Positions 1 through 64,000 of a stretch of 64,000 nt of DNA are shown in pieces. The stretch lies in assembly GCF_006704125.1 (NCBI RefSeq), contig NZ_VIGH01000005.1, forward strand, positions 62,001 to 126,000, given 5' to 3'. Position 1 is the stretch's first letter. Each line of letters starts with the position of its first letter. The notes below the pieces were generated by a model. It did no database searches and was not told the origin of the DNA. It saw only the letters and a program-made list of their open reading frames with translations. The DNA is from Rhodococcus spelaei (GTDB taxonomy: Bacteria; Actinomycetota; Actinomycetes; Mycobacteriales; Mycobacteriaceae). Both the position numbers and the translations under genes were made by a program.

Positions 1-390
1 GCGACGAAGTACGCCTCGGCGTTCTACGGCCCGTTCCGGGAGGCCGTCGGATCCTCGCTCGAGGGCGACCGTCGTACCTACCAGCAGGATCCGGCCAACC
101 GCCGCGAGTCGCTGCGCGAGGTGGACCTCGATCTCGAGGAGGGCGCCGACATGGTGATGGTCAAGCCTGCCATGAGCTACCTCGACGTACTGCGGGAGAC
201 CGCGGACATGTCCACCGTTCCCGTTGCCGCGTACCAGATCTCGGGTGAGTACTCGATGATCACGGCGGCCGCGCAGAACGGCTGGATCGACCGCGATGCC
301 GCGATCGACGAGTCGCTGCTGTGCATTCGGCGGGCGGGTGCGGACATCGTGCTGACCTACTGGGCCGCCGAAGTGGCGGGCAGGCTGTGA
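1..390 (+). CDS. hemB: Porphobilinogen synthase, C-terminal part
   Basis: The reading frame is open from base 1, so only the last 129 residues are here. HemB condenses two 5-aminolevulinate molecules into porphobilinogen in the cytosol, an early step of tetrapyrrole synthesis. The stretch [13 protein letters not shown], then GDRRTYQ, then [16 protein letters not shown] with the late active-site lysine, and the [10 protein letters not shown] segment are typical of the C-terminal half of the enzyme. The TGA stop overlaps a GTG start of the next gene (GTGA), so translation is probably coupled. hemL lies about 13 kb downstream, so heme genes are spread along this region. Confidence 0.95.
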
Positions 391-965
391 CCGCGCCCCC
401 GCCGCCCGGTCCGGGCGACCACTGGTCGGGCGTACCTCAGCCGCCGATGAATCCGGTCGAGCAGAGCGCCGCGCAGCCGCCGGTGGACGTGCTCACCGCC
501 TTCCAATTGCTCTGCGGCGTGGCGGCACTCGGGGTGGTCAACCTGTTCGCGTCGCTGGCCACCGTGTACGGCGACCGCGCGACCTACGTGGACCAGTTGA
601 TGCGCGACATGCGCGCGCAGGACCCGACGCTCGATTTCAGTGCATCCACCATGGACGCGCTGATGTTGGTTGCACTCGGGATGTCGGCGTTGATCGGCCT
701 CGGGGTCACCGCGCTGTACCTGTTGTTCGTCTTCAAGATGCGGCGCGGCCGGAACTGGGCCAGGATGCTGGTCACCATGGCGGGTGTGCTGATGGTGTTC
801 CTCGCGGTGCCGACCCTGTTCGGGCTCGGTGCGGGCGGCGGTGCGGGCGCGATGGTCTCCGGCGGCGCGAGCATCCTGCAGGCCGTGCTGTCGGTCGGCG
901 CGGTGGTGCTGATGCACCGTACCGATTCCAACCGCTACTTCCTGCCCGCGGTGAAGGAGCAGTAG
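387..965 (+). CDS. Membrane protein downstream of hemB
   Basis: A 192-residue protein. The GTG at 387 overlaps the hemB stop and was chosen over an upstream start at 321 that would lie inside hemB. A proline-rich cytosolic tail of about 30 residues ([11 protein letters not shown]) is followed by about four hydrophobic segments near residues 38-58, 90-115, 127-150 and 158-178. The position matches that of M. tuberculosis Rv0513, a membrane protein of unknown role; this is inferred from synteny, not alignment. It begins a run of four small membrane-protein genes with near-zero spacing, so a shared transcript with hemB is likely. No catalytic motif is seen. Confidence 0.75.
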
Positions 966-970
966 CGCCG

Positions 971-1402
971 GTGAGCGACACGCCAACCCGGCCGAGGCCG
1001 GTCGACATCGCGTACTGGCTGTGGCTGGCGGGCGCGGCGCTGCTCGTGCTGTTCGGACTGCTCGCCGTGACGACGTCCGGCTCGGCCCTGCGCGAGACGT
1101 TGGCCGACCGGGGCGCCGACCCGGACAGCGTCGACGCGCTCGTGCTGTTGCTGCGCGGCTCCGGTGTGGTCTCGTTGCTGGTCGGTGTCGGGGTCGGGCT
1201 GATGTCGGGACCGACGCGGGCGGGCGACCCGCGGTTCCGGCGGGCGGTGGTCGCGCTGTCGGTGGTCTACACGCTGATCCAGTGCGCGCTGCTGCTCACC
1301 GGGCTCGGGCAGGCGCCGATGCTGATGGCCTCGATCGTGCTGCTGGCTGCCAGTGTCCTGGTGTACCTGCGGTCCGCGACCGGCTGGTTCGCGCGTGGCT
1401 GA
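971..1402 (+). CDS. Small membrane protein
   Basis: A 143-residue protein starting with GTG, 5 nt after the preceding stop. Four hydrophobic segments are visible (about residues 13-32, 58-78, 88-110, 115-135) with little soluble sequence between them. I do not recognise a family. Its length and position suggest a partner of the neighbouring membrane proteins in one operon. The stop at 1400-1402 lies just after the next GTG start at 1395, so the two frames overlap by 8 nt. Confidence 0.65.
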   Translation: MSDTPTRPRPVDIAYWLWLAGAALLVLFGLLAVTTSGSALRETLADRGADPDSVDALVLLLRGSGVVSLLVGVGVGLMSGPTRAGDPRFRRAVVALSVVYTLIQCALLLTGLGQAPMLMASIVLLAASVLVYLRSATGWFARG

Positions 1403-1871
1403 GCCCGTCTTCGAGGAGTTCGGGGCGCGCTGGCGGGTGGTGGCGATCGGACCGGTGCTGTGCCTGGTGGTGCTGGTCGCCGACCTGTTCATCGGTGCGG
1501 GGGTGCATCTGCTCGGACTGGCCCTGTTCGCGGTGTTGCTGGCCGGTCTGGTGGCACTGCAGGTGGTGGCGGCACGCCGGCATGCGAGCGTCGAGGTCAC
1601 CGACGCCGCGCTGCGCTGCGGCACCGAGACCGTGGCGCTGGCGGACATCGCCGAGGTGCTGCCCGAGGCGGACCCGTTCGCGGAGGACCTGCGGCCCTGG
1701 GAGTCGGCGCGCGCGCTCGGCGACCTGTCGGGAGTGCCGCGCCGCCGCACCTCGATCGGCCTGCGCTTGCGCGGCGGCGAACTGGTCCGGGCGTGGGCGC
1801 GCGACGGTGACGGGCTGCGTGCGATCCTCGAGGATACGGTCGAGGGCGATGGCGAGGGGAGCGGTCGGTGA
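1395..1871 (+). CDS. Membrane protein with PH-like soluble domain
   Basis: A 158-residue protein; the GTG at 1395 overlaps the previous gene's end and was preferred to one at 1353 buried in that gene. Two hydrophobic helices (about residues 13-33 and 36-56) precede a soluble C-terminal half of about 100 residues. Helices followed by a small beta-rich domain (VEVTDAALRCGTETVALADIAEV) resemble the actinobacterial bPH/DUF3093-type proteins, but the assignment is tentative. The stop overlaps the next GTG (GTGA). Confidence 0.6.
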   Translation: MAEPVFEEFGARWRVVAIGPVLCLVVLVADLFIGAGVHLLGLALFAVLLAGLVALQVVAARRHASVEVTDAALRCGTETVALADIAEVLPEADPFAEDLRPWESARALGDLSGVPRRRTSIGLRLRGGELVRAWARDGDGLRAILEDTVEGDGEGSGR

Positions 1872-2104
1872 ACACTCGGGTGCTGCGCGTCGCGGAGGCG
1901 TGTCTTGCGGTGGCTGCGGTGGTGCTGGCGGCATGGTGCTGGCACCAGGGCGTGCAGACCTCGGATTTCGCCCCTCTCGCGGAGGGTGCGCCGGCGTTCT
2001 CGGGCACGCACTACTCGGGCACCTGGATCGGCGCCGCGACGGCGCTGATCGTCGTGGCCGGTCTGCTGGTGATCGACGTGATCCGGCGCAGGCGCACACC
2101 CTAG
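1868..2104 (+). CDS. Small two-helix membrane protein
   Basis: A 78-residue protein with a GTG start overlapping the preceding stop. Two hydrophobic helices (about 7-25 and 53-72) flank a roughly 25-residue extracytoplasmic loop with aromatic residues, and the tail IRRRRTP is basic, fitting a cytosolic C-terminus. No known family is recognised. It is the last gene of the hemB-linked run; the copper-control region begins 8 nt after its stop. Confidence 0.6.
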   Translation: MNTRVLRVAEACLAVAAVVLAAWCWHQGVQTSDFAPLAEGAPAFSGTHYSGTWIGAATALIVVAGLLVIDVIRRRRTP

Positions 2105-2111
2105 CGGAAAG

Positions 2112-2126
2112 TACCCATGGGGGGTA
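2112..2126. promoter_or_regulatory. Probable CsoR operator
   Basis: TACCC (2112-2116) and GGGTA (2122-2126) form an inverted repeat with a 5-nt spacer, in the G/C-tract style of copper-sensing CsoR operators. It overlaps the TATCCT hexamer at 2125-2130, a candidate -10, so bound CsoR would block RNA polymerase. The assignment rests on pattern and on csoR being the next gene. Confidence 0.65.
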
Positions 2127-2130
2127 TCCT
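2125..2130 (+). promoter_or_regulatory. -10 element for leaderless csoR mRNA
   Basis: TATCCT ends 6 nt before the csoR ATG at 2137, so transcription would start at or next to the A of the start codon. No Shine-Dalgarno sequence precedes the ATG, which agrees with a leaderless message. No good -35 is seen. Confidence 0.5.
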
Positions 2131-2136
2131 ACGGGT

Positions 2137-2418
2137 ATGAACGGTTACTCCCCCGAGAAGGACGACCTCCTCAAGCGGCTGCGCCGCATCGAGGGACAGG
2201 TCGCCGGCATCTCACGCATGGTCGACGGCGACCGGTACTGCATCGACATCCTCACCCAGGTGTCGGCGGTGACCAGTGCGCTGCAGTCGGTCTCACTCAA
2301 ACTCCTCGACGAGCACCTCTCGCACTGCGTCGTCGAAGCCGCGAAGAAGGGTGGCCCCGAGGCGGACGCCAAGGTCAAAGAGGCCTCGGACGCGATCGCC
2401 CGGCTCGTCCGCTCCTAG
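2137..2418 (+). CDS. csoR: Copper-sensing repressor CsoR
   Basis: A 93-residue all-helical regulator of the CsoR/RcnR family. It binds Cu(I) and then releases its operator. The Cu(I) ligand pattern is present as Cys35, His60 and Cys64, and the family opening RLRRIEGQVAGI is clear at residues 14-25. The ATG at 2137 was chosen because the family starts just before this motif and a -10 hexamer lies 6 nt upstream. copZ follows after 14 nt and copA overlaps copZ, giving an autoregulated copper-efflux operon. Confidence 0.93.
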   Translation: MNGYSPEKDDLLKRLRRIEGQVAGISRMVDGDRYCIDILTQVSAVTSALQSVSLKLLDEHLSHCVVEAAKKGGPEADAKVKEASDAIARLVRS

Positions 2419-2432
2419 GAGGTGTCCGAAGG

Positions 2433-2636
2433 ATGAAGAGCACATTCACCGTCACCGGCATGACCTGCCAGCACTGCGTGGCCTCGGTCCGTGAGGAGGT
2501 CGGCGAGATCCCCGGCGTCACCGACGTCGCGGTCGACCTGGACACGGGCCGGGTCGAGGTGACCAGCGAGTCCGAACTCGACCCCGGCGCGGTCGCGGCG
2601 GCCGTCGAAGAGGCGGGCTACGAGCTGGCGTCATGA
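2433..2636 (+). CDS. copZ: Copper chaperone CopZ (HMA domain)
   Basis: A 67-residue heavy-metal-associated domain with the Cu(I) site GMTCQHC at residues 9-15. It carries Cu(I) through the cytosol to the P-type ATPase. The length is that of a single ferredoxin-like HMA fold with no extra domain. AGGAGG at 2416-2421, 11 nt ahead of the ATG, gives a ribosome-binding site. The TGA stop overlaps the copA ATG (ATGA), so chaperone and pump are probably translated together. Confidence 0.92.
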   Translation: MKSTFTVTGMTCQHCVASVREEVGEIPGVTDVAVDLDTGRVEVTSESELDPGAVAAAVEEAGYELAS

Positions 2637-4888
2637 CCGCCGGTATGCGTCGAAATGTCGGCACCGCCGACGAGAGTCGCAATGTCGGCACCGCCGACGA
2701 GAGTCGCAATGTCGGCACCGCCGACGTCGACCTCGACCTCGGCGGGATGACCTGCGCGTCCTGCGCCAACCGGATCGAACGCAAACTCGGCAAGATCGAC
2801 GGCGTCACCGCGACCGTCAACTTCGCCACCGAACGCGCTCACGTGCGCTACCCGTCGACGGTGTCCACCGCGGACCTGGTCGCCGCAGTGCAGTCAGCCG
2901 GCTACACGGCCACGCCAGTTCCCGAGGAACCCGAGGTGGGGTCGACCGATTCCGAGGCGGCGCGACATGATTCGCTCGGCCTCCGACTTGTGGTCTCGGC
3001 CGTCGCGGCGCTGCCGGTGGTCGTGGTCTCGATGGTTCCCGCCCTGCAGTTCGACTACTGGCAGTGGCTGGCACTCGCACTGACCACCCTCGTGGTGTTC
3101 TGGGGCGGGTACCCGTTCCACCGCGCGGCACTGATCAACGCCAGGCACGGTGCGTCGACGATGGACACCCTTGTCTCCATCGGCACGCTCGCCGCCTACG
3201 GATGGTCGGTGTGGGCGTTGGTGTTCGGTACCGCCGGACAGATCGGCATGACGCACGAGTTCACGCTGATGCTCGGCGCACACGACCCGTCCGGTCAGAT
3301 CTACCTCGAGACCGCGGCCGCGGTGACGGTGTTCCTGCTGGCCGGCCGGTTCGCCGAGTCACGGGCCAAACGCCGCGCCGGTTCGGCGCTGCGAGCGCTC
3401 CTCGACGTCGGGGCGAAGGATGCGACCGTTCTCGAAGGAGATGTCGAGCGACGCGTTCCGCTGGCGGCGCTGCGCGTCGGCGACCGATTCGTGGTCCGGC
3501 CGGGAGAGAAGATCGCCACCGACGGTGTGGTGCTGAGCGGAGCGGCAGCGGTGGACACCTCGGCCGTCACCGGAGAGTCGGTCCCGGTCGACGTGACCGC
3601 GGGCGACGCGGTGGTCGGCGGCACCGTCGACACCGACGGGCACCTGGTGGTCCGAGCCGAGAAGGTCGGCGCGGACACCCAACTCGCGCACATCGCCGCC
3701 CTCGTGACGCAGGCGCAGAACGGCAAGGCGGCAATTGCGCGTCTGGCGGACCGGGTCTCCGCGGTCTTCGTGCCGATCGTCCTCGTGATCGCGGCGCTCA
3801 CCCTGATCGGCTGGCTGGTGACCGGGCACGCGAGCACCGAAGCCTTCACGGCCGCGGTCGCCGTGCTCATCGTCGCCTGCCCGTGCGCACTCGGATTGGC
3901 CACGCCCACTGCGCTTCTGGTGGGCACCGGTCGCGGCGCGCAGCTCGGCATCCTGATCCGCGGACCCGAGGTGCTCGAACAGACCAAGCGGATCGACACC
4001 GTGGTCCTCGACAAGACCGGCACTGTCACCACCGGAACCATGACCGTGGACGCGGTGGTACCCGCAGCGGGCGAGGACGCCGACCGGGTGCTGGCGTTGG
4101 CCGCCGCGGTCGAGCACGCGTCCGATCATCCGGTGGCCCGGGCGATCTCGGCGGCACGTGGGACGGACCTGCTGCCGGTGACCGAGTTCGGCAGCCGAGC
4201 AGGTGTCGGGGTCGTCGGGACGGTGGACGGCGTCCGGGTGAGCGTCGGCAAGCCGGACGACGCGGTCCCCGCCGAACTGCGCGAGGTGTTCGGCGCGGGG
4301 CGCACCGCGGTCGCGGTGGCCTGGGACGGGGTGGTGCGCGGCGCGATCACCGTGGCCGACTCGGTGAAGCCGAGCAGCGCGGACGCGGTGGCACAGATCG
4401 TCGCGTTGGGCATGACGCCGGTGCTGCTGACCGGGGACCGCCCCGAGGTCGCCCGGGACGTGGCCCGACAGGTCGGCATCGACCGGGTCATCGCCGGCGT
4501 CCTGCCCGACGAGAAGGCGGCGCACATCGCATCCTTGCAACGCGAGGGCCGCGCGGTCGCGATGGTGGGGGACGGGGTCAACGACGCGGCGGCGCTGGCC
4601 ACCGCGGACGTGGGCCTGGCGATGGGCACCGGCACGGACGCGGCCATCGAGGCGAGCGACCTGACCCTGGTGCGCGGCGACCTGCTGTCGGTGCCGCAGG
4701 CGATCCGGCTGTCCCGCGCGACGCTCGGCACCATCCGCGCCAACCTGTTCTGGGCGTTCGCCTACAACGTCGCGGCGATCCCGCTGGCGGCGCTGGGGTT
4801 GCTCAACCCGATGATCGCCGGCGCGGCGATGGCGGCCTCGTCGGTGTTCGTCGTGGGGAACAGCCTGCGGCTGCGCCGCTTCCGGTGA
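2633..4888 (+). CDS. copA: Copper-exporting P1B-type ATPase CopA
   Basis: A 751-residue inner-membrane pump that exports Cu(I) with ATP. One HMA domain has GMTCASC with Cys41 and Cys44. The actuator loop has TGES, the membrane metal site is Cys416-Pro-Cys418, the phosphorylation site is DKTGT with Asp460, and the SDHP and GDGVNDAAAL motifs of P1B pumps follow. About eight membrane helices are expected. The first 31 residues are unusual: three near-identical 9-residue units (RNVGTADES type) encoded by a 27-bp tandem repeat precede the HMA domain. The start overlaps the copZ stop; an in-frame Met at residue 5 is an alternative. Confidence 0.95.
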   Translation: MTAGMRRNVGTADESRNVGTADESRNVGTADVDLDLGGMTCASCANRIERKLGKIDGVTATVNFATERAHVRYPSTVSTADLVAAVQSAGYTATPVPEEPEVGSTDSEAARHDSLGLRLVVSAVAALPVVVVSMVPALQFDYWQWLALALTTLVVFWGGYPFHRAALINARHGASTMDTLVSIGTLAAYGWSVWALVFGTAGQIGMTHEFTLMLGAHDPSGQIYLETAAAVTVFLLAGRFAESRAKRRAGSALRALLDVGAKDATVLEGDVERRVPLAALRVGDRFVVRPGEKIATDGVVLSGAAAVDTSAVTGESVPVDVTAGDAVVGGTVDTDGHLVVRAEKVGADTQLAHIAALVTQAQNGKAAIARLADRVSAVFVPIVLVIAALTLIGWLVTGHASTEAFTAAVAVLIVACPCALGLATPTALLVGTGRGAQLGILIRGPEVLEQTKRIDTVVLDKTGTVTTGTMTVDAVVPAAGEDADRVLALAAAVEHASDHPVARAISAARGTDLLPVTEFGSRAGVGVVGTVDGVRVSVGKPDDAVPAELREVFGAGRTAVAVAWDGVVRGAITVADSVKPSSADAVAQIVALGMTPVLLTGDRPEVARDVARQVGIDRVIAGVLPDEKAAHIASLQREGRAVAMVGDGVNDAAALATADVGLAMGTGTDAAIEASDLTLVRGDLLSVPQAIRLSRATLGTIRANLFWAFAYNVAAIPLAALGLLNPMIAGAAMAASSVFVVGNSLRLRRFR
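2650..2730 (+). repeat. 27-bp tandem repeat, three copies, in copA 5' end
   Basis: Units at 2650-2676, 2677-2703 and 2704-2730. Units 1 and 2 differ at one base and unit 3 diverges only in its last few bases. The period is a multiple of three, so each unit encodes nine residues and copy number could change without a frameshift. Confidence 0.9.
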
Positions 4889-4957
4889 CGCTGGCGGCGG
4901 GACTCGCCCGGGCCGGGACCGGCGACCCTGTACGGATCGCAGGCGCCCCCGGACCAG

Positions 4958-6064
4958 CTAACCCTCGTCGGGTGGTGAGGCGCCCGACCCCGCCAGCGCC
5001 GCGAGCACCTCGACCTCCTGGGTCTTGACCACGAAGTACACGGTGCCGCCCGGGTGCAGGTCGAGGTCCGCGACTGCCGCGGGGGTGACGTCGGCGGTCA
5101 GGCCCGCGCTGCCGTCGGGGTTCGGCTCGCTGTGCACCCGCACCGCCGCACCGTGCACCTCCAGTTCGGCGATAGTCACCGGAAAGACGTTGCGGGGACT
5201 GGCATGCGGTGGTTCGAGGTGTACGGCGACCGAACCGGGCCGGAACAGCGCGACCGCGGGTGCACCCGACTCGACCTCGCCGATACCGGAAACGGCAGCA
5301 CCCCAGGATGTTTCGAGTACCCCGGGCTCGCCGATCCGGCCCGCGACCAGGTTGACCCCGGCGATCCGGGCCGCGAACGCGCTGCGCGGGGAGGTCAGCA
5401 CCTCGCGCACGGTCCCGGCCTCGACTACCCGGCCGGCCTCGACCACGACCACCCGGTCCGCCAGCGCCAGCGCGTCGAGCAGGTCGTGGGTGACGATCAC
5501 CGCGGTGCGTCGCTGTTCGCGCAGGATGCGCCGCAGCAGTCGTCGCAGCGCGGGCGCGACCGCCACGTCGAGCGCGGACATCGGTTCGTCCAGCAGCAGG
5601 ACCCGCGGCTGCGCGGCCAGGGCGCGCGCGATCGCGATCCGTTGTGCCTGACCACCCGAGAGCTGTGAGGGTCGTCGGCGGGCCAGGTCCTCGGCGTCGA
5701 CCTCGCGGAGCCACTGCGCCGCGGACTCCCGTGCCGCCGACCGGCTCGCACCCCGGCTGCGGGGGGCGAAGGCGACGTTCGCGGCGGCGGTCAGGTGCGG
5801 AAACAGCAACGGGCGCTGGCTGAGCAGTGCGACTCCGCGTGCGTGCGGCGCGACGAACACCCCCGTCTCGGTATCGGTCAGCACCTCGTCGCCGACGCTG
5901 ACGGTGCCGTGGTCGGGGCGAAGGAGCCCGGCGATCAGGGCGAGCAGCGTCGACTTCCCGGCCCCGTTCGGGCCGAGCACCGCGAGCACCTCACCGTCGG
6001 CGAGTTCCACGTCGAACTCGACGCCGCGGCGGTCGAGGCGGGCGCGCACGCGCACCCCGCTCAC
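4958..6064 (-). CDS. modC: Molybdate ABC transporter ATP-binding protein ModC
   Basis: A 368-residue ATPase that energises molybdate import. Walker [10 protein letters not shown], the signature [10 protein letters not shown], Walker B VLLLDEP and the H-loop VTHD are all present in the first 200 residues. The C-terminal third carries TOBE/Mop-like sequence that binds oxyanion or senses it. The GTG at 6064 overlaps the modB stop (GTGA). The frame is open upstream of this point through modB, but that stretch is an overlap artefact and not a fusion. It is the last gene of a four-gene minus-strand operon, convergent with copA. Confidence 0.93.
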
Positions 6065-6894
6065 AGCGCGCCCGCGATCCGGCGGCCACGCGTCGCAACC
6101 ACGATCAGCGCGGCGACCGCGATGAGCAGCAGTGAGAGTGCCACCGCCGCATCGGGATCGGTCTCGCGTTGCAGGTAGATCTCCAGCGGCAGCGTGCGGG
6201 TGACGCCCTGCAGCGAACCGGCGAAGGTGATGGTCGCGCCGAACTCGCCGAGGGCGCGCGCGAAGGCGAGCACCGCCCCGGACACCAGCCCCGGCAGCAC
6301 CAGCGGCAGCGTCACGCGGCGCAGCACGGTGGTCGGGCGGGCGCCGAGCGTCGCGGCCACCGCCTCGTAGTCGCGGCCCGCCACCCGAAGTGCCCCCTCG
6401 AGGCTGACCACCAGGAACGGCAGCGACACGAAGGTCTGTGCCAGCACGACTGCGGTGGTGGAGAACGCGATTCGGAGGCCCAAGGCTTCGAGCTGATGGC
6501 CGAGCAGGCCCTGCCTGCCGAAGGTGTACAGCAGCGCGATGCCTCCGACGACCGGCGGCAGCACGAGGGGGAGCAGCACGAGTGCGCGCAGTACCGACCG
6601 GCCACGAAACTCCCCGCGCGCCAGCACCAGCGCGAGGGGGATGCCCAGCAGCACGCACAGCGCGGTGCTTGCGGCCGCGGTCTTCAGACTGAGCAGCAGT
6701 GCGACACGCGAGGATTCGGAGGTGATCAGCGGCAGGAAGTTCGCCCAGTCGATCTCGACGAGGACCGCGATCAGCGGCAGGAGAAGGAACGCGGCGCCGA
6801 CCGCGGCGGGCAGGTAGGCCCAGGCGGGTAGTCCCACCCGGACCGTCCCGCCGCGGCGCGCCCGGGTCACATAGCCGCGCCGCGGCGGGGTCAC
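6061..6894 (-). CDS. modB: Molybdate ABC transporter permease ModB
   Basis: A 277-residue inner-membrane permease with about six helices. The EAA-type cytoplasmic loop that docks on ModC is seen as [21 protein letters not shown]. The GTG at 6894 overlaps the modA stop. Length and gene order match standard ModABC systems, and the overlap at both ends implies coupled translation of the three transporter genes. Confidence 0.93.
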
Positions 6895-7682
6895 GGGGCC
6901 GCGAATCCCGCGGCGGACAGGACCTTCCGTCCGTCGTCGCCGGTGACGAGGGCGACGAACTCCTGTGCGGCGGTGGAGTTCTCGGCACCCTTCAGGGCCG
7001 CGATGGGGTAGGTGTTCACCGCGCCCGCGGACTCGGGGAACGCGACGGCGGTGACCTTGGCGCCGGCGCCCGCAGCGTCGGTGACGTAGACCAGGCCCGC
7101 GTCGGCCTGCCCCGAGGTGACCTTCCCGAGCACGTCGGTCACCGAGGACTCCTCGCTGACCGGACTCAGGGTGGTGCCGGTGGCCGTCTCGACCTTCTTC
7201 GTCGCAGCGCCGCACGGGACCTGCGGCGCGCACACCACGACCTGGGTGCCCGGTCGCGCAAGGTCCGCGAATGTCGCGATGTGCGCCGGGTTTCCGGGCG
7301 GAGTGACGATGGTGAGCGTGTTCGTGGCGAAGTCGACCGGGGTGCCCGCGACGAGCCCGGCGTCGGTGGCCTTGGTCATGTTCGCGGTGTCGGCGGACGC
7401 GAACACGTCGCCGGGCGCGCCCTGGTTGAGCTGGGCGACCAGGTCCGAGGATCCAGCGAAGTTGAACTTGACGGAGGTGCCGGGGTGTGCCGCTTCGAAC
7501 TGCTTGCCGAGTTCGGTGAAGGTGGAATTCAGCGAGGCGGCCGCGAAGACGGTGACCGCGCCGGTGACGGGCGCGGACCCGGTCGTGGTGGTACCCGCGT
7601 CCTCGGTGGGCCCGCTCGAGCAGCCCGCGACGAGGGCGGTCGCGGCGAGCGCGACCAGTGCAGTTCCGAGAGTGCGCTTCAC
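6891..7682 (-). CDS. modA: Molybdate-binding lipoprotein ModA
   Basis: A 263-residue substrate-binding protein. The N-terminus is a lipoprotein signal with lipobox LVAGC and acylated Cys21, so it should be anchored outside the membrane. The mature part opens with [18 protein letters not shown], a family hallmark in which the serine residues contact molybdate. The GTG at 7682 was chosen because it begins the signal peptide and overlaps the upstream gene's stop; a longer frame to 7829 would be antisense-like arginine-rich sequence. Confidence 0.93.
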
Positions 7683-8098
7683 GCGGGTCCTCCGGTGTGG
7701 TGTGAGTCGGGTGTCTCGACGACGACGGTGGTGGCCTTGACCATGGCGACGGCGACCTTGCCGGGCACGAGGCCGAGTTCGCGCGCGGACGCGCTGCTCA
7801 TCAGGGACACGACGGTGAACGGGCCGCACTGCATCTGTACCTCGGCCATCACCTTGTCCTCGGTGACCTTGGTGACGAGGCCGACGAACCGGTTGCGCGC
7901 GGAACTGGCGGTGCCGAGCGGATCGGGCGGGGGACTGGCGTGCGTGCGGGCGAATTCGGCGAGCGCCACGCCGTCGATAACCTTGCGGCCGGACTCGTCC
8001 TTGTCAGCGGCCAGTGCGCCGCTGTCGATCCAGCGGCGCACGGTGTCGTCGCTGACCCCGAGCAGGCCCGCGGCGTCCTTCACGCGTATCGACGACAT
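7679..8098 (-). CDS. HTH-Mop (molbindin) regulator of molybdate uptake
   Basis: A 139-residue two-domain protein. Residues 1-55 are a MerR/excisionase-like winged helix ([22 protein letters not shown]). Residues 68-132 are a single Mop/TOBE domain ([27 protein letters not shown] begins it in two segments) that in known proteins binds molybdate or tungstate. It is first in the modABC operon, so it probably reports intracellular molybdate to this promoter, the role ModE plays in other bacteria. The domain order HTH then Mop is common in actinobacteria. The DNA target is not identified here. Confidence 0.8.
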
Positions 8099-8258
8099 GG
8101 TGGCCTCTCCGTTTCGTTATCCGCAGATGCGTCTCAATCGGGATGATAGGGCGGCATCAGCGGAAGTGATAGGTGGGAAGGTTCGTGAATGCGTCATCGC
8201 AGCCTGCGGCCGTCGGTCCGTCCGGGTAAAATCAGTCCGGCCCGTGGGAGGTGGGTCG

Positions 8259-9563
8259 ATGAAACCAGCCGCGCCCCAAGTGTTGTCGGTGTTCGAGGCC
8301 GTCGCCGGCAGCTCGCTGCCGGTGCGGGTCCGCTGCTGGGACGGCTCGACCGCCGGACCGCCGTCCGCGCCGGTTGCCGTGGTCTTCCGACGTCGGCGCG
8401 CGCTACGCCGAATTCTCTGGTCACCCAACGAGCTCGGGCTGGCCCGCGCCTACGTCTCGGGCGACCTCGACGTCGAGGGTGACCTGTTCGCGCTGCTCGA
8501 CGGCCCCGACGTGATCGAGAAGGTCGCGCGGAAGGACCTGGGCGCCCTCGGCAGACACGCGATGGCACGCTCGGCGACGACCTTCCTGCGGCTCGGCGCG
8601 TTCGGGCCACCGCCGCGTCCGCCCGCACTCGAGGTGGTCCGGCGGCGAGGGGCCAAGCACAGCAAGGAACGTGACGCCGCGGTCGTCTCACACCACTACG
8701 ACGTCGGAAACGACTTCTACCGGCTGATTCTCGGGCCGTCGATGGTCTACTCGTGCGCCTACTGGGCGCGCGGGGAGGCCGGATCGCTCGAGGACGCCCA
8801 GTACGACAAGCTGGACCTGGTGTGCCGAAAGCTGGGGCTGCGGCCCGGCATGCGACTGCTCGACGTCGGCTGCGGCTGGGGGTCGATGGCGATCCACGCG
8901 GCGCGGCACTACGGGGTCTCGGTGGTCGGGGTGACGATCAGCCACGAGCAGGTCGACCTGGCTCGAGCCCGGGTCGGGGAGGCGGGGGTCGCGGACCGGG
9001 TCGAGATCCGGCTGCAGGACTACCGGGACGTCCACGACGGGCCGTACGACGCGATCTCGAGCATCGGCATGTCCGAGCACGTCGGCGACAGTCAGCTGAA
9101 CACCTACGCGGCCGACATGATGGCCCTGCTGCGGCCGGGGGGACGGCTGCTCAACCACGCGATCTCGTCGGTCGCGCCGCTGGAGGACTCCGCGCATTCG
9201 TCGCCGACCTTCACGGATCGCTACATCTTCCCAGACGGAGAACTGTTGCCGCTCAGCCGGGTTCTCGACGGCCTCGAACACGGGGGATTCGAGATCCGAG
9301 ACTGTGAGGGACTGCGCGAGCACTACGCGCTGACCCTTCGGCAGTGGGTCGCGAACCTGCAGCGGTCGTGGGACGAGGCGGTGCGCCTGGTCGGGTCGCC
9401 GCGGGCCCGCACCTGGCTGCTGTACCTGACGGCGAGCGCACTCGCGTTCGAGCGCGGCCGAATCGGCGTCAACCAGGTGCTCGCGGTCCGGCAGGGGGAG
9501 CGGGGGGTGAGCGGGCTGCCCCGCACTCGCGGGGAATGGCTCGGCCCGGACGACTCCGGTTGA
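8259..9563 (+). CDS. ufaA1: Cyclopropane-fatty-acid synthase-like methyltransferase
   Basis: A 434-residue SAM-dependent enzyme of the CFA synthase family. The SAM site LLDVGCGWGSMAIHAA lies near residue 205, preceded by VSHHYDVGNDFY, a family motif. The 200-residue N-terminal part is the extra domain of UfaA1-type proteins (M. tuberculosis Rv0447c, about 427 aa), linked to tuberculostearic acid-like branched lipids. The start at 8259 has GGGAGG upstream. A TAAAAT hexamer at 8228-8233 could be the -10. A DUF2156 membrane protein follows on the same strand. Confidence 0.85.
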   Translation: MKPAAPQVLSVFEAVAGSSLPVRVRCWDGSTAGPPSAPVAVVFRRRRALRRILWSPNELGLARAYVSGDLDVEGDLFALLDGPDVIEKVARKDLGALGRHAMARSATTFLRLGAFGPPPRPPALEVVRRRGAKHSKERDAAVVSHHYDVGNDFYRLILGPSMVYSCAYWARGEAGSLEDAQYDKLDLVCRKLGLRPGMRLLDVGCGWGSMAIHAARHYGVSVVGVTISHEQVDLARARVGEAGVADRVEIRLQDYRDVHDGPYDAISSIGMSEHVGDSQLNTYAADMMALLRPGGRLLNHAISSVAPLEDSAHSSPTFTDRYIFPDGELLPLSRVLDGLEHGGFEIRDCEGLREHYALTLRQWVANLQRSWDEAVRLVGSPRARTWLLYLTASALAFERGRIGVNQVLAVRQGERGVSGLPRTRGEWLGPDDSG

Positions 9564-9591
9564 GTGGCGGCCCGGAAATATTCTGTGGCAT

Positions 9592-11025
9592 ATGGCCGTT
9601 TCTCATGATGGTGTTACCTGGGTAACCGTCGGCAGTTCGGGAGGGAGGCGAGTGGCCGGGACACGAGATCGCGCAGCGGCATTCGATGTCGTCGGAACCA
9701 GCAGTCGGAACGCGAGGCCGAGTCACAACCTGGCGCACTACGCGGGGACGGTCGGGCTGCCGGCGATCGTGCTCGTCGTGCTCGCGGTCGGCACCGCCAA
9801 ACACTTCAACGGCCACCACCTCTGGATCTTCGCGCTCGCCGTCGCCGCGCTGTTCGTGGCCCGCGGGGTGCACCTGGGCCGGCCGGTCACCGCCGCCCAC
9901 ACCGCGACCGCCGCCGGGACGGTGCTCGCCGCGCTGTTGATCCAGGCGACCGGACACCCCGTGATCGCGCTGGCCACGCTCGCGCTCAGTGGGCTGGTGC
10001 TGATGTGGCCGACGTCGAGCCGACCGCAGCCGGAACGACTACCGAGCGTGCACGCGCTGGTCGACCGTACGGTCGCCGACCCGCTCGCCCCGTTCGCGAT
10101 GCACTCGCTCAAGAGCTACTTCTTCTCCGCGGACCAGTCGGCCGTGATCGGATACCACACCAGACTCGGGGTGGCGGTGGTCGGCGGCGACCCGATCGGC
10201 GATCCGGCGCACTATCCGGCGCTGGTGGCGCAGTTCCAGCAGTTCTGCCGGGACCGCGGCTGGCGGATCGTGGTACTCGGCGCCAGCGAGCACCGCCGCG
10301 ACCTGTGGGAAGCAGCGGTGTGGCCGCCGCTGCGCGCGGTGCCGATCGGCCGTGACGTGGTGGTCGAGGTCGGCTCCTTCGACATGGTCGGCAGGCGGTT
10401 CCGCAATCTCCGCCAGGCCGTCAGCCGCACCCGCAACGCCGGGTTGACCACCGAGGTGATCGCCGAGGCGAACCTGCCCGACGAACTGGCCGCGCAGCTG
10501 CGCGAGATCGCATCCCAGACGCACGGCGGGCAGGCCGAGCGGGGCTTCTCGATGATCCTCGACCACGCCCTCGACGGCCGCTACCCGGGCATGCTCATCG
10601 TCCTCGCCCGCGACCAGGACGGCGTCGTGCAGGGATTCCAGCGCTACGCGGTCGCCGGACGCGGCACCGAGATCAGCCTCGACGTCCCCTGGCGACGCAA
10701 GGGCGCGCCCAACGGTATCGACGAGCGGCTGAGTGTGGCGATGATCGACTACGCCCGCGACCACGGCGGCAAGCGCGTCTCGCTCGCCTTCGCGGCCTTC
10801 CCCGAACTGTTCGACGAGAAGGACCGCGGGTGGCTGCGGCAGGTGATGTTCAACGTCATCCACCTCGGTGACCCGCTCTTGGCGCTCGAATCGCTGTACC
10901 GCTACCTCAAGAAGTTCCACTCACTCGGCGACCGGCGCTACGCACTGCTGAGCTTCCGGATGCTGCCGATTGCCGCATTCGCGCTGCTCACGCTCGAGTT
11001 CGTGCCGCACCGCAAGACCGACTGA
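9592..11025 (+). CDS. DUF2156 lysylphosphatidylglycerol synthase-like protein
   Basis: A 477-residue protein with about four membrane helices between residues 50 and 140, followed by a soluble DUF2156 domain (about 150-450), the GNAT-like fold found at the C-terminus of aminoacyl-phosphatidylglycerol synthases. FFSADQSAVIGYHTRLGVAVVGGDPIGDP is the family core, here quoted only in part as its key run GVAVVGGDPIGDP. Fewer helices than MprF means it may not be a full flippase. TATTCT at 9579-9584 lies 7 nt before the ATG, giving a likely leaderless start; a GTG at 9652 is an alternative start. A role in membrane lipid modification is inferred. Confidence 0.75.
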   Translation: MAVSHDGVTWVTVGSSGGRRVAGTRDRAAAFDVVGTSSRNARPSHNLAHYAGTVGLPAIVLVVLAVGTAKHFNGHHLWIFALAVAALFVARGVHLGRPVTAAHTATAAGTVLAALLIQATGHPVIALATLALSGLVLMWPTSSRPQPERLPSVHALVDRTVADPLAPFAMHSLKSYFFSADQSAVIGYHTRLGVAVVGGDPIGDPAHYPALVAQFQQFCRDRGWRIVVLGASEHRRDLWEAAVWPPLRAVPIGRDVVVEVGSFDMVGRRFRNLRQAVSRTRNAGLTTEVIAEANLPDELAAQLREIASQTHGGQAERGFSMILDHALDGRYPGMLIVLARDQDGVVQGFQRYAVAGRGTEISLDVPWRRKGAPNGIDERLSVAMIDYARDHGGKRVSLAFAAFPELFDEKDRGWLRQVMFNVIHLGDPLLALESLYRYLKKFHSLGDRRYALLSFRMLPIAAFALLTLEFVPHRKTD

Positions 11026-11031
11026 CGCGTC

Positions 11032-11499
11032 TCACTCGACGGCCACGCGCACCAACTGCTGGTGCCGCAACGGGATCGGCGATTCCAACGCGATCGTCGT
11101 CGCGGACCGGAGCACGTGGGTGCCGTCCACGATCTCGTTGATCACCCGCTGCAGGTCGGCGTGGGTGCGCGCGACCACACGGATCAACACGTCGCCTACC
11201 CCGGTGATGGTGTGCGCCTCGAGCACCTCCGGGATCGCCGTCAGGTGTTCGACCACCGCGCCGTGCCCCTGACCCTGCGCGATCTCGAGCGTCGCGAACG
11301 CGGTCACCGGGAAGCCCAGCGCCGCGGCGTCGAGGGTGGGGGCGAGGTCGGCGATCACCCCGCTCCGTTCGAGTCGGGACAGTCGGGCCGCCGCGGTGCC
11401 GCGGGCCACGCCGAGCCGGCGCGAGGCTTCGAGCACCCCCACCCGCGGTTCGGCGTGCAGCAGGTCCAGCAGGTCGGCGTCCAGGCGGTCGATGCTCAT
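11032..11499 (-). CDS. AsnC/Lrp-family regulator, probably of hppD
   Basis: A 155-residue protein with an N-terminal HTH (VGVLEASRRLGVARGTAAARLSRLE) and a C-terminal RAM/AsnC ligand domain (TITGVGDVLIRVVARTHADLQ). Members bind amino acids or aromatic acids and act as octameric switches. The ATG at 11499 was chosen because GGGAG lies just upstream; an in-frame ATG at 11526 lacks a ribosome site and falls in the operator. It is divergent from 4-hydroxyphenylpyruvate dioxygenase, a tyrosine catabolic gene, so tyrosine, phenylalanine or hydroxyphenylpyruvate is a plausible ligand. Confidence 0.85.
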   Translation of the reverse strand: MSIDRLDADLLDLLHAEPRVGVLEASRRLGVARGTAAARLSRLERSGVIADLAPTLDAAALGFPVTAFATLEIAQGQGHGAVVEHLTAIPEVLEAHTITGVGDVLIRVVARTHADLQRVINEIVDGTHVLRSATTIALESPIPLRHQQLVRVAVE

Positions 11500-11517
11500 C
11501 GCTGCGCTCCCGGTTCT

Positions 11518-11536
11518 ACTGGTCATACTGTCCAGT
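11518..11536. promoter_or_regulatory. Palindrome, candidate AsnC/Lrp operator
   Basis: The 19-bp site reads ACTGG-n-CA-nnn-TG-n-CCAGT and is symmetric at all non-n positions. It lies 19 to 37 bp upstream of the chosen regulator start and about 92 bp upstream of hppD, where a shared operator would be expected. Confidence 0.5.
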
Positions 11537-11573
11537 CAAACTTCCGATACGGCAAGCATTCTGTACACAATGA

Positions 11574-12821
<1,248 letters not shown>

Positions 12822-12928
12822 GGAGTCCGCCGTGCGCCCGCGAACCGGACCGGCCGTGCGGCACCGTGACCCGATCGGTATTGGTTGCCCTGGCAAATGA
12901 TGCTCAGGTCGTGTTTCATCTGTGAACT

Positions 12929-13300
12929 ATGAGCACAGTCACCCGCGTCACCCGCATCGTCGCCGCCACCGCCGGATCCGTCGCTGTGCTGGCCGCCTCG
13001 GCCGCCATCGCGACCGCTGCCCCCGCGGTCCCGGGAGCCGAGCGGTTCACCCCGCTGGCAGACGGCTCGCACACCGAGTTCCTGGTCAACCCGGTCGTCA
13101 ACCAGGACGACCTGCTGAACACGAACAAGGACCTCACCACCATGCCGGACGTGCGGGCACACAGCATCGACGGCCGCAGCTACTCGTTCTACCGGCTGGT
13201 CGACGGGGTCCGGATCGGCATGGTCCGCATCAACGAGTTCTGCCTGCCGACCGGCGTCTGCCACGGCCTGATCATCGACAACCCGACGCCCGTCATCTGA
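12929..13300 (+). CDS. Small secreted protein, unknown
   Basis: A 123-residue protein with a signal peptide (about residues 1-31, cleavage near ATAAPA). The mature part of about 90 residues has two cysteines ([10 protein letters not shown]) that could form a disulfide, and no recognised domain. It stands alone between hppD and hemL on the plus strand. Secretion is well supported; function is unknown. Confidence 0.7.
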
Positions 13301-13442
13301 CCGGCGGGCCGTCGTTCGAGGACCGAAGCAGGATGAGATCGGTCACGATCGTCGGCCGTCACCGGTCGTTCCCGCAGGTCCGCCACGACCTCTCCTACAC
13401 CCTGTCGTTGTCAAGATCGTGGGAACTGGGACACTGGGGGCC

Positions 13443-14780
13443 GTGACTGTATCCACCGGCGCATCCGCGCAGCCTGCCGCGAAGTCTGCCCAGCTCTTCG
13501 AACGTGCCAGCGTGGTCATCCCCGGCGGAGTCAACTCCCCGGTTCGGGCCTTCGGCTCGGTCGGTGGTACCCCCCGCTTCATCGCCAGCGCGTCCGGCTG
13601 CACCCTCACCGACGTCGACGGCAACGACTACGTCGACCTGGTGTGCTCGTGGGGTCCGATGATCCTCGGGCACGCGCACCCGGCGGTGGTCGAGGCGGTG
13701 CGCGAGGCTGCCACCTCCGGGCTGTCCTTCGGTGCGCCCACCGAGGGCGAGGTGGAGCTCGCCGAGACGATCGTCGACCGAGTCGGTTCCGTCGACGCGG
13801 TGCGCCTCGTCAACTCGGGCACCGAGGCGACGATGAGCGCCGTGCGCCTCGCCCGCGGCTTCACCGGCCGCACCAAGATCGTCAAGTTCGCCGGCTGCTA
13901 CCACGGCCACGTCGACGCGCTGCTCGCCGAGGCGGGCTCGGGTCTGGCGACCTTCGGGTTGCCCACCTCGCCGGGTGTCACCGGTGCGCAGTCCTCCGAC
14001 ACCATCGTGCTGCCGTACAACGACCTCGACGCCGTCGCGCAGGTCTTCGCCGCGAACCCCGGTCAGATCGCCTGTGTGATCACCGAGGCCGCCGCGGGCA
14101 ACATGGGCGCGATCGCGCCGCTGCCCGGTTTCAACGAGGGCCTGCGCCGGCTGTGCACCGCGCACGACGCGCTGCTGATCATGGACGAGGTGATGACCGG
14201 TTTCCGGGTCAGCTCCGCCGGTTGGTACGGCCTCGACGGCGTCGCCGGCGACCTGACCACCTTCGGCAAGGTGATGAGCGGTGGCCTGCCCGCGGCCGCG
14301 TTCGGTGGCCGCGCCGACGTGATGTCGTACCTCGCGCCCGCCGGTCCCGTGTACCAGGCGGGAACCCTGTCCGGGAACCCCGTCGCCGTCGCTGCCGGGC
14401 TCGCCAGCCTGCGTGCCGCGGATCAGGGCGTGTACGACGCCCTCGAGCGCAACGCCGCGACTCTCGGCACACTGCTCGGTGACGCGCTCACCGAGGCGGG
14501 CGTCGAGCACCAGGTTCAATTTGCAGGCACCATGGTGAGCGTGTTCTTCGCCGACCGTCCCGTCACCGACTACGCGGCGGCGAAGGCCAGCGAGACGTGG
14601 CGGTTCCCCGCCTTCTTCCATGCACTGCTCACTCGTGGCGTGTACGCGCCACCGAGCGCCTACGAGGCGTGGTTCGTTTCGGCCGCCCTCGACGACGCGG
14701 CGTTCGACCGCATCGCCGACGCGCTGCCGCATGCCGCGCGCGCAGCCGCCGCGGCGACCGCGCCGGCCGCGACCAGTTAG
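13443..14780 (+). CDS. hemL: Glutamate-1-semialdehyde 2,1-aminomutase
   Basis: A 445-residue PLP enzyme that makes 5-aminolevulinate from glutamate-1-semialdehyde (C5 pathway). The PLP lysine is Lys276 in [10 protein letters not shown], and the family signature [12 protein letters not shown] is present. I chose the GTG at 13443, with a GGGGG run just upstream; an in-frame GTG at 13419 would add eight residues. The stop is followed after 56 nt by the phosphoglycerate-mutase gene, starting the block hemL-PGM-resA-ccdA-resB-ccsB conserved in mycobacteria. Confidence 0.95.
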
Positions 14781-14836
14781 ATCAGCACGACCCCGCCCAG
14801 AGACCTCCCGCCCCTGAAGCTCCCGGAGCAGACCAC

Positions 14837-15505
14837 GTGACCAGCCCTCAGCAGACGCCGCCCGCCGACCCGGCCGAATCCCGCACCATCGTGCACGTTC
14901 TCCGGCACGGCGAGGTGCACAACCCGAAGGGGATCCTGTACGGCAGGCTCCCCGGCTACCGGCTGTCCGTTGCCGGCCAGGCGCAAGCCCGCACCGTCGC
15001 CTCCGTGCTCGCGGGCCACGACATCACCCACGTCGTCGCCTCGCCCCTGCAGCGGGCACAGGAGACCGCGACACCGATCGCGGCCGAGCACGGTCTGACG
15101 CTGGCCACCGACGACAACCTGATCGAGGCGGGCAACGAGTTCGAGGGCCTCAAGGTCTCGGTCGGTGACGGGGCCCTGCGCAGGCCGCGGCACTGGTGGA
15201 AGCTGCGTGACCCGTTCACGCCGTCCTGGGGCGAGCCGTACCTGCAGATCGCGCACCGGATGCTCGCCGCCGTCAATGCGGCCCGCGTCGCGGCGGTCGG
15301 GCACGAGGCCGTCTGCGTGAGCCATCAGCTGCCCGTGTGGACGCTGCGCCGGTTCCTGCAGGGCGAGCGGCTCTGGCACGACCCGCGGCATCGTCAGTGC
15401 GGACTCGCCTCGCTGACCTCGCTGGTGTACGAGGGCGACACCCTCGTCGACATCGTCTACTCGGAGCCCGCCGGCGCGTCCGATCCGAGGGTGACCGGGG
15501 CATGA
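14837..15505 (+). CDS. Histidine phosphatase (phosphoglycerate mutase family)
   Basis: A 222-residue branch-1 histidine phosphatase. The phospho-acceptor motif LRHGE has His24, and the second catalytic histidine is probably in AAVGHEAVCVSH near residue 155. It lacks the full features of glycolytic mutases, so a broad phosphatase role is more likely than glycolysis. It sits in the hemL-ccs operon, as does M. tuberculosis Rv0525. The GTG at 14837 was chosen because residues upstream are hemL-overlapping and non-conserved. Its TGA overlaps the next ATG. Confidence 0.85.
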   Translation: MTSPQQTPPADPAESRTIVHVLRHGEVHNPKGILYGRLPGYRLSVAGQAQARTVASVLAGHDITHVVASPLQRAQETATPIAAEHGLTLATDDNLIEAGNEFEGLKVSVGDGALRRPRHWWKLRDPFTPSWGEPYLQIAHRMLAAVNAARVAAVGHEAVCVSHQLPVWTLRRFLQGERLWHDPRHRQCGLASLTSLVYEGDTLVDIVYSEPAGASDPRVTGA

Positions 15506-16113
15506 GGCGTTTCGCGGCCGTACCTCGTGCGCTGGCGGGGGTGACGGCGGTCCTGGCGACCGTCGCGCTCGTGGCCGCCTGCGGCACCGGTTCGGACGCC
15601 GTCGCGCAGGGTGGCACCTTCGACTTCGTCTCGCCGGGCGGCAAGACGGAGATCTTCTACGACCCGCCGAGCTCGCGCGGCACCCTCGGCGAGCTGTCCG
15701 GACCCGACGTCATGGTCGACGGCCAGACCACCTCGCTCGCCGACTTCACCGGCAAGGTCGTCGTGGTGAACCTGTGGGGCCAGTGGTGCGGGCCCTGCCG
15801 CGGTGAGGCCGACGCCCTGGAGACGGTGTACGAGAACACCAAGGATCAGGGCGTGGCGTTCCTCGGCATCAACGTCAAGGACTACCAGCAGCAGAAGGCC
15901 CAGGACTTCATCGTCAACAACAAGGTCGGCTACCCGTCGATCTACGACCCGTCGATGCGTACCCTGACCGCCCTCGGCGGCAACTTCCCGACCAGCGTCA
16001 TCCCGTCCACCCTGGTTCTCGACCGGGAGCATCGGGTGGCCGCGGTGTTCCTCAAGGCACTGCTCGCCGAGGACCTGCAGCCTGTGGTGGAGAGGGTCGC
16101 GCGAGAACAGTGA
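15502..16113 (+). CDS. Thioredoxin-like lipoprotein (ResA/CcsX type)
   Basis: A 203-residue TlpA-like protein. The N-terminus has a lipobox LVAAC with Cys27, so it should be anchored on the outer face of the membrane. The redox site is WCGPC at residues 95-99. It reduces apocytochrome c haem-binding cysteines, taking electrons from CcdA. The start overlaps the mutase stop (ATGA) and its stop overlaps ccdA (GTGA). Confidence 0.92.
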
Positions 16114-16931
16114 GTACCGCAACCCTCGCAGCCGGCATAGGCGAGAGCTTCCAGAACACCGCCGCGACCGGACCGCTGCTGCTCGCGCTCGGTGCCTGCC
16201 TGCTCGCCGGACTGGTGTCGTTCGCCTCGCCGTGTGTGGTGCCGCTGGTCCCCGGCTACCTGTCGTACCTGGCCGGCATCGTCGGCGCCGACGCCCCCGC
16301 GGTCACCGCGGCCGAGGCATCGGTGCGCACCGAAACCAGGACCGCGCGGGTGCGGGTCGCAGGCGCGGCGGGACTGTTCGTGCTCGGCTTCACCGTGGTC
16401 TTCGTGCTCGCGACGGTGTCGGTGTTCGGCCTGATCTCGGCGTTGACGGTGAACCGGGAGGTGTTCCAGCGCATCGGCGGCGTCGTCACCATCGCGATGG
16501 GTCTGGTGTTCATCGGCCTGGTGCCCGCGCTGCAGCGGGACGTCCGGTTCGAGCCGCGCCGGGTGTCGGGTCTGATCGGGGCACCGATGCTGGGCGCCGT
16601 GTTCGGCCTTGGCTGGACACCGTGCCTCGGCCCGACGCTGGCCGGGGTGCTCTCGGTCGCGGCGGGCACCGAAGGCGCGACCGCGGCGCGCGGGGTGGCG
16701 CTGATCGTGGCGTACTGCCTCGGTCTCGGCCTGCCGTTCGTGATTCTGGCGTTCGGGTCGGTGAGCGCACTGAGGGGCGTCGGCTGGCTGCGGCGCAACG
16801 CCCGGCTGATTCAGGTCTTCGGTGGCGTGATGCTGGTGGCGGTGGGTCTGGCCCTGGTCACCGGCGTGTGGGACAGCTTTGTCGGATGGGTTCGTGACGC
16901 GTTCATCTCGGAGGTGACGTTGCCGATATGA
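16110..16931 (+). CDS. ccdA: Cytochrome c biogenesis thiol transporter CcdA
   Basis: A 273-residue inner-membrane protein with about six helices. The two redox cysteines are Cys42 in [13 protein letters not shown] and Cys172 in [10 protein letters not shown]. It carries reducing equivalents from cytosolic thioredoxin across the membrane to the ResA-like protein encoded just upstream. Starts and stops overlap on both sides, giving a tightly coupled operon. Confidence 0.95.
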
Positions 16932-18640
16932 CGGTCAACGAAGAGCAAACTGTGACCGACGGCCCCGCCGCGCCGACCCCGCCGCCGCGGCAGTCCGTCG
17001 GCGGCCGGGCGGTGGCGCTGGTACGCAACACCTGGCGCGGACTGACCTCCATGCGGACGGCGCTGGTGCTGCTGTTCCTGCTGGCCTTCGCGGCCATCCC
17101 CGGTGCACTGCTGCCGCAGCGGAGCCTGAACGCGGGCAAGGTCGACGAGTACATCGCGAACCGGTCCACGCTCGGACCGCTGATGGACAAGCTCGAACTG
17201 TTCGACGTGTTCGGCAGCTTCTGGTTCACCGCCATCTACGTGTTGCTGTTCATCTCGCTGGTCGGCTGCATCACGCCGCGCTGCTGGGAGCACTTCCAGG
17301 CACTGCGCACCAAGCCGGTGGCCGCGCCGCGCAACCTGTCCCGACTGCCTCATCACGCCGATGCGACGGTCGTCGCCGAGCCCGAGGCCGTCGCCGAGGC
17401 CGTCCGCTCGAGGCTGCGGGGCTGGAAGACGGTCACCCGCAGCGGCGACGAGCTGCGCGCGGGCAAGCCGGGCGAGATCACGGTCTCCGCAGAGAAGGGG
17501 TACCTGCGCGAGGCGGGCAACCTGGTGTTCCACTTGTCGCTGGTGGGCCTGCTCGCCGCGATCGCGATCGGCAAGCTGTTCAGCTACGAGGGCAACGTCA
17601 TCGTCATCGCGGACGACGGCCCGGGCATCTGCACCACCTCGCCCGCGGTGTTCGACTCGTTCCGCGCAGGCAACGTCGAGGACGGCACCGGCATGGCCCC
17701 GCTGTGCGTGCGGGTCAAGGACTTCAAGGCCGACTACCTGGACAACGGACAGGCCCAGATGTTCACGTCGAACATCGAGTACCAGTCCGGCGACGACATC
17801 GCGTCGAACACCTGGCGCAGCGACCAGCTGCAGGTCAACCATCCGCTGCGGGTCGCGGGCGACCGCGTCTACCTGCAGGGACACGGGTTCGCACCGACCT
17901 TCACCGTGACCTTCCCGAACGGCGAGACCCGCACCGAGACCCTGCAGTGGCGGCCGGACGACGCGACGACCTTCCTCTCCAGCGGCGCCATGCGTTTCGA
18001 CCCGCCGGGCGGGATGTACCCGGACTCCGCGGAGCGCCGCAAGAACCAGATCGCCCTCGAAGGGCTGTTCGCGCCGACCGCGCTGATGCACGGCAACCTG
18101 CTCTCGTCGAGCTACCCGGCGATGCGGGATCCGGCGGTCGCGATCGACATCTACAAGGGTGACACCGGACTCGACACCGGGCTGCCGCAGTCGATCTTCT
18201 CGCTGAGCAAGGAACTGGTGAACCAGGGCCGGCTGACCAAGCAGGACCGCGTCAACCTGCGGCCGGGCGAGAGTTCCACGCTGGCGGACGGCACCCAGGT
18301 CCGGTTCGACGGCGCCGAGGAGTTCGTGAACCTGCAGGTCTCGCACGACCCGGCGCAGGGGTGGGTGCTGGTGTTCGCGCTCACGATGATGGCCGGACTG
18401 CTGGTGTCGCTGGTGATCAAGCGCCGGCGGATCTGGGTGCGGGTGTACCCCGCCCCGGAAGATGTCGACACCGTGTCGGATACATTGGACCCGCAGCGAC
18501 GACGTACCGTAGTAGAGCTGGGTGGGCTCGCCCGCACCGACCAGGCCGGTTGGGGCGACGAGTTCGACCGGCTCTCCAGCCGCCTGATCGGTGAACTCGA
18601 TTCCGGTTCCGATCAGTCGACCCCGCAGAACCGCGCCTGA
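16928..18640 (+). CDS. resB: Cytochrome c biogenesis protein ResB
   Basis: A 570-residue membrane protein, half of the System II haem lyase. Three helices cluster near residues 40-60, 90-115 and 195-215, then comes a large extracytoplasmic domain of about 250 residues and a final helix near 480-500. The motif [25 protein letters not shown] marks the ResB N-terminal region (key part [15 protein letters not shown]). ccsB follows after 16 nt. Confidence 0.95.
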
Positions 18641-18656
18641 GCGCAGGAGACACACG

Positions 18657-19640
18657 ATGCCGATCAACGAAACCCTGGCTCGCTACAGCGACCTGGCGTT
18701 CGAGTCCTCGTTCGCGATCTACGTGCTGGCCTTCGTGCTGCTGATCGCGCAGTACGCGACCACCCGCGCGGACGCGGTGGCCCAGCGCGAGGCGCGCGAA
18801 CTCGTCGGTGCGGGCGGCCCCGCCCCGGGCCCGAGTGCCGCGGTGCCGGGCCGAGTGGTCGAGCAGCCGCGCAAGCCCTGGTCGGAGCGGTTCGGCAACA
18901 TGGCGATGGCCATCCTGGTCGTCGGCGTCGCGCTCCAGGTCGCGGCGATCGTGTTGCGCGGCTTCGCCACCGAGCGGTTCCCGCTGGGCAACATGTACGA
19001 GTTCGTCACCATGGCGACCGCCGCCGCGATGGTGGTCGGACTGATCGCGCTGCGCAGCCAGACCTACCGGTCGCTGTGGGTGTACGTGCTGGTCGTGGTC
19101 ATTCCGCTGATGTTCCTGGCGGCCACCGTGCTCTATGCCGACGCCGCGCCCGTGGTGCCCGCGCTCCGGTCGTACTGGCTGCCGATCCACGTCACGATCG
19201 TGGCCACCGGCAGTGGGATCTTCCTGGTCTCCGGCGTCGCCAGCCTGATGTTCCTGCTCCGGATCCGGCAGCCGCAGGGCGAGGAGAGCGGCGGCTTCTG
19301 GGGCAAGCTCGCCTCCCGGCTGCCCGACGCGCAGACCCTCGACCGGCTCGCCTACAAGACCACGATCATCGCGTTCCCGCTGTTCGGTGCGGGCGTGATC
19401 CTCGGTGCGATCTGGGCGGAGGCCGCCTGGGGCAGGTTCTGGGGTTGGGACCCCAAGGAGACGGTGTCCTTCATCGCGTGGGTCATCTACGCCGCCTACC
19501 TGCACGCGCGCGCCACCTCGGGATGGCGGAACACCCGCGCGGCGTGGATCAACATCGCAGGCTTCGTTGCGATGCTGTTCAATCTGTTCATCATCAATAT
19601 GGTCGTCTCGGGCCTGCATTCCTACGCCGGCCTGAGCTGA
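18657..19640 (+). CDS. ccsB: Cytochrome c biogenesis haem-handling protein CcsB/CcsA
   Basis: A 327-residue membrane protein with about eight helices. The haem-handling tryptophan-rich motif appears as WGRFWGWDPKE, followed by helix-borne histidines (YLHARAT). With ResB it moves haem outward and joins it to apocytochrome c. The ATG at 18657 has GGAGA upstream and was chosen over an upstream start inside resB. It ends the operon. Confidence 0.95.
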   Translation: MPINETLARYSDLAFESSFAIYVLAFVLLIAQYATTRADAVAQREARELVGAGGPAPGPSAAVPGRVVEQPRKPWSERFGNMAMAILVVGVALQVAAIVLRGFATERFPLGNMYEFVTMATAAAMVVGLIALRSQTYRSLWVYVLVVVIPLMFLAATVLYADAAPVVPALRSYWLPIHVTIVATGSGIFLVSGVASLMFLLRIRQPQGEESGGFWGKLASRLPDAQTLDRLAYKTTIIAFPLFGAGVILGAIWAEAAWGRFWGWDPKETVSFIAWVIYAAYLHARATSGWRNTRAAWINIAGFVAMLFNLFIINMVVSGLHSYAGLS

Positions 19641-19738
19641 TTCCTGCGCCCCGACCGCGGGCCGGATCGTTACCGTTCCCGTTGCTGCCGGTGGTCAGGT
19701 CACGCGCAGATTGCGGAACCGTAGCCAAGGTCTCCGAA

Positions 19739-19767
19739 GGTCACGGAACTGTGGCGGAGTTGTGACC
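19739..19767. promoter_or_regulatory. Inverted repeat upstream of PBP-like gene
   Basis: GGTCAC (19739-19744) and GTGACC (19762-19767) are perfect 6-bp arms with a 17-nt spacer. They lie in the 182-nt spacer between ccsB and the PBP-like gene, in front of a GATGAT hexamer (19811-19816) that could serve as -10. The binder is not known. Confidence 0.3.
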
Positions 19768-19822
19768 ACTTCGGGAGTCCGGTCGCCCGACATTGTCGCC
19801 GCCCGTACCCGATGATCGATAC

Positions 19823-21466
19823 ATGCGCACGGTTCGTGGGTCGCTTCGGGTCTGGAACGGAATCGCGCTGGGCACGGCGCTGGTGCTCGGGGTCGGCGTC
19901 GTCTCGGGGGTCCTGCACAAACCGAAGAACGATCCCGACTCGGTGGTCGCGCAGTTCGTCGGGGCGCTCAACGCCCACGACGTGGACGCCGCGGCCGACC
20001 TGACGTCGTATCCGAGTGCGGCGAAGGCGTCGATGAAGCAGATGTTCGACGCGCTCGAGCCCGAGAAGGTCGACTTCGACGTCAACCAGGTGATCAGCCT
20101 CGGTCCCGACTCGGGGATGTTCAACGCCGCGGCGACCTGGGACCTCGGCAAGGACCGCACCTGGAAGTACAACGTCGACGGCTGGGTCCGCAAGCTGTCG
20201 GTCGGCTGGCGGGTGTCCTGGAATCCGCAGACCCTCGCGCCCGGCATCGGTAACGGTCGCACCCTCCGACTGGACCGCACCGATGCCGCACCCCCGACCG
20301 TGTTCGACATCGCCGGCGTGCCCCTGATGACCGAACAGCGCATCAACGCGGTGAAACTCGACCCGGCGACCATGCCCGATCCGGTGGGAACGACCACCCG
20401 GCTCGCGAAGGTCATCGAACCGGTCGCGCCGCTGATCACCGCGGAGTCGATGCAGCAGGACCTCGCCGCGGCGCACGGCAAGCAGGTCACCGCGGTGAGC
20501 CTGCGCGACGGTGACTTCGCGGTCCTCGAGAACGATCTGCGGGCCATCCAAGGGGTGGTGATCGACGCCCAGCCCAAGCTCATCACCGTGGACCGGCGGG
20601 TCACCAGCCCGGTCGTGGACGCGATGCGCAACGTCTGGCAGGCGAACCGCGACGCGACCGCAGGCTGGGCGGTGAACGCGGTGGCCCCGGACGGCACCCG
20701 GACGCCGCTGACCGGCTACCAGGGCCCGCCCGGGCCGGACATCAGGGCGACCCTGGAGCCGCACCTGCAGTTGGCGGCGGAGGACGCTGTGGTCAGCGTC
20801 GGGACGCCCGCCGCGATCGTCGCGATCCAGCCGTCGACCGGTGCGCTGGTCGCGGTCGCGCAGAACAACCAGGCCAGCGACCAGGGGCCGATCGCGTTCA
20901 CCGGGCTGTACCCGTCCGGCTCGGCGCTCGACCTGGTCCGCACCGCCGCGGCCGCGCAGAACACCGACGTCGAGCACGCGGCCAAGGAACTCGGGCTCGC
21001 GCTCGGCTACAAGATTCCCGGCCTCGACCAGCAGACCGCAACCTTCCCCAGCGGCGGGCCCAACCTGATGCGAGCGGCCTCGGACAAGAAGCCCGACGAC
21101 GTGATGGTCAGCCCGTTCGGGATGGCGCTGGTGGCCGCCGCGATCTCGCGCGGCGGCCCGACCGTCCCGGTGATCGCCGCGGGCCAGCCCGCCACGACCA
21201 CCGAGACCGCGCCGAACCTGCCGCCGGCGGTCGTCGACCAGCTGCGCGGCGTCATGCGAGACACCGTGCAGCGTGGCAACGCCAACCTGCTGGCCGGTTA
21301 CGGCGACCTGATCGGCGCGACCGGCGGGCACGACGACGACCGCTGGTTCTACGGCTCACGCGGTGACCTGGCGTTCGCGGTGTTCGTGCAGAACGCGGAC
21401 GGCGGCGATCAGGCGGTCAAGATGACCGACCGCATGTTCAAGGCGCTGGCGCACCCGCCCGCCTGA
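19823..21466 (+). CDS. PBP-like protein with degenerate transpeptidase domain
   Basis: A 547-residue protein. One helix (about residues 10-28) anchors it, then an NTF2-like MecA_N domain (about 35-150), a linker, and a region aligning by eye with class B PBP transpeptidases. The usual serine-lysine motif (PPGSTFK in relatives) reads PSGSALD at 364-370, so the lysine is Asp370. The KTG site reads ATG at 499-501, and the S-x-N segment seems missing. It is probably not a transpeptidase; a binding or scaffold role in the wall is possible. The ATG at 19823 was chosen as the signal-anchor start. Confidence 0.75.
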   Translation: MRTVRGSLRVWNGIALGTALVLGVGVVSGVLHKPKNDPDSVVAQFVGALNAHDVDAAADLTSYPSAAKASMKQMFDALEPEKVDFDVNQVISLGPDSGMFNAAATWDLGKDRTWKYNVDGWVRKLSVGWRVSWNPQTLAPGIGNGRTLRLDRTDAAPPTVFDIAGVPLMTEQRINAVKLDPATMPDPVGTTTRLAKVIEPVAPLITAESMQQDLAAAHGKQVTAVSLRDGDFAVLENDLRAIQGVVIDAQPKLITVDRRVTSPVVDAMRNVWQANRDATAGWAVNAVAPDGTRTPLTGYQGPPGPDIRATLEPHLQLAAEDAVVSVGTPAAIVAIQPSTGALVAVAQNNQASDQGPIAFTGLYPSGSALDLVRTAAAAQNTDVEHAAKELGLALGYKIPGLDQQTATFPSGGPNLMRAASDKKPDDVMVSPFGMALVAAAISRGGPTVPVIAAGQPATTTETAPNLPPAVVDQLRGVMRDTVQRGNANLLAGYGDLIGATGGHDDDRWFYGSRGDLAFAVFVQNADGGDQAVKMTDRMFKALAHPPA

Positions 21467-21497
21467 TCGAACGGCCTGTTTGCGGCCCGCCTGTGCG

Positions 21498-21701
21498 TCA
21501 CTCCTGGCGGTCACCCGGTCCGCTGTCCGGACCCTCGCCGGACCGGGGGTGGTTCCGTCGATTCATGTGCCACAAGAACTCCGGATCGTCGTCCGGACCC
21601 ACGACCCGGCCGGCCGGCGGTGCCTGAGTGTCCGGTCCGAAGGCCTTCCACAGCAGCACGGCCAGCGTCACCAGTCCGACGAGCGCCAACAGGTAGATCA
21701 C
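21498..21701 (-). CDS. Small single-helix membrane protein
   Basis: A 67-residue protein with a GTG start and a strong AGGAGG ribosome site 6 nt upstream. One helix (residues 2-18, IYLLALVGLVTLAVLLW) is followed by a charged, proline-containing tail with DDDPEFLWHMNRR. No family is recognised. The good ribosome site and clear helix support a real gene. Confidence 0.65.
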   Translation of the reverse strand: MIYLLALVGLVTLAVLLWKAFGPDTQAPPAGRVVGPDDDPEFLWHMNRRNHPRSGEGPDSGPGDRQE

Positions 21702-21776
21702 GACGCACCTCCTTGAAGTTCAGGGTAGTCGGGCGACCAGGCCATGACGATCACCCGACAATCCGTGACGGCAGTA

Positions 21777-21837
21777 CGCGAACGGGCGGTTGCCGGGTCG
21801 GCCTCTCGGCCGACGGTCCGACAACCGCCCGTTCGCG
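21777..21837 (-). terminator. Nested perfect hairpin after the thiolase gene
   Basis: Arms 21777-21792 and 21822-21837 pair over 16 bp (CGCGAACGGGCGGTTG), and an inner stem pairs 21797-21803 with 21808-21814 (GTCGGCC). It starts 14 nt beyond the thiolase stop on the minus strand. There is no T tract, so it is an actinobacterial-style hairpin. Confidence 0.7.
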
Positions 21838-21850
21838 GAACCAGTGGGTA

Positions 21851-23047
21851 CTACACCGAGACGATCACCGACGAACCGTGGCCGAACAGGCCCTGGTTGG
21901 CGGTGATGCCGATGCGGGCGCCCTCGACCTGGCGGCCCTCGGCCTGGCCGCGGAGCTGCCAGGTGAGCTCGCAGACCTGCGCGAGTGCCTGCGCCGGGAC
22001 GGCCTCGCCGAAGCAGGCGAGGCCACCGGACGGGTTGACCGGGATGCGGCCGCCGATGGTGGTGTCCCCGGCGCGCAGCAGGTGCTCGGCCTCGCCGCGC
22101 TTGCACAGCGCGAGGTCCTCCATCCAGTCGAGCTCGACCGAGGTGGCCAGGTCGTAGACCTCGGCGACGTCGACGTCCTCCGGCGAGATGCCGGCCTCCT
22201 CGTAGGCCGCGTAACCGATGGACTCTTTGAACGTGCGCTCCGGCGCCGGGACGGCCGAGGCCGACTCGGTGGAGAAGTTCGGCATGTCCATGACGGTCTG
22301 CGGGAAAGTCGGGGTGACGGTCGAGATGGCCTTGATCTTGACCGGATCCACGATGCCCTTCTTGCGGGCGTACTCCATCGAGGTCAGGATGATCGCCGCG
22401 CCGCCGTCGGAGGTGGCGCAGATGTCGAGCAGGTGCAGCGGGTCGGCGACCATCGGCGACGCGAGCACGTCCGCGGCGGCGACCTCCTTGCGGTACCGCG
22501 CGTTCGGGTTGTTCAGACCGTGCTTGGCGTTCTTGACCTTCACCGCGGCGAAGTCCTCGACGGTCGCGCCGTACAGGTCGATGCGGCGGCGGGCGTTGAG
22601 CGCGAAGTAGCCGGGGTTGGTCATGCCCATCAGGCGGAACCGCAGCCAGTCCGGGTCGTCCCAGCGCTCGCCGGCGTTCGGGGCGAGGAAGCCCTTGGGC
22701 GTGGTGTCGGCGCCGACGACCAGGGCGACGTCCGAGAGGCCGGCGAGAATCCGGGCGCGGGCGGTGTCGAGGGCCTGGGCGCCGGTCGCGCACGCCGCGT
22801 ACGAGGTGGCGACGCGGGCGCCGTTCCAGCCGAGGGCCTGGGCGAAGGTGGCGCCGGCGACGTAGCCGCCGTAGCCGTTGCGGACCGTCTCCCCGCCGAC
22901 GATGTAGTCGACGTCCTGCCAGTCCACGCCGGAGTCGGCGAGGGCGGCGCGGGCGGCCGCGACGCCGTACCTGACGAACGGCTGTCCCCATTTGCCCCAG
23001 GCGTGCATGCCGACGCCGAGGATCGCCACGTCGTGGTTGCTGTTCAT
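21851..23047 (-). CDS. Thiolase-fold lipid-transfer protein (SCP-x type)
   Basis: A 398-residue member of the non-decarboxylating thiolase superfamily. A cysteine lies in YAACATGAQAL near residue 85 at the usual nucleophile position, and the glycine-rich C-terminus NPSGGLACFGEAVPA is conserved. Related proteins pair with DUF35 partners in sterol side-chain breakdown as retro-aldolases or thiolases. The start ATG at 23047 overlaps the DUF35 stop (ATGA). Gene order resembles M. tuberculosis Rv1628c-Rv1627c, which I recall as KstR-regulated. The KstR-like box upstream supports a lipid or sterol role. Confidence 0.85.
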   Translation of the reverse strand: MNSNHDVAILGVGMHAWGKWGQPFVRYGVAAARAALADSGVDWQDVDYIVGGETVRNGYGGYVAGATFAQALGWNGARVATSYAACATGAQALDTARARILAGLSDVALVVGADTTPKGFLAPNAGERWDDPDWLRFRLMGMTNPGYFALNARRRIDLYGATVEDFAAVKVKNAKHGLNNPNARYRKEVAAADVLASPMVADPLHLLDICATSDGGAAIILTSMEYARKKGIVDPVKIKAISTVTPTFPQTVMDMPNFSTESASAVPAPERTFKESIGYAAYEEAGISPEDVDVAEVYDLATSVELDWMEDLALCKRGEAEHLLRAGDTTIGGRIPVNPSGGLACFGEAVPAQALAQVCELTWQLRGQAEGRQVEGARIGITANQGLFGHGSSVIVSV

Positions 23048-23490
23048 GCCTGTGCCCCGTTCTGTGCGGTGACCGGCTTCCAGCGCCAGATGGTGCGCTC
23101 GCCGGTCTCGTCGGTGTAGAGCGTCTCGACGACCAGCTCCACCTCGTTGCCCACCTTGAGGTCCGCCACGCCGAAGCCGTCGGCGACCTGACCGAGAACG
23201 ACGAGGCCCTCGGCGAGTTCGACCGCGGCCAGCGCGAACGGGACGTACGGGTCGGTGGTGGGGATGTACGGCGCCGGCGGCTTGTACTGCGCGTCGGTGT
23301 ACGACCAGACAGTGCCGCGGCGGGACAGCTCGACGTCGTCGAACTCCTCGCCGGAGCAGGCCGGGTTCTTGCAGAAGGTGGTTTCCCGGGGGAAGGAGAT
23401 CGTGCCGCAGGACCGGCACGAGCTTCCGATCAGGGCCGGCTCCGGGCCGGTGGTGAACCAGCCCTCGACGGCGGGGGTCGCGTCGCTCAT
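23044..23490 (-). CDS. DUF35 / OB-fold acyl-CoA-associated protein
   Basis: A 148-residue protein with an N-terminal zinc ribbon (CRSCG then FCKNPAC, about residues 25-46) and an OB fold (about 55-130). In sterol catabolism such proteins bind CoA esters and pair with thiolase-like aldolases such as Ltp2. The ATG at 23490 has GAGGA upstream. It is the first gene of a two-gene operon with the thiolase-fold gene, with overlapping stop and start. Confidence 0.85.
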   Translation of the reverse strand: MSDATPAVEGWFTTGPEPALIGSSCRSCGTISFPRETTFCKNPACSGEEFDDVELSRRGTVWSYTDAQYKPPAPYIPTTDPYVPFALAAVELAEGLVVLGQVADGFGVADLKVGNEVELVVETLYTDETGERTIWRWKPVTAQNGAQA

Positions 23491-23517
23491 CAAGTCCTCA
23501 TCTGCAGGGGCAAGACC

Positions 23518-23532
23518 CGACTCGGCGAGTCG
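23518..23532. promoter_or_regulatory. Perfect 7-bp inverted repeat in DUF35 5' leader
   Basis: CGACTCG-G-CGAGTCG, a one-base spacer palindrome, lies about 30 nt upstream of the DUF35 start. It could be a second operator or a leader hairpin; it is distinct from the KstR-like box. Confidence 0.35.
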
Positions 23533-23544
23533 TCACGAGACGGG

Positions 23545-23558
23545 TAGAACGTGTTGCA
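23545..23558. promoter_or_regulatory. KstR-like operator
   Basis: TAGAACGTGTTGCA fits the published KstR pattern TnnAACnnGTTnnA at every fixed position. On the minus strand it lies next to TAATAC (23559-23564), a good -10, so it covers the expected start of the DUF35-thiolase transcript. No kstR gene is in this window. Confidence 0.65.
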
Positions 23559-23564
23559 GTATTA
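23559..23564 (-). promoter_or_regulatory. -10 element of DUF35-thiolase operon
   Basis: TAATAC on the minus strand, adjoining the KstR-like box. The start would fall near 23552, about 62 nt before the DUF35 ATG. No clear -35 is seen. Confidence 0.5.
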
Positions 23565-23636
23565 CACGAAACGGGCCGGTCGCGGGGCAGAGATCCCACC
23601 CAGCGGGCCCGAAGTTTCCGAGGTAGGTTCGGACGC

Positions 23637-24605
23637 ATGGCCGCCGCCGCCGGGAGTGCCGTCGAGATCGACGTCGGAGGCCGCGTCGTGCGCGTCTCGC
23701 ATCCCGACCGCGTGTACTTCCCCGCGATCGGCGCCACGAAACTCGACCTCGTCGAGTACTACCTCGCCGTCGGGGACGGCGTCGTCCGCGCGCTGCGGGA
23801 GCGGCCGTGCATGCTCCACCGGTTCCCCGACGGGTTGGCTGGGGACAAGGTGCACCAGAAGCGGGTGCCGCGCGGAGCACCGCCGTGGCTGCAGACCGTC
23901 CGGGTGCACTTCCCCCGCTACAACCGGGACGCCGACGAACTGTGTGTCACCGAGCTCGCCGACGTGATCTGGGCGGTGCAGATGTCGACGGTCGAGTTCC
24001 ATCCGTGGAACTCACGGCGCGCCGATGTGGAGAAGCCGGACGAATGGCGGATCGACCTGGATCCGATGCCCGACTGCGGGTGGGATCGGGCGCTCCGGGT
24101 GGCCGGTGTGGTGCGTGAGGTCCTCGGCGAGCTCGGCGCGGTGGGCTGGCCGAAGACGTCCGGCGGTCGCGGCCTGCACGTGTACGTCCGGATCCGGCCC
24201 GACCACGGGTTCGCGGACGTCCGGCGGGCGGCGCTCGCCTTCGCACGCGAGGTCGAACGGCGGGTGCCGGGGGAGGCGACCACCACCTGGTGGCGTCGCG
24301 ACCGGGACCCGGCGGCCCTGTTCGTCGACTACAACCAGAACGCGCGCGACCACACGATGGCCGCGGCCTACTCGGTACGCGGGGTGCCGGAGGCGAGGGT
24401 CTCTGCGCCGATCCGCTGGGACGAGCTGGACACCGCCACGCCGAAGGACTTCACGATCGCGACGATGACACCGCGGTTCGCCGAGCTCGGCGACCTGCAC
24501 GCGGGCATCGACGACGCAGTCTTCGACCTCGCGCCGCTGCTCGAGTGGGCCGAGCGCGACGAGCGCGACGGCATCGAGAACCCGCCCGAACCGGGTGGGG
24601 ACTAG
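23637..24605 (+). CDS. Stand-alone LigD-type polymerase (PrimPol family)
   Basis: A 322-residue archaeo-eukaryotic-primase-like polymerase with no ligase or nuclease domain attached. The metal-binding DLDP is at 140-143 (Asp140, Asp142), the SGGRGLH nucleotide-binding motif at 175-181 with His181, and the third acidic residue Asp231 is in FVDYNQN. Relatives fill gaps or add nucleotides in non-homologous end joining and repair. TAGGTT at 23624-23629 lies 7 nt before the ATG, so a leaderless message is likely. It converges with bldC, 7 nt apart. Confidence 0.9.
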   Translation: MAAAAGSAVEIDVGGRVVRVSHPDRVYFPAIGATKLDLVEYYLAVGDGVVRALRERPCMLHRFPDGLAGDKVHQKRVPRGAPPWLQTVRVHFPRYNRDADELCVTELADVIWAVQMSTVEFHPWNSRRADVEKPDEWRIDLDPMPDCGWDRALRVAGVVREVLGELGAVGWPKTSGGRGLHVYVRIRPDHGFADVRRAALAFAREVERRVPGEATTTWWRRDRDPAALFVDYNQNARDHTMAAAYSVRGVPEARVSAPIRWDELDTATPKDFTIATMTPRFAELGDLHAGIDDAVFDLAPLLEWAERDERDGIENPPEPGGD

Positions 24606-24612
24606 TCGCGGC

Positions 24613-24825
24613 TCAGCGGGCGGTGGCCTCGGTGGTCAGCGAGCTCAGCAGCGCCATCACCTCGGACTCGCGGAAGCGGCGATGGCCGCCCGGGGTGCGC
24701 AGGGATCCGAGACGTCCGGCGTGTGCCCATCGCGTGACCGTCTTGGGGTCGACATGGAACAGGGCTGCCACCTGCCCGGGGGTGAGCAGTGATTCCTGGG
24801 TGGCTTGAAACGCGGGGACGCTCAT
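24613..24825 (-). CDS. bldC: BldC-type MerR-like regulator
   Basis: A 70-residue single-domain winged-helix protein (LLTPGQVAALFHVDPKTV, then RTPGGHRRFRESEV), with no effector domain, as in BldC and M. tuberculosis Rv0500A. BldC proteins bind DNA cooperatively at direct repeats and control development or metabolism in Streptomyces. The ATG at 24825 with GGGAGGG upstream was preferred over 24876, which would add 17 non-conserved residues. Confidence 0.88.
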   Translation of the reverse strand: MSVPAFQATQESLLTPGQVAALFHVDPKTVTRWAHAGRLGSLRTPGGHRRFRESEVMALLSSLTTEATAR

Positions 24826-24987
24826 TGAGGACCCTCCCGGAGCTAGTCGAAACGGATGTTGCGCACATGGTGGCATCGGGACCCCCGGGTACTCGAACTG
24901 TCTAATGTCGGTAAAGCGGAGGTAATTCGCAAAACGGATAAGTCCGGCACTGGTGAGCGGGCGGCGGCGGGTCGGTAGCCTGGGAGG

Positions 24988-25335
24988 GTGACTGATTCAT
25001 CCCGGGCCGCCGATTCTTCCGACAACGCCGCCGCGCCGCCGTCTGCCAAGGGCAGGCTGGCACGAGATCTGGCGCTGTACACCCTGGCCCGACTCGGCCT
25101 CGTGGTCCTGATCGCGGCGCTGATCCTGGGTGTCAGTCAGCTGATCAACGTCGACGTCCCGCTGCTGGTCGCGCTGATCTTCGCGGTCGTGATCGCGCTG
25201 CCCCTGTCGCTGGTGCTGTTCAAGTCGCTGCGCACCCGGGTCAACATGCAGATCTCGGCGGTCGACGAGCAGCGCCGCCGGGACCGCGACGACCTTCGAG
25301 CCAAGCTGCGGGGCGACGCGACCGGCGACAAGTGA
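24988..25335 (+). CDS. DUF4229 membrane protein
   Basis: A 115-residue protein with two helices (about 28-50 and 55-75), an acidic start and a highly charged C-terminus ([18 protein letters not shown]). TAGCCT at 24976-24981 ends 6 nt before the GTG, so it may be leaderless, although GGGAGG also lies between. Its stop overlaps the next start (GTGA), coupling it to the PLP enzyme. Function unknown. Confidence 0.75.
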
Positions 25336-26432
25336 GTTCGCCCGCGGATCGGACCGTCGACCACAGTCGTCCGCGCGACTGGGTCGACAACGCGGTCCGG
25401 CTGATCGACGCGGACGCGCAGCGCAGCGCGGACACCCACCTGCTGCGGTACCCGCTGCCCACCGAGTGGAACGTCCAGCTCTACCTCAAGGACGAGTCCA
25501 CACACATCACCGGCAGCCTCAAGCACCGGCTGGCGCGCTCACTGTTCCTGTACTCGATCTGCAACGGATGGGTCACCCAGGACACGACGGTCATCGAGGC
25601 CTCGTCCGGGTCGACCGCGGTCAGCGAGGCGTACTTCGCGAAGCTGCTCGGCCTCGACTTCGTGGCCGTGATGCCGCGCAGCACCAGCCCGGCGAAGGTC
25701 GCGCTGATCGAGGCGCAGGGCGGCCGCTGCCACTTCATCGACCGCCCGTCGGAGATCTACACCGAGGCGAACCGGCTGGCCGCCGAGTGCAACGGGCACT
25801 ACATGGACCAGTTCACCCACGCCGAGCGGGCAACCGACTGGCGTGGCAACAACAACATCGCGGAGTCGATCTTCCAGCAGATGCGGCTCGAGCAGCACCC
25901 CGTCCCGGACTGGGTGGTGGTCGGCGCGGGCACCGGCGGCACCAGCGCGACCATCGGTCGCTACATCCGTTATCGCAGGCACGCCACCCGACTGCTCGTG
26001 GTGGACCCGGAGAACTCCGCGTTCATCGGCGGGTACGAGACCGGGTCCGCGGACTACACGACCGGCATGCCGTCACGGATCGAGGGAATCGGCAGGCCCC
26101 GCATCGAGCCCTCGTTCGTCGGGCAGGTCGTGGACCGGATGGTCGCGGTGCCGGACGCCGGCTCCATCGCGGCGGCCCGGCACGCCAGCGGTGCGCTCGG
26201 CAGGCGGGTCGGCGGTTCCACGGGGACCAATCTGTGGGGCGCGTTCGGGGTGATCGCGGAGATGCTCGCGGCCGGCAGCAGCGGCAGCGTGGTGACCCTG
26301 CTCTGCGACGGCGGCGAGCGGTACGCGGGAACCTATTTCGATGACGACTGGGTGCGCGGCGAGGGACTCGACCTGACCGGGCCGACCGCGGCGCTCGACG
26401 AGTTCGCCGCGACCGGCCGCTGGCAGGTCTGA
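25332..26432 (+). CDS. cds1: Cysteine synthase-like PLP enzyme (Cds1 type)
   Basis: A 366-residue fold-type II PLP enzyme. The PLP lysine is Lys64 (GSLKHRLA), the substrate loop is [10 protein letters not shown] and the phosphate loop is [14 protein letters not shown]. Length and sequence style resemble M. tuberculosis Rv3684 (Cds1), reported to release hydrogen sulfide from cysteine. Such enzymes cannot be told from cysteine synthases by motif alone. The stop lies 4 nt from the stop of the convergent exporter. Confidence 0.75.
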
Positions 26433-26436
26433 TCCG

Positions 26437-28320
26437 TCAGCGCGCGACGGCCTTCGTCTCGGCGTCCGCGAACTGGGTGCGGTAGAGCTCCTCGTAGCGT
26501 CCGCCCGCCGCCAGCAGTTCGGTGTGGGTGCCGCGCTCGACCACCCGGCCCGCCTCGACCACCAGGATGGCGTCGGCGGCGCGGATCGTCGACAGCCGGT
26601 GCGCGATGACCACTGAGGTGCGGCCGGTCAGGGCCTCGCCGAGCGCAGCCTGGACCGCCGCCTCGGAAGTGGAGTCCAGGTGTGCGGTGGCCTCGTCGAG
26701 GATCACCACCCGCGGGTGGGCGAGCAGCAACCGGGCGATGGTCAGGCGCTGGCGTTCGCCGCCGGAGAGCCGGTAGCCGCGTTCACCGACCACCGTGTCC
26801 AGTCCGTCGGGCAGCGAGTCGATCAGTTCCGTCAGGCGGGCCCGGCCGAGGACGTCCCACAGTTCCTCCTCGGTCGCGGTGGGGCGGGCAAGCAGGAGGT
26901 TCGCGCGCACCGACTCGTGGAACAGGTGCCCGTCCTGGGTGACCATCCCGACACTCCGCCGGATCGAGTCGGCGGTGAGGTCGCGCACGTCCACCCCGCC
27001 GAGTCGCACCGAACCGCTGTCGGAGTCGTAGAGCCGCGGAACCAGTTGTGCGATGGTCGATTTGCCCGCGCCCGACGAGCCGACGAGGGCGATCATCTGC
27101 CCGGGTTCGGCGCGAAAGCTGACCTCGTGCAGTACCTCGACGCCGCCGCGCGAATCGAGGGTCGACACCTCCTCGAGCGAGGCCAGGGAGACCTTGTCTG
27201 CGGACGGGTAGGCGAAGCGCACCCTGTCGAACTCGACCGACAGGGGGCCCTCGGGCATCGGTCGCGGGTTCGCCGGCTCGGCGATCAGAGGCTCGAGGTC
27301 GAGCACCTCGAATACCCGCTCGAAGCTGACCAGCGCGCTCATCACGTCGACGCGGGCGCTGGCCAGAGAGGTCAGGGGTGCGTACAGCCGGGTGAGTAGC
27401 AGTGCGAGGGACACCACCGAACCGGCCTCCAGGGAGCCGCGCAGCGCGAACCAGCCGCCGAGGCCGTACACCAGCGCCAGCGCGAGCGCCGAGACCAGTG
27501 TCAGTGCCGTCACGAATGCGGACTGAGTCATCGCGGTGCGGACGCCGATGTCGCGGACCCGCAGGGCCCGGACCTCGAACTGGGTGGACTCGTCGGCGGG
27601 CCGGCCGAACAATTTGACCAGGGTGGCGCCCGGCGCCGAGAAACGCTCGGTCATCTGGGTGCTCATCGAGGAGTTCAGGTTGGCTGCCTCGCGCTGAAGC
27701 CCGGCCATCTTGCGGCCGATCCGCCGTGCGGGCAGGACGAACACCGGCAGCAGCACCAGAGAGAGCACGGTGATCTGCCAGGAGATGCCCAGCATCACCA
27801 CGAGGGTCAGGGTCAGCGTCACCACGTTCGCGACCACCCCGGAGAGGGTGTTGCTGAATGCGCGCTGCGCGCCGATGACGTCGTTGTTGAGCCTGCTGAC
27901 CAGCGCGCCGGTGCGGGTGCGGGTGAAGAAGGCGATCGGCATCTTCTGGACGTGGTCGAAGACGGCCGTGCGCAGGTCCAGGATCAGGCTCTCGCCGATG
28001 CTCGACGAGAGGAATCGGTTGTAGAGCCCCAGTGCCGCCTCCATGACGGCGATCGCCGCGATCAGCAGGGCGAGTCGCACGACGACGTTCGCGTCCGAGC
28101 CCTGGACGATCGCGTCGACGACGCGGCCCGCCAGCACCGGGGTCGCCACGGCCAGGGCAGCGGTCGCGACGCTGACGACGAGGAACAGGATCAGACGCCG
28201 CCGGTGCGGTTGCGCGAAGCCGAGGATCCGGCGCAAGGTCGCTCGCGAAAAGGGTCGCTTCTCGTCCTGCGCGGTCATCATCTGGTGCATCGAGGACCAG
28301 GCGACCGATTCCATGCTCAT
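26437..28320 (-). CDS. ABC exporter, fused permease-ATPase
   Basis: A 627-residue half-transporter with six membrane helices in residues 40-330 followed by an ATPase domain. Walker A GSSGAGKST, the signature LSGGERQRLTIARLLL, Walker B VVILDEATAHLD and the H-loop IAHRLST are intact. It probably works as a homodimer exporting a drug or lipid. Two nearby Met codons (residues 1 and 3) could start. A MerR-type promoter 85 nt upstream suggests induction by a toxic or redox signal. Confidence 0.88.
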   Translation of the reverse strand: MSMESVAWSSMHQMMTAQDEKRPFSRATLRRILGFAQPHRRRLILFLVVSVATAALAVATPVLAGRVVDAIVQGSDANVVVRLALLIAAIAVMEAALGLYNRFLSSSIGESLILDLRTAVFDHVQKMPIAFFTRTRTGALVSRLNNDVIGAQRAFSNTLSGVVANVVTLTLTLVVMLGISWQITVLSLVLLPVFVLPARRIGRKMAGLQREAANLNSSMSTQMTERFSAPGATLVKLFGRPADESTQFEVRALRVRDIGVRTAMTQSAFVTALTLVSALALALVYGLGGWFALRGSLEAGSVVSLALLLTRLYAPLTSLASARVDVMSALVSFERVFEVLDLEPLIAEPANPRPMPEGPLSVEFDRVRFAYPSADKVSLASLEEVSTLDSRGGVEVLHEVSFRAEPGQMIALVGSSGAGKSTIAQLVPRLYDSDSGSVRLGGVDVRDLTADSIRRSVGMVTQDGHLFHESVRANLLLARPTATEEELWDVLGRARLTELIDSLPDGLDTVVGERGYRLSGGERQRLTIARLLLAHPRVVILDEATAHLDSTSEAAVQAALGEALTGRTSVVIAHRLSTIRAADAILVVEAGRVVERGTHTELLAAGGRYEELYRTQFADAETKAVAR

Positions 28321-28404
28321 AGGAGTGGGGCCTCTCAGTGTCGGGTTCTGACCGGTGCAACGCTACGGCGGGGGTGGGACATGCCCGCCTCGCGTGCCTT
28401 TCCG

Positions 28405-28435
28405 ACGGTAAAACCTGAAGTGCACTCGAGGTCAA
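28405..28435 (-). promoter_or_regulatory. MerR-type promoter of the ABC exporter
   Basis: On the minus strand, TTGACC (-35, 28430-28435) and TACCGT (-10, 28405-28410) are separated by 19 bp rather than 17. A 20-bp palindrome, ACCTnnAGTGCACTnnAGGT (28413-28432), fills the spacer. A long spacer with a centred palindrome is the hallmark of promoters activated by DNA-twisting MerR-family proteins. The -35 lies 1 nt from the 3' end of the cupin gene. No MerR effector regulator is nearby. Confidence 0.65.
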
Positions 28436-28436
28436 G

Positions 28437-28922
28437 CTAAGAGCAATGCGCGGGAGCGTCAGTCGAGAAGGGGGCCCCCTCCGGCAGCAGGTACAGGACC
28501 TCCAGCACCACCGGTTCGGGGCCGAGGTTGAGTCCGACGTGGTCGCTGTCCGGCGTCTCGGAGACCATCGAGCCTGCCGGCGAGGTCTGCCACGAGCAGT
28601 CGTCGAGCTGCCGGGTCAGCGTGCCCGAGACCACGACGCCCGCGACGTGGCCGAGGTGGTGGTGCCAGCCGGTCGTGCCGCCCGGCGCGATGACGATCCG
28701 CCGCAGCGTCGCGGTCACCTGCGCGGGCAGCGCGGAGTGGCCCGCCGGCTCGGGCAGCACGGACCCACTGAGCGGGACTTGGCCGAGGGTCTCGGTGGTG
28801 ACACCCTGCGACGGCGTCGCGTGCGCGGGAGCGGCGGCGCCGACCAGCGCCGGGGTGAGCACGACCAGGGCGGCGACGGCGGTGGATGCGGCGAGCTGGG
28901 TCAGTGTGGTCACGGTTCGCAT
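28437..28922 (-). CDS. Secreted cupin-domain protein
   Basis: A 161-residue protein with a signal peptide (about 1-33, cleavage near PAHA) and a cupin barrel. WHHHLGHVAGVV supplies the histidine-rich metal motif, and a later PDSDHVGLN segment could give the fourth ligand. The ATG at 28922 begins the signal sequence. The substrate is unknown. It ends just before the exporter promoter. Confidence 0.75.
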   Translation of the reverse strand: MRTVTTLTQLAASTAVAALVVLTPALVGAAAPAHATPSQGVTTETLGQVPLSGSVLPEPAGHSALPAQVTATLRRIVIAPGGTTGWHHHLGHVAGVVVSGTLTRQLDDCSWQTSPAGSMVSETPDSDHVGLNLGPEPVVLEVLYLLPEGAPFSTDAPAHCS

Positions 28923-29129
28923 GTCCGGGTCCGTTCGGTCCGGAGATCCTCGGGCGCCGCGGGTCGCGGCCGCGTGGCGAGGCGCTCTCCACCCTCGATG
29001 GTGACGCAGCGGGGCGGCCGTGCGTGGTCGAATGCCGATCACAGCTCGGCCACCGTGAGTGGGGCGGGTCGACGTCGGGTGACTGGCGAACGCGCGAGAC
29101 CGGCAGTCTCGTTCGGCTACGCTGCCGCC

Positions 29130-29609
29130 ATGCGAGCCCGCCGAATCCTTGCCCTGTCCGCCCTCGGAATCGTCGCCGCGGCTGTGGTGACGACGCTGCG
29201 TGGCGGTGCGCGCCCCACCGCTGGTGCCGCCGTCTCGGCCGACCCGACCCGACCCGACAGCGCGGGGGAGGCGCTCGCGCGGGCGTACATCGATGCCCTG
29301 ATCTCGCACGATCCCTCCGCGGTGCGTTTCGCGCCCGATGCGACCCGGGTCGAGGCCGGACTCAAGACCGGCTTCTCGGGCCCGCAGATGACCCGCGACC
29401 TGCGGCGGGGGCCGCAGTACCGCGTCATCCAGGGCATCCGTGACCTGGAGATGTCGGAATCGGGCGACGTCGTGTCCACCCGGTACCTGCTCGACGCGGG
29501 GATCGGGCGGACGCGGCTGATGACGGTCCAGATCGCCGAGACATTCGAGATCTCGGACGGCGCCATTCGTGCCGTCGTCGCACACATCCGACCCAAGTCG
29601 GTTTTGTAG
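29130..29609 (+). CDS. Membrane-anchored SnoaL/NTF2-like protein
   Basis: A 159-residue protein with an N-terminal hydrophobic signal or anchor (residues 4-22) and an NTF2-like domain (EALARAYIDALISHDPSAV begins it, residues about 47-155). NTF2-like folds bind small ligands or act as hydrolases; I see no set catalytic pair. TACGCT at 29118-29123 lies 6 nt before the ATG, so the message is probably leaderless. It is divergent from the cupin gene. Confidence 0.65.
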   Translation: MRARRILALSALGIVAAAVVTTLRGGARPTAGAAVSADPTRPDSAGEALARAYIDALISHDPSAVRFAPDATRVEAGLKTGFSGPQMTRDLRRGPQYRVIQGIRDLEMSESGDVVSTRYLLDAGIGRTRLMTVQIAETFEISDGAIRAVVAHIRPKSVL

Positions 29610-30009
29610 GATATGCGCCACTCGTCCTATTTCTCGCATGCGGTTGCAAATTTGCGAAACGGTAGCGGGTTGGGAAAATAGCTGGCAGTGGCGTAGCCGC
29701 AGTGTTGCAACCGGGATTTGTCACGAGAAGATTTCGTGTTTCTTTCCTTCGAGTTTAGTTTCGGGTGAGCAATTTGTAAGTGTCTGTACATCTCTCGCTA
29801 CTCGGCGGTCACCTTTCGTCAATCGTGGGGAAGCATTTCCTCCTTACGGTCGTGCACGTCTCCAACCCGCGCTTGCAGTCCCATCGTCGCGACAGCACTT
29901 CAGCGCGTTCGTCCCCGTCAACCGACGGGGGCGTCACCGGCTGGCTACGACCGGCACACCCGCAGCACCTCCGGGGCTGTGGAATGGCGAAAAAGGAATC
30001 TCACCGACC
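29610..30009. other. 400-nt AT-richer intergenic region
   Basis: No credible gene is seen. Bases 29635-29840 are clearly richer in A and T than the surroundings, with a 10-bp palindrome GCAAATTTGC at 29646-29655 and several T runs. It could hold a long leader, an sRNA or a promoter region for the secreted protein at 30010. AAAGGAA about 15 nt before 30010 may be the ribosome site. No riboswitch class was recognised. Confidence 0.5.
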
Positions 30010-30672
30010 ATGAAGATGACCAAAATGGTGGCCGTCGCGGCCATGACCATCGCGTCCATGGGTGTCGTTGCCGGCACCGCGTACGCGGATCCCGCGCCCG
30101 CCGCCTCGCCTGGCGTCGGGTGGAATGTCACCCGCAGTGGCGACAAGGTGATCGTCGACACCCCGGGCGGATCCCTGAGCAACGAGGACAACCATCTCGT
30201 CGTCCGTGATGCCAGCGGCGCCACGGTCGAGTCGGTGCCGCTGTCGATCGCGTACGACGGTGTCGCGCATCCGATCGCCGCGCAGATCGACGGCCACACC
30301 GCCACCCTGACCGCCGACACCGCCCCGGCTGCCGCGACCCCGGTCGCCCTGCCGGTCAAGGACATCGACATGCCCGCCGCGGTCGCGGCGGTCAAGGACC
30401 CGATCACCCTGACCGGCGCCGTCGGCGGCTTCATGGGTGCCGCGACCGGCCTGGTCGGCGGCTGCCTGCTCGGTGCCGTCGCGGCGGGCGTCGTGTCCGC
30501 TCCGGCCGCGATGCTGTTCGGTGCCGGCCCGATCGCGGGTTGCATCGGTGGCGCGCTGCTGCTGGGCTCCGGTGCCTCGCTCGCCGGCACTGCCATCGGC
30601 GGTCTCGGTGGCGCCGCCGCCAACGCACAGCAGTTCATCACCCTGCTCAACGCCCCGCCGGCCAAGAAGTAG
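30010..30672 (+). CDS. Secreted DUF8020-like protein
   Basis: A 220-residue protein with a signal peptide (1-24, cleavage after AYA). A beta-rich N-terminal half (VGWNVTRSGDKVIVDTPGG onward) is followed by a glycine- and alanine-rich hydrophobic C-terminal half (about residues 135-205), like a glycine zipper. The family name is a recollection from Nocardia and Rhodococcus proteins. A surface or membrane-associated role is inferred. The stop is followed by a strong hairpin. Confidence 0.65.
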   Translation: MKMTKMVAVAAMTIASMGVVAGTAYADPAPAASPGVGWNVTRSGDKVIVDTPGGSLSNEDNHLVVRDASGATVESVPLSIAYDGVAHPIAAQIDGHTATLTADTAPAAATPVALPVKDIDMPAAVAAVKDPITLTGAVGGFMGAATGLVGGCLLGAVAAGVVSAPAAMLFGAGPIAGCIGGALLLGSGASLAGTAIGGLGGAAANAQQFITLLNAPPAKK

Positions 30673-30699
30673 TACCGCGCAGCTCCACACCTTCGCAGA

Positions 30700-30733
30700 G
30701 TGCGGCCCGTCCAGTGATCTGGGCGGGCCGCAC
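30700..30733 (+). terminator. Hairpin terminator after the DUF8020-like gene
   Basis: A 15-bp stem (30700-30714 with 30719-30733, one U-G pair) with loop TGAT. The outer ten base pairs are GTGCGGCCCG. It lies 28 nt after the stop and before the HTH/Clp-N promoter. No T tract follows. Confidence 0.75.
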
Positions 30734-30740
30734 CTGTATG

Positions 30741-30781
30741 TCAACGTCCCTTGACGCCCGCCCGTCGTCAATCTACGTTGA
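30741..30781. promoter_or_regulatory. Double TCAA-N6-TTGA operator over the HTH/Clp-N promoter
   Basis: Two copies of TCAA-N6-TTGA, at 30741-30754 and 30768-30781, have centres 27 bp apart. TTGACG at 30751-30756 (-35) and TACGTT at 30774-30779 (-10) are 17 bp apart and lie in the two operators. The -10 ends 6 nt before the ATG at 30786, so the transcript would begin at the start codon. The arrangement suggests repression by the encoded HTH protein. Confidence 0.65.
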
Positions 30782-30785
30782 CATC

Positions 30786-31001
30786 ATGACCGAAGCGACG
30801 AATCTTGCGGCAGCCGCAGGTAGTCCCGACCCCTCGGTCGGACTGCGGGCCGTACTCGCGCTCCGCAGGCTGCTCGAGAGGCTCGAGGCCATTCAGGTCC
30901 GCAGTGCCCGCGACCAGGGTTGGTCCTGGCAGGCCATTGCGGACGCGCTCGAGGTGAGTCGGCAGGCAGTCCACCAGAAACACAACCGGAGAGGGCGGTA
31001 G
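30786..31001 (+). CDS. Small helix-turn-helix protein of the Clp-N module
   Basis: A 71-residue protein that is little more than one HTH: a helical N-terminal part (ALRRLLERLEAIQVRSARDQ) then WSWQAIADALEVSRQAVHQKHN. Its small size, the following Clp-N gene and the double operator mark it as a likely autoregulator. The ATG at 30786 has a -10 at 6 nt and was chosen over upstream starts in the DUF8020-like gene. The next gene starts 5 nt later. Confidence 0.8.
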   Translation: MTEATNLAAAAGSPDPSVGLRAVLALRRLLERLEAIQVRSARDQGWSWQAIADALEVSRQAVHQKHNRRGR

Positions 31002-31006
31002 TCGCG

Positions 31007-31585
31007 ATGTTCGAACGGTTCACCACCGAGGCACGCGCGACCGTCGTCGTCGCGCAAGACGAGGCGAGAGCACTGCGGGCGCCGCGAATCGGACCGGAGC
31101 ACCTGTTGCTCGGCGTGCTCGTCGCCGCGCACGCCACCGAGCTGGGCGCGCTCCTCGACGAAGCGGGTCTGACCGCCGAGGCGGTCCGGGCCCGACTGAC
31201 GGAACTGCGCGGCGGTCAGGCACTCGGGGCCGAGGACGCGGAGGCGCTCCGGTCCATCGGCATCGACCTCGACGCGGTGCGCGAGAGCCTCGAGGCGAGC
31301 TTCGGGGAGGACGCGCTCGACCGCCCCGACCTCGGCGCCGACGAGCGGCGCGGGTGGCTCGGTCGCAGGATCGGGCACACTCCGTTCGCGCCGGAGGCCA
31401 AGAAGGTGATCGAGCTGGGCCTGCGGGAAGCGCTGGCGCGCAAGGACACCGGAATCTCGGCCGAGCACTTGGTGCTCGGCCTCGTTCGCGGTGGTGACGG
31501 CGTGGCGTGCGGTCTGATCGAGGAGCATCTGACGACCGCGGAGCTGCGTCGCCGGGTCGTCGCCCTGCTGGACCGGGCTGCCTGA
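31007..31585 (+). CDS. Clp-N domain protein, two repeats, no ATPase
   Basis: A 192-residue protein with two Clp-N (R) repeats, FERFTTEARATVVVAQDEARAL at the start (key part FERFTTEAR) and FAPEAKKVIELGLREAL in the second half near residue 130. In ClpC and ClpA this domain binds adaptors and substrates in front of the AAA+ ring; here no ATPase follows. It might bind substrates or compete with ClpC1 as an adaptor or decoy. GGAGAGGG upstream of the ATG is a good ribosome site. It is cotranscribed with the small HTH gene. Confidence 0.85.
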   Translation: MFERFTTEARATVVVAQDEARALRAPRIGPEHLLLGVLVAAHATELGALLDEAGLTAEAVRARLTELRGGQALGAEDAEALRSIGIDLDAVRESLEASFGEDALDRPDLGADERRGWLGRRIGHTPFAPEAKKVIELGLREALARKDTGISAEHLVLGLVRGGDGVACGLIEEHLTTAELRRRVVALLDRAA

Positions 31586-31595
31586 CGACGCCCGG

Positions 31596-31901
31596 TCAGA
31601 AGGTGCCTGCCGCCTCGACCGTCGCGAAGAACTCGACCACAGGAGGACCCTGGACCCCGGAGGCCTCGGTGATCTTGGCGATCTTCGCGTTGTCGGTGAA
31701 GAAACCCCGGAACGCCTCGGCGCTCTCCCATTCGTCGATAGCCAGCAGATCCCCGCCGCCCTCGGCGAACCGGTGATGGTGGGCACCCGAGGCCAGTGCC
31801 TCGGTGGTGATCTCCTCGAGCAGGGCACCGTTGTCGGCGAGCGACTGCTTGGCCGCGGCCACATCGGCGACCGGGAATCGGGCTATCACGACGACGCTCA
31901 T
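31596..31901 (-). CDS. Antibiotic-biosynthesis-monooxygenase-like protein
   Basis: A 101-residue ferredoxin-like alpha-beta protein (VVVIARFPV, DLLAIDEWESAEAFRGFF, VVEFFATVEAAGTF), dimeric in relatives. The ATG at 31901 with GGAG upstream was chosen over a start at 31979. No active-site residue can be fixed by eye. Its stop lies 11 nt beyond the convergent Clp-N gene stop. Confidence 0.7.
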   Translation of the reverse strand: MSVVVIARFPVADVAAAKQSLADNGALLEEITTEALASGAHHHRFAEGGGDLLAIDEWESAEAFRGFFTDNAKIAKITEASGVQGPPVVEFFATVEAAGTF

Positions 31902-31991
31902 GACGATCTCCTTCGCCCCCGATTGGCGTGCGCCCGGACAGGAATCCGGGCCATCCCATTGTCGACCCGCAGTCGTCACCGGTGGAAGGGC

Positions 31992-32501
31992 TCAGGCCCC
32001 GGTGCGTCGCCGCATCGTCACGCGGGGCCACGTGTCGAGTCCGTGCGCTGCCTCGTCCGCCCGGATCGCGACCAACCCGCGGCCCAGGTCGGCGTCCGGC
32101 AGGATCTCGAATCCGAGCCGCTCGTAGTACGGTGCGTTCCACGGCACGGCGGCGAACGTCGTCAGGGTCAGCCAGGGCAGACCGCGGTCGGCGGCCCACG
32201 CGGACACCTCCTCGACCAGCGCGGCGCCGAGTCGCCGGCCGGCGAAGTCGGGGTGCACCGACACCTGCTCGAGATGCGCGCCCCCGTCCACCTCGAGCGC
32301 CAGTGCGTACCCGACCGGCGCATCGCCCGCGTCGACGGCGACCCAGGCCCGGCCGGCGCGTTGGTACTGCGCGAGTTCCTCGACGGTGAACGGGTCGTCG
32401 TCGGCGACGAGCGCCATACCCAGCGTGGCGAACATCGCGCCGGCCGCGACCTCGATCCCCGCCAGTCGGGGTAGGTCGGCAGGGGTGGCGACGCGGATCA
32501 T
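31992..32501 (-). CDS. GNAT-family acetyltransferase
   Basis: A 169-residue GNAT fold. HLEQVSVHPDFAGRRLGAALVEEV (key part VHPDFAGRRLGAALV) is the acetyl-CoA pyrophosphate site, and PYYERLGFEIL is the C-terminal motif. AAAGGAGGG is a strong ribosome site for the ATG at 32501. Substrate unknown. It is divergent from the methyltransferase at 32539 with a 37-nt shared spacer. Confidence 0.85.
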   Translation of the reverse strand: MIRVATPADLPRLAGIEVAAGAMFATLGMALVADDDPFTVEELAQYQRAGRAWVAVDAGDAPVGYALALEVDGGAHLEQVSVHPDFAGRRLGAALVEEVSAWAADRGLPWLTLTTFAAVPWNAPYYERLGFEILPDADLGRGLVAIRADEAAHGLDTWPRVTMRRRTGA

Positions 32502-32538
32502 CCCTCCTTTCTAGCGCGCCGTCACTAGGGTTGGTCGA

Positions 32539-33387
32539 GTGGAAGCCATGAGCGCGCCCGAGGGGGTCGGCGGCACCGCACTGGCGGTGGCCAGGGCCCG
32601 CGCGGCCGAGACCGCGCGTCCCGACCGACTGTTCGCGGACCCACTCGCAGCAGTCTTCCTCGACGCGGCGGGAACCACGGACACGCGCGACCGCACCACG
32701 ATGGACCCCGACGCAGTCCGGGCTGTCGTCGCGATGTACCACTGGATCGTCGCGCGCACGTTGTTCCTCGACGCCGTCGCTTCGACTGCCGTGCGCGACG
32801 GCATCGGACAGGTCGTCGTCCTCGGCGCAGGCCTCGACACCCGCGGCTTCCGGTTGGGGTGGCCGGCGACCCTCGCGCTGTTCGAGGTCGACCGCTCGGA
32901 TGTGTTCTCGTTCAAGGAGTCCGCACTGTGCGCGGTGGGTGCCGAGCCCACCTGCCGCAGACGGACGGTCGTCGTCGACCTTCGTGACGAGTGGGTCCCC
33001 GCGCTCGCCGAGGCCGGATTCGACCCGACCACTCCGACATTGTGGATCGCGGAGGGACTGCTCGCCTATCTGGAGGCGGACCAGGTGGAGCGACTGCTGG
33101 GCGCGGTCACCGCGGCCTCGGCGCCCGGGTCGCGGGTGGCCGTCACCGCGTTGCGGATCGAGGGGGAGGTTACCGTCGCGCCGACCGCGACCGATCCGTT
33201 CGCCGACATCCGTGGCCTGTGGAAGCGCCCGGGGCCCGTCGACGTCGTCGACCGACTGGCTGCGCACGGCTGGCGGGTCGAGGTGTCCTACCCGCGCGAA
33301 CTGCTGGTCGAGGCAGGCCGGATCGAGGCGGCGGAGGCACCGGGTGTGGCCGGTCCCCGACTGATTCAGGCCGTCCGGCAGGCGTAG
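32539..33387 (+). CDS. SAM-dependent methyltransferase, TIGR00027/LCMT-like
   Basis: A 282-residue class I methyltransferase of the family expanded in mycobacteria and nocardiae. VVVLGAGLDTRGFRL is the SAM loop, and WIAEGLLAYLEADQVERLL the family motif. TAGGGT at 32526-32531 lies 7 nt before the GTG, which suggests a leaderless start; an in-frame ATG three codons later is possible. Substrate unknown. Confidence 0.85.
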   Translation: MEAMSAPEGVGGTALAVARARAAETARPDRLFADPLAAVFLDAAGTTDTRDRTTMDPDAVRAVVAMYHWIVARTLFLDAVASTAVRDGIGQVVVLGAGLDTRGFRLGWPATLALFEVDRSDVFSFKESALCAVGAEPTCRRRTVVVDLRDEWVPALAEAGFDPTTPTLWIAEGLLAYLEADQVERLLGAVTAASAPGSRVAVTALRIEGEVTVAPTATDPFADIRGLWKRPGPVDVVDRLAAHGWRVEVSYPRELLVEAGRIEAAEAPGVAGPRLIQAVRQA

Positions 33388-33426
33388 TGCGGCGCGTCGT
33401 CGCAGCCGATGTGCCAGCATGCACCC

Positions 33427-33810
33427 ATGAGCTTTCTGGTACGTCTGGTGATCAACGCGATCGCGATCTGGCTGGCCGCCGCCTGGGTGAACGGCATCGA
33501 GATCGCCAGTTCCGACAAGGGCACCGGCTACGACATCCTGGTTGTCCTGTTCATCGCGCTGGTGTTCACCGTGGTGAACGCCTTCATCAAGCCGTTCGTG
33601 CAGCTGTTGTCGCTGCCGCTGCTGATCCTCACCCTCGGGCTGTTCACGCTGGTGATCAACGCGCTGATGCTGCTGCTGACCTCGTGGATCACGGACTCGA
33701 CCGAATTCGGCATCTCGGTCGACGGCTTCTGGACCGCGGTCTGGGGCGCGCTGATCATCTCGCTGGTGAACTTCGTGCTCAGCGCAGTGGTGCCGTCCTC
33801 GAAGAACTGA
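33427..33810 (+). CDS. Phage-holin-like membrane protein (PF04020 type)
   Basis: A 127-residue protein with four close helices (about 5-23, 35-60, 62-85, 95-120), like the YvlD/mycobacterial phage-holin superfamily IV. The name reflects fold similarity only; there is no phage context. The ATG at 33427 starts the first helix. Its stop is 22 nt from the convergent menA stop. Confidence 0.75.
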   Translation: MSFLVRLVINAIAIWLAAAWVNGIEIASSDKGTGYDILVVLFIALVFTVVNAFIKPFVQLLSLPLLILTLGLFTLVINALMLLLTSWITDSTEFGISVDGFWTAVWGALIISLVNFVLSAVVPSSKN

Positions 33811-33832
33811 CCCACCCGGGAAGCGGGTCGGC

Positions 33833-34702
33833 TCAGCCCAGTCCGAGGCCGAGCCCGGTCGCGACGCCCCACACCAGCATGGCGGCACCGGTGCCGGCGA
33901 GCGCAGGAATCAGGGCCAGTCCCTTCCCGCCGGACCGCACCGGCGCATTGGCCTTGACCGCCAACGGAACTGCCACCAGTCCGGCCAGCGCCCACGGCGT
34001 GCGGGCGACAAGGATCAGTGTCACCACGAACGGCGCCACCAGCAGGACCAGGTGCAGGGTCCGGGTGCCCGCGTCGCCGAGCCGCACCGCCAGGGTGTTC
34101 TTGCCGGACTCGGCGTCCGTCGGGATGTCCCGCAGGTTGTTCGCGACGAGGACCGCGCTCGAGAAGGAACCGACGGCGATCGCGGCGACCACGCCCACCC
34201 AGTCCACCCGCTCGGCCTGCACGAACTGGGTGCCGCACACCGCGACCAGCCCGAAGAACACGAACACCGCGACCTCACCGAAACCGCTGTAGCCGTAAGG
34301 GTTCCTGCCGCCGGTGTAGTACCAGGCGCCCGCGATGCACACCGCGCCGACGAGGATCAGCCACCACGCAGAGGTGAGCGCGAGCACCACCCCGACCACC
34401 GCGGCCAGACCGAAGCAGGTGAACGCGGCGGTCTTGACCGCGGCCGGCGAGGCCAGCTTCGATCCGACCAGGCGCAGCGGGCCGACCCGCTCGTCGTCGG
34501 TACCGCGGATACCGTCCGAGTAGTCGTTGGCGAAGTTCACCCCGATGATCAACGACATCGAGACGACCAGTGCGAGTACTGCCTTCCACCACACCGCGCC
34601 GCCGATCGAGGCGGCCGCGCCGGTACCGACCAGCACGGGGGCGATCGCGTTCGGCAGGGTGCGCGGACGGGCACCCTCGATCCATTCGGAGACAGAAGCC
34701 AT
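33833..34702 (-). CDS. menA: 1,4-dihydroxy-2-naphthoate polyprenyltransferase MenA
   Basis: A 289-residue UbiA-family membrane enzyme that attaches the polyprenyl tail in menaquinone synthesis. The two Mg-binding aspartate motifs are NFANDYSDG near residue 56 and NNLRDIPTD near residue 188. About eight helices are seen. Length and motifs match MenA. It is divergent from the large regulator at 34762, sharing a 59-nt spacer; menE is 7 kb away. Confidence 0.95.
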
Positions 34703-34747
34703 GGGGCGATCCTTTCACCAGTACGGAATCGAGTCGCCGCGAGGCAC

Positions 34748-34753
34748 TAGCAT
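34748..34753 (+). promoter_or_regulatory. -10 of the AfsR-like regulator gene
   Basis: TAGCAT lies 8 nt before the GTG at 34762 and fits a leaderless or near-leaderless transcript. The same 59-nt spacer must hold the divergent menA promoter. Confidence 0.4.
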
Positions 34754-34761
34754 TGTCGCCG

Positions 34762-37700
34762 GTGCATCCAGTCACGAGTGTCTCCGCAGCGACTGCGCCC
34801 GCGGGACCGCCGATCGAGGTCGCCCTGCTGGGCGAGGTCTCGACGCGCCGCGAGGGCGTGCTGGTGCCGTTGCCGGGCGCGCGGGCGCGCAGCCTGCTGG
34901 TCGCCCTCGCCCGCAGGCCCGGTGGCTCCCGCAGCGCCCAGGCACTGATCGAGGACGTGTGGGGCGAGAATCCGCCGCGCTCGCCACTCAACGCCCTGCA
35001 CACGCAGATCTCCCGGCTGCGGGCGGCGTTGCCCGAGGGCACGATCGAGATGGGTCCGGCCGGCTACCGTCTCGATCTCGGTCGGGGCCAGGTCGACCTC
35101 ACATTCGCCCGGATGCTCGAGCAGCAGGCCGCGCAGCTGCACGCCGAGGGGGACCATCGGGGCGCGGTCGTGAAAGCCCAGCAGGCGCGCGCGCTGTGGC
35201 GCGGCGAACCCGGCGCGGACCTGCCACCCGGCGAGCCCGCGCGAGAGTTGGCGGACGAGGCGTCGGCACGTCTGGCCGGGCTGGACGCGGTCGAGCTCGC
35301 CGCGCTGGTGGCCGCCGGCGAACTGCGCCTGGCATTGCCGCTGGCCCGGTCTTCGGTCGAACGGGCGCCGCTCGACGAGCAGTCGCACGGGCAGCTGATG
35401 GTCGTGCTGCACGGGCTCGGCCGGTCCAACGAGGCGCTCGAGGTGTTCGCGGGACTGCGAGCGCGACTGGCGGACCGGCTCGGCACCGACCCGTCGCCGC
35501 GGCTGGTGGAGCTCAATGCCGCGGTGCTGACGGGAGGTGCGCCCCGGTCGGACGCGGCGACCGTCGTGAATCCCGTTCCCGGACAACTCGATCACGGCGC
35601 CGCGGGGCCAGACCGCCCCGGGACCAGGCCACTGCCGTCGGCGCTGGGCCTGCGGGCGGCGCCGAACGCGCTGCTCGGCCGGGACGGCGACCTCGACGCG
35701 ATCGAGGAGCTGTTGACGACCAGCCGGGCGGTCACCGTCCTGGGTCCGGGTGGAACCGGCAAGACGAGGGTCGCCCATGCGCTCGGTTCCCGTGTCGCCG
35801 AACGTATCCCGGTCGTCCTCGTGGAGCTGGCGTCGCTCCGCAGTGGCGGCGACGTGGTGGCGGCGATCAGCGGCACCCTCGGCCTCAGCGAAGCGGAGCT
35901 GACACCGGGGTCCGGGTTGACTCGGGCGCGGCTGCACGACGCGCGCGATCGCCTGCGTGAGGCGCTGTCGGCCCGGCGCTCGTTGCTGATCCTGGACAAC
36001 TGCGAGCACCTGGTCGACGACGTCGCGGAGGTGGTGGCCGACCTGGTGGCGGCGAGCGAGAACCTGACCGTGCTGGCCACCAGTCGCGCCCCGATGGCGA
36101 TCACCGCGGAGGCGGTGTACCCGTTGCCGCCGTTGGTGATCGACGAGGCGGGTTCACCCGCGACCGAGCTGTTCCGGACCCGCGCGCTGGCGGTCCGTCC
36201 GGCGGCCCAACTCGACCCGGGTGAGGTCGCCCGGCTGTGCCGGACACTCGACGGACTGCCACTGGCCATCGAGCTGGCGGCCGCGCGGGTGCGCACGATG
36301 AGCGTCCAGGAGATCAACGCCAGACTGACCGACCGGTTCTCGTTGTTGCGGTCGGGTGACCGCACCTCACCGGAGCGGCACCGCACACTGCGCGCCGTGA
36401 TCGAGTGGAGCTGGAACCTGCTCGAGCCGGCGCAGCAGGCCGCCTTGCGTCGATTGTGCCGTTTCCCAGCAGGTTTCACGCTCGCCGCGGCCGCCGAGGT
36501 GGCGCAGTGGGGTCAGGTCACCGACATCGACGCCGCGCTCGACGGGCTGGTGAACCAGTCGTTGCTGGCCGTCGTGGAGGGGTCGGACTCGCCCGGTCTG
36601 CGCTACCACATGCTCGAGACGGTCCGGGAGTTCGGCGAGGAGCAGTTGGCGGCGGCCGGGGAGGCCGACGAGGTGGGCGCTCGCACCCTCGCCTGGGCCG
36701 AGGCGTTCTGCCGAGATGCCGTGCGCGACTTCCTGAGCGGCGATCAGGTCGCGACGTCGCTGCGGGTCGAGGCCGAGCACGACAACCTGCTGGCGGTGCT
36801 GCGCCACGCGCTCTCCACGGGCGAGGGGCGCGCGGCGCTGACCGTGTTCCCGGTGCTGGGTACCACCTGGACGATCCGCGGTGCACACTCCGAGGTCATC
36901 GCCTTCGCACCGCGAATGCTCGAGGTCGACCCCCGTCGGTTCGGACCCGAACTGCCCGGGAACTTCCTGACGCTGACGTACCTGGTGATCTGTGGGCACA
37001 CCGCGTTCGCCGGGGTCAGCAGGGCGCTGGCGGTGATGCGGATCCGGCTGCGGGCGATCTTGGCGTCGCACACCGACATCGATCAGACGTTGCGCATGGC
37101 TGCGTCATTGATGGTCATGCCGGTTTCGGGTAAGGGGCTGGCCCGCACGCTCGCTCGCGGCGTCCGGTCGCCCGATCCGGGTGCGCGTAGCGCCGCGTAC
37201 ATGGCGCGGGCGAATCTGCGGGAGAACAGCGGCGATTTGTACGGTTCGGGGTCGGACGGCAGACAGGCGCTGGCCCTCGCGGAGGCGACCGGGGACGTCT
37301 GGGGTCTGGCGATGGTGCTGCAGCATCTCGGCAGCCTGGCCGGACAGTCCGCGCGCTACGACGAGGCGGTCGGGTACTACCGGCGCGCAGCCGAACTGCT
37401 GTGGGATCTGCACGCCTACGAGGAGAGCACGACCCTGCGCAGCTACATCGGGGCTGCCCTGGTCGGTGCGGGACGGGTGGACGAGGCCCGGCGGGAACTG
37501 GACGCGGGTGGATCGGCGGCCGACGAGGTGGCGCTGACCGTCGGGGGTGAGCGCGTGAGCTTCGGGATCGGCGATGCCAACCAGAGCACCGCCGCCCTCG
37601 CCGCGGCCGCGGCCGAGGTGGCACTGGCGGTCGGGGACGTCGAGGCGGGCCTGCGCGGCTACAACCATGCCGTCGAGCTCCTCGGGTGGGAGAACGCAGG

Positions 37701-38115
37701 GGACAACCCCGATCCGTTCGGCTTGATCCTGGCGGCAGCTGCGGTGGCGGCGCACGTGCTCGCCGGTCGCATCGGCGGGATCGTCGACCGGGTGGATGCG
37801 TTCGTGCGGACCGCCGTGTTGCGACTCGGAGCCGACGGTTATGCGGACCTGCCGCAGACCGGCGGCGTCGCGTGCGCGGTGGGCAGCTTCGACATTGCGA
37901 CCGGCCGGGACCCGGACGGCGGGTTGCGGCTGGTGGTGCTGGCGACCAGAGTGGCTGCCCGCCAGGATTTTCCGTCGATGCAGTGGTCGCGGCACCTGGA
38001 TGCGGCGGAAGCGGCGCTCGGCGCGGAGCGGGTGGAGGCCGCACTCGCCTCGGTCGCGCGGATGCCCCGACGCGTGGCGCGCGACGAGATTTTCGCCGCG
38101 CTCCACTCACGCTGA
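34762..38115 (+). CDS. AfsR/BTAD-family ATPase transcriptional regulator
   Basis: A 1117-residue STAND-type regulator. Order: OmpR-like winged helix (about 10-95), bacterial transcriptional activator domain (about 100-255), NB-ARC-like ATPase with Walker A GPGGTGKT at 328-335 and Walker B LLILDNCEH near residue 413, then a long helical TPR-like half. Such proteins activate secondary-metabolite or export genes on ligand and ATP binding. The neighbours are a DrrAB-type exporter and a methyltransferase-TetR pair, plausible targets. The GTG at 34762 gives a normal DNA-binding domain. No phosphorylation domain is seen. Confidence 0.88.
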   Translation: MHPVTSVSAATAPAGPPIEVALLGEVSTRREGVLVPLPGARARSLLVALARRPGGSRSAQALIEDVWGENPPRSPLNALHTQISRLRAALPEGTIEMGPAGYRLDLGRGQVDLTFARMLEQQAAQLHAEGDHRGAVVKAQQARALWRGEPGADLPPGEPARELADEASARLAGLDAVELAALVAAGELRLALPLARSSVERAPLDEQSHGQLMVVLHGLGRSNEALEVFAGLRARLADRLGTDPSPRLVELNAAVLTGGAPRSDAATVVNPVPGQLDHGAAGPDRPGTRPLPSALGLRAAPNALLGRDGDLDAIEELLTTSRAVTVLGPGGTGKTRVAHALGSRVAERIPVVLVELASLRSGGDVVAAISGTLGLSEAELTPGSGLTRARLHDARDRLREALSARRSLLILDNCEHLVDDVAEVVADLVAASENLTVLATSRAPMAITAEAVYPLPPLVIDEAGSPATELFRTRALAVRPAAQLDPGEVARLCRTLDGLPLAIELAAARVRTMSVQEINARLTDRFSLLRSGDRTSPERHRTLRAVIEWSWNLLEPAQQAALRRLCRFPAGFTLAAAAEVAQWGQVTDIDAALDGLVNQSLLAVVEGSDSPGLRYHMLETVREFGEEQLAAAGEADEVGARTLAWAEAFCRDAVRDFLSGDQVATSLRVEAEHDNLLAVLRHALSTGEGRAALTVFPVLGTTWTIRGAHSEVIAFAPRMLEVDPRRFGPELPGNFLTLTYLVICGHTAFAGVSRALAVMRIRLRAILASHTDIDQTLRMAASLMVMPVSGKGLARTLARGVRSPDPGARSAAYMARANLRENSGDLYGSGSDGRQALALAEATGDVWGLAMVLQHLGSLAGQSARYDEAVGYYRRAAELLWDLHAYEESTTLRSYIGAALVGAGRVDEARRELDAGGSAADEVALTVGGERVSFGIGDANQSTAALAAAAAEVALAVGDVEAGLRGYNHAVELLGWENAGDNPDPFGLILAAAAVAAHVLAGRIGGIVDRVDAFVRTAVLRLGADGYADLPQTGGVACAVGSFDIATGRDPDGGLRLVVLATRVAARQDFPSMQWSRHLDAAEAALGAERVEAALASVARMPRRVARDEIFAALHSR

Positions 38116-38156
38116 CGCGTGCGAGGCTGACGGGACCGGTGGTGGCTGACGCCACT

Positions 38157-38196
38157 GTGCGCGCGTTTCACCCCAACCGGGGTGAAACGCGCGCAC
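38157..38196. terminator. Perfect 18-bp bidirectional hairpin
   Basis: Arms 38157-38174 (GTGCGCGCGTTTCACCCC) and 38179-38196 pair without mismatch around a 4-nt loop AACC. It lies between the convergent ends of the AfsR-like regulator (38115) and the DrrB-like permease (38214), so it can end both transcripts. Confidence 0.85.
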
Positions 38197-38213
38197 GGGC
38201 GGCGCAGCCGCGA

Positions 38214-39043
38214 CTACGCCTCGCGCATGTAGGCGCGGACAGTCAGCGGCGCCATCACGGCGATGATGACGGCGGCGCCGAGCAGTGACCACACCACGTG
38301 GATGCCGAAGTGACCGTCGTTGACGAGTTCACGGACCGCGGTCACCAGGTGCGAGACCGGGTTGACCTTGACGAAGGCCTGCATCCAGCCGGGCATGGTG
38401 TCGGCGGGGACGAAGGCGTTGGACATGAAGGTGAGCGGGAACAGGACCAGCATCGAGATGCCCTGTACCGCAGAGGCCTTGTTCATCAGCACACCCATCA
38501 ACGCGAAGATCCAGCTGATCGCGAAGGCGCACACCATCACCAGCAGGCCGGCCGCGACGATGCCGACCACGCCGCCCTGCGGGCGGTAACCGATCGCCAT
38601 GCCCATCGCGAAGGTGATGGTGGTGGCGATGGCGTAGCGAACCACGTCGGACAGCAGCGCCCCCGCGAGCGGTGAGATGCGTGCGATGGGAAGGGATCTG
38701 AAGCGGTCGAACACGCCCTTGTCCATGTCCTCCCGCAACTGGGTGCCCGTGACGATGGAGGCGGTGACGACGGTCTGCACGAGAATGCCGGGGATGATGA
38801 TAGGCAGGTACGACTTGACGTCGCCGGAGACCGCGCCGCCGAAGATGTAGGTGAACATCACCGTGAAGATCAGCGGCTGGATCACCACGTCGAACAGTTG
38901 CTCGGGGTTGTACTTGAGCTTGAGCAGTCCGCGGTACGCCATGGTCAGCGAGTTCGAGACGGACTGGCTCAGGCTGATCGAGCGCATGAAGGGCGGCGAG
39001 CTGGGGTGTGCGGCCCTGGTCTCGGGTGCGAGGGTGGTGGTGG

Positions 39044-39047
<4 letters not shown>
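38214..39047 (-). CDS. ABC-2 exporter permease, DrrB-like
   Basis: A 277-residue ABC-2 permease with six helices. LREDMDKGVFDRFRSLPIARISPLAGALLSDVVRY is the ABC-2 central motif (key part KGVFDRFRSLPIA), as in daunorubicin-type DrrB. The ATG at 39047 overlaps the ATPase stop (ATGA), so the two are coupled. It exports an unknown drug-like compound or lipid. Confidence 0.88.
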
Positions 39048-40042
<995 letters not shown>

Positions 40043-40122
40043 GTGTGTGTCCTCTCGGATCGGTGTTGTCACCACCTTGCGGCCCGCCACTTGCATGCCC
40101 CTTGCGCCGTGCATGCGCGCTG

Positions 40123-40151
40123 TTGACAGGGCGAGAGGCGAGCCACATTAT
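40123..40151 (+). promoter_or_regulatory. Near-consensus promoter of methyltransferase-TetR operon
   Basis: TTGACA (40123-40128), a 17-bp spacer and CATTAT (40146-40151) form one of the best sigma-70-like promoters in the window. The -10 overlaps the start of the operator array. The ribosome site GAGGAGGG precedes the ATG at 40195. Confidence 0.7.
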
Positions 40152-40182
40152 GAACATGTGTTCATGAATGGTCATTCATAAT
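40147..40182. promoter_or_regulatory. Operator array with nested ATGAA/TTCAT repeats
   Basis: Two 16-bp palindromes, ATGAACA-TG-TGTTCAT (40150-40165) and ATGAATG-GT-CATTCAT (40164-40179), overlap by 2 bp, and outer arms ATTATGAA (40147-40154) and TTCATAAT (40175-40182) close a 36-bp symmetric block. It lies over the -10 and start of the methyltransferase promoter and 105 bp from the DrrA start, so one regulator could serve both directions. Confidence 0.7.
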
Positions 40183-40194
40183 GAGGAGGGTTCG

Positions 40195-41028
40195 ATGGAC
40201 GCGATCGTCAACACCGCACAGGCCGAGGCCTGGAATGGCTACGAGGGTGACCACTGGGCCGCCAATCAGGACCGGTACGACCAGGTCAACATCGGTTTCA
40301 ACGACGCCTTGCTGGCCGCGGCCGCGCCCGGGGAGCGCGACCGCGTCCTCGATGTCGGCTGCGGAAACGGGCAGACCGCCCGGCTCGCCGCCCGGGCTGC
40401 GGCGGGCGGTCACACGACCGGTCTGGACCTGTCGGAGCCGATGCTGGCGCGGGCGCGCGCAACCGCGCAGGCGGAGGGGATCGGGAACGTCTCGTTCGTC
40501 CGCGGGGATGCGCAGGTGTACCCCTTCGTCGACGCCGAGTTCGACGTCGCCCTCAGCCGGTTCGGCATCATGTTCTTCGCCGATCCGGTCGCCGCGTTCG
40601 CGAACATCCGACGTGCGCTGCGGCCGGGCGGCCGGATCGCTTTCCTGAGCATGCGCGGCCTGCGCGACGACCTCGGCACCGTGCTCGGCGCGGTTGCGGA
40701 CCTCCTGCCCTGGCGGCCGGACGAGTCGCACACCGGACCGACCTCGCTGGCCGACCCCGCGCGTATCGAGGAGGTGCTCGCCGCGGCCGGGTTCGACTCC
40801 GTGCGGGTGACCCCGGCGTCGGCCGAGCAGGTGTGGGGTCGCGACGCCGTCGACGCCGCCGAGTTCCTCGGCAACTGGGGGCCGGTCCGGTTCGCGCTGC
40901 GCGAGGCCGACGCCGCCGCGACCGACCGGCTGCGCCGCGCGCTCACCGCTGCGCTGCGGCCGTTCGAGCGTGACGACGCGGTCCGGCTGCGCGGCACCGC
41001 CTGGCTGGTGCAGGCGGTGCGGCCCTGA
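40195..41028 (+). CDS. Class I SAM-dependent methyltransferase
   Basis: A 277-residue Methyltransf_11-type enzyme. VLDVGCGNGQTA near residue 52 is the SAM loop, and ALSRFGIMFFADP near residue 122 follows the family pattern. The ATG at 40195 has a strong ribosome site and was chosen over a GTG at 40168 inside the operator. The substrate may be the compound exported by the divergent DrrAB pair, as tailoring or self-protection; this is inference. Confidence 0.85.
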   Translation: MDAIVNTAQAEAWNGYEGDHWAANQDRYDQVNIGFNDALLAAAAPGERDRVLDVGCGNGQTARLAARAAAGGHTTGLDLSEPMLARARATAQAEGIGNVSFVRGDAQVYPFVDAEFDVALSRFGIMFFADPVAAFANIRRALRPGGRIAFLSMRGLRDDLGTVLGAVADLLPWRPDESHTGPTSLADPARIEEVLAAAGFDSVRVTPASAEQVWGRDAVDAAEFLGNWGPVRFALREADAAATDRLRRALTAALRPFERDDAVRLRGTAWLVQAVRP

Positions 41029-41034
41029 CTCCGA

Positions 41035-41061
41035 CGTAGGCAGCCCGAGGCGCAGCCTACG
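41035..41061. promoter_or_regulatory. 7-bp inverted repeat over TetR gene -10
   Basis: CGTAGGC (41035-41041) and GCCTACG (41055-41061) are perfect arms 13 nt apart. The right arm overlaps TACGAT (41058-41063), a -10 that lies 8 nt before the TetR ATG. It looks like a second, local operator for autoregulation of the TetR gene. Confidence 0.5.
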
Positions 41062-41071
41062 ATTGACCGCG

Positions 41072-41692
41072 ATGTCACCGAGAAGAGCGGCCGCCGTACC
41101 CGGCGACGCGAGCCTGCGCGAACACCTGATCGCGGCCGCCGAGCGATTGATCGCGCGGCGCGGCACCGCCGGCGTGACGGTCCGCGACATCGCCCGGGAG
41201 GCCGAGGTCGCGGACGGGGTGCTCTACAACCACTTCGCGAACAAGGAGGAGCTCCTCGCGCTCGGACTCGGCGCGCACGTGCGCGCGGTCGAGGCGGGCC
41301 TCGTGGGTGCGGTGCCCACGGCCGGAGCCGGCGTCGTCGCGGAGAACCTGCGGACGCTGGTGCGTCGCGGCTTCGCCCTGCACCGCGCGATCCTGCCCGC
41401 CTTCGCCGGGGCGCTGGCTCAGCCGAAGGTGTTGTCCGCGTATGCATCCGGCGAAGGCGACGTGCCGTCGTTGCGGGTGGTCCTTGCCGACTACCTGCGC
41501 GGCGAGCGCGAGCTCGGGAGGGTGGACCGCGGCGCCGACGTCGACGCCGCGGTGGCGATGATCAGCGGTGCGTGGCACGACCTCGTCCTGCGCGGCCTGC
41601 TGCGCGGTGAGCAGCCCCTGCCCGAGGAACCGGGCGACGAGCAGGTCGGCGCGCTGGTGACCACGGTGCTGCGCGGTATCGGGCCCCGCTGA
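41072..41692 (+). CDS. TetR-family regulator
   Basis: A 206-residue repressor. The N-terminal HTH is GVTVRDIAREAEVADGVLYNHFANKEELL (key part VADGVLYNHFANKEEL), and the remainder is a helical ligand domain of no known specificity. The ATG at 41072 gives a normal TetR length. It sits 43 nt after the methyltransferase, and operator-like sites flank both genes, so it probably controls them and the divergent exporter. Confidence 0.88.
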   Translation: MSPRRAAAVPGDASLREHLIAAAERLIARRGTAGVTVRDIAREAEVADGVLYNHFANKEELLALGLGAHVRAVEAGLVGAVPTAGAGVVAENLRTLVRRGFALHRAILPAFAGALAQPKVLSAYASGEGDVPSLRVVLADYLRGERELGRVDRGADVDAAVAMISGAWHDLVLRGLLRGEQPLPEEPGDEQVGALVTTVLRGIGPR

Positions 41693-41762
41693 CAGATCGA
41701 ACGGGAACCCGCGGCTCGTCCCAGGATCGACGGCGAACCGTCAGTTCCCGCTCAGCCCTTGG

Positions 41763-42920
41763 TCATCGGGGCGCGGACAACCTCGCGGCCAGTGCTCGGC
41801 GGTCCACCTTGCCGGGCCCGCGCACCGGCAGCGCGTCGAGCAGGTGCAGCTCGCGCGGTGCCGCGGTCGGGTCGAGGGTGGCCTCGACGTGTGCGCGCAG
41901 TTCGGCAAGTGTCGGCGTGGCGCCCGGCGTGGGCACCACCGCCACGACCACCCTCTGGCCCAACCGGGGGTCCGGTAGTCCGACCACCGCGCACTCCGCG
42001 ACCGCGGGATGACCGGCCAGCGCAGCCTCGACCACCTGCGGGACCACGGTCAGCCCGCCGGTGGAGATCGCCTCGTCGAGCCGGCCCAGGACGCGCAGCA
42101 CCCCGTCGGTCACGGTGCCGGAGTCGTCGGTGCGGAACCAGCCAGGCTCCGCGAACGCAGGATGGTCGGGGAGCCTGCGGTATCCCGAGGCCAGCACCGG
42201 ACCGCCGAGCAGCACCCTGGCGTCCTCCGCGATCCGCACCCGCACCCCGTCCAGGGGCACGCCGTCGTACACGCAGCCGCCGCACGTTTCACTCATCCCG
42301 TAGGTGCGCACCACCGTGATGCCCGCGGCGACGGCGCGGGCGAGCACCGGTGCGGGCGTGGCGGCCCCGCCGAGCAGGACGGCGTCGAGTTCGGCGAGCG
42401 CCGCGGTCGCACCGGGATGGTCGAGGGCCTTGACCAGCTGGGTTGGCACCAGCGAGGTGTACCGCCGCGGTCCGGTCATCGTCGCGACCGCCGCGGGCAG
42501 TGCGGCTGGATCGAAACCCCGTGCCACGTCGACGATTACCGGTTCGGTGCCCGCGAGGAGGCCGCGCAGCAGGACCTGCAGCCCGGCGATGTGATGCGGC
42601 GGCAGCGCCAACAGCCACGATCCGGGTCCGCCGACCCGGGCGTGGGTGGCCTCGCCGCTGGCTCGCAGCGCGGCAGCGGTGAGCATGGCGCCCTTGGGGA
42701 TTCCGGTGGTTCCGGACGTCGCGACGACCAGTGCGATCGAGTCGTCGATCGGTTCGCCGGGGCGCAGCGCGTCGGTCAGTCGGGCGATCTCGCGGCCGTC
42801 GCCCGCGGGCACGGGCAGCAGGGCCTCGCCACCGCCGGACAGTGCGCGATCGAGCATCGGGAGAGCCTCGGCGGCCGCCGGACCGGACGGGACGGGCAGG
42901 GTCTGCAGTAGGCCGGGCAC
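41763..42920 (-). CDS. menE: o-Succinylbenzoate--CoA ligase
   Basis: A 385-residue AMP-forming ligase that makes succinylbenzoyl-CoA in menaquinone synthesis. The ATP loop is VVATSGTTGIPKGAML, followed by the adenylation motif YGMSETCGGCVYD and the hinge RLDEAISTGG; the catalytic lysine is in GPGKVDRRAL. It is shorter than most ligases at the N-terminus, as in mycobacterial MenE. The GTG at 42920 lies 4 nt after the marR stop, and a shared transcript is likely. Confidence 0.9.
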   Translation of the reverse strand: MPGLLQTLPVPSGPAAAEALPMLDRALSGGGEALLPVPAGDGREIARLTDALRPGEPIDDSIALVVATSGTTGIPKGAMLTAAALRASGEATHARVGGPGSWLLALPPHHIAGLQVLLRGLLAGTEPVIVDVARGFDPAALPAAVATMTGPRRYTSLVPTQLVKALDHPGATAALAELDAVLLGGAATPAPVLARAVAAGITVVRTYGMSETCGGCVYDGVPLDGVRVRIAEDARVLLGGPVLASGYRRLPDHPAFAEPGWFRTDDSGTVTDGVLRVLGRLDEAISTGGLTVVPQVVEAALAGHPAVAECAVVGLPDPRLGQRVVVAVVPTPGATPTLAELRAHVEATLDPTAAPRELHLLDALPVRGPGKVDRRALAARLSAPR

Positions 42921-42924
42921 CGCC

Positions 42925-43380
42925 TCAGTCCTCCGTGCACTCGCGACGGTCGGTGGCCGAGACCCGCTCGAGCAGGTTGCGCAGCGCGGCCCGGTCGGGC
43001 CCGGAGAGGGCGGAGAACAGTTCACGTTCCGCCTCGTCGAGCGCCGTGTCCATCGCCCGGAGCGTCGCCGTGCCGGACTCGGTGAGTTCCACGATGTGGC
43101 GGCGCCGGTCGGCCGGATCGCGCCGGCGTTCGAGTTGTCCGTCGCGCTCGAGATCGTTGAGGATCGCGACGAGCTGGCTGGGGTCGACCTCGAGGGTGTC
43201 GGCGAGCCCACGCTGACTCATCGGTCCGGAGCCGAGATGCAGCAACGTCAGGGCGTGGCGCGGGGACAAGCCGGCGACTGCGAGGGCGCCGCGGATCCGG
43301 GCGCTGGTGGCCTCGCCGCGCAGGGCGAGCAGGAACCCGAGGCGGTCGGTGGGGGCGCCGGGGTCAGGTACTGCTCGCAT
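42925..43380 (-). CDS. MarR-family regulator linked to menE
   Basis: A 151-residue MarR protein with the winged helix (PMSQRGLADTLEVDPSQLVAILNDLE) and the basic wing DPADRRRH at 88-95. It is the first gene of a short operon with menE and is divergent from a DoxX-like gene over a 9-bp palindrome, so it probably represses both. Redox-active quinones or phenolics are candidate ligands, by analogy only. Confidence 0.88.
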   Translation of the reverse strand: MRAVPDPGAPTDRLGFLLALRGEATSARIRGALAVAGLSPRHALTLLHLGSGPMSQRGLADTLEVDPSQLVAILNDLERDGQLERRRDPADRRRHIVELTESGTATLRAMDTALDEAERELFSALSGPDRAALRNLLERVSATDRRECTED

Positions 43381-43419
43381 CCCACCACCGTATCAGCGGA
43401 AGAATTGTGGAAGTGAAAG

Positions 43420-43443
43420 AATCGTTGATAGCTTTCAACGATT
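43420..43443. promoter_or_regulatory. 9-bp inverted repeat, probable MarR operator
   Basis: AATCGTTGA (43420-43428) and TCAACGATT (43435-43443) pair perfectly around a 6-nt spacer in the 91-nt spacer between marR and the DoxX-like gene. TATCAT at 43454-43459 may be the -10 for the DoxX-like gene. Confidence 0.75.
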
Positions 43444-43471
43444 GTTTCGCACATATCATTGGAGTCAAGAC

Positions 43472-43819
43472 ATGTTCATTGCCTACGCCGTCGTCGCCGT
43501 GATCCTGGCCCTCGCGGTCAGCGGTTCCGCCTACGCCGACATCACGCGCAACCAGAAACTGGTCGAGGGTCTGACCGGACTCGGCGTCCCCGAGGCATGG
43601 ATCCCGCGCCTCGGCGTGGTCAAGTTGGCCGGTGCGCTCGGACTGCTCGTCGGACTCGCGATCCCGGCGATCGGTATCGCGGCGGCGATCGGCCTGATCC
43701 TGTACTTCGTCAGCGCCGTCGCCGCGCACCTGCGGGCGGGTGACCACGCGATCGCGCCGCCGGCGATGCTCGGCCTGATCGCAGTCGCCGCGCTGGTGCT
43801 GCGCATCCTCTCGATGTGA
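43472..43819 (+). CDS. DoxX-like membrane protein
   Basis: A 115-residue protein with four helices, in the DoxX/DoxD-like family (LGVPEAWIPRLGVVKLAGALGLLVGL; key part RLGVVKLAGALGL). Related proteins are thought to take part in thiol or quinone redox at the membrane. The ATG at 43472 has GGAG upstream; an earlier start would lie over marR. It is divergent from marR-menE. Confidence 0.75.
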   Translation: MFIAYAVVAVILALAVSGSAYADITRNQKLVEGLTGLGVPEAWIPRLGVVKLAGALGLLVGLAIPAIGIAAAIGLILYFVSAVAAHLRAGDHAIAPPAMLGLIAVAALVLRILSM

Positions 43820-43832
43820 CCCGCTCCCCGCT

Positions 43833-43879
43833 GACACTGATACCCCCGGCACAGCTGCGGCGGCGGGGGTATCAGTGTC
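43833..43879. terminator. 16-bp hairpin between DoxX-like and DUF3349 genes
   Basis: GACACTGATACCCCCG (43833-43848) pairs with 43864-43879 around a 15-nt loop. It lies between convergent stops at 43819 and 43896, so it can serve both. Confidence 0.8.
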
Positions 43880-43895
43880 GAGGGGGCGGGTGACG

Positions 43896-44201
43896 CTACG
43901 TCGGGTTCGTCGGATCGTCGAGCGGCCAACCACCCGCCGCGAGGTGAGCCCGGACCCGTTCCACGTCGGACTCGAGCGGCATCTCGTCGGTCACCTTGGT
44001 GATCAGCACGCCGATGTCGATCCTGTCGATGTGCGAGGAGGCCTGGTTCATCAGTGCATCGGTGACGGTGCGGACCTCGTCGTCGGAGAGCCGGCGTCGC
44101 AGCAGCGCGATCAGCGGAATGTAGTCCTGTTCGGGCACACCGTTGGGATACCCGGCGCGCAACCAGCCGAGTATCGAGGTGAGAAGCGGAGGAAGGGCCA
44201 C
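43896..44201 (-). CDS. DUF3349 protein, downstream copy
   Basis: A 101-residue helical protein. LGWLRAGYPNGVPEQDYIPLIALLRRRL is the family core (key part GWLRAGYPNGVPEQDYIPL), as in M. tuberculosis Rv0543c. Function unknown. The GTG at 44201 has GAAGGGA upstream. It lies 14 nt after the upstream paralogue. Confidence 0.8.
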   Translation of the reverse strand: MALPPLLTSILGWLRAGYPNGVPEQDYIPLIALLRRRLSDDEVRTVTDALMNQASSHIDRIDIGVLITKVTDEMPLESDVERVRAHLAAGGWPLDDPTNPT

Positions 44202-44215
44202 GGGTGCTGTCCCTT

Positions 44216-44575
44216 CTACTTCGCCGGGTCGGAATCGGTCGGCGGTTCGGGGTCGACCAGCGGGGACGGGTCCGCGAGCGGCCAGCCGGCGGCGGCGAGC
44301 ACCGAGGCCACCCGCGCGATGTCGCCGTCCGACGGCGCACTGCGGGTCGTCTGCTCGATCAGCTCGCCGATCTCGTTCCGGGTGATCACGGGGTCCTGGC
44401 CCTCGCCGCGGGCCTCGGCGAGCGCAACGGCGACGTCCTTGATCTGCTCGGCGCTCAGCTTCCGGTGCAGCAGGGCGACGAGCGGGATCCGGTCCTTGGG
44501 TGGGACGCCCTGGGGGTAGCCGGCGCGCAGCCACTTGATGACCGACAGTGGAAACGACGGTTTGGCGCTGGTCAC
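44216..44575 (-). CDS. DUF3349 protein, upstream copy
   Basis: A 119-residue paralogue of the next gene, sharing IKWLRAGYPQGVP, RIPLVALLHRKLS and AAAGWPLADP. A proline- and acid-rich tail is unique to this copy. The GTG at 44575 has AGAGG upstream. A tandem duplication in this place is likely. Confidence 0.8.
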   Translation of the reverse strand: MTSAKPSFPLSVIKWLRAGYPQGVPPKDRIPLVALLHRKLSAEQIKDVAVALAEARGEGQDPVITRNEIGELIEQTTRSAPSDGDIARVASVLAAAGWPLADPSPLVDPEPPTDSDPAK

Positions 44576-44639
44576 AAACGTTGCCTCTCGACTCCGGGGC
44601 CGATGTCAGAACAGTTCGACGGGTGGAACGGTTCGAACG

Positions 44640-44921
44640 TTAGAACAGTTCGATGCCGAAAGTGTTGCCGAGGAAGTCCGACATGATGAACAGGATGCCG
44701 GTCACGATGGCGATCACCACGACGGCGAAGCAGGTCACCGCTCCGGCCACGGCGAGCGGACTGCGGGTGGTGGTTGCGCTGCCCGCCTCGGTGGTCGCGG
44801 TCGTGCCCGACCCGAGCAGTCGCAGTCCGAAGGCGAACAGGGCGGGAAGTCCGGCGCCGAGGAGGAGGCCGACCAGGACCACCTGCCACAGCGAATCGAG
44901 TGTTTTCGTCAGCAGATCCAT
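44640..44921 (-). CDS. Small membrane protein after pit
   Basis: A 93-residue protein with two helices (about 10-35 and 55-80). It begins 2 nt after the Pit stop, so it is part of that operon, like M. tuberculosis Rv0544c beside pitA. A role in phosphate transport is possible but not shown. Confidence 0.65.
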   Translation of the reverse strand: MDLLTKTLDSLWQVVLVGLLLGAGLPALFAFGLRLLGSGTTATTEAGSATTTRSPLAVAGAVTCFAVVVIAIVTGILFIMSDFLGNTFGIELF

Positions 44922-44923
44922 AC

Positions 44924-46168
44924 TCAGGCCTTCACGTTGCTGGACCGCTCGACCCGCGCCGCGGCCGGGGCCGGTGCGGGAGCGGGGGCCGGGGCGGCGG
45001 GGGGAGCGGGGATCTCGGCGGCGACGTCGGCGGGCTCGAGCCCACCGGCCCAGTCGGCGTTGACGTTGCTCGGATCGATCGGTTGACGCCGCGAGCGGAC
45101 GTACATCAGGCCGGCCAGGACCAGCAGGATCGCGAACACCACCAGCACGCCGGGTAGTCCGCCGATCAGGTGGGCGATGCCCCAGCAGATCGCCCCGACG
45201 AGCGCCGCCGACGGCAGGGTGATCAGCCAGGCGACCGCCATCCGTCCGGCCACACCCCAGCGCACCTCGGCGCCGCGACGGCCGAGCCCGGTGCCCATGA
45301 TCGAGCCGGTCGCGACGTGGGTGGTCGACAGCGGCAGGCCGAGGTGGCTCGAGGTGAGGATGATCGCGGCCGAGGAGGCCTCGGCGGCCATGCCCTGCGG
45401 GGCTGCGATCTCGACCAGCCCCTTGCCGAGCGTGCGGATCACCCGCCACCCGCCGAGGTAGGTGCCGAGTGCGATGGCGACCGCGCAGCTGAGCTTGACC
45501 CAGAACGGCATCTCCGAGTCCGCCGTGATGGTGCCGTGCGCGACGAGCGCCAGGAAGATCACGCCCATCGTCTTCTGGGCGTCGTTGGTGCCGTGGGCGA
45601 GCGAGACCAGGGAGGCGGAACCGATCTGGCCGAGCCGGAACCCGGACTCCTTCGTGTCCTCACGCACCCCGGAGGTGATGCGGTAGATCAGCCAGGTGCC
45701 GCTGGCCGCGACCAGTCCGGCGACCACCGGCGCGAGGACCGCGGGGACGATCACCTTGCTCAGTACGCCCGACCACTCGACGCCGTTCATGCCGAGCGCG
45801 GCGATGGCCGCGCCGATCAGCCCACCGAACAGTGCGTGCGAGGAACTCGACGGGATGCCGAACAGCCACGTCGCCAGGTTCCAGATGATGCCGCCGACGA
45901 GTCCGGCGAACACGATGAACAGCAAGGCTTCACCGCTGACGGTGCCGAGGTTCACCACGCCCTTGGCGACGGTGGCGGCGACCTCGACTGACAGGAACGC
46001 GCCGACCAGGTTCAGCGTTGCGGACAGCGCCACCGCGACCTTCGGTCGAAGAGCCCCGGTCGCGATGGACGTTGCCATCGCGTTGCCGGTGTCGTGGAAG
46101 CCGTTGGTGAAGTCGAACCCGAGGGCTGTGACGACCACGACGAGAAGAACGATGAGTTCCGCGTTCAC
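44924..46168 (-). CDS. pit: Low-affinity inorganic phosphate transporter, Pit type
   Basis: A 414-residue membrane transporter with about ten helices. FDFTNGFHDTGNAMAT and the second copy SLAHGTNDAQKTMG are the paired family repeats with conserved Asn and Asp. The last 30 residues are an Ala-Pro tail (PAPAPAPAPAAA) that is not needed for transport and is unusual. The GTG at 46168 with AAGG upstream was preferred to 46240. It is the first gene of a unit with the small membrane protein. Confidence 0.92.
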   Translation of the reverse strand: MNAELIVLLVVVVTALGFDFTNGFHDTGNAMATSIATGALRPKVAVALSATLNLVGAFLSVEVAATVAKGVVNLGTVSGEALLFIVFAGLVGGIIWNLATWLFGIPSSSSHALFGGLIGAAIAALGMNGVEWSGVLSKVIVPAVLAPVVAGLVAASGTWLIYRITSGVREDTKESGFRLGQIGSASLVSLAHGTNDAQKTMGVIFLALVAHGTITADSEMPFWVKLSCAVAIALGTYLGGWRVIRTLGKGLVEIAAPQGMAAEASSAAIILTSSHLGLPLSTTHVATGSIMGTGLGRRGAEVRWGVAGRMAVAWLITLPSAALVGAICWGIAHLIGGLPGVLVVFAILLVLAGLMYVRSRRQPIDPSNVNADWAGGLEPADVAAEIPAPPAAPAPAPAPAPAAARVERSSNVKA

Positions 46169-46469
46169 AAGCCTTGATCTTCCGTTACGGCGGCGTAAAA
46201 GTCGAGTCAGTCCCCGCTGTTCGGGCGTGCTTTCCGGCACATGCCGCGCGTCAGCGTCCGGGCTCGCCCCGATATCCGGTGCGCAGGTCCGTTACCCCCT
46301 CCGATCCGGTGCGGATCGTCACAGGCTGAGATCGGTGTGGCGACCGTCACCGCGAGGTCTCACTGAGCGGGACATGTCGAATGCGGACTCGGCCGCGCTG
46401 ACTAGTTTCCCCGCATCGAGTGACGCAGAACACGTCTCTCGACCGCACGAAGAAATGGAGACACCGAAC
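46169..46469. other. 301-nt divergent intergenic region, pit / ABC binding protein
   Basis: No gene is seen. TTACG (46185-46189) and CGTAA (46194-46198) form a perfect inverted repeat 17-30 nt ahead of the pit start. TAGTTT at 46402-46407 could be a -10 for the binding-protein gene, with no clear -35. Two-component PhoP-type boxes were not recognised. Confidence 0.4.
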
Positions 46470-47891
46470 GTGAAACCAAAGAAGACCGCCAAGCTTGTGG
46501 CGGCCCTCGCTCTCTCGGCAGCATTGGTCTCGGCCTGCGCGTCGGATCGCGGCGGCGACGCCGGCGTTCCGTCCTCGGGCAGCGGATCGGGTGGCTCCGC
46601 CTCGGCTTCGGCCTCGGACGCGAAGTTCGGCACTCTGGACTCGCCGTGCGGCAAGGGTGACGCGAAGGGCTCCACCGATCAGGGCGTCAGCGACACCGAG
46701 ATCAAGATCGGGTACGGCGACGACCGCGGTTTCGCGCAGAGCCCCGGACTGAACAAGGAGATGTCCGACGCTGTCTCCGCGATGATCGACTGGTGTAACC
46801 AGCAGGGCGGCATCAACGGCCGCAAGGTCGTCGGCACCGACTACGACGCCGCGATGACCAACGCCAACACGGTCATGCAGGAGGCCTGCGGGTCCCAGTT
46901 CATGATGGTCGGGAACGGCTTCGCGATGGACCAGACCGCCGAGCAGACGCGGGTCGCGTGCAACCTGGCCGCCGTCCCCGGTTTCACCGTCTCGCCCGAT
47001 GCGGCGAACGGCCCGATGACCTACCAGGGCGTGCCCTTCCCTGTGGACTACGCGAACGCGGCGGCCTGGTTCCAGATGGGGCAGATGCACCCGGACCTGA
47101 AGAACGACTTCGATCTGGTCGGCTCCACCATGCCGACGATCGTTACGTCGCTGGCCAAGACCCGGTCGATGGCGGAGGCCGCTGGGTTCAAGCTCAAGGA
47201 CTGCGGCGTCACCCTCAACTACCAGGGTGAACCCAGCTACGTGCCGTTCGCGGAGAAGTACAAGCAGTGCGGCGTCAAGGGTCTGTGGACCTCGCGTTCG
47301 CCGGTGCCGGCCGAGTTCAACTTCTTCAAGGCCGTCCAGCAGGTCGGCATCGACCCGATCATCTTCGGTGAGGCCACCTGGTACGGAAACGCCGCGCAGC
47401 AGTTCAACAAGGACAGCGGCGTCCTCGACAACCTGAACGCAGACATGACCTTCCAGATGCTGGAGAACGCCGACAAGGTGCCGGCGGTCAAGAAGTACCA
47501 GGATCTGGTCTCCGCCAAGGGCGGTAAGACCGCGCTGCTGGGCATGCAGTCCACCTCTTCGTTCCTGCTGTGGGCGACCGCGGCGAAGGAATGCGGATCG
47601 GACCTGACCCGTCAGTGCATGGTCGACGAGCTCTCCAAGATCCACAAGTGGGACGCAGGCGGACTGCACGCGGTCACCGATCCCGGTGCAAACATTCCGG
47701 CCAAGTGCGGCCTGATGGTCTCGCTGAAGGGTGACAAGTTCACCCAGGCGTTCCCGTCCACCGCCGGCGAGTTCGAGTGCAACGACAAGTACCTGATCAA
47801 GACGGACCCGGGGACCTGGGGAACGGCCCTCGGCCCCGACCGCATCTCGTCGAAGTACATGAACCCGAACGTGATCAAGCCCAAGGCGTAA
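46470..47891 (+). CDS. ABC transporter substrate-binding lipoprotein (Liv type)
   Basis: A 473-residue binding protein of the Peripla_BP_6 type. A lipobox ALVSAC with Cys23 anchors it, after which comes a serine- and glycine-rich linker. DTEIKIGYG and INGRKVVGTDYDA begin the two-lobe fold. The protein has about ten cysteines, more than usual. The GTG at 46470 follows a GGAGA ribosome site; an ATG 5 codons earlier is possible. It probably brings a branched amino acid, urea or other small ligand to the LivHM-G-F proteins downstream. Confidence 0.8.
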   Translation: MKPKKTAKLVAALALSAALVSACASDRGGDAGVPSSGSGSGGSASASASDAKFGTLDSPCGKGDAKGSTDQGVSDTEIKIGYGDDRGFAQSPGLNKEMSDAVSAMIDWCNQQGGINGRKVVGTDYDAAMTNANTVMQEACGSQFMMVGNGFAMDQTAEQTRVACNLAAVPGFTVSPDAANGPMTYQGVPFPVDYANAAAWFQMGQMHPDLKNDFDLVGSTMPTIVTSLAKTRSMAEAAGFKLKDCGVTLNYQGEPSYVPFAEKYKQCGVKGLWTSRSPVPAEFNFFKAVQQVGIDPIIFGEATWYGNAAQQFNKDSGVLDNLNADMTFQMLENADKVPAVKKYQDLVSAKGGKTALLGMQSTSSFLLWATAAKECGSDLTRQCMVDELSKIHKWDAGGLHAVTDPGANIPAKCGLMVSLKGDKFTQAFPSTAGEFECNDKYLIKTDPGTWGTALGPDRISSKYMNPNVIKPKA

Positions 47892-47900
47892 CGCGGCCCG

Positions 47901-47952
47901 CCGCAGTGGTGCGGTTGCGGAGTCCCAGGACTCCGGGAGCGCACCACTGCGG
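47901..47952 (+). terminator. Nested hairpin between binding protein and permease genes
   Basis: An outer stem CCGCAGTGGTGC (47901-47912 with 47941-47952) encloses an inner stem GGAGTCC (47919-47925 with 47928-47934). Such structures after a binding-protein gene usually stabilise its mRNA or weaken read-through, raising its level over the permease. Confidence 0.65.
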
Positions 47953-47987
47953 CACCGCCGCATCTCTCAAGACAGAGGGTTCTTCAC

Positions 47988-50327
47988 ATGGACACATTCG
48001 TGACGTTCACGATCCTGGGCCTGGTGCTCGGGTCCGTGTACGCGATCGCAGCATCCGGGCTGGTGCTCACCTACAACACCTCCGGCATCTTCAACTTCGC
48101 TCACGGCGCGCAGGCGATGCTCGGTGCGTTCTTCTACTGGCAGCTCAGCGTCGGGTGGGGTATCCCGACCCCGCTGGCACTGCTGATCGTGCTCGGGGTC
48201 TTCGGACCGCTGATGGGTCTGGCCCTCTACTTCCTGATCATGCGGGGCCTGCGCGACACTGCCGACGTGACCAAGATCGTGGTCACCGTCTCGATCATGC
48301 TCGGCATGCTCTTCCTCTCACAGTGGTTCTGGCACCCCGAGGATCCGCGCACCCTGAAGATGTTCTTCGGTGACAACGCGAAGGTCTCGTTCTTCGGTGC
48401 CACCGTCCATGTGCACGAAATCATCTGCCTCGTCGCCGCGATCGCCATCGCCGTCGGTCTGCGGCTGCTGTTCACGCGGACCCGGATGGGCACGACCATG
48501 CGCGGCGTCGTCGACGACCCGGACCTGCTGCGGCTCAGCGGGCACAACCCCGAGCGGATCGCAGGCTTCTCGTGGGCGCTCAGTTCCATGCTCGCGGTGC
48601 TCGCCGGCATCCTGGTCACCCCGATCAGCGGTGGCACCCTCGAGGCAAACTTCTTGACGCTGTTGGTGATCGACGCGTTCGCGGCCGCCATGTTCGGCAG
48701 GCTCCGGAGCATTCCCCGCACCTTCGTCGGTGCGCTGGTGCTCGGTCTGGCAGGTACCTACCTGCTCGGGTACGCACCCACCACCTGGACGTGGACCTCG
48801 AACCTGCGGGTGTCGCTGCCGATGATCGCGCTGTTCGTGGTGCTGATCGTGCTGCCGCAGGACCGCCTGCGCGGCGCGGCGGTGCGGACCCGGGAGCGCT
48901 ACCACGTGCCGAGTGTTCGCAAGGCGATCGCCTGGGGTGTCGCGCTGGTCGTCATCGTGTACCTGATCCGGCTGCTGATGGTGGAGTCCGCGATCTCCAC
49001 CCTCACCATCGGCATCACCTTCGCGATCATCGCGCTGTCGCTGACGGTGCTCACCGGCTACGCCGGCGAATTGAACCTTGCGCCACTGTCGTTCGGTGCG
49101 GTGGCCACGATCGTCGTCTACCACTTCGGCATCAACGGATCCGGTCTGGCGCAGCGGCTCACCATAGTCGGTGTCGTGCTCGGCGTGCTGGTCGCGGCGC
49201 TGGTCGGTGGTCTGGTCGCGTTGCCCGCGCTGCGGCTACGCGGGTTGTACCTCGCGCTGGCCACGATGGCGTTCGGCGTCTTCCTGAGCAACATGGTGCT
49301 GCGCGACACCACCGAGCGCGAGCTGTTCGGACACAAGTTCTCGCTGTTCACCGGCGGCTCGCTGGTGATCCCGCCACTGCAGATCGGTCCGCTGGACCTG
49401 CAGAACAAGACCACCTTCCTGATGACGGCGACGGTGCTGTTCGCGGTGCTCGGCGTCGCGGTTATCGCGTTGCGCAACAGCGGCTACGGCCGTCGCCTGG
49501 CCGCGATGAAGGACAGCCCGGCCGCCTCGGCGATGCTGGGACAGAGCCTGGTCAAGCTGAAGCTGAGCGTGTTCATGATCTCGGCGGCGATCGCCGGGCT
49601 CGGCGGCATCCTGATGTCGAGCGCCATGGGTTCGGTCTCGGGCGAGTCGTTCACCATCATCGTCAGCCTCTCGCTGCTGATGCTGACAGTGGTCGCAGGC
49701 ATCGGCTACGTCAGCGGCGCCTTCTTCGGCGGCGTCATGTCCGGCGTGGGCTTCGCCGTCATCATGGTCTCGTTCAACAACCTGGCGAAGACACAACCCG
49801 AACTCGAGGGGCTGTACCTGCTGCTCGGCCACATCGCCGCGGTCAGCCCCGCGCTGATCGGTATCGGCGTCGGAAAGAACCCCAGCGGCAGCGTGCACCA
49901 GGTGATCGAGGGCTATCGCAAGCTGTCCGGCGCCAAGCCGGTGCTCATCGGGGGCGGCGCGTTCGTGGCGGTGCTGTACGTGCTGGCGCTGACCGGTGTG
50001 CTCGACAACTGGTGGTTCGCCTCGCTGACCATCGTCACGGTGTTCGCGTTGCCGGTGGTCGGTGAATGGCTGATGCCGTCGAAGGTGCTCACCGCGGAGG
50101 AGTTGGAGGCGCGGGAGGTCACGCCGGTCGAGGACATCGGCGTCGCCGAGCCGTACTCCGGGGAGGACCTTGCGAGGGTCGAGCGCGACCTCGGCCTGCC
50201 CGCGCAGCGCCCGAGTTCGCAGCCGGCACAGACGCCGGCATCCGCGGAGGTCGCGGTGGGTCGGCACGCGGCCCCCGAGATCGACACCACCGAGGCCAAG
50301 GAGTTGATCGTCAATGCCGTCCATTGA
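47988..50327 (+). CDS. Fused LivH-LivM permease
   Basis: A 779-residue protein joining two permeases usually made by separate genes. A LivH-like half (about 1-290, NFAHGAQAMLGAFF early on) is followed by a LivM-like half (about 310-615, LTGYAGELNLAPLSFGAVA as the second copy of the motif) and a polar C-terminal extension of about 120 residues that carries no known domain. The stop overlaps livG by 14 nt. Fusion fixes a 1:1 ratio of the halves. Confidence 0.88.
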   Translation: MDTFVTFTILGLVLGSVYAIAASGLVLTYNTSGIFNFAHGAQAMLGAFFYWQLSVGWGIPTPLALLIVLGVFGPLMGLALYFLIMRGLRDTADVTKIVVTVSIMLGMLFLSQWFWHPEDPRTLKMFFGDNAKVSFFGATVHVHEIICLVAAIAIAVGLRLLFTRTRMGTTMRGVVDDPDLLRLSGHNPERIAGFSWALSSMLAVLAGILVTPISGGTLEANFLTLLVIDAFAAAMFGRLRSIPRTFVGALVLGLAGTYLLGYAPTTWTWTSNLRVSLPMIALFVVLIVLPQDRLRGAAVRTRERYHVPSVRKAIAWGVALVVIVYLIRLLMVESAISTLTIGITFAIIALSLTVLTGYAGELNLAPLSFGAVATIVVYHFGINGSGLAQRLTIVGVVLGVLVAALVGGLVALPALRLRGLYLALATMAFGVFLSNMVLRDTTERELFGHKFSLFTGGSLVIPPLQIGPLDLQNKTTFLMTATVLFAVLGVAVIALRNSGYGRRLAAMKDSPAASAMLGQSLVKLKLSVFMISAAIAGLGGILMSSAMGSVSGESFTIIVSLSLLMLTVVAGIGYVSGAFFGGVMSGVGFAVIMVSFNNLAKTQPELEGLYLLLGHIAAVSPALIGIGVGKNPSGSVHQVIEGYRKLSGAKPVLIGGGAFVAVLYVLALTGVLDNWWFASLTIVTVFALPVVGEWLMPSKVLTAEELEAREVTPVEDIGVAEPYSGEDLARVERDLGLPAQRPSSQPAQTPASAEVAVGRHAAPEIDTTEAKELIVNAVH

Positions 50328-51093
50328 GTCCACGTCGTCCGGTGAATCGTCCACCGGCACACCGCTGCTCGAGACCCGCGGCATCACGGTCCGCTTCGGC
50401 GGGCACACCGCGGTCAAGGAAGCGAGCATCGCAGTCGAGCGCGGCACCGTCACGGGGCTGATCGGCCCCAACGGTGCCGGCAAGACGACGTTGTTCAACA
50501 CCGTCACCGGCCTGCAGAAGCCCAGCGAGGGCAAGGTGTTCATCGACGGCGTCGACGTCACCTCGAAGGCCCCGTACAAGCGGGCCCGCATGGGTCTGGC
50601 CCGCACCTTCCAGCGGCTGGAGTTGTTCCTGTCGCTGTCGGTGCGCGACAACCTCCGTGTGGCCGGGGACATCCATCGCACCGGGTCGCGGCGGCACCGC
50701 AAGGACCTCGAGGCCGAGACCGACCGGCTGCTCGAGCTGACCGGACTGGCCGACGTCGCGGGCAAGGACGTCTCCGACATCCCGACCGGTCGCGCCCGAG
50801 TAGTCGAGGTGGCGCGGGCACTGATGACCGATCCGCGGGTGCTGCTGCTCGACGAGCCGGCGTCGGGGCAGACCGAGAAGGAGACCGAGGACTTCGCGGA
50901 CCTGCTGGTCCGGCTGGCCGCGGACGGCCTCGGCATCTGTCTGGTCGAGCACGACCTGCCGCTGGTCATGAAGGTGTGCTCGCAGATCCACGTGCTCGAC
51001 TACGGCGCGTTGATCGCGTCCGGCACACCCGAGCATGTGCGCAACGACCCCGCGGTCATCGCGGCCTACATCGGAACGGAGGCGGTGGCATGA
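50314..51093 (+). CDS. livG: Liv-type ABC ATPase
   Basis: A 259-residue ATPase with Walker A GPNGAGKTT and Walker B VLLLDEPASG; LARTFQRLELF and the terminal helix typical of LivG are seen. The signature region reads ISDIPTGRARVVEVARAL-like, seen here as IPTGRARVVEVARAL, with LSGG replaced by PTGR; this is unusual for the family. The start lies inside the permease end. Confidence 0.85.
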   Translation: MPSIESTSSGESSTGTPLLETRGITVRFGGHTAVKEASIAVERGTVTGLIGPNGAGKTTLFNTVTGLQKPSEGKVFIDGVDVTSKAPYKRARMGLARTFQRLELFLSLSVRDNLRVAGDIHRTGSRRHRKDLEAETDRLLELTGLADVAGKDVSDIPTGRARVVEVARALMTDPRVLLLDEPASGQTEKETEDFADLLVRLAADGLGICLVEHDLPLVMKVCSQIHVLDYGALIASGTPEHVRNDPAVIAAYIGTEAVA

Positions 51094-51836
51094 CAACGTC
51101 GGTGAGCGTCGCCGAATCGGATTCCGCCGCAACGGGGCCGGAGCCGCTGCTCGAACTGTCCGGGGTGCGGTCCGCGTACGGCGCCATCGAGGTACTCCAC
51201 GGCGTGGACCTCGTGCTGCATCCCGGCTCGGTGGTCGCGCTGCTCGGGCCCAACGGCGGCGGCAAGACCACCGCGCTGAAGGTGTGCTCCGGCCTGCAGC
51301 CGGTGACGGCGGGCGAGTTCCGGCTGGCCGGACGAGTCGTCAACGGCGCGGACGCATCCCAGCTGGCCAGGCTCGGGGTGTGCTCGATCCCCGAGGGGCG
51401 GGGCGTCTTCCCGAACCTGACCGTGCGCGAGAACCTGTGGGTCGCGACGGGCACCGGGCACAGCCTCGACGAGCTGGAATCCGCTGCTTACCAACGCTTC
51501 CCGAGGCTCGGGGAGCGGCGCAGCCAGCTCGCCGGCTCGATGTCGGGCGGCGAGCAGCAGATGCTCGCCCTGTCCCGTGCACTCGGCACGGCGCCGACGG
51601 TGCTGCTGCTCGACGAGCTCTCGATGGGCCTGGCGCCGCGGGTCGTCACCGAGATGTACGACATCGTCGGTCAATTGGCTGCCGAGGGCCTGTCCATCCT
51701 GGTGGCCGAGCAGTTCGCCCGCGCGGTACTGCCCATTGCCACCTCCGCGGCGCTGATGCTGCAGGGCCGCGTGGTTCGCTCCGGCGACCCGCAGGAAATC
51801 GACCGTGAACTTTCAACCAGTTACCTAGGAGGATGA
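51090..51836 (+). CDS. livF: Liv-type ABC ATPase, second
   Basis: A 248-residue ATPase with Walker A GPNGGGKTT, signature MSGGEQQMLALSRAL and Walker B VLLLDELSMGLAP. It pairs with the LivG-like ATPase; its complete LSGGE-type signature contrasts with the altered one there. The ATG overlaps the livG stop (ATGA), and its own stop lies just before the next start. Confidence 0.9.
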   Translation: MTTSVSVAESDSAATGPEPLLELSGVRSAYGAIEVLHGVDLVLHPGSVVALLGPNGGGKTTALKVCSGLQPVTAGEFRLAGRVVNGADASQLARLGVCSIPEGRGVFPNLTVRENLWVATGTGHSLDELESAAYQRFPRLGERRSQLAGSMSGGEQQMLALSRALGTAPTVLLLDELSMGLAPRVVTEMYDIVGQLAAEGLSILVAEQFARAVLPIATSAALMLQGRVVRSGDPQEIDRELSTSYLGG

Positions 51837-51838
51837 CG

Positions 51839-52192
51839 ATGACCGTTGTGGCGGAAGAGCGTCGTGAGCAGTTCAAGAAGGATGTCGAGGAAATGAAGCT
51901 CAAGGGCGGTCAGTCGTCCGGTGACGGCAAGGCCCGGATCGTCGGCCTGGTGCTGATGGTCGTCGGGACGCTCGTCTCGTTCATCCTGTACTTCTCCTCG
52001 CTGACGCAGTCGGACCTGCGCAACATCGCGTCGTACCAGATCCTGGCGTCCGCCTTCCTCGCGCTGACCGTGCTCGGTGGCGCGGTGTACCTCGCGGGCG
52101 CGGTGGCCCGGGTACTGCGGCTGTGGCTGCTGCGTCAGCTCATGGAGAGCCAGGCGCAGGCCGACCAGATCGCCGACGCGCTGCGCAAGTAG
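51839..52192 (+). CDS. Small membrane protein of the Liv operon
   Basis: A 117-residue protein with a charged N-terminal part (about 1-30, EERREQFKKDVEEMKLKGG) and two helices (about 33-55 and 65-95). The ATG at 51839 was chosen because AGGAGG at 51828-51833 gives a correct spacing; an ATG at 51833 overlaps that site. It may be an accessory subunit of the importer; no family is recognised. Confidence 0.7.
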   Translation: MTVVAEERREQFKKDVEEMKLKGGQSSGDGKARIVGLVLMVVGTLVSFILYFSSLTQSDLRNIASYQILASAFLALTVLGGAVYLAGAVARVLRLWLLRQLMESQAQADQIADALRK

Positions 52193-52200
52193 TGCTGCGC

Positions 52201-52247
52201 GTGAACGGACCGTTCAGGTCGCTGGTGAGCCTGAACGGTCCGTTCAC
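52201..52247. terminator. 18-bp hairpin at the convergent end of Liv and DHA2 genes
   Basis: GTGAACGGACCGTTCAGG (52201-52218) pairs perfectly with 52230-52247 around an 11-nt loop. The right arm includes the stop codon of the minus-strand exporter at 52244. Each arm also contains a palindromic core AACGGACCGTT, so it can form local and long stems. Confidence 0.85.
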
Positions 52248-53851
52248 GCCGATGCCGGGAGACGGGGGATTCGGCCACTGGCCAGCAGCGCCCCCGCCGT
52301 GAGCAACGCGGCCAGTGCGAACGCCACCCGCAGCGCGTCGAGCCGGGCCTGGGCGTTCACCTCGACGACCGCATCGGTGGTGGCAGCGGGCACCGATGCC
52401 TGGTCGAGCGCGGCGCGCAACTGGGTGTCGGACAGGAAGGGCACCCCGCCGCTCAGTTCCGTGGTGGCCTGCGCCTGCACCGAGGCGGGTACGGCGGGAT
52501 TGCCCTCGATCCCCGCCAGCACGGAAGTGCCGAGGGTGGCGATCAGTACCGAGCCGATCAGCGCGGTCCCCAACGAGGCACCCAGGTTGGTTGCGGTGTT
52601 CTGCAGGCCGCCGACCTCCGGGCTCTTGTCGTCCGGCACCGCCGAGACCGTTATTGCGCCGAGTTGAGATGCCAACGCGCCGAGACCGATTCCCATCAAC
52701 AACATCGGTATCGCGACGACACCCGCGTTGGCACCCGGGTCCATGCCCGCCGCGAGGATCACGATGCCGACGAGCATGGCGCCGAGTCCGATACGCACCA
52801 CCAGGCGAGGGCTCGCGTGCGGCCACATCTTCGGGATGCCGGCGGCCGCGACCAGCAGCGCGGCCGACAGCGGCAGCAGTCGGATGCCGGTGTCGAGGGC
52901 GCTCAGTTCGAGAACCACCGACAGGAACAGTGGCACGGCGAAGAAGACGCCGGCCTGAATCATGAACTGAGCCAAGAACATCGTCAGCCCGCCGGTGAGC
53001 TGGCGGTTGCGCAGTAGAGTCACGTCCAGCAGAGGCCGGCCGTCCGTCTGGGACAGGTGCGTCTCCCAGCGCAGGAATGCGTAGGTCACCAGCAGTCCGC
53101 CGAGGATCAGCCAGAACACCGGCGAAAGCCCGAGCAGGACGGTGGTCCCCGGCCGGGGCAGAACCCATCCCCATTCGCTCGAGCGCAGCACGCCGAACAC
53201 GACCAGACCGAGGCCCAGCACCGACAGTGCCGAGCCGAGCAGGTCGAGCCGGACCCGTTGCGGGGGCACGTCCGCGATGCGGCGCAGCACCAGCAGGATC
53301 GCCGCGACGATCGCCGCCTCACCGGCGAACACGTACCGCCAGGAGGCGAAGGTGGTGACGGCGCCGCCGATCAGTGGTCCCGCAGCCACGGCCATCGCGC
53401 CGGCCGCGGCGATCAGTCCGTACGCGGCGGGCCGGCGTTCGGCGGGGAAGTTCGCGGCGACCAGGGCGACGATCGCCGGCATGATCAGCGCGGCGCCGAC
53501 GCCTTCGAGGAATGACCATCCGACCAGGAGCACGGGCAGATTCGGCGCCAGGGCCGTCGTGGTGGAGCCGATGGCGTAGACGATCAGTCCCAATGCGAAC
53601 GTCTGCCGTCGGCCGAGGATCGTCCCGATCTTGCCGCCGGTGATCATCAGCGTCGCCATCACCAGGGTGTAGAGGGTGATGGCGGTTTGGATGCCGGTGA
53701 TGGTGGTATCGAGGTCGGCGGCGACGGAGGCCATGGACACGTTCATCACCGAACTGTCCAGCGTCATCAGGAATTGGCTCGCGCCCAGCACGGGCAGGAT
53801 CAGGCCGGTACCGGTTCGTGTCGGGGCGGGGCCGCGACTGTCAGCGCTCAT
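52244..53851 (-). CDS. MFS drug exporter, DHA2 (14-helix) type
   Basis: A 535-residue transporter with about 14 helices. LTLDSSVMNVSMASVAADL-type sequence (key part MTLDSSVMNVSMASVA) in helix 1 and GGKIGTILGRRQTF as motif A are typical of DHA2 proteins such as EmrB. Substrate unknown. The ATG at 53851 with GGCGGAG upstream was preferred to 53899. No regulator gene is adjacent. Confidence 0.9.
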   Translation of the reverse strand: MSADSRGPAPTRTGTGLILPVLGASQFLMTLDSSVMNVSMASVAADLDTTITGIQTAITLYTLVMATLMITGGKIGTILGRRQTFALGLIVYAIGSTTTALAPNLPVLLVGWSFLEGVGAALIMPAIVALVAANFPAERRPAAYGLIAAAGAMAVAAGPLIGGAVTTFASWRYVFAGEAAIVAAILLVLRRIADVPPQRVRLDLLGSALSVLGLGLVVFGVLRSSEWGWVLPRPGTTVLLGLSPVFWLILGGLLVTYAFLRWETHLSQTDGRPLLDVTLLRNRQLTGGLTMFLAQFMIQAGVFFAVPLFLSVVLELSALDTGIRLLPLSAALLVAAAGIPKMWPHASPRLVVRIGLGAMLVGIVILAAGMDPGANAGVVAIPMLLMGIGLGALASQLGAITVSAVPDDKSPEVGGLQNTATNLGASLGTALIGSVLIATLGTSVLAGIEGNPAVPASVQAQATTELSGGVPFLSDTQLRAALDQASVPAATTDAVVEVNAQARLDALRVAFALAALLTAGALLASGRIPRLPASA

Positions 53852-54037
53852 GGCTCCGCCTTCGGGCCGTGCGGCGTGCGGGACGGGATCGTTGCACATC
53901 GTCCGCCCTGTCGTGGTTCGTCGTCAAGGAGCGACGCCGCGGATCATCCTCAGTAGGTGAGTTGTTCGGGTGCCGACTCTGGTGTACTCGTCGCGGGAGC
54001 GGCGCCCTGCGCGCGGCGTGACGGAAGGGGATCCGCG

Positions 54038-55417
54038 ATGGCGGACTCAGGGTCGGACGACGCGCTGACCGGCGACGAGCGCAGCGAACTACTGCGGCTG
54101 CGACGAGAGGTCGCGGAACTTCGCGAAGCGAAGCAACGGCCGGAATCGACTGGGGCGGTAGCGCAGGGGATTTCGGAACCGGCACGCCGCGGGCACCCGG
54201 CCCTGCGATGGACCGCCACCGGACTGCTGCTGGTGCTCGTCGCGGTACTCGGCTACGCATCGGTGGTCGCGCGGTTCGCGCGCAGCGAGGTCCTCGACAC
54301 GGACCGGTACGTCCAGACCGTCACCCCGCTGGCCGCCGACCCGGTGCTGCAGGCCGAGCTGGCGAATCAGATCACAGATCAGATCATGACCCGGGTCGAC
54401 GTGGAGAAGATGACGGCCGACGCCCTCGGCGCCCTGACCGAGATCGCTCCCCGCGTGCCGTCCGCGGTGGTCGGGCTGGCCCCGGTGATTGCCGGCCAGG
54501 CCAAGTCCTTCGTCCACGATGCGGCCTCGTCGCTGGTCACCTCGAGCCAGTTCGAGACGATGTGGATCGAGGCCAACCGCCAGGCGCACCAGGAACTCGT
54601 CGCGGCAGCCACCGGCGACACCTCGGGCAGCGTGAAGGTCAACGACAAGGGTGAGGTGAGCGTCTCGCTCGCCGCGATCATCGACACCGTGAAGTCCAAT
54701 CTCGTTCAGCGCGGATTCTCGTTCGTGGACAAGCTCCCCGACGTCAACGCAACGTTCGTGATCTTCGAATCCGCCGACCTGGTGAAGGCGCAGCGGGCGG
54801 TCTCGGCGCTGCAGAAGGCCTCGACCGTGCTGCCCTGGCTGACCCTGCTCGTCGCGGTCGCGGCGGTGTGGGCGGCGCCGAAGAACGGCCGCCGGCGGGC
54901 GCTGTCGCTGGTGGGCGCGTCCCTCGCGGTGGCGATGGCGCTGCTCGCCGTCTCCATCAGCATCGGGCGGTCCGTCTACCTGGGCGCGATCCCCTCGGAC
55001 GCGCTCTCACCCGATGCGGCGGCGGTGCTGTTCGACACCCTGATCGTGCCGCTGCGCACCACGCTGCGCGCGGTGTTCGCGGCGGCGGTGGTCGTCGGCA
55101 TCATCGGCTACCTGTCCGGCACCTCGACCTCCGCCGCCGCCGTGCGCCGGGCGTACCGGCGGGGGATGGATGCGCTGCGGGCGCCGAAGGAGGGTCGCGA
55201 GCCGAACCAGATCGAGCGGTCGGTGGCCACCTTCCGGATGCCGCTGCGGGTGGCGATCATCGTGATTGCCATTGCGACGGTGGTGTTCTGGCGCTATCCG
55301 TCCGGACTCGTCGTGGTGGTGACCATCCTGCTCGCCGCGCTGGCTCTGCTGGTGGTCGAACTCGTCGCCCGCCCCGCTCTGCCCCGCCGGGAGTCGGCGC
55401 CACACCCCTCGGGTTAG
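54038..55417 (+). CDS. Conserved membrane protein with coiled-coil start
   Basis: A 459-residue protein. Residues 12-33 look like a short coiled coil (ELLRLRREVAELREAK). One helix near 58-80, then an extracytoplasmic domain of about 180 residues, and about four to five helices toward the C-terminus (about 265-450). The ATG at 54038 has GGAAGGGG upstream. No catalytic motif is seen. The stop overlaps that of the convergent VOC gene. Confidence 0.7.
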   Translation: MADSGSDDALTGDERSELLRLRREVAELREAKQRPESTGAVAQGISEPARRGHPALRWTATGLLLVLVAVLGYASVVARFARSEVLDTDRYVQTVTPLAADPVLQAELANQITDQIMTRVDVEKMTADALGALTEIAPRVPSAVVGLAPVIAGQAKSFVHDAASSLVTSSQFETMWIEANRQAHQELVAAATGDTSGSVKVNDKGEVSVSLAAIIDTVKSNLVQRGFSFVDKLPDVNATFVIFESADLVKAQRAVSALQKASTVLPWLTLLVAVAAVWAAPKNGRRRALSLVGASLAVAMALLAVSISIGRSVYLGAIPSDALSPDAAAVLFDTLIVPLRTTLRAVFAAAVVVGIIGYLSGTSTSAAAVRRAYRRGMDALRAPKEGREPNQIERSVATFRMPLRVAIIVIAIATVVFWRYPSGLVVVVTILLAALALLVVELVARPALPRRESAPHPSG

Positions 55418-55794
55418 CGGGTGTCCCGACGCAGCGGGTGGTCCTCGGGCACCTGCACGAGCACGATCGGGACGCCTTCCGGGTCGGCGATCCACATCTC
55501 GTGCAGGCCCCACGGCTCCTGTCTGGCCGCCCGGACGATCGCCACCCCGGCGCGCTCGAGTTCGAGCTGGGCTTGGATCAGGTCGCGGACCTGCAGCCAG
55601 ATCGCGCCGTCGAAGCGGGACCCGCCGCCCGAACCGCCGTGTGCGGCAATCTCGATCAGCGACTGTCCGGCGTAGAACACGGTGCCGCCCGGGTACTCGC
55701 GCGCCACCGCCAGGCCGAGCGCGCGCCCGTAGAACGAGAGGGTCGCGGGGTAGTCGGCCGGGCGCAGGATGACTCGGCTGCTGAGGATCTCCAC
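55414..55794 (-). CDS. VOC-family (glyoxalase/bleomycin-resistance-like) protein
   Basis: A 126-residue single VOC domain: SRVILRPADYPATLSFYGRALGL (key part DYPATLSFYGRALGL) at the start and EMWIADPEGVPIVLVQV at the end. A metal site is possible but its ligands are not clear. The GTG at 55794 lies 3 nt after the next gene's stop. Substrate unknown. Confidence 0.8.
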   Translation of the reverse strand: MEILSSRVILRPADYPATLSFYGRALGLAVAREYPGGTVFYAGQSLIEIAAHGGSGGGSRFDGAIWLQVRDLIQAQLELERAGVAIVRAARQEPWGLHEMWIADPEGVPIVLVQVPEDHPLRRDTR

Positions 55795-55797
55795 TAC

Positions 55798-56247
55798 TCA
55801 TCCCTCCTGGATCGGGCGGGCCTCGTGGCCGGATCGGCCGTGGGTGCGGCGACCTTCCTTCATCTCCGCCTCGTACACGTGGCGGCGGCCGTCGAGTACC
55901 TCGTCGCGGGCGGTCTGCTCGAAGGCGCGGAACTCCGACCAGTAGCCGTCGTCGAACTCCTCGACCGCCTGGAAGGTCCAGCGCCCGGGCAGCACGTTGC
56001 GGCCGAGTAGTTCCTCACGTAGTCGCGCGGCCAGGTCCTGGTGGCCGGCTGCGGCCAGCGCGTCGACCGCGTCGCCGAGCTGGTTGTCCGCGTGGCCGAT
56101 CAGCTGATGGAACTCGTAGAGGTGGCCGCGGGCCCGTTCGACGGTCTCGAGCGCCTCGGTCAGACGGCCGACCGCCGCGACGTCGGCGTCGGTGACGCCG
56201 TCGGGGCGGCGGTGCTCGGGGGCAGGCTGCTCGCGGTCGAAGCCCAT
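55798..56247 (-). CDS. Conserved hypothetical helical protein
   Basis: A 149-residue soluble protein with many charged residues and heptad-like helices (LTEALETVERARGHLYEFHQLIG), several His and Trp residues (GRWTFQAVEEFDDGYWSEF) and a basic tail. I do not recognise its family. The ATG at 56247 was chosen as the start after an arginine-rich alternative at 56277. It forms an operon with the VOC gene and is divergent from the arylsulfatase over a KstR-like palindrome. Confidence 0.6.
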   Translation of the reverse strand: MGFDREQPAPEHRRPDGVTDADVAAVGRLTEALETVERARGHLYEFHQLIGHADNQLGDAVDALAAAGHQDLAARLREELLGRNVLPGRWTFQAVEEFDDGYWSEFRAFEQTARDEVLDGRRHVYEAEMKEGRRTHGRSGHEARPIQEG

Positions 56248-56282
56248 CCGACCAGTGTGCCCGAAACGCCGCGACACGACGT

Positions 56283-56296
56283 TTCAACGTGTTGAA
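56283..56296. promoter_or_regulatory. KstR-like palindrome between hypothetical and arylsulfatase
   Basis: TTCAACGTGTTGAA is a perfect 14-bp palindrome with 6-bp arms and fits TnnAACnnGTTnnA at every fixed position. It lies 36 bp from the start of the hypothetical gene at 56247 and 53 bp ahead of the arylsulfatase start. Which direction it controls cannot be read, since no clear -10 was identified. Confidence 0.5.
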
Positions 56297-56349
56297 GTGG
56301 TGGGGTCGAAAGCTCGACTGTTTCGCTAGGCGGCGAGAGGACAGAGCAC

Positions 56350-58677
56350 ATGAGTTCGACCGTGATCGCAGACCCCATTTCCGGCGGCGACACGCTGCCG
56401 TTCCCGCCGACCCCGTCGGGCAGCGTGGCCGGCCGGACCATGCAGGAGTCGGTGTACAGCCCCCGCGAGAAGCCGCGCCGACTACCCGACGACGCTCCGA
56501 ACGTCATCATCGTGCTGATCGACGATGCCGGTCCGGGCTTGCCGAGCGCTTTCGGTGGGGAGGTGAACACCCCGACGCTCGAGAAGGTGCTGGGCGAGGG
56601 CGTGGGCTACAACCGCTTTCACACCACCGCGATGTGCTCGCCGACGCGGGCCTCACTGCTCACAGGTCGAAACCACCACCGCGTCGGCTACGGGCAGATC
56701 GCCGAGTTGGCGAACGACTGGGACGGCTATTCCGGGCACATCCCCCGCTCCAGCGCCACTGTTGCCGAAGTGCTGCGGCACTACGGCTACAGCACGGCGG
56801 CGTTCGGGAAATGGCACAACACCCCGGCCGAGGAGACGACGGCGGCCGGGCCGTTCGACAACTGGCCGACCGGTGTGGGTTTCGAGTACTTCTACGGTTT
56901 CCTCGCGGGTGAGGCCTCGCAGTACGAGCCGAACCTGGTACGGAACACGACGGTGGTGCTGCCGCCGAAAACCCCCGAGGAGGGCTACCACCTGAGCGAG
57001 GACCTCGCGGACGACGCCATCGGCTGGCTGCGCAGGCATCAGGCGTTCGAGGCGGACAGGCCCTTCCTCATGTACTGGGCGAGCGGCTGCCTGCACGGGC
57101 CGCACCACGTGATGAAGCCGTGGGCCGACCGGTACGCCGGCAAGTTCGACGACGGCTGGGACGCCTACCGGGAGCGGGCCTTCGCGGGCGCCAAGGAGAA
57201 GGGCTGGATCCCGCCCGAGGCGGAACTGACCGAGCGTGACCAGACCATGACGGCGTGGGACGACATCCCGGACGACGAGAAACCGTTCCAGCGGCGGCTG
57301 ATGGAGGTGGCCGCCGGCTACGCCGAGCATTGCGACGTCCAGGTGGGCAGGCTGCTCGACGAGGTGGATCGGCTCGGTTACGGCGAGAACACCGTCGTCA
57401 TGTACATCTGGGGCGACAACGGTTCGTCGGGCGAGGGGCAGAACGGCACCATCAGCGAACTGCTCGCGCAGAACGGTATCCCGACAACCCCGGCCCAGCA
57501 CATCGCGGCGCTCGAGGATCTCGGCGGGCTCGACGTGCTCGGATCTCCCAAGACGGACAACATGTACCACTCCGGGTGGGCGTGGGCGGGCAGCACGCCG
57601 TACAAGGGCATGAAGCTGCTCGCCTCGCATCTCGGTGGCACCCGCAACCCGATGGTGGTGCGGTGGCCCGCGAAGGTCGACCCGGATCCGGTGCCGCGCA
57701 GCCAGTTCCTGCACTGCAACGATGTGGTTCCCACGCTGTACGAGATCGCCGGGGTCACGCCGCCGCGGACGGTGAACGGATTCCCGCAGGACCCCATCGA
57801 CGGTGCCGGGTTCGCCGAGTCGTTGACGGACCCGAATGCGAAGGCGGGCAAGCTCACCCAGTATTTCGAGATCATGGGCAGCCGTGCGATCTACCACGAC
57901 GGCTGGATGGCGTCGGCCTTCGGGCCGAGGGCACCGTGGGTGGCGGGACTGCCGCCGGGGATCGGGGAATGGAGCCCGGACGACGACACCTGGGAGCTCT
58001 ACAACCTGGACGAGGACTGGACCCAGAACCACGACCTCGCCGCCGATCACCCGAAGAAGCTGGCGCAGCTGCGCGAGCTGTTCGCCATCGAGGCCGCCAA
58101 GAACGAGGTGCTTCCGGTCGGTGGCGGGCTGTGGGTGGTCGCCATGCATCCCGAGATGCGGATCGCGCCGCCGTACCGGAAGTGGGACTTCTCCGGTGAC
58201 ATCACCCGGATGCCCGAATTCTGTGCTCCCGCACTGGGCAACAAGAACAACCGGGTGACGATCGAGCTCGAGGCGAACCACCAACCGCGCGGCGTCCTCT
58301 ACGCACTCGGCTCCAACTCGGGCGGACTCACCTGCTTCGTGGACGACGGGTACCTCTGCTACGAGTACAACCTGTTCATCCTGATGCGCACCAAGATTCG
58401 GTCCGCCGACCGGCTTTCGCCGGGCACCCACAAGATCACCGTCGACACGGAGTTCGTCGAGTCGCGGCTGGGCGGGCCGCTCCGGGTGGTGCTCGCGGTC
58501 GACGGCGCGACCGTCGCCGAGGGTACGGTTCCGATCAGCGCGCCGCTGCTGTTCACCGCCAACGACTGCCTCGACATCGGCACCTGCCTCGGGTCGCCGG
58601 TGTCGCTGGACTACCGCGACCGGGCCCCGTTCCCGTTCACCGGGCGCATCGAGAGGGTGCGAGTGGAGTACACCTAA
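56350..58677 (+). CDS. Arylsulfatase (AtsA/AtsD type)
   Basis: A 775-residue sulfatase. The formylglycine site is MCSPTRASLLTGR with Cys96 to be oxidised by a formylglycine-generating enzyme encoded elsewhere. VIIVLIDDAGPG near residue 52 holds the first metal aspartates, and WGDNGSSGEGQ near residue 355 the second set. The C-terminal 180 residues form an added beta-rich domain as in M. tuberculosis AtsA/AtsD (about 787 aa). No signal peptide is seen, so it seems cytosolic. GAGAGG lies 10 nt before the ATG. The stop overlaps the convergent TetR stop by 4 nt. Confidence 0.92.
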   Translation: MSSTVIADPISGGDTLPFPPTPSGSVAGRTMQESVYSPREKPRRLPDDAPNVIIVLIDDAGPGLPSAFGGEVNTPTLEKVLGEGVGYNRFHTTAMCSPTRASLLTGRNHHRVGYGQIAELANDWDGYSGHIPRSSATVAEVLRHYGYSTAAFGKWHNTPAEETTAAGPFDNWPTGVGFEYFYGFLAGEASQYEPNLVRNTTVVLPPKTPEEGYHLSEDLADDAIGWLRRHQAFEADRPFLMYWASGCLHGPHHVMKPWADRYAGKFDDGWDAYRERAFAGAKEKGWIPPEAELTERDQTMTAWDDIPDDEKPFQRRLMEVAAGYAEHCDVQVGRLLDEVDRLGYGENTVVMYIWGDNGSSGEGQNGTISELLAQNGIPTTPAQHIAALEDLGGLDVLGSPKTDNMYHSGWAWAGSTPYKGMKLLASHLGGTRNPMVVRWPAKVDPDPVPRSQFLHCNDVVPTLYEIAGVTPPRTVNGFPQDPIDGAGFAESLTDPNAKAGKLTQYFEIMGSRAIYHDGWMASAFGPRAPWVAGLPPGIGEWSPDDDTWELYNLDEDWTQNHDLAADHPKKLAQLRELFAIEAAKNEVLPVGGGLWVVAMHPEMRIAPPYRKWDFSGDITRMPEFCAPALGNKNNRVTIELEANHQPRGVLYALGSNSGGLTCFVDDGYLCYEYNLFILMRTKIRSADRLSPGTHKITVDTEFVESRLGGPLRVVLAVDGATVAEGTVPISAPLLFTANDCLDIGTCLGSPVSLDYRDRAPFPFTGRIERVRVEYT

Positions 58678-59300
58678 CCGGCAGCGCCCGGTGCGGTGAT
58701 CCCGCGCGTGATCACGGCGGCGGAGAACTCGGCGAACTCCGTCGCGTCGAGATTCGGCGCCCACCTGTTGACGATGGTGTCGGAAACGCCCATCAGTCCC
58801 GACAGGACGAAGCGGATGAGCGCCGGATCGTCGAGCAGCGTCCGGCCCTCCGCCTCCGCGGCCTCGAGAAGCGCCCGGCGGAGTTCCTCGTTGTACTGCT
58901 CCGCGGTCACGCGCAGTTCGCGAACGGACTCGCGTTCGGACCGGGTGGCGCCCTCGATGTCGCGCCAGGTTGCCGTCATGCGCCCGACTCGCGCCCACTG
59001 CCGTACCGAGTTCGGGATGACCGCCGCGATCAGCGAGGCGACGCCGCCGTCGCGGGGCAGCGCGGCCACGTAGGCGGTGGACTCGAGCTGGCTCTCGTTG
59101 AGCAGCGCGATGAAGATCTCCTGCTTGTCCGCGAAGTACTGGTAGATCAGGCCGGTGCTGGTGCCGGAACTCTTCGCGACCGACCTGATCGTGAGCGCGG
59201 AGTAGCCACCCTCGTCCAGCAGGGCCGCCGCCGCGTCCAATGTTCGCCGCCGCCGCGCGCCCGCGTCGCCGTAGATCGACTTGCCGTTCGATTCGCTCAC
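58674..59300 (-). CDS. TetR-family regulator between sulfatase and cysQ
   Basis: A 208-residue repressor. HTH: TIRSVAKSSGTSTGLIYQYFADKQEIF (key part SSGTSTGLIYQYFADKQ), then a helical effector domain. The GTG at 59300 gives normal length. It is divergent from cysQ across a duplicated palindrome and convergent with the sulfatase, so it may link sulfate release to sulfate activation. The ligand is unknown. Confidence 0.88.
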   Translation of the reverse strand: MSESNGKSIYGDAGARRRRTLDAAAALLDEGGYSALTIRSVAKSSGTSTGLIYQYFADKQEIFIALLNESQLESTAYVAALPRDGGVASLIAAVIPNSVRQWARVGRMTATWRDIEGATRSERESVRELRVTAEQYNEELRRALLEAAEAEGRTLLDDPALIRFVLSGLMGVSDTIVNRWAPNLDATEFAEFSAAVITRGITAPGAAG

Positions 59301-59343
59301 CGCGTCACCGTATCCGTCCAGTTCGGGGCAGGCCTGCCCGCTT

Positions 59344-59388
59344 CAGAATGAACAATGTTCGATCTAGTATTGAACATTGTTCATTCTG
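59344..59388. promoter_or_regulatory. Twin TetR operator and 17-bp inverted repeat
   Basis: CAGAATGAACAATGTTC (59344-59360) and its exact inverse (59372-59388) flank an 11-nt spacer. Each arm contains an 11-bp near-palindrome GAACAWTGTTC (59350-59360 and 59372-59382), centres 22 bp apart, which is two helical turns. The right site overlaps the -35 of cysQ, and the left site lies nearer the TetR start. Confidence 0.85.
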
Positions 59389-59398
59389 TGGCTACAGT
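59370..59398 (+). promoter_or_regulatory. Promoter of cysQ-cysD-cysNC
   Basis: TTGAAC (59370-59375), 17 bp and TACAGT (59393-59398). The -10 ends 6 nt before the ATG at 59405, so the message is probably leaderless. The -35 lies in the right TetR half-site. Confidence 0.7.
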
Positions 59399-59404
59399 CA
59401 CAGC

Positions 59405-60196
59405 ATGACCACAGATGCCGCGGCCCTCACGCCGCATCCCTCGACCGTCGGCGGCTCCGTCGAGGACCGTGCTGCAGCCGAGATCGCCACCGCTGCAGGG
59501 CAACTCCTTCTGGCGTATCGACTGGACGCCGAGCGGGCGGGTCTCGACCCGGCCGAGGTGCGCGGCGCGGGCGACCGGCTGTCGCACGAGTTCCTCGTCG
59601 CCGAGCTGGCGCGGCGGTTCCCGGCCGACGTGGTGCTCTCCGAGGAGGGTGCCGACGACCCGGCCCGGCTCGCCGCCGACCGGGTCTGGATCGTCGACCC
59701 GCTCGACGGCACCCGCGAGTTCGGCGAGTTCGGTCGTACCGACTGGGCCGTGCACGTCGCGCTCGTCGAGAACGGGCTGCTCACCGCGGGCGCCGTCGCG
59801 ATGCCTGCGCTCGGGACCACCTACTCGACCGTGGACGTGGCCGGACCTGCCGGGCCGCTGCCGCGAGCCCCTCGCGTCGTCGTCAGCCGTACCCGCAGGC
59901 CCGAACCGGTGATGGCGATGGCCACCGCGCTCGGCGCCGACCTGATCGAGATGGGCTCGGCCGGTGCGAAGGCGATGGCTGTGGTCCGCGGCGACGCCGA
60001 CATCTACGCCCATTCCGGCGGCCAGTACGAGTGGGACTCCGCCGCCCCCGTGGCCGTCGCACGCGCTGCCGGACTGCATGTTTCCCGTATCGACGGGTCC
60101 GAACCGATCTACAACCAGGAAAACCCCTGGCTGCCCGACCTACTGATCTGCCGCCCCGAACTGGCCGGCACCGCACTGGAGGCACTCGCGCGATGA
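59405..60196 (+). CDS. cysQ: 3'(2'),5'-bisphosphate nucleotidase CysQ
   Basis: A 263-residue inositol-monophosphatase-fold enzyme that hydrolyses PAP or PAPS. Metal ligands appear as Glu80-Glu81 (VLSEEG) and DPLDGTREF at 98-106; the second motif is EWDSAAP. Its placement ahead of cysD and cysNC, rather than elsewhere, suggests it adjusts the PAPS or PAP pool made by them. The ATG at 59405 has a promoter directly upstream and the stop overlaps the cysD start. Confidence 0.9.
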
Positions 60197-61113
60197 GCAG
60201 TCCCACAACCAGCAAGACCCTGACCCATCTCGAACGGCTGGAGGCCGAGAGCATCCACATCATGCGCGAGGCTGTCGCCGAGAGCGAGAACCCCGTCATG
60301 CTGTACTCGGTCGGCAAGGACAGCGCTGTGATGCTGCACTTGGCGCGCAAGGCGTTCTACCCGTCGCGGCTGCCGTTCCCGCTGCTGCACGTGGACACCA
60401 CGTGGAAGTTCCGCGAGATGTACAAGCTGCGCGAGGAGACCGCTGCGGCCGGCGATCTCGACCTGCTGGTGTACAAGAACCCGGAGTGTGTGGAGAAGGG
60501 GATCAACCCGTTCACGCACGGCTCGGCGACGCACACCGATATGTGGAAGACCGAGGGACTCAAGCAGGCCCTCGACCACTACAAGTTCGACGCGGCGTTC
60601 GGTGGCGCCCGGCGCGACGAGGAGAAGTCCCGCGCCAAGGAGCGCGTCTTCTCGATCCGCTCGGCCGAGCACCGGTGGGATCCCAAGCAGCAGCGCCCGG
60701 AGCTGTGGCGGATGTACAACGTCCGTAAGTCGCCCGGCGAGAGCCTGCGCGTGTTCCCGCTGTCGAACTGGACCGAACTCGATGTGTGGGAGTACATCCG
60801 GCAGGAGAACATCCCGATCGTCCCGCTCTACTTCGCCGCGAAGCGGCCCGTCGTCGAGCGTGACGGGGCACTGATCATGGTCGACGACGACCGGATGCCG
60901 CTGCTGCCCGGCGAGGTGCCCGAGCTCAAGAGCGTGCGGTTCCGCACCCTCGGCTGCTACCCGCTCACCGGCGCGGTGGAAAGCACCGCCGAGTCGCTGA
61001 CCGACATCATCCAGGAAATGTTGCTGACCACCACATCCGAGCGCCAGGGTCGCGTGATCGACCACGACAGCAGCGCATCGATGGAGAAGAAGAAGCAGGA
61101 GGGTTACTTCTGA
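60193..61113 (+). CDS. cysD: Sulfate adenylyltransferase subunit 2, CysD
   Basis: A 306-residue PP-loop ATP sulfurylase subunit that makes APS from sulfate and ATP. The loop is YSVGKDS at 38-44. It works with the GTPase CysN encoded downstream. [16 protein letters not shown] is the conserved later motif. The ATG overlaps the cysQ stop (ATGA) and the stop overlaps the cysNC start (TGATG). Confidence 0.95.
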
Positions 61114-63014
61114 TGACAAGCCCGTCCAATCTGATTGCCGACGACATCGAGCAGTACCTCGCCCGGCACGCGAACAAGTCCATGCTCCGCTTCATCACCT
61201 GCGGCAGCGTCGACGACGGCAAGTCCACCCTCATCGGCCGGCTGCTCTACGAGTCGAAGCTGGTCTTCGAGGACCAGCTGACCGCGCTCGAGGCCGACTC
61301 GCGCAAGAGCGGCACGCAGGGGGAAGGGCTCGATTTCGCGCTCCTCGTCGACGGTCTCGCGGCCGAACGTGAGCAGGGCATCACCATCGACGTCGCCTAC
61401 CGCTACTTCTCCACCGAGCAGCGCAAGTTCGTCGTCGCCGATACCCCGGGCCACGAGCAGTACACCCGCAACATGGTCACCGGCGCGTCCACCGCGGACC
61501 TCGCGGTGATCCTCATCGACGCCCGCAAGGGTGTGCTGACCCAGACCCGCAGGCACTCCTACCTCGTCTCGCTGCTCGGCATCCGGCACGTGGTGATCGC
61601 CGTCAACAAACTCGACCTTGTCGACTACTCCCAGCAGGTGTTCGACGAGATCGTCAGCGAGTACACGAGTTTCGCGAACGAGATCGGCCTCGCCAACGTC
61701 GTCGCCATCCCGATGTCGGCGTACATGGGCGACAACCTCACCGACCGGAGCCCGAACACCCCCTGGTACCAGGGCCCGACGCTGATCGAGCACCTCGAGA
61801 CCGTCGAGATCTCCGAGGAACTCGCGGGCAGCCCCTTCCGGATGCCGGTGCAGTGGGTCAACCGTCCCGACCTGGACTTCCGCGGCTTCTCCGGACAGAT
61901 CGTCAGCGGCGTCGTACGGCCGGGCGACCGGGTGCGGGTGCTGCCCAGCGGCAAGGAATCCGCCGTCGCGCGAATCGTCACGATGGACGGCGACCTGGAC
62001 GAGGCGCCCGCGGGCCGCTCCGTCACCATCACTCTCACCGACGAGATCGACGTCAGCCGCGGCGACGTCCTCGCCGCCGCGGACGCACTGCCCGGCGTCG
62101 CGGACCAGTTCGAGGCGCACGTCGTGTGGATGGGCGAGCACGAGATGCTGCCCGAACGCCCGTACCTGTGTCAGATCGGCACGATGACCGTGCAGGCCCG
62201 GATCACCAAGCCCAAGTACAAGGTCAACGTCAACACCCTCGAGAAGACCGCGACGAACACGTTGGCGCTCAACGAGATCGGCGTCTGCAACATCAGCTTC
62301 GACCGGCCGGTGCCGTTCGACGCCTACAGAGCGAACCGCGACACCGGCGGGTTCATCCTTATCGACCGGCTCACCAACACGACAGTCGGTGCCGGCATGA
62401 TCGCGCACTCGCTGCGCCGGTCGGACAACATCCACTGGCAGGCCGTGGACGTGAACGAGCAGGCGCGCCAGACGCTGAACGGCCATCGCCCGCAGGTGCT
62501 GTGGTTCACCGGACTCTCCGGCTCGGGCAAGTCCACCATCGCCAACGAGCTCGAGCGGCAGCTGTACGCGCTGGGCTGCCACACCTACCTCCTCGACGGC
62601 GACAACGTCCGGCACGGTCTCAACCGCGACCTGGGCTTCACCGAGGCGGACCGGGTGGAGAACATCCGGCGTGTCACCGAGGTCGCCCGGCTGATGGCCG
62701 ACGCCGGTCTGATCGTCCTGGCGTCCTTCATCTCTCCGTTCCGCGCCGAGCGTGAGGCGGCGCGTGAGCTGGTCGGGTCCGACCAGTTCTGTGAGGTGTT
62801 CGTCGACACCCCGATCGACGTCGCCGAGCAGCGGGATCCCAAGGGCCTCTACAAGAAGGCACGTCGCGGGGAGCTGGCGAACTTCACCGGTGTCGACTCG
62901 CCGTACGAGTCGCCGGAGCATCCCGACTTGCGGATCGACACGACCGCGACGTCTCCGGAGGAGGCGGGCAGGTTGATCATCGAGCACCTGCGCGGCCGCG
63001 GCGTCATCGCCTGA
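61113..63014 (+). CDS. cysNC: Fused sulfate adenylyltransferase GTPase and APS kinase, CysNC
   Basis: A 633-residue fusion. The N-terminal GTPase has GSVDDGKST at 31-39, DTPGHEQY and NKLDLVD; the C-terminal APS kinase starts near residue 455 with GLSGSGKST at 467-475. Both P-loops look intact. The product is PAPS, the substrate of sulfotransferases or of PAPS reductase. No cysH reductase or sulfate transporter gene is in the window, so the use of PAPS for assimilation or for sulfated metabolites is undecided. Confidence 0.95.
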
Positions 63015-63060
63015 GTGCGTTTCCCGAGTACCCACCCACCCATCACGGAAGGAGCGTTCC

Positions 63061-63420
63061 TTGCTCTCGAGAGACGAAATCTGTTCGGTAGTCGAGTCGT
63101 ACGTGAAGCACCTCGGCAACCACGACGTCGACCAGCTGGTCGCGCTGTTCGCGGACGACGCCGTTCAGCACGAGCCGCTCGGCGTCCGGAGCTACCGGGG
63201 CATCGAGGAGATCCGCGGGTTCGACACCGAGAACGCGAAGGTGGACTTCACGGTCAGCCGCTACTCGCCGATCGTCGTCACCGGCCGGTACGCGTCGATG
63301 CAGCTGCGGATCCAGCGTGAGGGCATGCCCGACTTCCTCGCCAGCGATCTCTTCGAGTTCGACGACGACGGCCGGATCGTCTCGCTCAGTGTCGTGCTCG
63401 ATCCGCAGGCACGGGTGTGA
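63061..63420 (+). CDS. SnoaL-like / ketosteroid-isomerase-like protein
   Basis: A 119-residue NTF2-fold protein (VDQLVALFADDAVQHEPLG; VVLDPQ). SnoaL-like enzymes include isomerases and cyclases acting on polyketides or steroids; the Asp/Glu residues needed for ketosteroid isomerase cannot be confirmed by eye. A TTG start with GGAG upstream was chosen; the ribosome site supports it. Its stop overlaps the SDR start (GTGA). Confidence 0.75.
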   Translation: MLSRDEICSVVESYVKHLGNHDVDQLVALFADDAVQHEPLGVRSYRGIEEIRGFDTENAKVDFTVSRYSPIVVTGRYASMQLRIQREGMPDFLASDLFEFDDDGRIVSLSVVLDPQARV

Positions 63421-64000
63421 CGGCCGCCGAGTTGGTGGCGCCCACGATGCCGGCGATGCTCGAGGGCAAGGTCGTGGTCGTCTCCGGGGTGGGTACGGGG
63501 CTGGGACGCTCGGTGGCCGTCCGCGGCGCGCTTGCCGGTGCCCGGGTCGTCCTGGCCGCACGGACCGAGTCGCGGTTGACGGAGGTCGCCGACGAGATCC
63601 GCGCCCTGGGCGGTACCGCGGTGACCGTACCGACCGACCTCACCGACGACGCGTCGGTGACGAACCTCGCCGAGTCGGCGCTCGAGGAGTTCGGAGTCGT
63701 CGACGCGGTGGTGCACAACGCTTTTGTGCAACCACCGCACGAGCGGGTGCTCGACGCAGATTTCGAGACGATCCGGCAGGGCCTGGACATCAACCTGCTG
63801 GCGGCACTCAACCTGACCCGGAAGCTGGCGCCCGCGCTGGAACGGTCCCAGGGGTCGGTCGTGATGATCAACTCGATGGTGCTGCGCAACCAGTTGCCGA
63901 ACTTCGGCGCCTACCGCGTGATGAAGGCCGGGCTGCTCGCCCTCGCGCGCAGTCTCTCGGTCGAGATGGGTCCGATGGGTGTCCGGGTGAACTCGGTTGC
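63417..64000 (+). CDS. Short-chain dehydrogenase/reductase, cut off at the window end
   Basis: The frame is open to the right edge, giving the first 194 residues. The NAD(P) site reads GVGTGLG at 24-30, and the catalytic residues are Ser153 (INSM) and Tyr166-x3-Lys170 (AYRVMK). The fold is thus a classical SDR with intact Ser, Tyr and Lys. The GTG overlaps the SnoaL-like stop. A steroid or fatty acyl substrate fits the neighbour but is not proven. The C-terminus is beyond this window. Confidence 0.9.
   Translation, partial: MTAAELVAPTMPAMLEGKVVVVSGVGTGLGRSVAVRGALAGARVVLAARTESRLTEVADEIRALGGTAVTVPTDLTDDASVTNLAESALEEFGVVDAVVHNAFVQPPHERVLDADFETIRQGLDINLLAALNLTRKLAPALERSQGSVVMINSMVLRNQLPNFGAYRVMKAGLLALARSLSVEMGPMGVRVNSV

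What the first reader, a model, noticed from the sequence alone, without database searches (positions are those of the whole stretch)
30741..31585. HTH plus Clp-N module with two operators exactly over -35 and -10
A 71-residue HTH protein and a 192-residue ClpA/ClpC-type N-domain protein lacking an ATPase form a two-gene unit. TCAA-N6-TTGA occurs twice with centres 27 bp apart; one copy contains the -35 (TTGACG) and the other the -10 (TACGTT), with a 17-bp spacer and transcription expected at the ATG. The sequence shows tight autorepression. The inferred role is a regulated supply of a ClpC1 substrate-binding decoy or adaptor. I do not know a characterised system of this form.
Basis: partly seen in the sequence, partly recalled or inferred. 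Interest (0 to 1): 0.7.

Follow-up and report, generated by a model that had tools for sequence, protein, structure and literature searches.

The report
Split ClpC2-like autorepressed sponge operon
A two-gene unit found in many actinobacteria pairs a tiny DNA-binding protein with a spare copy of the substrate-docking domain of the ClpC protease; it looks like a two-protein version of the known antibiotic-sponge repressor ClpC2, with its own, slightly shorter, on/off DNA site.

Summary
Two 16-bp palindromes GTCAA-N6-TTGAC cover a -35 and a -10 just before a 71-aa HTH gene; a 192-aa Clp_N gene starts 5 nt later. They are the only exact copies in the 4.8-Mb genome. Of 80 named loci chosen by HTH similarity, 78 keep both sites, always with spacer 6, and 80 have Clp_N next.

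'No characterised system' is wrong. ClpC2 (HTH and Clp_N fused) is a published autorepressor and cyclomarin sponge with two palindromes over -35/-10 (PMC10030653). The pair also fits M. smegmatis MSMEG_3760-MSMEG_3761; 3761 is called ClpC3, and the palindromes were seen in 2017 without a function.

What I did not find in print: repressor and sponge as separate proteins; spacer 6 at ClpC3-type sites (157 of 157) against 7 at ClpC2 sites (53 of 53); and a natural split showing that the half-site goes with the HTH, whose recognition helix is missing from the ClpC2 crystal fragment. DNA binding in ClpC2 then probably lies there, not in the Clp_N helix proposed. Autorepression and ligand release are inferred, not measured.

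The parts
30740..30755 (+). Operator O1, GTCAACGTCCCTTGAC; contains the -35
   Evidence: exact palindrome arms, spacer 6; both sites kept in 78 of 80 named loci
30751..30756 (+). -35 hexamer TTGACG
   Evidence: in 78 of 78 two-site loci the element is TTGACA or TTGACG
30767..30782 (+). Operator O2, GTCAATCTACGTTGAC; contains the -10
   Evidence: exact palindrome arms, spacer 6
30774..30779 (+). -10 hexamer TACGTT
   Evidence: TAnnnT at this offset in 73 of 78 two-site loci
30786..31001 (+). HTH gene, 71 aa, proposed autorepressor (counterpart of MSMEG_3760)
   Evidence: Pfam HTH_23; profile match to the ClpC2 N-terminal domain, probability 96.7
30954..30986 (+). Proposed recognition helix (residues 57-67, VSRQAVHQKHN)
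   Evidence: Q60, H63 and K65 in 80 of 80 loci; aligned with ClpC2 VSKQAAQKRF; the helix itself is inferred, no structure was made
31007..31585 (+). Clp_N protein, 192 aa, no ATPase (counterpart of ClpC3 / MSMEG_3761)
   Evidence: Pfam Clp_N 64 bits; best PDB matches are ClpC1 N-domains; residues that align with ClpC1 F2, F80 and E89 are F, F and E

Best explanation
This is the rhodococcal form of the MSMEG_3760-ClpC3 pair and works as a two-protein version of ClpC2. The small HTH protein dimerises and sits on two palindromes that cover the -35 and -10 of its own leaderless promoter, keeping the operon off. The Clp_N protein (ClpC3) keeps the ligand groove of the ClpC1 N-domain without the motor, so that in quantity it soaks up ligands or unfolded clients that would otherwise load onto ClpC1. 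When such ligands rise, repression is lifted and ClpC3 is made in excess. Shown here by comparison: the pair, the operators, their promoter overlap, their conservation, and the homology of the HTH to ClpC2's own N-terminal domain. Inferred: that the HTH protein binds these sites, that it represses, that ClpC3 binds ligands, and that ClpC3 passes the signal to the HTH protein by direct contact, as expected from the fused ClpC2.
For: Two exact operators in 78 of 80 named loci and a Clp_N match next in 80 of 80 (weakest E 2.9e-12). Of 49 loci of the first set, 49 have two TCAA-N6-TTGA sites and 47 a Clp_N match at E 1e-5; 48 of the 49 have two with full GTCAA...TTGAC arms. Of 42 Mycobacterium loci read, 42 have Clp_N next and 35 both sites. 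Only two exact sites in the whole genome, both here (the reversed control pattern has 3). The promoter coincides with the sites in 73 of 78. HTH to ClpC2 N-domain profile match, probability 96.7, E 3.4e-10. The ClpC2 dimer salt bridge D46-R57 maps to position 31 (E 77, D 3 of 80) and R42 (80 of 80). Groove residues: F2 in 76 of 77, F80 in 73 of 77, E89 in 67 of 77. ClpC2 precedent: autorepression, two sites over -35/-10, leaderless, release by cyclomarin, sponge. MSMEG_3760 has two 16-bp palindromic motifs at -47 and -19, MSMEG_3761 is named clpC3, and reviews say that ClpC3 rises and binds cyclomarin. The order mpg - HTH - Clp_N - ABC ATPase is seen in two mycobacterial genomes.
Against: No binding or expression data for any split pair were seen. 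Perrone 2017 reports MSMEG_3760 and MSMEG_3761 as monocistronic units by RT-PCR, against one operon. In ClpC2 the authors place DNA contact in the Clp_N domain (R185/R189), which a lone HTH protein would not have. Some loci have only one or no exact site: 1 and 1 of 80, 10 and 3 of 40 (4 of these 40 without Clp_N), and in Mycobacterium 5 and 2 of 42, which a recheck makes 6 and 1, since L240 has a site that the first scan cut off. E89 is replaced in 10 of 77 Clp_N proteins, so ligand binding may not be uniform. The consensus promoter scan found nothing. No route from ClpC3 to the HTH protein is shown.
Confidence: 0.72

Rival explanations
1. The HTH protein represses, but ClpC3 is only an output: the signal reaches the HTH protein some other way, for example by its own heat lability or by turnover through ClpC1P, with no contact between the two products.
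For: The HTH protein stands alone, and its family also governs unrelated neighbours: an HTH relative with two spacer-6 sites precedes a beta-lactamase-family protein (L095). MSMEG_3761 rises 10.9-fold in cold, a stress without a known peptide ligand.
Against: Near-obligate pairing with Clp_N (80 of 80) and the fused ClpC2 suggest that the two parts work together.
Confidence: 0.3
2. The Clp_N protein itself contacts the operator, as proposed for ClpC2, and the HTH protein is only a dimerisation partner.
For: ClpC2 R185A/R189A binds DNA poorly. The R185 position is R in 75 and K in 2 of 77 ClpC3-type proteins.
Against: The R185 position is also R in ClpC1, which shows little sequence specificity. 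The R189 position is R in only 13 of 77 and A in the window, while the proposed recognition helix is nearly fixed. The crystallised ClpC2 N-part ends at residue 72, before that helix.
Confidence: 0.08
3. The Clp_N protein is an adaptor that brings substrates or regulators to ClpC1P rather than a sponge.
For: Shares the ClpC1 groove residues.
Against: ClpC2 slows casein degradation and counteracts cyclomarin rather than delivering substrates; no ClpC1-binding motif was sought here.
Confidence: 0.1
4. A toxin-antitoxin-like pair, since the HTH resembles the RelI antitoxin.
For: RelI is the top PDB entry of the HTH profile (E 1.1e-4) and its authors derive some RelI homologues from ClpC2.
Against: The partner is a Clp_N domain, not a RelE-like RNase; PADLOC models find nothing at E 0.1; no match in phages or viral contigs and only 4 plasmid records.
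Confidence: 0.03

Closest known systems
ClpC2 (Mtb Rv2667 family; Taylor et al. 2023, PMC10030653)
   Same: HTH-type N-part plus Clp_N; two GTCAA/TTGAC palindromes over -35 and -10 at the start codon; the gap between the two sites is 11 or 12 bp in both (13 in one ClpC3-type locus); leaderless; same groove residues in the paper's ClpC2 (the own ClpC2 has Y at the F80 place)
   Different: one fused protein; spacer 7 between half-sites in 53 of 53 exact sites against 6 in 157 of 157; the Clp_N domain forms a separate, fully supported group
ClpC3 (MSMEG_3761) with MSMEG_3760
   Same: small Clp_N protein; preceding gene with two 16-bp palindromic motifs at -47 and -19 (here -46 and -19); gene order of that locus found with an HTH/Clp_N pair in two mycobacterial genomes
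   Different: in the window the pair lies near a Phage_holin_4_2 gene and menA, not between mpg and the ABC genes; the MSMEG sequences themselves were not held
RelI antitoxin (Rv2664, PDB 9SDC)
   Same: HTH core related to the ClpC2 N-part
   Different: partner is an RNase toxin; toxin gene comes first; its authors found no likely inverted repeats
ClpC1 N-terminal domain
   Same: closest solved relative of the Clp_N protein (about 87 bits), with the same groove residues
   Different: no AAA+ ATPase parts; about 47 extra residues before the second Clp repeat

Membership tests
ClpC2 | HTH-type N-part and Clp_N in one polypeptide | tested here: not met
   two ORFs 5 nt apart; the same genome has a separate fused ClpC2 of 244 aa
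ClpC2 | Operator CGTCAAC-n5-GTTGACG | tested here: not met
   same GTCAA half-sites but spacer 6, not 7; own ClpC2 has two spacer-7 sites
ClpC2 | Two operators over -35 and -10, leaderless | tested here: met
   by sequence only
ClpC2 | Clp_N falls in the ClpC2 group | tested here: not met
   30 ClpC2 rows form one group (100/100) without the window protein; the tree is drawn from its midpoint, not rooted
ClpC2 | Cyclomarin binding and derepression | not testable with these tools
   groove residues present; binding needs the bench
ClpC3 / MSMEG_3760-3761 locus | Clp_N protein without ATPase | tested here: met
ClpC3 / MSMEG_3760-3761 locus | Upstream gene with two 16-bp palindromic motifs near -47 and -19 | tested here: met
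   -46 and -19 in the window; paper passages; the letters of its motif (a figure) were not seen
ClpC3 / MSMEG_3760-3761 locus | mpg - HTH - Clp_N - ABC gene order | tested here: not met
   not the window's own neighbourhood; met in L242 and L243, two unnamed mycobacterial genomes (Pfam of the L243 proteins), which is what links the pair to the locus
ClpC3 / MSMEG_3760-3761 locus | Direct sequence orthology to MSMEG_3760 and MSMEG_3761 | not tested
   no record named M. smegmatis was held; one search looked for it by another chain and found nothing, with a threshold possibly too strict
Toxin-antitoxin (RelS-RelI type) | RelE-like toxin partner | tested here: not met
   partner is Clp_N

The most novel reading that the evidence does not exclude
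Actinobacteria keep two insulated stress or antibiotic sponges of the ClpC1 docking domain, and a one-base difference in spacer between identical half-sites (6 for the two-protein ClpC3 pair, 7 for fused ClpC2) keeps their autorepressors from cross-talking. In the ClpC3 pair, ligand sensing and DNA binding are on separate proteins that signal by contact, and the true DNA reader of ClpC2 is its N-terminal HTH, not the Clp_N helix in the current model.
Probability: 0.45. Interest if true: 0.65.

Novelty: new variant of a known kind. Interest (0 to 1): 0.5.

Why it matters
ClpC1 is a target of cyclomarins, ecumicins, rufomycins and BacPROTACs, and high ClpC2 and/or ClpC3 is offered as a possible reason why some mycobacteria do not respond (passage of PMC10914731). 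Knowing that ClpC3 has its own dedicated repressor and operator would explain how it is switched on, and the natural split gives a clean way to ask which domain reads DNA and which senses ligand. The spacer rule predicts who represses what in other actinobacterial genomes.

Tried and rejected
Structure prediction of the HTH protein from alignment A3 was asked eight times and always answered 'busy', so no fold or fold search was done; the profile comparison stands in for it.

Looking for M. smegmatis by the 8b9o chain (396 genomes) found nothing at E 1e-80; this says little, since the threshold may be too near the best score possible. I first took 8b9o for ClpC3, but it matches own ClpC2 far better (168.7 bits) than the window protein (46.1 bits), so I do not use it as ClpC3.

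A toxin-antitoxin or phage origin was considered and dropped. Of the 80 Clp_N proteins, 77 could be extracted and 3 (L158, L170, L198) were dropped from the residue counts; the tree used 45 of these 77 plus the window protein. The 42 Mycobacterium loci are the 30 best plus 12 picked, of 67 genomes with a match. The 30 ClpC2 loci are the best 30 of 69 genomes with a match. The loci sets overlap in genomes in part.

Papers. Hoi et al. 2023 (Cell), the primary ClpC3 paper, is not held; I know it only through reviews and cannot say whether it treats MSMEG_3760. PMC10030653: abstract, Results and Discussion read, supplement not seen. PMC13284704, PMC12913811, PMC5660060, PMC10454040, PMC10864484, PMC10746685, PMC10892018, PMC10914731 and PMC13192320: found passages only. 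Paper searches, none of which listed a paper that I saw join the HTH gene to ClpC3; none asked for the spacer rule as such.

Full report
What is there. Two exact palindromes GTCAA-N6-TTGAC lie at 30740-30755 and 30767-30782, 27 bp centre to centre. The first carries TTGACG (30751-30756), the second TACGTT (30774-30779), spacer 17; the ATG of a 71-aa HTH gene follows at 30786. A 192-aa protein with Clp_N repeats and no ATPase starts 5 nt after the HTH stop. Shuffles never gave two such sites (0 of 100 for the whole window; 0 of 20,000 for the upstream 100 nt). The whole genome (4.8 Mb, 18 contigs) has exactly two exact sites, both here; the reversed control pattern has three, so the count alone is not rare, the placing is. 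A consensus promoter scan did not see the promoter.

Conservation. The HTH protein is found at E 1e-5 in 128 of 201 genomes of the family and 264 of 397 of the order; these tallies include HTH relatives without Clp_N. Of 49 loci (the window's own among them), 49 have two TCAA-N6-TTGA sites and 47 a Clp_N match downstream at E 1e-5; 48 have two and 1 has one with full arms, all spacer 6. Of 40 more distant loci that I picked for spread, 27 have two exact sites, 10 one and 3 none, again all spacer 6, and 36 have Clp_N. Of 80 named loci (Rhodococcus, Nocardia, Mycolicibacterium, Streptomyces, Actinoplanes, Micromonospora, Prauserella and others; the best 80 by HTH similarity) 78 have two exact sites, 1 has one, 1 none near the gene; all 157 sites have spacer 6; distances are 27 (53), 28 (24) and 29 (1); Clp_N follows in 80 of 80, its start overlapping the HTH stop by one base in 58 as extrapolated from the alignment. 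In Mycobacterium the HTH is patchier, 67 of 396 genomes at E 1e-8; of 42 loci read, 42 have Clp_N and 35 two sites, 5 one and 2 none, corrected to 6 and 1. In the 78 two-site loci the -35 is always TTGAC[AG], and TAnnnT stands at the -10 place in 73.

Known relatives. ClpC2 of mycobacteria is an HTH-type N-part fused to Clp_N. It represses its own promoter through CGTCAAC-n5-GTTGACG, often doubled over -35 and -10, seems to give a leaderless transcript, is released by cyclomarin A and then acts as a sponge (PMC10030653). The window's genome has its own ClpC2 on another contig with two sites of spacer 7. In M. smegmatis, MSMEG_3761 is called clpC3. Reviews of a paper that is not held say that ClpC3 rises with ClpC2 and binds cyclomarin. 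A 2017 paper on the next operon saw two 16-bp palindromic motifs at -47 and -19 of MSMEG_3760, showed that the neighbouring TetR does not bind that fragment, and gave them no role in the passages I saw (PMC5660060). Two mycobacterial genomes read here have mpg, then HTH, Clp_N and an ABC ATPase in that order, with the spacer-6 sites between mpg and HTH (L242, L243; the L243 mpg, tyrS and ABC proteins named by Pfam). I therefore take the window pair as the MSMEG_3760-ClpC3 pair; I did not have the MSMEG sequences themselves, nor the motif's letters.

Two points that I did not find in print (searches, none of which asked for them by name). The gap between the two sites is 11 or 12 bp in both, 13 in one ClpC3-type locus. 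Second, the HTH protein aligns with ClpC2 residues 41-84 (hhalign probability 96.7, E 3.4e-10), including VSRQAVHQKH / VSKQAAQKRF. The crystallised ClpC2 N-part (8ada) ends at residue 72, just before that stretch, and the main text of the ClpC2 paper does not mention an HTH (0 hits), while a 2026 paper on RelI does speak of an HTH region in ClpC2, so this point is partly in print. The salt bridge of the ClpC2 dimer (D46-R57) falls on E31 and R42, which are E/D and R in 80 of 80 loci. The Clp_N arginine R189 proposed for DNA contact is R in only 13 of 77 ClpC3-type proteins, though R185 is R or K in all 77. The shared half-site thus travels with the HTH.

How it most likely works. An HTH dimer on each palindrome shuts the promoter. 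ClpC3 keeps the ClpC1 groove (F2 76, F80 73, E89 67 of 77) and would take up ligands or unfolded clients. In ClpC2 the ligand acts within one protein; here the message must pass between two proteins, and how is not known. Against a simple operon stands the 2017 RT-PCR report of separate transcripts.

Evolution. In a tree of 79 Clp_N domains the 30 ClpC2 rows are one group (100/100) that joins ClpC1 (97/89); the ClpC3-type rows lie outside it and are not clearly one clade (midpoint root, ClpB on a long branch). So the split pair is not simply a recently broken ClpC2. The HTH is also seen with other partners: a beta-lactamase-family protein behind two spacer-6 sites (L095) and, in the literature, RelS and DUF3887 or DUF2812 fusions.

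Verdict. The system is a variant of a known kind, with a testable operator code and a testable correction to the ClpC2 model. No structure model could be made (server busy).

Noticed in passing
L095 (unnamed family member), about 432-1700: An HTH relative with two spacer-6 palindromes is followed, overlapping, by a beta-lactamase-family serine hydrolase instead of Clp_N, so the HTH-operator part may be a reusable autoregulation module.
   Followed up: partly
G000 C3:45368-45384 and C12:461111-461127: Two further exact spacer-7 palindromes (the ClpC2 type) elsewhere in the genome; possible extra ClpC2 targets.
   Followed up: no
L038, L065, L080: Natural exceptions: HTH with two sites but only a 38-residue Clp_N match (L038), no Clp_N match (L065), or an HTH frame that departs before its end (L080).
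   Followed up: partly
window 31007-31585, residues about 75-120: The Clp_N protein carries about 47 more residues than ClpC1 before the second Clp repeat, with a stretch (AEALRSIGIDLDAVRESL) that resembles part of a Clp_N repeat; Pfam reports three Clp_N stretches.
   Followed up: no
window 33409-34702: A Phage_holin_4_2 gene and a menA-like UbiA-family gene lie downstream; a menA-like protein also lies near the pair in several Mycobacterium loci, and a similar holin-like protein follows the HTH in L038.
   Followed up: partly
L218, L228, L232, L240, L244, L245, L248: Some mycobacterial pairs keep only one TCAA-N6-TTGA site, or none (L228), upstream of the start.
   Followed up: partly
L177, 1626-1671: The one named locus without sites at its HTH gene has a pair of such palindromes about 1.3 kb upstream instead.
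   Followed up: no
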